Below are positions 1-28,530 of a stretch of 28,530 bases of DNA, in pieces. Each line of letters starts with the position of its first letter. The first letter of the stretch is position 1. Source of the DNA: Desulfuromonas sp. (GTDB lineage Bacteria > Desulfobacterota > Desulfuromonadia > Desulfuromonadales > SZUA-401); contig PKUI01000127.1 of assembly GCA_002869605.1 (NCBI GenBank), forward strand, positions 1-28,530, given 5' to 3'. The position numbers and the translations under genes were made by a program. The notes beneath the pieces were generated by a model that saw nothing but the letters and a program-made list of their open reading frames with translations, was not told where the DNA came from and searched no databases.

Positions 1-243
1 GACCTGTTTACCGTAGACATACAGGTCGCGGGGTGAAAGCACCACAACATCGGCAACCTTCGGATCAGCAATGGTGACCCTTTTGAAGGGGTGGGTGGTG
101 CGGACCAGCTCCGATCCACCGAGCTTGGTGGCAAAGGTCTGGCGCTCGATTTTGTCCTGGGCGCAGGTCACGCTGGCGAATACAAGCGCGAGCAGCGTCG
201 CGAACAGCGTCATAAAGAGCTTTGAACGATTTAGGTGTGTCAT
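1..243 (-). CDS. cpaC: CpaC/RcpA-type Tad pilus secretin, N-terminal part (runs off left edge)
   Basis: Partial gene of 81 codons read from an ATG at 243 down to base 1. The outer-membrane secretin forms the pore through which the Flp pilus leaves the cell. The first 28 or so residues look like a signal peptide: a basic start (THLNRSK), a hydrophobic run and an Ala-x-Ala-like end near TCA-QD. The following stretch has the pilus-secretin N-domain pattern, with TIADPKVADVVVLSPRDLYV at about residues 56-75. The start is supported by an AAGGAG ribosome site that overlaps the stop codon of cpaB only 10 bases upstream, so the two genes are probably translationally linked. The secretin pore domain lies outside the window, so the assignment rests on the N-domain and on context directly after cpaB. 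Confidence 0.85.
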   Translation of the reverse strand, partial: MTHLNRSKLFMTLFATLLALVFASVTCAQDKIERQTFATKLGGSELVRTTHPFKRVTIADPKVADVVVLSPRDLYVYGKQV

Positions 244-253
244 GGCGAACTCC

Positions 254-1069
254 TTAGTAACGGTCTTCGGATTCTGGATCCTTGAACTTTACGCTGTCAC
301 GCTCGGACCCGCGGATGACTTCGACGTCGTAGGGGACAGTTTTTTTCTTTGAGACCTTTGAACGCAGGGTCTTGACCGGCTTGGATTTGGCGACCTTGGG
401 TGTTTCGCCATCCAGTGGATTGCGCAGTACCAGGTAGAGAATACCCTTATGCATCTCAAGGGCGAGCCGCTCGGCCTCGGGAGGCTTGACCTGCACGGTT
501 ACGGTGCGCACAATTTCAGGCTTGCCTTCCTCTGTTTCCGTTGCCTGGGCGATCGCTAGCACACGGATTTTCTGCAGAATGGTTTTGGCTTTTTTCCGCT
601 GGCTTTTGGCATCGACGCTGATAACGTCGACGACAGAGTTGGGCAGGATGAAGCCGCCAACCCCGGTTACCTCGTCGACGCGAATGGCCATGGCGCGATT
701 ACCCGGCTCGATCAGGGCGACCAGGCCGGCCCCGGAGCCCGGCTCCGCGAGTTCGGCTTTGAGAACCGGGGTTCCTGCGCCCATGCGGGAGACCACCACG
801 CGGCCTTCGACCTCTTCTATCGAGGCAAAAGCGCTTTTGGGGGCACTCTTGGCGGGCCATTCGCTCATCACCAGGTTCTCAGCCGAAAGGCGTGTGCCGA
901 GAGGAATGTCTGTTGCGGCAATCACAACCGGGGTGGTTTTAATTTGCTGTGAGACAACGGCAACTTGGCTCTCTTGTTTATCAATGAGCCATTCCCGGGT
1001 TAGCCACACCGCAAGCAAACCGAAAACTACGGCTAAGCCCAATGCGATGAGTGCACCGTATTTTTTCAT
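254..1069 (-). CDS. cpaB: CpaB/RcpC Flp pilus assembly protein
   Basis: 271 residues, a usual length for CpaB. Residues 5-24 form one membrane anchor or uncleaved signal. A SAF domain follows at about 46-106, with the typical VIAATDIPLGTRLSAENL start and an RVVVSRMGAGTPVL end. The RcpC/CpaB C-terminal domain covers roughly 107-230 (GNRAMAIRVDEVTGVGGFI, then PNSVVDVI). The last 40 residues are Lys/Ser rich and charged. CpaB is a periplasmic protein thought to work with the secretin CpaC, which follows directly. The ATG at 1069 has a strong AGGAGG site six bases upstream. A 62-base gap separates it from the TadE-like gene before it, and the same transcript probably covers the whole cluster. Confidence 0.93.
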   Translation of the reverse strand: MKKYGALIALGLAVVFGLLAVWLTREWLIDKQESQVAVVSQQIKTTPVVIAATDIPLGTRLSAENLVMSEWPAKSAPKSAFASIEEVEGRVVVSRMGAGTPVLKAELAEPGSGAGLVALIEPGNRAMAIRVDEVTGVGGFILPNSVVDVISVDAKSQRKKAKTILQKIRVLAIAQATETEEGKPEIVRTVTVQVKPPEAERLALEMHKGILYLVLRNPLDGETPKVAKSKPVKTLRSKVSKKKTVPYDVEVIRGSERDSVKFKDPESEDRY

Positions 1070-1131
1070 GTTTTCCTCCTCTGCCGGTTACGGTTCCTGA
1101 GGGTATTTAGAACTACCATTCCTTGTGAGAA

Positions 1132-1635
1132 CTACCATTCTTTTGGATCTTCATAGTCGCCCGTCACGGTGAACTGGATGTTTTCCGGCCAAGTGTAGCC
1201 TGGAACAAATCCAGAAATGATAGACGGCATGAAATTATTCACCGCGACGGTTATGATCAACGGTTTGCGTGTCGCTTCATCGTTTTCTGACTCTGGAGAC
1301 TCTATATCGACCGAGACAACGGAATCGGGCCCGTAAAAGATGGCGAGATCGTTCCTGATGCTGTTGTTGACGGCGTCCCAGCGATCGGTTGGATTGGGGT
1401 CTGCGCTGGTACAGGTTCCTGAGTCGGCCTCATTGAAGCAGCTGTAGTTGTTGGCAATTACGCCGATGCGTAATCCCTCGCGAGCGACATGTGAAACGTA
1501 ATGTTTCTGAAAGAAGGTCAGCCCTAGCTCCATGATGCCGAAGAGGATCAACAGCAACAGGCTGGCAACCACGGCAAACTCGACCGTTGCAGCCCCCCGT
1601 TCTGAATATCTGTCTTGTGACCTCGAAGCCAACAT
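1132..1635 (-). CDS. TadE/TadG-like pseudopilin (second of two)
   Basis: 167 residues from ATG 1635. The start is chosen because it lies 19 bases after the previous TadE-like stop, has a GAAAGG site upstream, and gives the short cytoplasmic leader the family needs; a longer open frame upstream only shadows the neighbouring gene. The motif RGAATVEFAVV puts a prepilin cleavage site after Gly14, with Glu at +5 and Phe at +6, followed by a hydrophobic helix (about 20-35). The rest is a small extracytoplasmic domain with two cysteines (about residues 62 and 70) that could form a disulfide. It is presumably cut by the TadV/CpaA peptidase encoded just upstream and acts as a minor pilin. It ends in TAG inside a short direct duplication. 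Confidence 0.88.
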   Translation of the reverse strand: MLASRSQDRYSERGAATVEFAVVASLLLLILFGIMELGLTFFQKHYVSHVAREGLRIGVIANNYSCFNEADSGTCTSADPNPTDRWDAVNNSIRNDLAIFYGPDSVVSVDIESPESENDEATRKPLIITVAVNNFMPSIISGFVPGYTWPENIQFTVTGDYEDPKEW

Positions 1636-1654
1636 GGGTGAACCTTTCTGTTTC

Positions 1655-2158
1655 CTATGGCGGCGGCTGGTTTTGGCGAACGAACAGGGCCGAGCCTTGC
1701 AACGAAACGACATCCTCGTGGTTGTCATGGTCGTTTGCCGGATCATTGTGAAAAAGGTTGAGGAGCCCCCACAGGAGCGGGTCCCAGATTTCCGCGGTCT
1801 GTACTTCAACGGTAACCTCGTAAGAGCTGAGCCCGCCTACGGTGACATCGGCGACATCGATGGCAATAAAATCTCCGGAGCTGCAGCAATCGGCTACGAG
1901 GGTGTCACCGTAGACCCCGCGGAGCATTTCACGTACCGCATTTTCTACCACCGGGCCCGGAAGCTCGTCGGCCTTGAGCTTGGCTGCGGCGCGGGCTCCT
2001 TCACGGGCCGCGTTGTTGATATATTGGGATTGCATCCACAAGAAGCCGAACTCGACGACCCCAAACACCAGAACGACAAGCAGTAAGAAGAGCACGGCAA
2101 ATTCGACGATCACGGCTCCTTCTTGTCTATGGATATCGAGACGGCGGATTGTTTTCAT
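1655..2158 (-). CDS. tadE: TadE-like pseudopilin (first of two)
   Basis: 167 residues starting at ATG 2158, exactly the same length as the TadE-like protein that follows. The start overlaps the stop of the prepilin peptidase gene as ATGA (2158-2155), a translational coupling signal that decides the start. The motif EGAVIVEFAVL gives a cleavage point after Gly14, with Glu +5 and Phe +6, then a hydrophobic helix to about residue 37. NAAREGARAA after the helix is typical of TadE proteins. An adjacent CysCys pair lies near residue 86. The role is probably as a minor pilin in Flp pilus assembly. The two TadE-like copies differ strongly outside the N-terminal signature, so they are not a recent duplication. 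Confidence 0.9.
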   Translation of the reverse strand: MKTIRRLDIHRQEGAVIVEFAVLFLLLVVLVFGVVEFGFLWMQSQYINNAAREGARAAAKLKADELPGPVVENAVREMLRGVYGDTLVADCCSSGDFIAIDVADVTVGGLSSYEVTVEVQTAEIWDPLLWGLLNLFHNDPANDHDNHEDVVSLQGSALFVRQNQPPP

Positions 2159-2772
2159 AACAAGCTCCCCCAGTGCTGAAATGCTACAAAGCCGAAGGCG
2201 ATGGCGGCGGCGTAGGGGAAGCGGAGTTTCTCCTCGGTACGTGTCGGGATGATAGCGCGCGGGTCGCGGGTGCAGGCCAGGGTCTTGAGGGCCAGCCACC
2301 AGGCCTGAGCCCGCTCGCTCAGGTTGGTCTCAAGCAGGTAATGGAGGATGGCCAGTACGCCCCCCATCAGACCCATGTAAAGAAAAACCTGAAAAATGTC
2401 GGCGGGGCCGAGCAGGGCGCCGAGGGCGGCAAGCGCCTTGACGTCACCACCGCCCATTCCGCCCAGGGCATAGGGGCCAATTAGCAAGATGAACCCGGTT
2501 AGCAGGCCTAGAACTGCGGCCAGTAGACCGGTGGGGCCGGCGACCAGCAGCTGGAAGCCGGCCCCCGTCACGGCCAGTGTTAGGGTAAGGGGATTGGGGA
2601 TCTTGGTTCGCAGGGTGTCGGTGGCGCAAAAGAGCAGCAGAAATATGGAGGCGAGGAGGATGAGCGGTGCCTGGTTGCCGTCGATGCGGCTAACCATAAG
2701 CCATACCAGCAGGGACGCGGCCGCTAAGCCCGTAAGAAATCGTGGTATCTGCTGATAGAGTTCCCGTTTCAT
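2155..2772 (-). CDS. cpaA: TadV/CpaA prepilin peptidase (A24 family)
   Basis: 205 residues, highly hydrophobic with about six membrane segments. The two catalytic aspartates of the A24 aspartic peptidases are visible: Asp52 in ATDTLRTKIPN, and Asp110 in the GMGGGDVK (GxGD) motif. The N-terminal methylase domain of PilD-type enzymes is absent, as expected for the short TadV/CpaA class. It should cleave the leader peptides of the Flp pilin encoded just upstream and of the two TadE-like proteins just downstream. The start ATG at 2772 has a GGAGGCGGGAG site directly before it. The stop overlaps the tadE start (ATGA). Confidence 0.93.
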   Translation of the reverse strand: MKRELYQQIPRFLTGLAAASLLVWLMVSRIDGNQAPLILLASIFLLLFCATDTLRTKIPNPLTLTLAVTGAGFQLLVAGPTGLLAAVLGLLTGFILLIGPYALGGMGGGDVKALAALGALLGPADIFQVFLYMGLMGGVLAILHYLLETNLSERAQAWWLALKTLACTRDPRAIIPTRTEEKLRFPYAAAIAFGFVAFQHWGSLL

Positions 2773-2857
2773 CTCCCGCCTCCGGTAAGGGGTTACGTGG
2801 TGCGGCCAGTTGCTTGGAGTGCTTTACAGATCAAAACGATAGTTCCTTGTGGTTTTT

Positions 2858-3040
2858 TTAACCGGCGGTCGGAAGCTGCGCATCTACCTTGTCAAAGGCC
2901 GCATCAATCTTGTTGCCGATAACAGAGATAACGACAATGCAGACGGCGATGATCAGTGCAACCAGTACGCCGTACTCGACAGCCGTAGCTCCTTCCTCGT
3001 CACGCATGAATGCATTCATCAGTTCGGTAATCGCTTTCAT
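2858..3040 (-). CDS. flp: Flp/Fap-type major pilin precursor
   Basis: 60 residues from ATG 3040. A further ATG at 3046 abuts the AAGGAG site with no spacing, whereas the 3040 ATG lies six bases after it, so 3040 is chosen. The protein has a cytoplasmic leader (residues 1-17, ending DEEG), cleavage after Gly17, then ATAVEYG with Glu at +5 and Tyr at +6, the Flp signature. A single hydrophobic helix spans about 24-42, with a short polar tail. It is the expected structural subunit of the Tad pilus whose assembly genes follow. It is the first gene of the cluster, so its promoter should lie within 3041-3250; no clear -35/-10 or -24/-12 could be assigned there. Confidence 0.93.
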   Translation of the reverse strand: MKAITELMNAFMRDEEGATAVEYGVLVALIIAVCIVVISVIGNKIDAAFDKVDAQLPTAG

Positions 3041-3843
3041 GTTCATCTCCTTTTTTTTTAGAATGTTACGTCTGCCACTCTGACCATCTTTAACCGGCAT
3101 GGTCTCCCTATCCTATAAGTAGCCCACTCAGAAGTCTGGGCGCCGAAGTTCTAAACTTTATTCAGTTGCTCCCCTTGGATGAAAAAAAGACTTTTGCTAA
3201 TCAAAAAAAGGACTTACGTTAAAATTCTACTGCCAAACCTAGGTATTGCATGTCCGGGACCCCCGATTTACGTAAAATGGAGCAAAAACGCAAAATAAGA
3301 CTCAAGAAATTATTGCCCTCACAGCAGGTCAGGTTGTTGATGGCTTTATATTCTGTTTGAAGGGGGCCAACGGCAAACCTGGGGGGTATCGGGGAGCTAT
3401 TCCAATAGGTGTCGGTGCCGAGCAAGGTGCACGTTAAATGGGCGTGAGATATGTTTGGTGTTTTCTTCATCATCGCGTCTTTCAGGATCGTTTGCAGCAG
3501 GTACCAAGGCACGAGCTGCATGCACAGAGTCGACGGCTTTATGAAACTGTACCTTGTACCGTCTTTATGTCAAAAAACTCGTTTAGGTCGTGTCCCCTGC
3601 GGCAACGGGTTCAGCACGTTGCCGGTTGTTTCTAGTTCCTGGGAACTAGAAGTTTAGCAACTAATGAATAAGTGTCTATCGTGCGAAGGATAAGTTTTAT
3701 TTCAAGCTTTGGTTTGCACACAGATAGAAAGGCGCCGCACTGGCGACGGAGCTGGATAGGTAGATTGCTGCAGGGAGAGAATTAAGTCTTGAGAAGCGGC
3801 ATCATGCTGCCGTAGGCACTTGGTGGGAGAGTAAGACACGTAT
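3041..3843. other. Intergenic region without a convincing gene
   Basis: About 800 bases between the flp start and the end of the CLC gene, visibly richer in A and T than the flanks (A/T runs near 3051-3060, 3182-3210 and 3285-3310). Short open frames occur on both strands, but none has a ribosome site together with a recognisable protein. It should hold the flp promoter on the minus strand. It contains two inverted repeats at 3600-3651 and, next to the CLC stop, a stretch resembling the 3' half of 5S rRNA (discussed as a finding). No tRNA, riboswitch or IS end was recognised. Confidence 0.6.
3600..3651. repeat. Two adjacent inverted repeats
   Basis: First repeat: CGGCAACG (3600-3607) and CGTTGCCG (3617-3624), a perfect 8-bp stem with a 9-base loop. 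Second: TTCTAGTTCC (3630-3639) and GGAACTAGAA (3642-3651), a perfect 10-bp near-palindrome with a 2-base centre. The second has the shape of a dimeric regulator's operator rather than a terminator, since no T-run follows on either strand. Function unknown. Confidence 0.6.
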
Positions 3844-5658
3844 TTAAGTGTCGGAGTAGATCCCTTTTTGCCGCTCGAGTTCGGCTGCGTAGCGCGCCAG
3901 CACGGCACGGCGGGTGAGCATGAAGTGAACCTTCTTCGGGTCCTGCAGATCGAGCACCGGGATTTCCTCGAGGCCGCGGCTTGAGAGTTTGCGCATCACC
4001 TCGGTGAGGGTTTCGTCAGGGCGGGTAGCAATAACGTTCGGGGTGGCGATGTCACTGGCGAGGATCAGTTCGGGGGGGAGGTCCTCGGCGAGAATGCGGC
4101 GGATGTCGTTGACCGAGAAGATACCGACCATGTCACCGTTGCCGTCGACCACCGGATAATAGGCACCCTCGGCCTCAGCAATCCGTGCGAGGATTTCGCT
4201 AAGGTTCATATGTGCAGGGATCGGGTGCGGCTCACGTCCCTGTTCAGCGAGGTCGGCCACGCGGATCCCCTCGAGCACGTCGACAACGAAGTCGCCAAGG
4301 TGGGCGGGTGACTCAAGGCGTCCCGGGACCTGGTTGATGTAGATGCTGTTCTTGCGCAGCACGGTCATCGCCACCACGCAGACCAACATCAACGGTGCGA
4401 GCAGGGCGTAGTTGCCGGTCAACTCGCTGACCATGATCAGGGTTGCGATCGGGGTGTTCGAGACTCCGGCGAAGAACCCGGCCATACCGATCAGTACGTA
4501 GGTGCGTGGGTCCTGGATCAGCGCCGGCATGAGAATTTCTGCGGTGGCGCCGAAGGCGCCGCCGACCATTGCGCCGATAACCAGGCTCGGGGCGAACACT
4601 CCGCCCGAACCGCCTGAAGAGATGGTGAAGCAGGTGGCTATGATTTTGGCGAAGGCGAGCACGATCATCACCCATAAGGCGATGTTGCCGTAAAGCGCCG
4701 CCTGGACCATGCCGTAGCCGGAACCGAGCACCTGGGGAACGAACATCGCCATGATGCCGAGCAGCAGGCCACCTAGGGCCGGCTTGAGCGGTTCGGGCAG
4801 CGGCAGGCGCTGGAACTGGGCACGCATACCGTAGAACACCTTGACGTAGAAGCGACCCATCAGCGCGCAAACGATCGCGAGCAGAAAGTAGACCAGCAGT
4901 TCCGGCGGGTGATCGAAGGTGAATAGCGGCGTGGTCAGCAGTGGTTTCCAGCCGGTCACCGCACCGAACAGCGAGTAGGCGACAATCGAGGAGATGATGC
5001 ACGGAATCAGCCCCTCGTGCTCGAACTCCGGGTCGCGATACAGGACCTCGACGGCGAACAGCGCTCCTCCCAGCGGAGCCCTGAAGGTGGCACCGATACC
5101 GCCGGCCATCCCCGCAAGCAGCAGGGTGCGGCGGTCGGCGGTGGAGAGGCCGAGCTTGTTGGCGAGAAATGAGCCGAAGCCGGCGCCGATCTGCGCGATC
5201 GGTCCTTCGCGGCCGGCGCTGCCGCCGGTGCCGATAGTGGCGATCGAGGCGATCCCCTTGATGATCGGTACGCGGCCGCGGATCGAGCCCCCCTTGTGGT
5301 GGAAGGCGTCGATCGCCGCGTCGGTACCGTGTCCCTCGGCTTCAGGGGCGAAGCGGAACACCAGATAGCCGGAGATCAGACCGCCGAGTACCGGGATCAG
5401 AAACAGAAACCAGCGGAAATCCATGTGCAGGGTATCGATGGTCTTCTCGAACAGGTAGAAGGGGGTACCCTCTTCCGGGGGGTGAAAGCCGGCCATTTTC
5501 TTGAGCAGTAGCAGCTCGACGTTATTGGCCAGGTAGTAGAAGACCAGCGCAGCACAGCCGGTGACCATGCCGACCATCGCGGCAAGCAACAGGGGGCGAC
5601 CGACGGCCCTGAGCTCGGTGCCGTTGGAGAATTTGCGCAGGTGATGAACGAGGTTCAT
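3844..5658 (-). CDS. CLC-family chloride channel/transporter with CBS domains
   Basis: 604 residues: a CLC membrane domain (about 1-425, ten or more hydrophobic segments) and a cytoplasmic tail with two CBS domains (about 450-600) that may bind nucleotides. The ion-path motif GSAGREGP carries the gating glutamate (Glu151), and GSGGVFAPSL matches the second pore motif. The intracellular proton glutamate of E. coli ClcA (Glu203, in FIIEEM) is replaced by Val205 (FAVEVL), so proton coupling cannot be assumed. GHGTD at about 109-113 stands where ClcA has GSGIP. The gene is divergent from a second CLC gene with a 212-base shared upstream region. The start is ATG 5658 with only a weak ribosome site. 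Family assignment is secure; the ion and mode of transport are not. Confidence 0.93.
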   Translation of the reverse strand: MNLVHHLRKFSNGTELRAVGRPLLLAAMVGMVTGCAALVFYYLANNVELLLLKKMAGFHPPEEGTPFYLFEKTIDTLHMDFRWFLFLIPVLGGLISGYLVFRFAPEAEGHGTDAAIDAFHHKGGSIRGRVPIIKGIASIATIGTGGSAGREGPIAQIGAGFGSFLANKLGLSTADRRTLLLAGMAGGIGATFRAPLGGALFAVEVLYRDPEFEHEGLIPCIISSIVAYSLFGAVTGWKPLLTTPLFTFDHPPELLVYFLLAIVCALMGRFYVKVFYGMRAQFQRLPLPEPLKPALGGLLLGIMAMFVPQVLGSGYGMVQAALYGNIALWVMIVLAFAKIIATCFTISSGGSGGVFAPSLVIGAMVGGAFGATAEILMPALIQDPRTYVLIGMAGFFAGVSNTPIATLIMVSELTGNYALLAPLMLVCVVAMTVLRKNSIYINQVPGRLESPAHLGDFVVDVLEGIRVADLAEQGREPHPIPAHMNLSEILARIAEAEGAYYPVVDGNGDMVGIFSVNDIRRILAEDLPPELILASDIATPNVIATRPDETLTEVMRKLSSRGLEEIPVLDLQDPKKVHFMLTRRAVLARYAAELERQKGIYSDT

Positions 5659-5745
5659 GGCGAGGTCCGTAGATCAATTCGTGGCTAGCGGGCCGATTAA
5701 ACAGGACATCGAACCATGGCAGGACAAAAAATGCAAGTGTAGAGA

Positions 5746-5777
5746 GGCAAAAAAGCCTGCAAATGCAGATATTTGCC
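5746..5777. repeat. Nested inverted repeat between divergent CLC genes (possible operator)
   Basis: Outer arms GGCAAA (5746-5751) and TTTGCC (5772-5777) enclose an inner near-palindrome CTGCA-AA-TGCAG (5757-5768). It sits near the middle of the 212-base region from which the two CLC genes diverge, a usual place for a shared regulator site. No clear -35/-10 pair was found around it, so an operator role is inference from position and symmetry. Confidence 0.4.
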
Positions 5778-5870
5778 TTTGACTGCGGTTTACTTCCCCC
5801 AATTGGAGTGTTAACATGCCGCCGCGGGCTACGCAGGTGCCCGCAATTTTCTTTTCTGGGAGCCTTCCCG

Positions 5871-7661
5871 ATGTTGAAATTGTCGTACCGATCCGAGAGA
5901 ATGCGCACCTTGCTGACCGGGTTGCTGAGTCGACTGCACATCAGCGAAAACACCTTCATGCTCATTCTGGCGGTGTGCATCGGCTTGCTCGCGGGTTTCT
6001 GTAACTATGCGTTTCGCCAGACCATCGAGTTCGTCCATCACCTGGTGATCGGCCAGGGGAGCGAGCTGATGAACATCTCTTTTGACAGCTGGACTCCGAC
6101 CCGTGTCGGGGTGGTGCTGTTCCCGCTTATCGGCGGATTGCTGATTATTCCGCTGCGCCACTTCTTCTCCGCCGACCTCAGCTTCGGCTTTGCCCATTTC
6201 CTTGAAAAGGTCAATCTGCGTGGTGGCAAGGTGCCGGGGCGCACCGTGTTGACTCGTGGCCTGGCCAGTGCCATCACCCTCGGTACCGGTGGTTCGGCGG
6301 GACAGGAAGGGCCGATCGCCCAGATCGGCGGGGCGGTGGCGAGCAGCATCGGCCAGACTTTTCGCATGAGCGGCGACCGTCTCAAGGTGCTGGTGGCCTG
6401 CGGTGCGGCCGGCGGCGTGGCAGCGACCTTCAATGCTCCGATTGCCGGGGTGTTCTTCGCCCAGGAAATCGTGCTGCTCGCTTCCTTCGAGTTGACCAGT
6501 TTCACCTCGATCGTGGTTTCCAGCGCCATGGCGACCGTGGTCTCGCGTGCCCTGCTCGGCAACCACCCGGAATTTTATGCCCCTCCCTACCTGATCGGCC
6601 ACTATAGCGAGCTGGGGCTGTATGTGCTGCTTGGCTTGATCATCGGAGTGCTGGCGCCGCTTTTCACCCGGATCTTTTTCCGTGTCAAGGACATGTTCGC
6701 CGCGCTGACCCTGCCGCCGCTCTATCGACCGCTGCTTGGCGGGGTGTTGGTCGGGGTGATCGGTATCGTTTTTCCCCAGGTATTCGGTAACGGCTATGGT
6801 TTTATCGAGAAGGTGCTGCACGGTGACGGTGTCTGGTACCTGCTCGCGGCGCTGATCGTTTTCAAGGCGCTGGCGACGGCGATTACCCTCGGTTCGGGGC
6901 TCCCCGGCGGGGTCTTCGCCCCGTCACTCTATCTCGGTGCCACCATTGGCGGCGCCTTCGGCGGCCTGATCACGACGCTGTTCCCGAATCTTGGGCTTTC
7001 ACCGGGCGCTTATGCGCTGGTCGGCATGGGGGCGTTCCTTTCGGCGGTGACCCACGCACCGATGACTGCGATCTTCCTGCTCTTCGAGATCACCTCCTCA
7101 TACCAGGTCATCGTGCCGATCATGATCACCTGTGTCATCGGCACCGCCATCAGTCGGCACTTCAAGCAGGAGAGCATCGAGACCGAGGAGCTGGTACGGG
7201 CTGGGATCAACCTCGAGTCGGGCAAAGAACAGAACATCATGCGCTCGCTGCGCGTCGGCGAGGTGATGGTGACTGAACCGGAGACCGTGCCGGAAGGGAT
7301 GACCCTGCGCCAGTTTACGCGCTTCGTCGAGACCACCCGCCACACCAACTTCCCGTTGATCAACCCGCGCGGCGAGCTGACCGGCATCATCTCGGTGCAG
7401 GACTTCATGGGGGTGGTCTTCGAGCGCGACCTGATGGACCTGGTGGTGATCAAGGAACTCGCTACCACCGACGTGATCACCGTGACCGTCGACGACACCC
7501 TCGACCGGGCGATGCGCAAGATCGGCTACCGCAATATCGAGCAGCTGCCAGTGGTCGACGCTAACAATCTCAAGACCCTGGTTGGGCTGGTCTCGCGGCG
7601 CGACATGGTCTCGGCCTACAACCGCGCGCTGATGGCCAAAACCTTGGAGGAGGAAGCATGA
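5871..7661 (+). CDS. CLC-family chloride channel/transporter with CBS domains (second copy)
   Basis: 596 residues from ATG 5871. The open frame extends upstream to 5763, but 5871 is preferred because GGGAG precedes it and the protein then starts shortly before the first membrane helix. The membrane domain covers about 30-435, with GSAGQEGP (gating Glu146) and GSGLPGGVFAPSL. The position matching the ClcA proton glutamate is Ile200 (FAQEIV), again not Glu. Two CBS domains fill the tail (about 458-590; VGEVMVTEPETVPEGMTLRQ and ATTDVITVTVDDTLDRAM). Sequence identity with the divergent neighbour appears low outside the motifs, so this is an old pair rather than a fresh duplication. Its stop overlaps the pcrA start as ATGA. 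Confidence 0.93.
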   Translation: MLKLSYRSERMRTLLTGLLSRLHISENTFMLILAVCIGLLAGFCNYAFRQTIEFVHHLVIGQGSELMNISFDSWTPTRVGVVLFPLIGGLLIIPLRHFFSADLSFGFAHFLEKVNLRGGKVPGRTVLTRGLASAITLGTGGSAGQEGPIAQIGGAVASSIGQTFRMSGDRLKVLVACGAAGGVAATFNAPIAGVFFAQEIVLLASFELTSFTSIVVSSAMATVVSRALLGNHPEFYAPPYLIGHYSELGLYVLLGLIIGVLAPLFTRIFFRVKDMFAALTLPPLYRPLLGGVLVGVIGIVFPQVFGNGYGFIEKVLHGDGVWYLLAALIVFKALATAITLGSGLPGGVFAPSLYLGATIGGAFGGLITTLFPNLGLSPGAYALVGMGAFLSAVTHAPMTAIFLLFEITSSYQVIVPIMITCVIGTAISRHFKQESIETEELVRAGINLESGKEQNIMRSLRVGEVMVTEPETVPEGMTLRQFTRFVETTRHTNFPLINPRGELTGIISVQDFMGVVFERDLMDLVVIKELATTDVITVTVDDTLDRAMRKIGYRNIEQLPVVDANNLKTLVGLVSRRDMVSAYNRALMAKTLEEEA

Positions 7662-9898
7662 GCGGACTGCTCAAGGGGCTCAACGCCCCCCAGCGCGAGG
7701 CGGTTGCGCATGGCGACGGGCCGCTGCTGATTCTCGCCGGGGCCGGATCGGGTAAGACCCGCACCCTCACCTGCCGGGTGGCGAACCTGATCCGCGAGCA
7801 TGGCGTCAAACCGTGGCAGATTCTCGCGGTGACCTTTACCAACAAGGCCGCCGCCGAAATGCGCGAGCGGCTCGAGGCGCTGCTCGGCGAGAGCGAGCTG
7901 CCGTGGGTGGCGACCTTCCACGCCACCTGTGTGCGCATCCTGCGCCAGGATGGTGAACAGCTTGGCTACGCGCCCGGTTTTACCATCTACGACGACTCGG
8001 ACCAGGAGCGACTGCTGCGCAGCGTGCTCAAGGAGCTCGGCATCTCCGAGAAGGCGCTCAAACCGCGCGCCGCGGCCTCCGCCATCGACGCAGCCAAGAA
8101 CGTCTGGCTGCTCCCGGAGCAGGTCGAGCCGCACCTGATGCACCCCGAGGCGCTCAGAGTTTATGCGCGCTATCAACAGCGGCTGCAGCAGGCCAACGCC
8201 ATGGACTTCGGCGACCTGCTGCTGCAGACGGTACGCCTGTTCGATGAGCATCCCGCGGTGCTGGCGCGCTGGGCCGAACGCTTCCGCTACCTGCTGGTCG
8301 ACGAGTTCCAGGACACCAACGCCATCCAGTACCGTCTCACCACCTTGCTCGCCTCGGTGCATCGCAACCTCTGCGTTGTCGGTGACGACGACCAGTCGAT
8401 CTACCGTTGGCGCGGTGCCGAGATCGGCAACATCCTCGGCTTCGAGCGCGACTTCCCTGGCACTGTGACCATCCGCCTCGAGCAGAACTACCGTTCCACC
8501 GCCACCATCATCGCGGCGGCAGGCGAGGTGGTGGCCAAGAACCGTGGGCGCAAGGGAAAGACCCTCTGGACCGAGAACCCGGAAGGGGAGAAGCTGACCG
8601 TCGAGAAGCTCCCTGACGACCTGCAGGAGGCCCGCTACGTCGCCGCCGAGGTTGCGCGGTTGCACGGCGCAGGAAGGCACCTTCGGGACATCGCGGTCTT
8701 CTATCGCACCAATGCCCAGTCACGCGTGCTCGAGGAGGCGCTGCGTGGCGAAGGGCTGCCGTACGTGATGTTTGGCGGGGTCAAGTTCTACGCGCGCATG
8801 GAGATCAAGGATGTGATCGCCTACCTACGTTTGCTGGTGAATCCGGCCGACGGTGTTTCGGGGAGGCGCATCATCAACGTACCGGCGCGCGGCATCGGCG
8901 CCACCTCGGTGGAGCGGATTGTCGCCTTCGAAGAGGAGGCCGGGGGCTTTTTGCCGGCATGTCGTCTCGCTGCGGAGCGTGGCGCACTCAAGGGGAAGGC
9001 GGCCAAGTCGCTGGCATCCTTCGTGGCGATGATGGACGAGGCCGGGGCGCAGCTCGGTGAGACCTCCTACCCGGAGCTGACCAAGGAGCTGATCGAGAAC
9101 AGCGGTTACGGGGCGATGTTGCGCGAAGAGGCGCAAGGAGCGATGACCGAAGGGGAGCGCAGTGATGCGCGCAACCGGCTCGAGAACCTCGAACAGCTGC
9201 TCGCTGGAATGGAAGAGCATATGGGCGCCGAGGCTTCGTTGCAGGACTACCTCGAGTCGGTCGCCCTGATCACCGATCTTGATTCCTACGACCCGAGCCT
9301 CGATCGGGTCACCCTGATGACGTTGCATGCCGCCAAGGGTCTGGAGTTTCCGGTGGTGTTCATGACCGGCATGGAGGAGGGGCTGTTCCCCCACTCGCGC
9401 ACCGTCGAGGAGGGGGAGGATATCGAGGAGGAGCGGCGGCTCTGCTACGTCGGCATGACCCGCGCCATGGAGAAGCTGTTTCTCACCCACGCGCGCCAGC
9501 GCCGCATCTACGGTTCCTTCCAGTTCAACCCGCCGAGCCGTTTCCTCGGCGAAATCCCTGAGCACCTGCTCGACCAGATCGCCGCGCCGCCGAAGAGTGG
9601 CCTGCAGCAGACCGGCAACCACAACCTCGCCTCGGTGTTCGAAGCACTCGGGCAGCAGGAGGAGGCCGGCGGCGAGGAGCCGCTGTTCGAAGAGGAGGAT
9701 TTCGAGGAGCCGGTGCGCATGGTTCCCGACGCCGAAGAAGGGGTGAAAATCGGCATGCACGTGCGCCATCCGCGTTTCGGGCTCGGCACCATTCGACGCA
9801 TCGAGGGGACGGGTGACAGCCAGAAGGTGACGGTCTGGTTTAACACCATCGGGCCCAAAAAACTATTGTTGAAGTTCGCCGGACTGGAGCCAGCCTGA
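7658..9898 (+). CDS. pcrA: UvrD/PcrA-type superfamily 1 DNA helicase
   Basis: 746 residues. ATP-dependent 3'-5' helicase used in repair and in clearing recombination and replication intermediates in the cytoplasm. Visible motifs in order: Q motif LNAPQREAV, Walker A GAGSGKT (28-34), motif Ia TFTNKAA, motif II DEFQD (215-219), motif III VGDDDQSIYRWRGA (241-254), motif IV LEQNYRS, motif V TLMTLHAAKGLEFPVVF, motif VI YVGMTRA. The last 50 residues (GMHVRHPRFGLGTIRRIEG onward) are the Tudor-like tail found in PcrA/UvrD. Start ATG 7658 has an AGGAGG site and overlaps the CLC stop by four bases, so translation is coupled to an ion transporter with no obvious shared function. Length and motif set are complete. 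Confidence 0.96.
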   Translation: MSGLLKGLNAPQREAVAHGDGPLLILAGAGSGKTRTLTCRVANLIREHGVKPWQILAVTFTNKAAAEMRERLEALLGESELPWVATFHATCVRILRQDGEQLGYAPGFTIYDDSDQERLLRSVLKELGISEKALKPRAAASAIDAAKNVWLLPEQVEPHLMHPEALRVYARYQQRLQQANAMDFGDLLLQTVRLFDEHPAVLARWAERFRYLLVDEFQDTNAIQYRLTTLLASVHRNLCVVGDDDQSIYRWRGAEIGNILGFERDFPGTVTIRLEQNYRSTATIIAAAGEVVAKNRGRKGKTLWTENPEGEKLTVEKLPDDLQEARYVAAEVARLHGAGRHLRDIAVFYRTNAQSRVLEEALRGEGLPYVMFGGVKFYARMEIKDVIAYLRLLVNPADGVSGRRIINVPARGIGATSVERIVAFEEEAGGFLPACRLAAERGALKGKAAKSLASFVAMMDEAGAQLGETSYPELTKELIENSGYGAMLREEAQGAMTEGERSDARNRLENLEQLLAGMEEHMGAEASLQDYLESVALITDLDSYDPSLDRVTLMTLHAAKGLEFPVVFMTGMEEGLFPHSRTVEEGEDIEEERRLCYVGMTRAMEKLFLTHARQRRIYGSFQFNPPSRFLGEIPEHLLDQIAAPPKSGLQQTGNHNLASVFEALGQQEEAGGEEPLFEEEDFEEPVRMVPDAEEGVKIGMHVRHPRFGLGTIRRIEGTGDSQKVTVWFNTIGPKKLLLKFAGLEPA

Positions 9899-10316
9899 GG
9901 CTCAAGTCAAAACCTCGGGAGTGCGCTCTCGCACGCCCCCTTATGCGTTTGAGACGTTCCAAAATAGTAAGTAGAAAAGGGTCACGTTCAGTTTCGATTG
10001 AATTCAAGCGTCCGGTTAACGAGGGCGCCAAGTTGTCGCCAAAGCTTGAGGATCCTTCGCTTAGGTCCTATTCTTGACCTGCAAGAAGAACGCTTACCCG
10101 GTTTCCCCCTGATCTCCTTAAATACCACCTCATCTCAATCTTTGAATGCAAAATTTAATATCTGAGTGCTTCTGTCGAACAGAGGCCACGTTAACCTTTG
10201 GAGCGATCTCTTTGTTGCTACGGTCATCAAGTAGGGATGAGGAGAGGGGAGGTCAACAACGTTGAGCTCCAGTATCCGCAGGGGAAGGGGCAGTATTGAC
10301 GCGTTGCAGCAGTCGA
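9899..10316. other. Intergenic region between convergent pcrA and histidine kinase genes
   Basis: 418 bases separating two convergent genes. Just after the pcrA stop is an imperfect hairpin, GGGAGTGCG (9917-9925), loop CTCT, CGCACGCCC (9930-9938), with one A-G mismatch; no T-run follows, so it is at best a weak terminator. The rest shows no convincing gene, RNA or repeat. Confidence 0.5.
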
Positions 10317-12632
10317 CTACTGGTGGAGCGGAAGTTCGATCAGAACCTCGGTGTAGAGTCCCTCCTCGCTTTGAATTCGGATCTGGCCCTGATGATTTTT
10401 TATAATGTTTTCGATGATGCTCAGGCCAAGGCCGGTACCGGCACCGAGTTCCTTGGAGGTATAAAAGGTTTCGAAAATCTTCGGAAGCGTGTCTTTCGGG
10501 ATACCGACCCCGTGGTCTTTAAAGGAGATCAGAGCAAAACCGCCCTGAGAAGTTTCGTGGGTCCAGGCTGAAATTTCGATGACCTTCTCTTTGCAGGACT
10601 GGGGATATTTTTTGTTGAGAGCATACTGGGCATTGCTCAGAAGGTTCAGAAAAACCTGTTCGATTTCCTGTTCGTTGCAGAGGATTTTCGGCTCTCCGTC
10701 TATGGCTGTGGTGATCGAGATGCCGTCGTGTAAGAGGCTTTTTTCCGAGAGCGCTAGGGGCACCTGGAGCAGGTTGCGAACCGGGTGGCAGTTACGAACG
10801 CCTTCTTCCTTGCGCGAAAACGAGAGCAGGCGTTTCACGATCGTGGAGATGCGTTCTCCCTCCCTGATAATTTTTGTCCCCAGCTCAGCCAAAGAGGGGT
10901 CCTGAGAGGATTTTATGGTGATGATCTGAGCGTAGTTGATCACGCCATTAATCGGGTTATTGATTTCATGGGCGACGCCTGCGGAAAGTTCGCCCAGGGT
11001 TGCCAGCTGGGAGGAACGGATGGCTGTCGCCGTCAACTTTTTATTTTCATCATTGGTTCGCTTGCGGTGGATGGCAATGGCAAAAAGTTCCGCAAGGCGT
11101 TCGATCGCTTCCAGGTCTTGACGTGTATAGTCCTGTTCCGGGTTGGCCAAGGCAATCTGCCCGATGGTTTGCTGGTCGTACTTGACCGGAACGGAGAGGA
11201 AGCGGGTCACCGTGATGTGTCCTTCGGGAACTCCGAGGGCGTTAGGGTGTTTATCGGCGGTGTTCGAGAAGAAGGCCTCACCGGAGTTCAGGGTCTGCCC
11301 CAAGAGACCTGAAAAATGTCCGCCAGGGCCCGGTTTAAAGGCCAGTTTCTGGTCCGGGTCGCCGACCACGAGAGAGTCGTCCATCATTTTAGTGACTGTT
11401 TGCACAACGTTAAACGAGGTCAGAGGGTCGATTTCCGAGACAAAGCCGTGGGGACTTCGGGTCAACAGGCGCGCGCTGTCGAGGATGAGGGTTGAAACGT
11501 CTTCGAGTTTGTCGATCGGCGCGATCAGGGTGTTGGAAATGGTTGCGAGTTCGGTGTTGAGACGCACTTCCCAACGGAGCTGTTCTTCGGTTTTTTCCCG
11601 AATGGCAATGTCCTGCAGGAGATGCTTGCGCAGTTCGTTCTCCAGTTGGCTGGTGAACCATCCACGCATGGCGAGGAAAAAAGCAAAGATAAGTCCGTTG
11701 GCCAGGAGAAAATAGCGAGTTTCAGGGGTATCGGGTTGCGGAAAGATCAGGTAGGCGATCAGGATGCTGACGATGAAAAAAGCCGGCATGGCCGCTTCGG
11801 CCTTTTCGAGACCGTTGTTAGGCTGGGGCGACGTATTCTTCTGGCCGGTCTGGCTGTGCTCATGCTCGACGGCGGCCCAGTACTGCAGGAAGAAGGTAAT
11901 CAGCCAGTAGAGATTCAGGTAGCTCGTCGCTTCATAGGTTTGTCCCAGCAGCTGGAAAGCATAGAGGGTGTCGGTGACGGACATGACCAGCAGGGAGCTG
12001 AGCAGGAGTTGAAAACTGAGCTTGTTCTCCTCCCAGGTGAAGAACAGGTAACAATACGAACCAAAGAGGAAGCAGAAAACCGTAAGCTGTGAATGCAGTA
12101 GTGCGTAGAGCTCGTAGGTGTAGCTGTTGTCGGAAAGCCTCATCGGCTCGGCGAGAATCAGGTGACAGAGAAAAAGCACGCCGCAAATGATCAGGCCCAG
12201 GTTGGCGAGTTGGATGAACTTGTACTCGCGGATCTCCCGATCTGTGCGGTACTGAAACAGGCCGGCTGCGAAAAAGACCGCGTACCCCATGTAGAGCCAG
12301 TCACTCGTGCCGGGAAACGGCAACAGGGTGCGGGTAAACAGCTCGTGGTAATCCCAGACCAGCATGCCCAGAAACCAGGAGAGCGCTGCCATCCCGAAAA
12401 GGTTCCAGGCGCGTCGTGTTTGCCGAGAGCGGCTTTTTCGGGCGGTGCGCAGGCATCTTATGCCAGCCACCAGCGCAAACAGGGTCCAGAAAAAGTCAGA
12501 CCAGTAGTTTAGCGCGTTTCCTGCCAGAACGCCGCTGTACTCTCCCCACAGATAGACCAGGAAGATCACCATGCCCGCTGAAAGCAGCGTGATGCGCCGA
12601 CGAAGCGGCGAGGTGTTGGTCAGTACAGACAT
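10317..12632 (-). CDS. Membrane sensor histidine kinase with GAF domain
   Basis: 771 residues. The N-terminal third (about 10-325) has around eight to nine hydrophobic segments. Its motif WFLGMLVWDYHELF...PFPGTSDWLYMGY resembles the integral-membrane sensor regions found before GGDEF and kinase domains. A linker helix leads to a GAF domain (about 360-520). HisKA follows with the phospho-acceptor His555 in AGVAHEINNPINGVINYAQ, then a HATPase domain with an N box (EQVFLNLLSNAQYALNK), G1 DHGVGIPKD and G2 GAGTGLGLS. There is no receiver domain, so it needs a separate partner; the receiver gene 328 bases upstream is the obvious candidate. The ATG at 12632 has no good ribosome site. Its long leader carries a c-di-GMP-I riboswitch. 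Confidence 0.92.
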   Translation of the reverse strand: MSVLTNTSPLRRRITLLSAGMVIFLVYLWGEYSGVLAGNALNYWSDFFWTLFALVAGIRCLRTARKSRSRQTRRAWNLFGMAALSWFLGMLVWDYHELFTRTLLPFPGTSDWLYMGYAVFFAAGLFQYRTDREIREYKFIQLANLGLIICGVLFLCHLILAEPMRLSDNSYTYELYALLHSQLTVFCFLFGSYCYLFFTWEENKLSFQLLLSSLLVMSVTDTLYAFQLLGQTYEATSYLNLYWLITFFLQYWAAVEHEHSQTGQKNTSPQPNNGLEKAEAAMPAFFIVSILIAYLIFPQPDTPETRYFLLANGLIFAFFLAMRGWFTSQLENELRKHLLQDIAIREKTEEQLRWEVRLNTELATISNTLIAPIDKLEDVSTLILDSARLLTRSPHGFVSEIDPLTSFNVVQTVTKMMDDSLVVGDPDQKLAFKPGPGGHFSGLLGQTLNSGEAFFSNTADKHPNALGVPEGHITVTRFLSVPVKYDQQTIGQIALANPEQDYTRQDLEAIERLAELFAIAIHRKRTNDENKKLTATAIRSSQLATLGELSAGVAHEINNPINGVINYAQIITIKSSQDPSLAELGTKIIREGERISTIVKRLLSFSRKEEGVRNCHPVRNLLQVPLALSEKSLLHDGISITTAIDGEPKILCNEQEIEQVFLNLLSNAQYALNKKYPQSCKEKVIEISAWTHETSQGGFALISFKDHGVGIPKDTLPKIFETFYTSKELGAGTGLGLSIIENIIKNHQGQIRIQSEEGLYTEVLIELPLHQ

Positions 12633-12690
12633 GGCACATCGCCGGCGCTGAGGTTCTGGATCGATGACGCGAAGTCAGGGGGGCTGCGTG

Positions 12691-12718
12691 AAAAAAAAGC
12701 GTGCGAGGAACTGTTCCT
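12691..12718 (-). terminator. Possible terminator / expression platform of the riboswitch
   Basis: On the minus strand an AGGAA-CAG-TTCCT hairpin (12718-12706) is followed, after seven bases, by a run of eight T (12698-12691). It lies between the c-di-GMP riboswitch and the kinase start, where an expression platform is expected. The stem is short and the T-run is offset, so it is a weak intrinsic terminator unless additional outer pairing (CGT with ACG) forms. Assignment is tentative. Confidence 0.35.
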
Positions 12719-12797
12719 AGACGTGGGACAGCGGTCACCACAACTGTGGAGACACAAGCGGAAAGGAGCCTGGTTTTGAGAGGGCGTGATCATAATG

Positions 12798-12882
12798 ACT
12801 CTCTTCGGTGGCTGGGCGATCTGGTTTAAGACCCCTGGCTCTGCGTCCCCGGGTTACCCCGGGTTTGCTCTTATCGGAGAGT
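12798..12882 (-). promoter_or_regulatory. Cyclic di-GMP-I (GEMM-I) riboswitch
   Basis: Read on the minus strand, this 85-base segment has the parts of the GEMM-I aptamer. The closing stem is ACTCTC (12882-12877) paired with GAGAGT (12803-12798). GCAAACC is followed by a perfect CCCGGG-GTAA-CCCGGG hairpin (12863-12848) whose GTAA is a GNRA tetraloop. Directly after it comes GGGACGCAGAGCC, one base from the family consensus GGGACGCAAAGCC. The second arm is GGTCT, a TAAACC loop, AGATC, then GCCCAGCCACCGAAG, as in Geobacter-type members. GEMM-I RNAs bind cyclic di-GMP and control downstream genes. It lies 165 bases before the histidine kinase start, within the 327-base gap after the receiver gene, so the kinase is the likely target. 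Whether it turns expression on or off cannot be read securely. Confidence 0.9.
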
Positions 12883-12959
12883 GAAAGTGTTGGAGAAGGT
12901 TAGCAAAATACCTGATCCATGGAAAGGGATTAATTTTACGGGGTGGGGCGAGCGCGCCT

Positions 12960-13403
12960 TTATGCGATGCGCTTTTGCAGCTCGTCGAGCGGTGAGAGCT
13001 GTCGCTCCTGCGGGGTTCGACTCTGGATGGTTTGCAGAATGGTGTCGAGGTCTGCGAAGGTCAGGGGTTTTTGCAGAAGCTGGCACCCGAGTTGCTTGAC
13101 CCTTTCCTTGTCGACGGCATCGATGTTTCCCGAGACGATGAATTTGTTTTCGGTTGCACATTTGCAGCCGTTAGCCTGCATCTGCTCGATAAAGTCGAGA
13201 CCCGAAACCCGGGGCATGCTGAAATCGACGAGGAACAGGTCCCCGCAAGGGTAGGGATGGGTCCCGTCACAACGATAGTGAGAGGGGTCAGGAACAGTGA
13301 CGACCTCGTGCCCCTGCTCCTCCAGGTACCATTGGTAGGTCTCACGGATACACGGTTCGTCGTCGATAACCAGAATACGCAGTTTCAAGTGTTCCCCCGG
13401 CAT
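12960..13403 (-). CDS. Stand-alone response regulator receiver protein with Cys/His-rich loop
   Basis: 147 residues, a single receiver domain with no output domain. The acidic pocket is Asp14-Asp15 (VIDDEP), the phospho-acceptor is Asp60 (LFLVDFSMPRVSG), the switch Ser is Ser91 (IVSGN) and the conserved Lys is Lys112 (QKPL). An unusual loop before the Asp60 strand carries YRCDGTHPYPCGD (Cys45, His49, Cys53), and further cysteines occur at 18, 80, 82 and 107. Similar small receivers occur in Desulfuromonadia as far as I recall; their role is unknown. The ATG at 13403 has a weak ribosome site. A TTG at 13388 with GGGGG five bases upstream would give the more usual start KLRILVIDDEP and may be the true one. 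The gene starts 7 bases after the OmpA-like gene stop, so they are probably co-transcribed. Confidence 0.88.
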   Translation of the reverse strand: MPGEHLKLRILVIDDEPCIRETYQWYLEEQGHEVVTVPDPSHYRCDGTHPYPCGDLFLVDFSMPRVSGLDFIEQMQANGCKCATENKFIVSGNIDAVDKERVKQLGCQLLQKPLTFADLDTILQTIQSRTPQERQLSPLDELQKRIA

Positions 13404-13410
13404 GCGGCGC

Positions 13411-14028
13411 TTACTTCGGCGTCACCTTGATCTCCACGCGGCGGTTGACCTGGCGCCCATAGCTGGTGGAGTTGTCGGCGATCGGTGCGCTTTCGCCGAA
13501 GCCGAGCGTGGTAATACGTCCCTTGACGACCCCGTTGGCAATGAGCAGGGTGCGGACGGCGCCGGCGCGCTTGAGCGAGAGGTCCTGGTTGTAGTCTTCG
13601 CTGCCGCTGCTGTCGGTATGCCCGGCGACGGTGATGTTGGTCTTGTCGTACTCGGTGAAGATCTGTCCCAGGTGCGCGACATCGCTTTGGGAGCCGGTTT
13701 CCAGGGTGAAGCTGTTGACTTTGAACTGGTTGTCGGAGCGGAAGGTGATAAAGAGTTCATCGCCACTGCGTTCGATATTAACTCCTTCAACAGAGGCTAA
13801 CGCCTCGCGAACGGCAGCTTCCTGACGGTCCATGTAGTAGCCAATGCCGCTACCTACCGCTGCGCCGGCCGCTGCGCCGATCAGGGTGCTTTTGGTATCC
13901 TTGCCGATGGCCTGGCCGAGCAGCGCACCGCTGCCAGCACCGATCAGGGCTCCCTTGCCGGTGTTGTTCATGGCGCAGGCCGAAAGCAACAGCAGCGCGA
14001 GACTGAACAGAGTAAAACGCTTGAGCAT
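13411..14028 (-). CDS. OmpA-family outer-membrane lipoprotein
   Basis: 205 residues. Lipoprotein signal LLLLSAC with the lipid-bearing Cys18. A glycine-zipper segment follows (about 24-65; repeats such as GALIGAGSGALLGQAIG), then an OmpA-like peptidoglycan-binding domain (about 95-205) with the typical AGHTDSSGSEDYNQDLSLKRA and GFGES...NRRVEI motifs. It resembles YiaD-type proteins that tether the outer membrane to the cell wall. An AAAGGAG site lies eight bases before ATG 14028. It is the first gene of a minus-strand run with the receiver protein; whether it belongs to the signalling pathway or merely shares the transcript is unclear. Confidence 0.93.
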   Translation of the reverse strand: MLKRFTLFSLALLLLSACAMNNTGKGALIGAGSGALLGQAIGKDTKSTLIGAAAGAAVGSGIGYYMDRQEAAVREALASVEGVNIERSGDELFITFRSDNQFKVNSFTLETGSQSDVAHLGQIFTEYDKTNITVAGHTDSSGSEDYNQDLSLKRAGAVRTLLIANGVVKGRITTLGFGESAPIADNSTSYGRQVNRRVEIKVTPK

Positions 14029-14117
14029 GGATAGGTCTCCTTTTGCAGGTGTTGTCTACAACGAAAGTATAGGATTGATTCGAGGTAAACTGCAACCCGC
14101 AAGGCCCCCGTTAGTCC

Positions 14118-14146
14118 TTGAATTGGGCCCTTTCACGTGATAAATT
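14118..14146 (+). promoter_or_regulatory. Candidate sigma-70 promoter of gatCAB
   Basis: TTGAAT (14118-14123) and TAAATT (14141-14146) with a 17-base spacer, each matching the consensus at four of six positions, 57 bases before the gatC start in the 174-base divergent gap. Assigned by pattern and position only. Confidence 0.35.
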
Positions 14147-14202
14147 GCCGACTTTCGATATTTTAGCGAAGATGCATTTTAGCAGAAGATGGAGACAAGA
14201 TC

Positions 14203-14490
14203 ATGAAAATCACCCGCGAGCAGGTCGAGCATGTCGCCGTGCTGGCCCGCCTGGCTCTCGAGGAAGAGGAATTGGTGACCCTGACCGGTCAGATGGACGC
14301 GATTCTCGGTTATGTCGAGAAGCTCAACGAACTCGACACCGAGGCGATCATCCCGACAGCCCACGCCGTGCCGATGGAGAACGCCTTCCGTGCCGACGAG
14401 ATTCGTCCTTCGTTTGCCAACGAGGAGGCGCTCGGCAACGCGCCGGCCTCAGACTCCGGGCGTTTCCGGGTTCCGAAAGTTATCGAGTAA
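14203..14490 (+). CDS. gatC: Asp/Glu-tRNA(Asn/Gln) amidotransferase subunit C
   Basis: 95 residues, the usual GatC size. The protein begins KITREQVEHVAVLARLALEE, the standard N-terminal helix, and ends with the VPKVIE signature. GatC stabilises the GatA-GatB complex that converts mischarged Glu-tRNA(Gln) and/or Asp-tRNA(Asn) to the amide form in the cytoplasm. The ribosome site GGAGA precedes ATG 14203. gatA follows after 19 bases. Confidence 0.97.
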   Translation: MKITREQVEHVAVLARLALEEEELVTLTGQMDAILGYVEKLNELDTEAIIPTAHAVPMENAFRADEIRPSFANEEALGNAPASDSGRFRVPKVIE

Positions 14491-14509
14491 TCAACAGGAG
14501 TTTACATAG

Positions 14510-15967
14510 ATGGATATCATCAACCTGACCATGCACGAGCTGAGCGACAGGCTCAAGGCTCGCGAGCTTTCGTCCGAGGAGGCGACCCGTGCCTACCTTG
14601 AGAGGGTCGCAGCGACCAACGAGCAGCTCAACATCTACCTGACGGTGGCCGAGGAGGCCGCGCTGGAGATGGCCCGCTCTGCCGATGCGCGCCTTGCCGC
14701 GGGGGATGCTGCCGAGCTGACCGGCGTGCCGTTGGCGCTCAAGGATATTTTTGTCACCAAGGGGCTGCGTACCACCTGCGCTTCGAAGATTCTTGCTAAC
14801 TACCTGCCGCCTTACGATGGTACCGCAGTCGCCAAATTGCGTGATCAGGGGACGGTGTTCCTTGGCAAGCTCAACATGGACGAGTTTGCCATGGGTAGTT
14901 CCAATGAGAACAGCGCCTACGGTGTGGCGCGCAACCCGTGGAACCCCGATTACGTCCCCGGGGGCTCCTCGGGCGGTTCGGCCGCCTGCGTCGCGGCGCA
15001 CCAGGCGGCGGCGACCCTCGGCACCGATACCGGCGGCTCGATCCGCCAGCCGGCGTCCCATTGTGGGGTGGTCGGTCTCAAGCCGACCTACGGGCGGGTC
15101 TCCCGCTACGGGGTGATCGCCTACGCCTCGTCCCTCGACCAGGTTGGTCCGGTGACCCGCGACGTCGAAGACTGCGCGCTGCTGCTCGGCGCAGTGGCCG
15201 GCTACGACCAGCGCGACTCGACCTCGGTCGATACCCCGGTCCCCGACTACCGTGCCGCTCTCAAGGATGGTATTCAGGGGCTGCGCGTCGGCCTGCCGAA
15301 AGAGTACTTCATCGACGGCCTCGACCCTGAGGTCAAGCAGGCGGTTGATGCCGCAATTGCAACCCTGAAAGAACAGGGTGCCGAGGTGGTCGAGGTCGAA
15401 CTGCCGCACACTGATTACGCGGTCGCCTGCTACTACCTGGTCGCCACTGCCGAGGCCTCGAGCAACCTCGCCCGCTACGACGGGGTGCGCTACGGCGAGC
15501 GGGTCGATATCGGCGAGGGGCTGATCGAGATGTACGCCCAGAGCCGTGCCGCCGGCTTCGGCGATGAGGTCAAGCGGCGCATTATGCTCGGTACCTATGC
15601 GCTCTCCTCCGGCTACTATGACGCCTACTACCTCAAGGCCCAGAAGGTGCGCACCCTGATCCGCGACGACTTTACCAAGGCCTTCGAACAGGTCGACGTG
15701 ATCGCCACCCCGGTGGCGCCGACCCCGGCCTTCAAGCTCGGCGAGAAGACCGCCGACCCGTTGCAGATGTACCTCTCGGACATCTTCACCATCCCGGTCA
15801 ACCTCGCCGGCACCTGCGCCATGAGCCTGCCGTGCGGGTTTTCGCAGACTGGGTTGCCCATCGGCCTGCAGCTGATCGGCAAGCCGTTCGACGAGGCGAC
15901 GCTGCTGCGTACCGCCTGGAGCTATGAGCAGGCGAGCGACTGGCACACCCGCCAGCCGGCGCTCTAG
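14510..15967 (+). CDS. gatA: Asp/Glu-tRNA(Asn/Gln) amidotransferase subunit A
   Basis: 485 residues, full length. GatA is the amidase subunit that releases ammonia from glutamine for transfer by GatB. The Ser-cisSer-Lys triad of the amidase family is complete: Lys78 (PLALKDIF), cis-Ser153 in the GGSSGGSAA motif and nucleophile Ser177 ([10 protein letters not shown]). The [20 protein letters not shown] block is typical of GatA. AACAGGAG precedes ATG 14510. It ends in TAG, 21 bases before the gatB ATG. Confidence 0.97.
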
Positions 15968-15988
15968 AGAACAGGAGAGACGTTGACC

Positions 15989-17437
15989 ATGCGTTCCAAA
16001 TACGAAGTCGTTATCGGGCTGGAGGTGCACGTCCAGCTCACTACCAACACCAAGATCTTCTGCGGTTGCAGCACCGCCTTTGGCAACGACCCCAACAGTC
16101 AGACCTGCCCGGTTTGCCTCGGGCTTCCGGGCGCCCTGCCGGTGCTCAACCAGCAGGTTGTGGAGTACGCCATCCGTACCGGCCTGGCGACCAACTGCGG
16201 CATCGCGCCCCGTTCGATCTTCGCGCGCAAGAACTACTTCTACCCCGACCTCCCCAAGGGCTACCAGATCTCCCAGTTCGAGTTGCCGGTTTGCGAGCAC
16301 GGCTGGCTCGATATTCAGGTTGAAGGGGAGGAGGCGAAGCGGATCGGCATCACCCGCATCCACATGGAGGAGGACGCCGGTAAGTCGATGCACGGCGAGA
16401 CCCCCGAGGAAGCGGCCTACTCCTTCGTCGACCTCAATCGCGCCTGCACCCCGCTGCTCGAGGTGGTCTCCGAGCCGGACATGCGCAGCGCCGACGAGGC
16501 GATCGCCTACCTCAAGCAGCTGCACCAGATCGTCACCTACCTCGGGGTGTGTGACGGCAACATGGAGCAGGGCTCGTTCCGCTGCGATGCCAACGTCTCG
16601 GTGCGTCCCTGGGGACAGGAGGAGTTCGGTACCCGCGCCGAGCTCAAGAACATCAACTCGTTCCGTTTCATCAAGCAGGCGATCGAGTACGAGGTCGACC
16701 GTCAGGTCGATCTGGTCGAGTCGGGCGGCACGGTGGTCCAGGAGACCCGCCTGTTCGACACCTCCAGCGGTACCACCCGCTCCATGCGTGGCAAGGAGGA
16801 GGCCCACGACTACCGCTACTTTCCCGACCCCGACCTGGTTCCCCTGGTGATCGATGCGGACTGGATCGAGCGGGCCCGCAAACAGCTGCCGGAAATGCCG
16901 GCGGTCAAACTGCAGCGCTACCAAGATGCGTACGGTCTCTCCGCCTACGACGCCGAGGTACTGTGCGCCGAGCGGCCGCTGGCCGAGTACTTCGAGGCCT
17001 GCCTGGCACGACACGACAATGCCAAGCTATGCGCCAACTGGGTGATGGGCGAAGTTCAGCGCGGTCTCAACGATAACGGCATCGCCATCGGCGACTGCCC
17101 GGTGACCCCGGAACTGCTTGCCGGCGTGCTGAAAAGGATCGACGATAACACCATCTCGGGCAAGATCGCCAAGACCGTCTTCGAGGCGATGTGGCAAAGT
17201 GGCAAGGATGCCGACGCCATCATCGAGGAGAAGGGGCTCAAGCAGGTCACCGATACCGGCGCCATCGAGCAGATCATCGATGCAGTGATCGCTGCCAATC
17301 CTGGCCAAGTCGAGGAGTTCCGTGGCGGCAAGGAGAAGCTGATCGGCTTCTTCGTCGGCCAGGTGATGAAGGAGTCGAAGGGGAAGGCGAACCCGGGGAT
17401 GGTTAATCAGCTGTTGATGAAGAAGCTGAAGGGCTGA
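15989..17437 (+). CDS. gatB: Asp/Glu-tRNA(Asn/Gln) amidotransferase subunit B
   Basis: 482 residues. GatB binds the mischarged tRNA, phosphorylates the acyl group and completes amide formation. It begins [16 protein letters not shown] and has the zinc-site cysteines (IFCGCS and QTCPVCLG, about residues 29-50). The catalytic core follows ([45 protein letters not shown]). The YqeY-like tail domain covers about 335-480. The ATG at 15989 gives the usual start. A TTG at 15983 sits five bases after AGGAG, a better spacing, and would add two residues; both remain possible. With gatC and gatA this completes the operon, implying indirect synthesis of Gln-tRNA and/or Asn-tRNA. Confidence 0.97.
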
Positions 17438-17494
17438 TTGCAGTTCAAAGCGTTCCAGCCAAATATTAAGGTCGCCGGGGGTGCCCGGCAGCAC

Positions 17495-17904
17495 CTTACT
17501 TTTCTTTGATGGCAAAGAAAAGTAAGCAAAAGAAAGACACCCCGAACTCCGTCAACCGACGATCGGGTATCCTCGCTAGCCGGAAATTTTAATCCAGCCG
17601 GCTCGCGTGCTCGCCAGACGGCAAGATTAAAATCCCGGCACTCGGTGACTGCGCACGGGGCCCCGTAAGGGCCATGAAACAGGCAAGGATAGAAAGCCTT
17701 TGACCTTCCCCCCTGGCGCAGCGCCGGGGGAGGTTGGATTAAAATCGAAACAGTCGGGCAACTGTCTGAGGCCACGTGTTTTTTGCGTGGGCGAGTTTTG
17801 CCCGACCGATTTTAATCTTTCCGGACCCGGGAACCGGCGTAGCCGGCGCGGAGAGTGGGGCGCCTTTTTCTGCCTACTCTTTTGTGGCGTAACAAAAGAG
17901 TAGG
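17495..17904. repeat. Multi-hairpin intergenic repeat element
   Basis: About 410 bases bounded by two long perfect hairpins. The left one is a 14-bp stem with an ATGG loop (17495-17508 with 17513-17526, core CTTACTTTTCTTTG). The right one is a 13-bp stem with a 6-base loop (17873-17885 with 17892-17904, core CCTACTCTTTTGT). Inside, the motif GATTAAAAT occurs four times in alternating orientation (17586-17594 minus, 17625-17633 plus, 17737-17745 plus, about 17809-17817 minus), making two further inverted pairs. The second is extended by GTCGGGCAA/TTGCCCGAC to a 20-bp interrupted stem (17737-17817). GC hairpins (near 17711-17730 and 17910-17929) add to this. Similar TTACTTTTCTTT hairpins recur between genes in many proteobacteria as I recall. 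The open frames inside are not credible genes. Confidence 0.75.
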
Positions 17905-17977
17905 GTGGCGTGCGGGGCCGCAACCCCGCGATTTTCATCCTTTCGCAAAAATCTAAGTTCCATCAAGGAGCTCTTCC

Positions 17978-19024
17978 ATGACTTTCAAACCAATCCTGTA
18001 TGAAAACAGCGTCCTTAAAATGATCGACCAGCGCCTGCTGCCGACCGAGGAGGTGTGGCTCGAATACACCGACTACCAGGCGGTAGCCAAGGCGATCACC
18101 ACCATGGTGGTACGCGGCGCTCCGGCGATAGGAGTAGCGGCGGCGTTCGGCGCGGCGTTCGGCGCACGCGACATCGATGCGAGCAGCTACAATGGCTTCA
18201 AGAAGGAGTTTGACCGGGTCTGCGAGGTTCTTGGCGCCACGCGGCCGACGGCGGTCAATCTGTTCTGGGCGCTGAAGCGGATGCAGCAGGTCGCCGAGGA
18301 TAAAAAGAAACTGCCGGTCGGCAAGCTCAAGATCGTACTGCTCGACGAGGCTCGTGAGATCGCAGCTGAGGATGAGCGGATCAACCGCGCCATGGGCAAG
18401 CACGGAGCGGCGCTGATCCCAGATGGTTGCCGTATCCTGACCCACTGTAATGCCGGTGCACTGGCGACTGGTGGCTTCGGCACCGCTCTGGGGGTGATCC
18501 GCGCCGCGGTTGAGTCCGGGAAACAGGTGTCGGTGCTGGCCGACGAAACCCGCCCCTGGCTGCAGGGGGCGCGCCTGACCACCTGGGAGCTACAGCAGGA
18601 CGGCATCCCGGTGACTCTGATTTGCGACAACATGGCCGGTTACCTGATGAGCAAGGGGGAAATCGACGCGGTGATCGTCGGTGCCGACCGGATTGCCGCC
18701 AATGGCGACGTGGCCAACAAGATCGGTACCTACACCGTGGCGGTGCTCGCCAAGGAGCACGGCATCCCCTTTTATGTTGCGGCGCCGATCTCGACCGTTG
18801 ATATGGATCTCAACGACGGCTCGAAGATCCCGATCGAGGAGCGTTCAAGTCGTGAGGTGACCCATGTTGGCGAGAAACAGCTGGCGCCTGAGGGGATTGA
18901 GGTGCGCAACCCGGCCTTCGATGTGACCCCGGCACGCCTGGTGTCGGCGATCATTACCGAACGGGGCGTATCGCGCGACGATCATCGGGCGGCGCTTGCC
19001 AGCCTGGTCAACGCGGGGCGCTGA
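17978..19024 (+). CDS. mtnA: Methylthioribose-1-phosphate isomerase
   Basis: 348 residues, the normal size. The cytoplasmic enzyme converts 5-methylthioribose 1-phosphate to the ribulose form in methionine salvage; it belongs to the eIF2B-like fold. The catalytic pair is visible: Cys157 in [18 protein letters not shown] and Asp237 in [10 protein letters not shown], matching Cys160/Asp240 of the B. subtilis enzyme. The [13 protein letters not shown] block near residues 44-56 is the substrate loop. AAGGAG lies eight bases before ATG 17978. No other methionine-salvage gene is in the window; the next gene, glnE, starts on the last base of the mtnA stop. Confidence 0.96.
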
Positions 19025-22000
19025 TGATAACTCGCGAGGAACTCGCCGAGCGGCTCGAGCAGATCTGCCGCGACGGGGGGGGCGCCTGCCTCGAAGAACT
19101 GGCCGCCGCCGCCGGACTTCCCGACGCGCGTAAGGGCGCAAGCAATCTCGAAGATCTCTATCTGCATCTCAAGGACGCCGGTCTGATCGCGCAGGTGGTT
19201 GAGGATGCCCTTGTCAGCTCAGATCCCGACGGGGCCCTTAATCAGCTCGAGCGGCTGTGTGCCTGTCTCGAGCGGGACGAGCTCTGTGTGGTCCTCAGGG
19301 AGGCATCGAAACGGCGACAGCTGCTGACGGTGCTCGGCGCCGCACCATTCATGGCGACGATCATGTGTCGTTCGCGGGAGTACTTTCACGACCTGCTGGT
19401 TGCAGGAGAGCTCACGCGATGCAAGGACCACGAGACCATGCTCGGCGAACTGCGTGAACGGATCGCCGCGGAGGCGAGTTTCGAGGAGCTTCAGGCCGGG
19501 CTGCGCCGCTACAAGGCACGCGAGATCCTGCGTATTGGCAGCCGTGATCTGTGCGGACTGGCGGAAATGGCCGAGGTGACTGCCGAGCTCGCCGATCTGG
19601 CGAGCGCCTCGCTACAGCGTGCCGGGGAGATTTGCGAGGCGCTGCTGCGCAAGGAGTATGGTGCTCCGCTGCTCATCGACGCAGACGACCAGCCGAGCGG
19701 CGAGGCCGAGTATACCATCATCGGTATGGGCAAGCTCGGTGGGTGTGAGCTCAACTTCTCCTCCGACATCGACCTGATCTTCTTCTACACGTCCGACGCC
19801 GGACGCACCTCAGGGGTCGAGGATCCCCGTGGTGGCACGCGCAACAGCATCAGCCTCCACCAGTTCTACATTAAGCACGCCGAGATGGTCAGCAAGGCGC
19901 TTAACGAGCCGACCGACGACGGCTTCGTGTTCCGGGTCGATCTGAACCTGCGCCCCGAGGGGAGCCGCGGTGCAGTGGCGCTTTCCTTGCCCAGCGCAGA
20001 AATGTACTACGAGAGCTGGGGACGGAGCTGGGAGCGCGCGGCGCTGATCAAGGGACGTCCGGTGGCCGGCTCGGTGGAGTTGGGCGAGCAGCTGCTGGAG
20101 AACCTTGAGCCGTTTATCTACCGTCGCTACCTCGACTACGGCATGCTCGAAGACATCAAGGGCATGAAGCAGAAGATCGACCAGAGCCTAGTACGCAAGC
20201 GCGAAGGGGAGATCAACCTCAAGCTCGGTCGTGGTGGCATCCGTGAGATCGAATTCTTCATCCAGGCGCTGCAGTTGATCAACGCCGGCAAACAGCCCTC
20301 TCTGCGCGAGCGAAACTCCCTGAAGGCTTTGGCCAAGCTGCACGAGGCGCAACTGATCGACGCCGTGACCTACGACTCCCTGCGCGACGCTTACATCTTT
20401 CTGCGCAACACCGAGCACCGCATCCAGGTGGTCCAGGAGCGCCAGACCCAGAACCTGCCGACCGCCGAGCAGGAGCGACTGCTGCTGGCGCGGCGCAGCG
20501 GTTTCACAACCCGCGAGGCGTTCGAGGAGAGGCTCGAAGAGGTGCGGGAAGCGGTCAGCGCCATTTACCGCGAGCTGTTCTATGCCCCCGAAGAGGAGGA
20601 GGCGCAACAGATTCGCCCCGAAATCCGCTACATGCTCGATGCCGACGCCGAAGCGGATATGGTCAAGGACCTGCTCGAAGAGCGTGGCTTCAGCAACCCC
20701 GATGCCGCCTACGAGATCCTGCTGATTCTGCGCAACGGCCCGGCACACAAACCGCTCACCGAGCGGGTACAACGTCTGCTCGATCGTATTGCGCCGACCA
20801 TGCTGCAGGAGGTGGTCGACTCGAGCAACCCGGAGATGGCGCTGCTCAACCTCGAAAAGTACCTGCTTTCGCTGCGTGCTCGCGGGGCGTTTTTTGCTCT
20901 GCTGGCTGAGAATCGCGAGATTATCCGCCTGCTGGTCAAGCTGTTCAGCTCAAGCCAGTTCTTGAGTCGCATTTTTATCCAGCATCCCGAAATCCTCGAT
21001 TCACTGGTTTCGAGCAACTACGCGCAGCTCGACAAGGGACTGGAGGCGATGCAACAGGAGTTGGCGAAGCTGCTCGAGGGGCGTGACTACGAGGAGTGCC
21101 TCGACCTGTTGCGCCGCTATCGCAACGAGGAGTTTCTGCGGATCGCCCTCAACGATCTAGGGGGGGGGCTGAAACAGGGGGAAGGGGCACGGCAGCTGTC
21201 GTGGTTGGCCGAAGTCTGCCTCGAGAAGGCGGTCGAGATGGCGCGCAGCGAGCTGCTGCCCCGTTTTGGCCTGCCGTTCTGTGGCGACACGCAGGGAGAC
21301 GAACACCTGGCCACGTTTGCCATCCTCGGTATGGGCAAGCTTGGAGGGTGCGAGCTCAATTACCATTCCGATCTCGACATCATCTTCATGTACGAGGGGG
21401 AGGGTGAGACCCGTGCGGTCGAAGGGAGCGATCCGCAGCGCTTCCGCCAGGTCTCGAGTCACGAATATTTTGCCAAGTTGGCCCAGCGCATCATCTCGGT
21501 GCTGACCCTGGTGACGCGTGAGGGGAAGGTCTACGAGATCGATACCCGCCTGCGCCCCTCGGGGAACCAGGGCCCACTGGTCACCAGTCTCAAGGCGTTC
21601 AACACCTACCACCAGGAGTCGGCGCAGCTGTGGGAACGCCAGGCGCTGACCAAGGCGCGGGTGGTTTACGGCGACGCAGAGTTTGCCGCGCGTATCGAGG
21701 GACTGATCGATGAGCTGGTCTACAAGCGGCCGCTGCCTGAGGATGTGCGGGAAGAGATCGTGCGTATCCGTGGGCGGATGGAGAACGAGATCGCACGCGA
21801 AAACAAGTCGCACCTGAACATCAAGACCGGACGGGGCGGGATGGTCGATGTCGAATTTATCGTGCAGTACATGCAGTTGCTGCACGGCGGCCGGCTCCCT
21901 GAGGTTCGCGGCACCAACAGCTTGCTTTCGCTGATCGCCATGCGGGACTCGGGGGTGCTTGATCGGGAGGAGTTTGAGACCCTGAGCAATGGCTACAGGT

Positions 22001-22218
22001 TCCTGCGTCGCCTCGAGAACAAGCTGCGTATCTTGCACGATTCATCGATGAACGAACTGTCGGGCGATCCGGAAAAGTTGCTGCGGTTGGCGCAACGCCT
22101 CGGTTATCAGGAGGGGGCCGAACGCGCCGACCGGGTCTTTATGGACGATTATCACCGGATTACCGAGGCTATCCGCGCGCTCTTCGAGAGGCACCTCGGC
22201 GTCGTGTCGAGTCCTTGA
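19024..22218 (+). CDS. glnE: Bifunctional glutamine synthetase adenylyltransferase/deadenylase
   Basis: 1064 residues, longer than the roughly 950 of the E. coli enzyme; the extra length lies mainly in the first 120 residues and the middle linker. It attaches and removes AMP on glutamine synthetase according to nitrogen status, under PII control. Both nucleotidyltransferase domains carry intact motifs: GMGKLGGCELNFSSDIDLIF from about residue 234, and GMGKLGGCELNYHSDLDIIF from about 769. The associated blocks are GRGGIREIEFFIQ and GRGGMVDVEFIVQ. The start ATG 19024 overlaps the mtnA TGA by one base (TGATG), suggesting coupled translation. It converges with the PilZ gene, leaving only 6 bases between stops. 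Confidence 0.96.
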   Translation: MITREELAERLEQICRDGGGACLEELAAAAGLPDARKGASNLEDLYLHLKDAGLIAQVVEDALVSSDPDGALNQLERLCACLERDELCVVLREASKRRQLLTVLGAAPFMATIMCRSREYFHDLLVAGELTRCKDHETMLGELRERIAAEASFEELQAGLRRYKAREILRIGSRDLCGLAEMAEVTAELADLASASLQRAGEICEALLRKEYGAPLLIDADDQPSGEAEYTIIGMGKLGGCELNFSSDIDLIFFYTSDAGRTSGVEDPRGGTRNSISLHQFYIKHAEMVSKALNEPTDDGFVFRVDLNLRPEGSRGAVALSLPSAEMYYESWGRSWERAALIKGRPVAGSVELGEQLLENLEPFIYRRYLDYGMLEDIKGMKQKIDQSLVRKREGEINLKLGRGGIREIEFFIQALQLINAGKQPSLRERNSLKALAKLHEAQLIDAVTYDSLRDAYIFLRNTEHRIQVVQERQTQNLPTAEQERLLLARRSGFTTREAFEERLEEVREAVSAIYRELFYAPEEEEAQQIRPEIRYMLDADAEADMVKDLLEERGFSNPDAAYEILLILRNGPAHKPLTERVQRLLDRIAPTMLQEVVDSSNPEMALLNLEKYLLSLRARGAFFALLAENREIIRLLVKLFSSSQFLSRIFIQHPEILDSLVSSNYAQLDKGLEAMQQELAKLLEGRDYEECLDLLRRYRNEEFLRIALNDLGGGLKQGEGARQLSWLAEVCLEKAVEMARSELLPRFGLPFCGDTQGDEHLATFAILGMGKLGGCELNYHSDLDIIFMYEGEGETRAVEGSDPQRFRQVSSHEYFAKLAQRIISVLTLVTREGKVYEIDTRLRPSGNQGPLVTSLKAFNTYHQESAQLWERQALTKARVVYGDAEFAARIEGLIDELVYKRPLPEDVREEIVRIRGRMENEIARENKSHLNIKTGRGGMVDVEFIVQYMQLLHGGRLPEVRGTNSLLSLIAMRDSGVLDREEFETLSNGYRFLRRLENKLRILHDSSMNELSGDPEKLLRLAQRLGYQEGAERADRVFMDDYHRITEAIRALFERHLGVVSSP

Positions 22219-22224
22219 TGCTGT

Positions 22225-22905
22225 CTAGGCCTCGTCTTTAAGCTCGGTCTTTAATTCCTTGGACAGGTCCAGGTAACTCAGGGCCGAAAGGTAGCTCTGA
22301 CGCTCCATCTGGCCGCCGATCTGCTGCAGCGCGGCTTTGACCAGATGGGAGCGGATCCGCTCCTTGATCTGTTCCTGATGCAGGCTGTAGACCACTCCCA
22401 CGATCATACTGCCGCTGTTGCGCGTCGGCACGCAGTAAACCACCCGCCCCTCGATCTTCAGGGGCGTCTTGCCGATGGGGATCTCCAGGGTGATCTCCTC
22501 GTCGCGTACCAATTCACGAAAAAACTCGAAGCGGATACCGGCATCCGAGAGGCTCACACTGACGAATTCGTCGTGGGCGCCCTTGTGGCGCAGGGTACCG
22601 CGTAAGCGTAGCGGCATGCGAAAATGTTGTCGTGGCGGGTCGAAGAGGTGGGTCTGCAGGGACAGCCACAATGATTCCAGCTTGAACGGCAGGGTAAGGG
22701 TTTCCGGTGCGTCGTTGCGGGGGAGAAGCGACAGGTGGGTGTCGCCGGCTGAGGCCTGTAGCTCAAGCATCTCCCGCCCCGGCAGGCACGGCTCGATGTC
22801 CCAGTGGCGGAGCAGTGCCTTGATCAGATCGTGAAGCTCCGGGATCGAGATCGATAGCGTGACGGTGCGGTTGGATGCCAGCGGAGAGTTTTTAAAAAAG
22901 GTCAT
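22225..22905 (-). CDS. PilZ-domain protein (probable c-di-GMP receptor, degenerate motif)
   Basis: 226 residues, soluble. The central part (about 90-190) fits a PilZ domain. An RxxxR motif is present as Arg92-Gln-His-Phe-Arg96, followed about 20 residues later by SLSDAG (118-123), in the place of the usual (D/N)xSxxG but with Ser for the Asp/Asn. A YcgR-like N-terminal half (about 15-88) precedes it. PilZ proteins bind cyclic di-GMP and regulate motility or surface traits; the substitution may weaken binding. It follows the SpoIIE-type phosphatase gene by 14 bases and is the last gene of a minus-strand run. The ATG at 22905 has only a modest upstream site. The call rests on the motif pattern and strand pattern rather than on close similarity. 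Confidence 0.78.
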   Translation of the reverse strand: MTFFKNSPLASNRTVTLSISIPELHDLIKALLRHWDIEPCLPGREMLELQASAGDTHLSLLPRNDAPETLTLPFKLESLWLSLQTHLFDPPRQHFRMPLRLRGTLRHKGAHDEFVSVSLSDAGIRFEFFRELVRDEEITLEIPIGKTPLKIEGRVVYCVPTRNSGSMIVGVVYSLHQEQIKERIRSHLVKAALQQIGGQMERQSYLSALSYLDLSKELKTELKDEA

Positions 22906-22919
22906 GGTCTTCCCGTGTC

Positions 22920-23666
22920 TCAGTGGCAGAAATCGACAACGATAGCAGTGCAGTCGTCTTCAACGGTTTCTCCGACTACAAACGCTTCGAGATCGTCGAA
23001 CAGGGCGTCGACAAACGCAACATGGTCTCCGGAGTAGGAGGTCAGGAATGAGCACAACCGTTTTTCTCCGTACAGTTGCCCCTGGCTGTTGGTGGTCTCG
23101 GTCGCCCCGTCGGTATAAAGCAGCAGGCGGTCTCCCTTGGCGAAGTGAAAAGAGTGCAATTCCATCTCCGGGTTGTCGAAGAAGCCCATGGGGGGTGAGG
23201 TGGGAGTAAGGCGTGTGATTTCCTCGCCCCGCTTGATCAACGGCGGTACGTGACCGGCGTTGATATAGTGACAGACCAGCGATTCAGGGTCGATGATTGC
23301 GTAAAACAGGGTGGTCGAGAAGTGGTGATCGAGGCGCTGAGAGCGTTCGGCGAAGGTGCGTAAAAAGGCGTTGACCCGGGTCATCATCTCCAGGGGGGCG
23401 CAGCCACCGGTGGAAGAGTGATGGATAAACCCGTAGAGCAGCGCCATGACCACCGAAGCGTGGAGGCCGTGGCCGGTGACGTCACCGATGAAGATCGCCA
23501 GGCAATCGTCCGGCATCGACAGGAATTCAAAGTAATCGCCGCCGAGGTCGTGGGCCATGCGGTTGCGTACCGCCAGGCAGTACCAGTCGCAGAAGGGCGA
23601 GGTTTTTGGCAACAACAGCTGCTGGACTTCGCGTGCGAGGGTGTATTCGGTCTCGTGGTTGATCAC
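22920..23666 (-). CDS. SpoIIE/RsbU-type PP2C serine phosphatase
   Basis: 248 residues: a PP2C-like phosphatase domain almost alone, without a sensor domain. Metal-binding motifs are present: GGDYFEF (Asp44), IGDVTGHGLHASVVMALL (61 onward), LLLYTDGATETTN and the final EDDCTAIVVDF. Members dephosphorylate anti-sigma-factor antagonists in partner-switching pathways, but no anti-sigma or STAS gene is in the window. The start is GTG 23666, preceded by GGAGG at a spacing of ten; no ATG fits. It lies 38 bases after ttcA and 14 before the PilZ gene, so it may share a transcript with both. Confidence 0.92.
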   Translation of the reverse strand: MINHETEYTLAREVQQLLLPKTSPFCDWYCLAVRNRMAHDLGGDYFEFLSMPDDCLAIFIGDVTGHGLHASVVMALLYGFIHHSSTGGCAPLEMMTRVNAFLRTFAERSQRLDHHFSTTLFYAIIDPESLVCHYINAGHVPPLIKRGEEITRLTPTSPPMGFFDNPEMELHSFHFAKGDRLLLYTDGATETTNSQGQLYGEKRLCSFLTSYSGDHVAFVDALFDDLEAFVVGETVEDDCTAIVVDFCH

Positions 23667-23704
23667 AGGCTTGCCCCCTCCGTAGACGTTCTCACCATTG
23701 TACT

Positions 23705-24487
23705 CTAAGATTTTCCGTCTTGCGGCAACAACGCATTAAACTTGGGATCGAGCAGGTGGCGGGGTTCAATATTTCCCATGGCGCCGATTAGGCTGCGGCG
23801 GATATCAGGGATTTCCTGTTGCAGCCGGTTGACCAGCTGTTTCATGCGCTGGCGGTTGAGGTCGAAGCAGGCGGCAAAGGCACAGGAGCAGCCGACGGTC
23901 GGAATCTGGTTGCCTTCGGCGAAGGCGATGATCTCACTCTCCTCGACGAACACCAGCGGGCGAATGACAGTGTGGCGGCCATTGTCGGCCACCAGCTTGG
24001 GGCTCATCCCCTTGAGGCTGCCGACAAAAAACTGGTTGAGCAACAGGGTTTCGATAAAGTCGTCGAGGTGGTGGCCGAGAGCCAGCTTGTTGCAGCCGAG
24101 CTGGTCGGCCATGGTGTAGAGGGCACCGCGGCGCAGGCGTGCACAGAAGGCGCAGTAGGAAGAGCCGGGACGGCGTTTTTCCTCGATAATCGCAGCTGCG
24201 TCGGAGTACTCGACGTGGTGCTCGAAGCCCTCCTGCTCGAGATAGGAGCGGATCGCGTTGCTGTCGAACCCTTCGAACCCCGGGTCAACGGTAACCGCCA
24301 CCAGCTGGTAGGAGATCGGGGCCCGCCGTTGCAGGGCGGCGAGGATGTGCAGCAGGGTCAGTGAGTCCTTGCCCCCCGAAACGGCGACCGCGATGCGGTC
24401 CCCCTCCTCGATCATGCCAAACTGACCGATCGCCTGACCGACCTTCTTCTTGAGGCGCTTGAAGCGGTTGTCCTGAATCACCGGCAT
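23705..24487 (-). CDS. ttcA: TtcA-family tRNA 2-thiolation enzyme
   Basis: 260 residues. The PP-loop ATPase signature SGGKDS is at 37-42. The iron-sulfur cysteines are YCAFC (Cys112, Cys115), with a further cluster Cys200/Cys202/Cys207 (VGCSCAFAACF) where E. coli TtcA has its third cysteine. The C-terminal MGNIEPRHLLDPKF matches the family end. TtcA makes 2-thiocytidine at tRNA position 32 using a 4Fe-4S cluster; the related TtuA group thiolates other positions, so the exact base is inferred. ATG 24487 lies 16 bases after the FKBP gene stop. Confidence 0.92.
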   Translation of the reverse strand: MPVIQDNRFKRLKKKVGQAIGQFGMIEEGDRIAVAVSGGKDSLTLLHILAALQRRAPISYQLVAVTVDPGFEGFDSNAIRSYLEQEGFEHHVEYSDAAAIIEEKRRPGSSYCAFCARLRRGALYTMADQLGCNKLALGHHLDDFIETLLLNQFFVGSLKGMSPKLVADNGRHTVIRPLVFVEESEIIAFAEGNQIPTVGCSCAFAACFDLNRQRMKQLVNRLQQEIPDIRRSLIGAMGNIEPRHLLDPKFNALLPQDGKS

Positions 24488-24503
24488 GGAGACGGTTACC
24501 TGC

Positions 24504-24947
24504 TTAAGCGGCCGGTTCCTTGGTGACTTCGAGCAGTTCGATGTCGAAGGTCAGGCTCTGGCCGGCCAGAGGGTGGTTGCCGTCGACGGTGACCTGCTGG
24601 TCATCACAGGATACGATCTTGATCTGAAAGGCCTCGCCGCTCTCGCGGATCACTTCGACCGTCTTTCCGGCTTCAAGGGCTAGATCCTCAGGAAAGAGGC
24701 CACGTTCCACAGTTTCGACCCAGCGTTGTTCGTAGTCGCCGTAGGCCTGCTCGGGGGCGATGGTGACGGTTTTGTTCTCTCCCTGGTACATGCCGTTGAC
24801 TGCGGCGTCGAAGCCGGGGATAACTTCCTGCTTGCCGAGGATGAAGTGGAGTGGACGGTCTTCGCCGGAGGCGTCGAAAACGGTGCCGTCAGCAAGACGT
24901 CCAGTGTAGTTGACTTTGACGGTATCGCCGTCTGTAGCTTTAATCAT
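24504..24947 (-). CDS. slpA: SlpA/SlyD-type FKBP peptidyl-prolyl isomerase
   Basis: 147 residues, close to SlpA (about 149). It is an FKBP domain interrupted by an insert-in-flap chaperone domain. VKVNYTGRLADGTVFDAS starts the FKBP part, LHFILGKQEVIPGFDAAVNG is the active-site block, and residues about 70-125 are the insert. The histidine-rich metal-binding tail of SlyD is absent, so SlpA-like is the better name. It is a cytoplasmic folding helper. An AAAGGAT site precedes ATG 24947 and overlaps the end of the Zn-ribbon gene four bases upstream. Confidence 0.93.
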   Translation of the reverse strand: MIKATDGDTVKVNYTGRLADGTVFDASGEDRPLHFILGKQEVIPGFDAAVNGMYQGENKTVTIAPEQAYGDYEQRWVETVERGLFPEDLALEAGKTVEVIRESGEAFQIKIVSCDDQQVTVDGNHPLAGQSLTFDIELLEVTKEPAA

Positions 24948-24951
24948 GTGG

Positions 24952-25215
24952 CTATCCTTTCACGTCGCTTTCGAACGACGGGGGTTGTGATGTGTCTTCC
25001 TGCAGGTGGATGGTCGATTGCTGCTCGCTGTTGCAGACCGGGCAGTTGAAGACCTGGGTGTCGTGCCACCACGGTTCGTCCCCCCAGTAGGAGGGGTGGC
25101 CGATGGTGTCGATCCGCTTGACACTGTTCAGGTCGCGTGCTTCCTGGCATTTTTTGCAGAAGACCCAGATCCGCCCTTCGACACAGGCCTGGATGAATTC
25201 AGCCGGATTTCCCAC
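24952..25215 (-). CDS. Small zinc-ribbon protein of unknown function
   Basis: 87 residues. Two CxxC pairs (Cys20/Cys23 in FCKKC and Cys58/Cys61 in NCPVC) separated by a Trp-rich stretch (SYWGDEPWWHD) indicate a zinc ribbon or rubredoxin-like knuckle. No named family was recognised. The start is GTG 25215 with a strong AGGAGG site eight bases upstream; no better ATG exists. As the first gene of a closely packed minus-strand run (then FKBP, TtcA, phosphatase, PilZ), it may be a general housekeeping or folding-related protein, but that is guesswork. Confidence 0.8.
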   Translation of the reverse strand: MGNPAEFIQACVEGRIWVFCKKCQEARDLNSVKRIDTIGHPSYWGDEPWWHDTQVFNCPVCNSEQQSTIHLQEDTSQPPSFESDVKG

Positions 25216-25347
25216 GTTGTTACCTCCTGATGCTTCGGTTATGCTTAGTGTTCGTGCGAGGGCCGTAGTTTAATCGAAACCTCGTGATCTGTCGAACCTT
25301 TTTCCTGTCATAGCGGCCTCTTGAGGCAGGTTGTGAGGAGATTGCCG

Positions 25348-26151
25348 ATGAAAGTTGCTCCAACTGTTTCTGTATTGGTGTTGTGGTGTCTGCTGAACGT
25401 TTCTTTGGCGGTGGCCTCTCCACAGGTCTGGTTCGATGAAGCGCATGCCCAGGCGTTCAAGGTGGGGCAGAGCGGTGAACTGCAACTTTCGGGGTTGGCA
25501 AAGGTTTTTCGTGAGGGCGGCTGGGAGGTGGTTCCCGGAACTGAGCCCCTTACGGCACGGCGGCTCAAACAGGTTCAGGCTTTGGTGATTTCGGGGCCGT
25601 TCAAGCCGTTGGCGGCGAGTGAGGTCGAGGCGGTGCTGAAGTTCATTCGTGACGGTGGTCGCGTGGCGGTAATGTTGCATATCGGCCCGCCGCTCTCTTC
25701 GCTGCTGAGCCGTCTCGGGGTGCTGCATTCCAACGGAGTAATTCAAGAGCAGGCGAACATGATCGAAGGTGAGGCGCTCAATTTTCATGCGCAGCTCGGA
25801 GAGCGACATCCGGTAACCTCCGGGATCGAGCATTTTGCTCTCTACGGGAGCTGGGCACTGTTGGCCGAAGAAGCGCAGACCGAAACGCTGGCAAGCAGTT
25901 CTTCCCGTAGCTGGGTCGATCTCAACGGCAATCGACAGCTCGATGAATACGATGCGCAGCAGTCCTTTGCCGTTCTGGTGCATGGAAAACTCGGCCGCGG
26001 TGAGTACTTGGTGTTTGGGGATGATGCGATTTTTCAGAATCGCTTCCTGCGTGACGAAAACCTGACTCTGGCACGCAATCTGGCAACCTGGTTGATGACG
26101 GGACCACAGGGGGAGCTGGCCATGGTTAATGCGGGGAAGAGAGATGAGTGA
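25348..26151 (+). CDS. Exported DUF4350-like protein
   Basis: 267 residues from ATG 25348, chosen because AGGAG lies seven bases upstream and the protein then opens with a signal peptide (KVAPTVSVLVLWCLLNVSLAVA). The mature part begins VWFDEAHAQAF and continues with an alternating beta/alpha pattern (EVEAVLKFIRDGGRVAVMLH, about 92-111). This resembles the glutamine-amidotransferase-like DUF4350/GldG-type fold, in which a gas-channel-like box 'D..H' is common. No nucleophile cysteine is visible in the expected place, so it is probably non-enzymatic. A 12-base palindrome (25316-25327) lies just upstream. Its last codons overlap the start of the next, broken gene by eight bases. The family assignment is tentative. 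Confidence 0.72.
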   Translation: MKVAPTVSVLVLWCLLNVSLAVASPQVWFDEAHAQAFKVGQSGELQLSGLAKVFREGGWEVVPGTEPLTARRLKQVQALVISGPFKPLAASEVEAVLKFIRDGGRVAVMLHIGPPLSSLLSRLGVLHSNGVIQEQANMIEGEALNFHAQLGERHPVTSGIEHFALYGSWALLAEEAQTETLASSSSRSWVDLNGNRQLDEYDAQQSFAVLVHGKLGRGEYLVFGDDAIFQNRFLRDENLTLARNLATWLMTGPQGELAMVNAGKRDE

Positions 26152-26503
26152 GGAGTTAACTCGGCAAGAGCTGGGGCAGCTACACCAACGGCTGCTCGAT
26201 TTGCAGCAGGAGCTCGAGACGATGCTGGTCAGCTCCGAGGAGGGGGCCCGGCCGGTCGATCTCTAGCAACCGATCGGGCGCTTGTCGCGTATGGACGCGT
26301 TGCAACAGCAGCACATGGTCCAAGCCGGCCGCCAGAATGCGCGCCAGAGATTGCAGCGCGTACAGGCGGCACTTGCGCTGTTCGTGCGTGACGAATACGG
26401 TTACTGTCGGCTCTGCGAGGAGCCGATCGGGGCTGCACGCCTGTTTGCCCAGCCGGAGGCGCCGCTATGTCTGGAGTGCCAGGGGGAGAGTGAAAGACGC
26501 TAA
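26144..26503 (+). pseudogene. TraR/DksA-type C4 zinc-finger gene interrupted by an in-frame TAG
   Basis: One continuous frame of 120 codons from ATG 26144 to TAA 26501-26503, broken only by TAG at 26264-26266 (codon 41). Before it: a coiled N-terminal helix ending GARPVDL. After it: QPIGRLSRMDALQQQ, which is the normal continuation of this family (usually VDLDQ or VELDQ), then a helix and the C4 zinc finger YCRLC...LCLEC (Cys at about 89, 92, 110 and 113). The frame and both halves are otherwise intact. It may be a recent nonsense mutation, a sequence error, or a gene restarted at TTG 26282 or ATG 26291, where the finger alone would be made. TAG ends other genes here (gatA, the Zn-ribbon gene), so general recoding is unlikely. 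Confidence 0.75.
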
Positions 26504-26512
26504 ATGGGTATG

Positions 26513-26640
26513 CATGTTGCAACAAGCGAAGATATGGATTAATATACATTTTTTTGGCATTTTTCAGGGACTTGCCAGATTAACCACTGGCAATGTTTAT
26601 ATACTTAAAGAAACGGAAAATTAGTGGAGGTTGCAACATG
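26513..26640. repeat. Inverted repeat pair and hairpin around the caspase-like gene's 5' region
   Basis: CATGTTGCAAC (26513-26523) and its exact reverse complement GTTGCAACATG (26630-26640) flank the gap; each holds the 8-base palindrome GTTGCAAC. The right arm covers the ribosome-site spacer and the ATG at 26638. Between them lies a TTGCCAG (26572-26578)/CTGGCAA (26587-26593) hairpin with an 8-base loop and no T-run. The pair could be two copies of a regulator site, or could pair in RNA if transcription starts upstream. Confidence 0.55.
26517..26545 (+). promoter_or_regulatory. Candidate sigma-70 promoter of the caspase-like gene
   Basis: TTGCAA (26517-26522) and TAATAT (26540-26545) with a 17-base spacer, each four of six to consensus, in an AT-rich stretch 92 bases before the start codon. 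The -35 lies inside the left arm of an 11-bp inverted repeat. Pattern-based only. Confidence 0.4.
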
Positions 26641-28113
26641 TTGAAGCAGAAGTGGTGGATTGGAATCGCCGTTTTGTTGATGTGGGTAACGCCGAGTTTT
26701 GCCAAGGATTCGTGTAGTGCGATTGTGATCGCCGAGGCAACCATGATCAGGGATGGCTCCTCGCGGTACCACGCGTGGATGTCTTTCAACGGCTCGACAA
26801 CGCCTGAAGTGAACGGGAAGACGGTTTTTGTCTTCAATAATCTGACTGGGAAAAACAAGCTGCAAATGAAGGTTGGCTCGTCGACCACCGCTACGAAAAA
26901 GTTCTCGTGTGACGAGAGCTCGGTGAATTTTTTTGAATTTCAAAGCTTCCAGTTTGCGTTCAAGAGGATCGACGAAGAGCGCGCAAGGGCACTTGTCGAT
27001 TCGCTGAAGCGGATTTACAAGCGGGCCAAGTTTTTCCGCTTCGAAGGTGGGGATCTCGAAAAATATAACGAGAAGCTGCTGTATTCGGGGAATGCCCTGG
27101 CGACGATCTACAGCGAGCTGAACGTGGGTGGCAACGCCGGCACCCAACTTGCCGCGAAACCGGCCGCCCCCAAGACCCCTCCCGCGGTGGCCGTCACTCT
27201 GGTTCCGCCGACGCCTCAACCGGTGCTTAGAGCGGCTCCCAAAGCGGCTCCCAAACCGGCGCCCAAAGCGGCTCCCAAAGCGGCTCCCAAAGCGGCTCCC
27301 AAAGCGACGGCGGTCGAGACCAACCGCTACGGGGTGGCTGTGATCATCGGTAACCGTGACTATGCGAGCCACAATGGTGACGTCCCCAATGTCGATTTTG
27401 CGCACAACGATGCCGACGCGGTCTATCGCTATGTTACCGAAAACCTGGGATTCCGCGAGGGGAACATCATTTTGCTCAAGGATGCCACCCAAGCTGAATT
27501 GGTAGGCACCTTCGGCGGGGCCAACAACGCCAAGGGCAAGCTGTTCGACTGGGTACGCGCTGGCAAGTCGGATGTATTTGTCTACTATTCGGGGCACGGA
27601 GCCCCTGGCCTCTCCGATGGCCAAGGCTACATTCTGCCGGTCGACAGCAATCCCAACAAGGTCGAGCTCAACGGTTACCCGCTCAAAACCTTGTATGCGA
27701 ACCTTGCCAAGGTTCCGTCCAAGAGCATGACCATCGTCATGGATGCCTGTTTTTCGGGAGCCTCCTCGGGGGGGAGTGTGGTCCAGAATGCCTCGTCGAT
27801 TGCCCTGCGCAGGGTTGAGAACAATCAGGAGATGCCGAATGCGTCCATCTTTACCGCGACCGGCCTCTCCGAGGTTGCGAGCTGGGACCAGGAGCAGAAG
27901 ATGGGGCTGTTCACCCACCACTTCCTCGAGGGAGTGCGTGGCAAGGCCGACGCCAAGGGCTACTTCGGTAATGGTGACGGCAAGGTGACGGTAGGCGAAC
28001 TCAAGGAGTACTTGGCGGAAGAGGTGACCTACAGGGCGCGGCGCATCTATGGACGCAACCAGAATCCGCAGATCTCGGGTCAGGACAACGAGGTATTGGT
28101 TGATCTGAAATAA
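26638..28113 (+). CDS. Exported caspase-like (peptidase C14) protein with Ala-Pro-Lys linker
   Basis: 491 residues from ATG 26638, with GGAGG seven bases upstream. Signal peptide 1-22 (LKQKWWIGIAVLLMWVTPSFA). Residues 23-165 form an unrecognised extracytoplasmic domain. A linker (about 170-226) is rich in Ala, Pro and Lys, with AAPK repeats. A caspase-type domain follows (about 231-491): YGVAVIIGNRDYAS, the catalytic pair His320 (VYYSGHGA) and Cys371 (MDACFSGASSGG), and a C-terminal GNGDGKVTVGELKEYL block resembling a calcium-binding EF loop. Orthocaspases cleave after basic residues; the substrate here is unknown. The gene stands alone and is closed by a strong terminator. The export signal places the protease outside the cytoplasm. 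Confidence 0.93.
   Translation: MLKQKWWIGIAVLLMWVTPSFAKDSCSAIVIAEATMIRDGSSRYHAWMSFNGSTTPEVNGKTVFVFNNLTGKNKLQMKVGSSTTATKKFSCDESSVNFFEFQSFQFAFKRIDEERARALVDSLKRIYKRAKFFRFEGGDLEKYNEKLLYSGNALATIYSELNVGGNAGTQLAAKPAAPKTPPAVAVTLVPPTPQPVLRAAPKAAPKPAPKAAPKAAPKAAPKATAVETNRYGVAVIIGNRDYASHNGDVPNVDFAHNDADAVYRYVTENLGFREGNIILLKDATQAELVGTFGGANNAKGKLFDWVRAGKSDVFVYYSGHGAPGLSDGQGYILPVDSNPNKVELNGYPLKTLYANLAKVPSKSMTIVMDACFSGASSGGSVVQNASSIALRRVENNQEMPNASIFTATGLSEVASWDQEQKMGLFTHHFLEGVRGKADAKGYFGNGDGKVTVGELKEYLAEEVTYRARRIYGRNQNPQISGQDNEVLVDLK
27229..27306 (+). repeat. 12-base tandem repeat encoding AAPK units
   Basis: Six and a half copies of the 12-base unit AAAGCGGCTCCC (first and third copies diverged), inside the caspase-like gene's linker. 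Each unit adds Lys-Ala-Ala-Pro, so copy-number change keeps the frame and only alters linker length. Identical neighbouring units suggest recent slippage or unequal exchange. Confidence 0.9.
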
Positions 28114-28153
28114 AGTTCTGCAGGCGACTGCGTGGTTGCCGATCGTTGTTGTT

Positions 28154-28187
28154 AAAAAAGGCCACCCGAATCCGGGTGGCCTTTTTT
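28154..28187. terminator. Strong rho-independent terminator, probably bidirectional
   Basis: AAAAAA, then a perfect 9-bp stem GGCCACCCG (28160-28168) / CGGGTGGCC (28173-28181) with an AATC loop, then TTTTTT (28182-28187). It lies 41 bases after the caspase-like stop and, on the other strand, downstream of the permease gene, and the symmetric A and T runs suit termination both ways. Confidence 0.93.
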
Positions 28188-28224
28188 GTGTGTTGTCACA
28201 GATGATCGGGTATTTCGCTTGACG

Positions 28225-28530
28225 CTACTTTAGGATCTCGTAGCGTCGCATCAATTGTTCCACCAGCAGCCCGGTGGGAAAGGCAAACAGCAGAGTCAGC
28301 AGCGATCGTCCGAGGGAGAACGGCCAGCCCAAAAAGCCGATCTCGAGCGGGATCATCGGCAGCTTGACTGCGTAGGCCGCCAGGACGATGGTCACCACCG
28401 CCCAGCGCGCTCCCTGTTGGCGGACCGTCATCAGCAGCGGGAAGATGATGTAGGGAGGGCCGATCAGCAGCGTCCCGCAAACCGCGGCGATCAATAACGC
28501 CTTGACGCCCCCTTCTTCACCGAGCAGGCG
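28225..28530 (-). CDS. Permease, C-terminal part (runs off right edge)
   Basis: Final 101 codons plus stop of a minus-strand gene whose start lies beyond the window; the frame stays open to the last base. Three to four hydrophobic segments are visible. GTLLIGPPYIIFPLLMTV and PMIPLEIGFLGWPFSLGRSL resemble the last helices of the YraQ/ArsP (DUF318) permeases. Those export metals, organoarsenicals or unknown solutes. Substrate cannot be inferred from this fragment, and the family call is moderate. Confidence 0.65.
   Translation of the reverse strand, partial: RLLGEEGGVKALLIAAVCGTLLIGPPYIIFPLLMTVRQQGARWAVVTIVLAAYAVKLPMIPLEIGFLGWPFSLGRSLLTLLFAFPTGLLVEQLMRRYEILK

Follow-up and report, generated by a model that had tools for sequence, protein, structure and literature searches.

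A GEMM-I aptamer with an A at its ligand-selectivity position precedes a sensor histidine kinase gene of Desulfuromonas sp. and may respond to 3′,3′-cGAMP

The gene of a membrane sensor histidine kinase of Desulfuromonas sp. is preceded by an aptamer of the c-di-GMP-I (GEMM-I) family, which raises the question of which cyclic dinucleotide this leader senses and whether the ligand raises or lowers kinase synthesis. As the name of an Rfam family, c-di-GMP-I does not settle the ligand, and taking the name for the ligand could misassign the messenger for this kinase gene and for many like genes in the order. The locus was analyzed within a stretch of 28,530 nucleotides (contig PKUI01000127.1), hereafter the window, whose relevant features are collected in Table 1.

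The Rfam covariance-model scan of the window retrieved RF01051 at positions 12879-12804 of the minus strand, at 55.1 bits (E 2.2e-8; gathering score 35), and no other family at its gathering score. The match is full length (model positions 1-87), and GCAAACC, the GTAA tetraloop, GGGACGCAGAGCC and CACCGAAG are all found in the sequence. An earlier sequence-only reading that had described a complete GEMM-I architecture on the minus strand, and had named the RF01051 search as its check, was thus correct, the score being above the cut-off. The P1 pairing continues beyond the covariance-model match, with 12882-12877 facing 12803-12798 (ACTCTC/GAGAGT), and further P1 pairs join 12876-12875 to 12807-12806. 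The same reading had put the aptamer 165 bases ahead of a membrane sensor kinase, and both the distance and the kinase were confirmed: 165 bases lie between the end of P1 (12798) and the kinase ATG (12632), and the product matches HisKA (52.4 bits, cut-off 26.9) and HATPase_c (73 bits, cut-off 26.4), with GAF also found and a hydrophobic N-terminal region seen in the hydropathy profile. Relatives were sought in a comparison set of 136 genomes, the order of G001, to members of which the GatB protein of the window is up to 80% identical. Kinases of 575-599 aa share a conserved N-terminal membrane module with this protein; it was matched in 0 of the 136 genomes, the search having no positive control.

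Table 1. Features of the riboswitch-kinase locus (window coordinates)
Feature	Position	Strand	Basis or remark
Membrane sensor histidine kinase, 771 aa: N-terminal membrane module, GAF, HisKA, HATPase_c	10317..12632	-	Pfam, hydropathy
Small ORF, 57 codons, putative; starts just past P1, overlaps kinase start codon by 13 nt	12620..12793	-	
T8 run	12691..12698	-	Read from sequence; begins 171 nt after A20
Imperfect hairpin right before the T-run, candidate terminator stem	12699..12741	-	-13.4 kcal/mol
Alternative hairpin GAGAG:CUCUC, excludes P1	12778..12803	-	Pair probability about 0.85, unconstrained fold
GEMM-I aptamer including P1 (ACTCTC/GAGAGT)	12798..12882	-	RF01051, 55.1 bits; fold -30.4 kcal/mol
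A, equivalent of Vc2 G20 (Rfam column 11), ligand-selectivity base	12869..12869	-	RF01051 alignment
Putative promoter TTTCCA (12925-12920), 17 nt, extended -10 TGC-TAACCT (12905-12897)	12897..12925	-	By eye; weak
Stand-alone response-regulator receiver, 147 aa, upstream of aptamer	12960..13403	-	Pfam PF00072
YiaD-type OmpA lipoprotein, upstream of receiver, context only	13411..14028	-	NCBIfam NF053611, 221.1 bits (cut-off 175)

In the RF01051 alignment, the base at Vc2 position 20 is not G but A; it lies at 12869, directly preceding the GC of GCAAA, and A20, A47 and C92 are all present in the window aptamer. The Vc2 numbering of these bases was mapped from the contact lists in PMC7288161 and PMC6274999 together with a statement in PMC9262584, where the G20 equivalent is called a selectivity factor and not a hard filter. 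Three homologous aptamers of Desulfobacca acetoxidans have been studied by in-line probing: two strongly prefer c-di-GMP, and the third, an A variant, binds c-AMP-GMP markedly better and c-di-GMP perhaps slightly worse (PMC9481103). G20A GEMM-I RNAs are tabulated as c-AMP-GMP sensors (PMC11352751), and Desulfuromonas soudanensis is reported to have 16 predicted GEMM riboswitches for c-di-GMP or c-AMP-GMP (PMC4914508). The proposal of the sequence-only reading that c-di-GMP is the ligand is therefore not supported as written, the selectivity base being in the state tied to c-AMP-GMP sensing.

Genes for cGAMP synthesis were sought in the same order. GGDEF matches number 13 in G001 and 17 in G134, and two in each genome are of the Hypr type, combining GGDEF with GHxxGS, which we take to be the motif surrounding the Hypr serine. 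The combination agrees with the published Hypr signature, in which Ser348 is accompanied by Asn339, also touching the base (PMC6456294). For a REC-GGDEF protein (L197), the top PDB match was 6d9m (190 bits, compared with 134 for PleD), an entry described as an endolysin fusion of a “Response receiver sensor diguanylate cyclase”; a T4-lysozyme-GacA crystal is described in PMC6456294, and from that description we infer that 6d9m is the GacA construct. A GacA-like ortholog, called when the best match reached at least 172 bits (the next group has at most 164), is encoded in 118 of the 136 genomes, and the diagnostic Ser together with GGDEF or GGDEY was found in all 30 of the 30 GacA-like loci checked.

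The canonical Geobacter core, ACUAAACC...GCGGAAAGCC as in Gs1761, is absent from the window (C21-G46 and U22-G45 in that core), which has AGCAAACC...GACGCAGAGCC instead. Of 277 genomes of the class 112 carry this core, compared with only 10 of the 136 genomes of the order; since both G001 and G134 lack it, the most evident candidate receptor for cGAMP in these two is the A20/GCAAA class. A20/GCAAA cores occur in 123 of the 277 genomes and G20/GCAAA cores in 195, in each case some of them by chance. A20 cores were present in 71 of 118 genomes with a GacA-like ortholog and in 2 of 18 without one, counts in which five genomes whose only listed match lacked pairing P2 arms were scored as absent, this filter being applied among the matches listed (up to G119). 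The corresponding counts for G20 cores, which were not filtered, are 96 of 118 and 5 of 18. Co-occurrence of A20 cores with Hypr enzymes was considered as proof of the ligand and rejected, because G20 aptamers follow Hypr presence equally and the association is confounded.

An ordinary c-di-GMP-I riboswitch that senses c-di-GMP in the cell despite A20, and so controls the kinase, has several points in its favor. The core is otherwise of the c-di-GMP type (GCAAA...GACGCA, G21-C46), the published A-variant homolog perhaps loses only slight c-di-GMP affinity (PMC9481103), position 20 contributes to selectivity without acting as a hard filter (PMC9262584), and the type of expression platform, described below, is common to A20 and G20 relatives. 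However, the A at the selectivity base, a state tied to c-AMP-GMP sensing (PMC9481103), and the GacA-like synthase encoded in 118 of the 136 genomes both speak against this alternative, which we regard as unlikely. Since A20 lies in the pocket and a GacA-like GGDEF protein is widespread in the order, cGAMP (3′,3′-cGAMP, c-AMP-GMP), perhaps together with c-di-GMP, is likelier as the ligand of the window aptamer than c-di-GMP alone.

How such a ligand would act was considered from the leader downstream of the aptamer, where the sequence-only reading had noted a T8 run and a short hairpin. The T8 run (12698-12691) is as described; the hairpin is present, weak and imperfect. A simple terminator scan of the minus strand gave no match, a looser search yields one imperfect single hairpin (12741-12699), and only 7 of the 68 hairpin-bearing relatives (see below) have a weaker one. 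The hairpin lies outside the aptamer, so that no terminator arm is formed from the aptamer 3′ strand as in a cGAMP ON switch. Upon forcing the aptamer fold, the probability of the inner terminator stem rises from about 0.41 in the free fold to 0.78. The outer stem has a low probability in the free and aptamer-forced folds alike, with no ligand-dependent formation, and folding was rejected as direct proof that the window leader switches, because this stem is improbable in both states. Complementarity between the aptamer 3′ strand and the 5′ arm of the window hairpin is within chance (p 0.17-0.52), and so is that of GAGAG:CUCUC when the window is taken alone (p 0.06-0.19, depending on strand choice). 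Accessibility around the kinase start is unchanged on forcing the aptamer (0.485 vs. 0.487), and no Shine-Dalgarno sequence was seen by eye ahead of the kinase ATG.

Upstream of the aptamer, a consensus promoter scan of the window leader gave no promoter match, and the putative promoter listed in Table 1 was picked out by eye. GCTA is mildly enriched at this place: 9 of 72 relatives have it 34-41 nt ahead of A20, compared with 0-3 in five other stretches of equal width, and in the window it lies at 35 nt. If the promoter at 12925-12897 is real, transcription would start just before P1 and the kinase would be split from the receiver gene. The evidence for an own promoter of the riboswitch-kinase unit is thin; the receiver (12960-13403) is possibly the partner of the kinase, encoded outside the aptamer's transcript.

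Expression platforms of relatives were then compared. The A20 set comprised 72 distinct matches at 72 loci (L137, L138, L149-L178, L209-L248), a subset of all A20 matches in which L156, L171 and L172 resemble chance matches. Under strict rules, 52 of the 72 could be analyzed (4 were lost for want of an alignable 3′ end, 16 for want of a clean terminator), and 49 of them have a terminator that stands apart from the aptamer; under looser rules, a hairpin precedes a T-rich tract at 68 of the 72 loci. Of 37 matches in the canonical-core control, 31 could be analyzed, and in 29 of these the aptamer 3′ strand contains the 5′ arm of the terminator; the difference between overlapping canonical and separate A20/GCAAA terminators is pronounced (Fisher p about 1e-16). 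Among the 49 separate A20/GCAAA terminators, 23 have a 5′ arm whose complementarity to the aptamer 3′ strand reaches p≤0.05; about 2.5 would be expected under the null, which shuffles single letters only, and UUCG terminator loops may supply part of the signal. This test replaced a broader one, in which the whole linker was compared with the terminator arm and which was uninformative (mean z -0.47, 6 of 54 below -2), and it was chosen after that result was known. In the G20 set, of whose 31 loci 18 were analyzed, 12 of 17 separate terminators are complementary at p≤0.05. Since the G20 class has this platform too, the platform is uninformative on the ligand.

As the terminator overlaps the aptamer in canonical RNAs and is separate in the A20/GCAAA class, the predicted sign is not the same for the two A20 classes. 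The canonical Geobacter type follows ON logic because the aptamer 3′ strand doubles as the terminator 5′ arm; this layout agrees with the ON behavior of Geobacter genes (PMC6456294), and a mutually exclusive ON design is described for pilM (PMC9262584). The in vivo results for cGAMP riboswitches in PMC6456294 are likewise ON, and we counted them against an OFF reading. In the class to which the window belongs, P1 and the 5′ arm of the separate terminator can often serve as alternative partners of the aptamer 3′ strand. OFF behavior is expected there, since a ligand-held P1 keeps the 3′ strand off the terminator arm; ligand binding would release the terminator and lower expression.

We thus put forward, at even confidence for the explanation as a whole, that an A20/A47/C92 (3′,3′-cGAMP-type) GEMM-I riboswitch would tune the amount of sensor kinase made. 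It probably begins its own transcript, apart from the upstream receiver gene; the aptamer would bind cGAMP, possibly together with c-di-GMP, and binding would act on transcription through the leader hairpin and T8 run with OFF logic. The direction is the least certain step. OFF logic is favored only moderately, given the weak terminator of the window and the chance-level competing pairing there, and the direction rests on the class, because neither pairing in the window exceeds chance. The caution of the sequence-only reading that the direction of control lacks direct support was well placed.

The opposite sign would follow from a Geobacter-like cGAMP ON switch, in which the ligand blocks termination and kinase synthesis goes up. 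Deletion of gacA in G. sulfurreducens lowered all GEMM-Ib-controlled genes (PMC6456294), and the authors who described the A20 switch of D. acetoxidans predict it to be ON (PMC9481103). Against this, the overlap of aptamer 3′ strand and terminator seen in 29 of 31 canonical cases is missing in the window, whose T8 run begins 171 nt after A20 and whose class keeps the terminator apart from the aptamer (49 of 52); we consider an ON switch here quite unlikely. It would be more improbable still that the aptamer is intact while its platform has decayed or acts on translation through the ORF at 12793-12620, so that kinase transcription is hardly regulated. The weak hairpin, the lack of a Shine-Dalgarno sequence by eye, and CACGCCCUCUC, which by eye resembles the terminator 5′ arm of relatives with no matching 3′ arm, all fit such decay. 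However, a complete aptamer with a T8 run at that distance makes a neutral leader less likely, a hairpin and T-rich tract are kept in 68 of the 72 class members, and the unchanged accessibility of the kinase start on forcing the aptamer argues against direct translational control.

The sequence-only reading had presented a kinase under a riboswitch as a joining of two signaling layers. The aptamer does precede a kinase gene, but the arrangement is less exceptional than supposed, as it recurs in the order. Within the order, the window receiver has its best relative at L141 (50%), immediately behind an A20 aptamer, and other homologs of this receiver family lie behind A20 aptamers (L226, L227) or G20 aptamers (L110/L140, L142, L143, L136). 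At L136 another aptamer and a homolog of the kinase come after the receiver homolog, the kinase gene there standing behind a G-type aptamer. Behind the A20 matches there are 67 first ORFs, of which ten, picked by eye, were scanned for domains: kinase domains were found at L150, L168, L169 and L217 (the L168 ORF is cut by the locus end and L169 shows HATPase only), receivers at L152, L162, L177, L235 and L241, and a GGDEF protein at L245. Rfam confirmed the aptamers at the kinase loci L168 (57.0 bits), L169 (65.2 bits, as RF03167) and L217 (45.4 bits). Since receiver and kinase genes follow such aptamers elsewhere in the order, the window arrangement is a variation on a recurring theme.

The feature is real, its ligand is probably misnamed, and its target class is already recurrent in the order. 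A two-component sensor would here be placed under cyclic-dinucleotide control, a link that receivers and kinases repeat across the order. We suggest, tentatively and with considerable doubt, that Desulfuromonadales and their relatives possess a large A20/GCAAA class of cGAMP OFF riboswitches, sharing their platform with c-di-GMP switches, and that cGAMP lowers kinase production here. If so, related metal-respiring lineages would use a sign opposite to that of the Geobacter ON switches, and a second messenger would set the sensitivity of a two-component pathway; this wider class of cGAMP candidates with an OFF platform weighs more than the single locus. In the available excerpts of the literature, a set without the founding 2015 papers, there is no mention of the window locus, of kinases as targets of cGAMP riboswitches or of OFF-type cGAMP riboswitches.

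Compared with known systems, the window aptamer resembles the Vc2-type c-di-GMP-I RNAs (GEMM-I, RF01051) in its full covariance-model match, its GNRA tetraloop and a common core except at position 20, and differs from them in its selectivity base, which is A and not G. The A20 loci of the order that serve two-component genes (L141, L168, L169, L217, L226, L227) share the pairing of an aptamer with a receiver or kinase gene; in contrast, the window aptamer sits between a receiver and a kinase gene, and the N-terminal module of this kinase was matched in 0 of the 136 genomes in the search without a positive control. With the A20 c-AMP-GMP riboswitch of D. acetoxidans, known here by its description, it has in common a c-di-GMP-I-like aptamer with A as the key pocket base; that riboswitch, however, stands in tandem with an AdoCbl riboswitch and is predicted by its authors to be ON, whereas the window has a single aptamer before a kinase gene (PMC9481103). 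Finally, A20 and C92 are shared with the Geobacter GEMM-Ib cGAMP riboswitches (Gs1761, pilM), but the Geobacter-type terminator uses the aptamer 3′ strand, whereas that of the window is separate.

The N-terminal membrane module of the 771-aa sensor histidine kinase carries no Pfam name. Matching modules were found at the N-terminal end of other kinases (575-599 aa) as well as of GGDEF proteins, e.g., P0011 (42-50% identity). Since it caps both kinases and GGDEF proteins, the module looks like an unnamed exchangeable sensor domain. In the leader of the kinase gene, a putative 57-codon ORF could serve as a translational coupler.

Features of the kinase gene and its leader, and members of the stand-alone receiver family
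Feature	Location	Strand	Remarks
Putative 57-codon ORF	window 12620-12793	-	starts directly 3' of the aptamer; overlaps the kinase start codon
N-terminal membrane module of kinase	window 11598-12632	-	~340 aa
Stand-alone receivers	window 12960-13403; related-genome loci L141, L226, L227, L140, L142, L143, L136

Elsewhere in the window, a SpoIIE-type phosphatase gene is followed, after a gap of 14 bases, by a PilZ-domain gene (22225-23666, minus strand), and 26593-28113 (plus strand) encodes a caspase-domain (Peptidase_C14) protein; its linker is PKAA-rich, and visual inspection suggests a signal peptide.

In this order, GEMM-I aptamers, of the A20 and G20 types alike, recurrently precede one family of stand-alone receivers, several of which show, by eye, a Cys-rich stretch ahead of the phospho-acceptor region. 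Locus L136 has two GEMM-I aptamers (1322-1396 and 2177-2254) spaced by ~780 bases, one located ahead of a receiver gene and the other ahead of a kinase homolog. U occupies position 20 of a GEMM-I aptamer (CAGUGCAAAGCC) in G001, a genome of the same order (L084, G001:C409:3581-3670, and L144). The kinase-linked A20 aptamer of L217, where AGTTAAAGAAG replaces the usual CCGAAG at the 3' end, scored 45.4 bits against RF01051 and is perhaps in decay.
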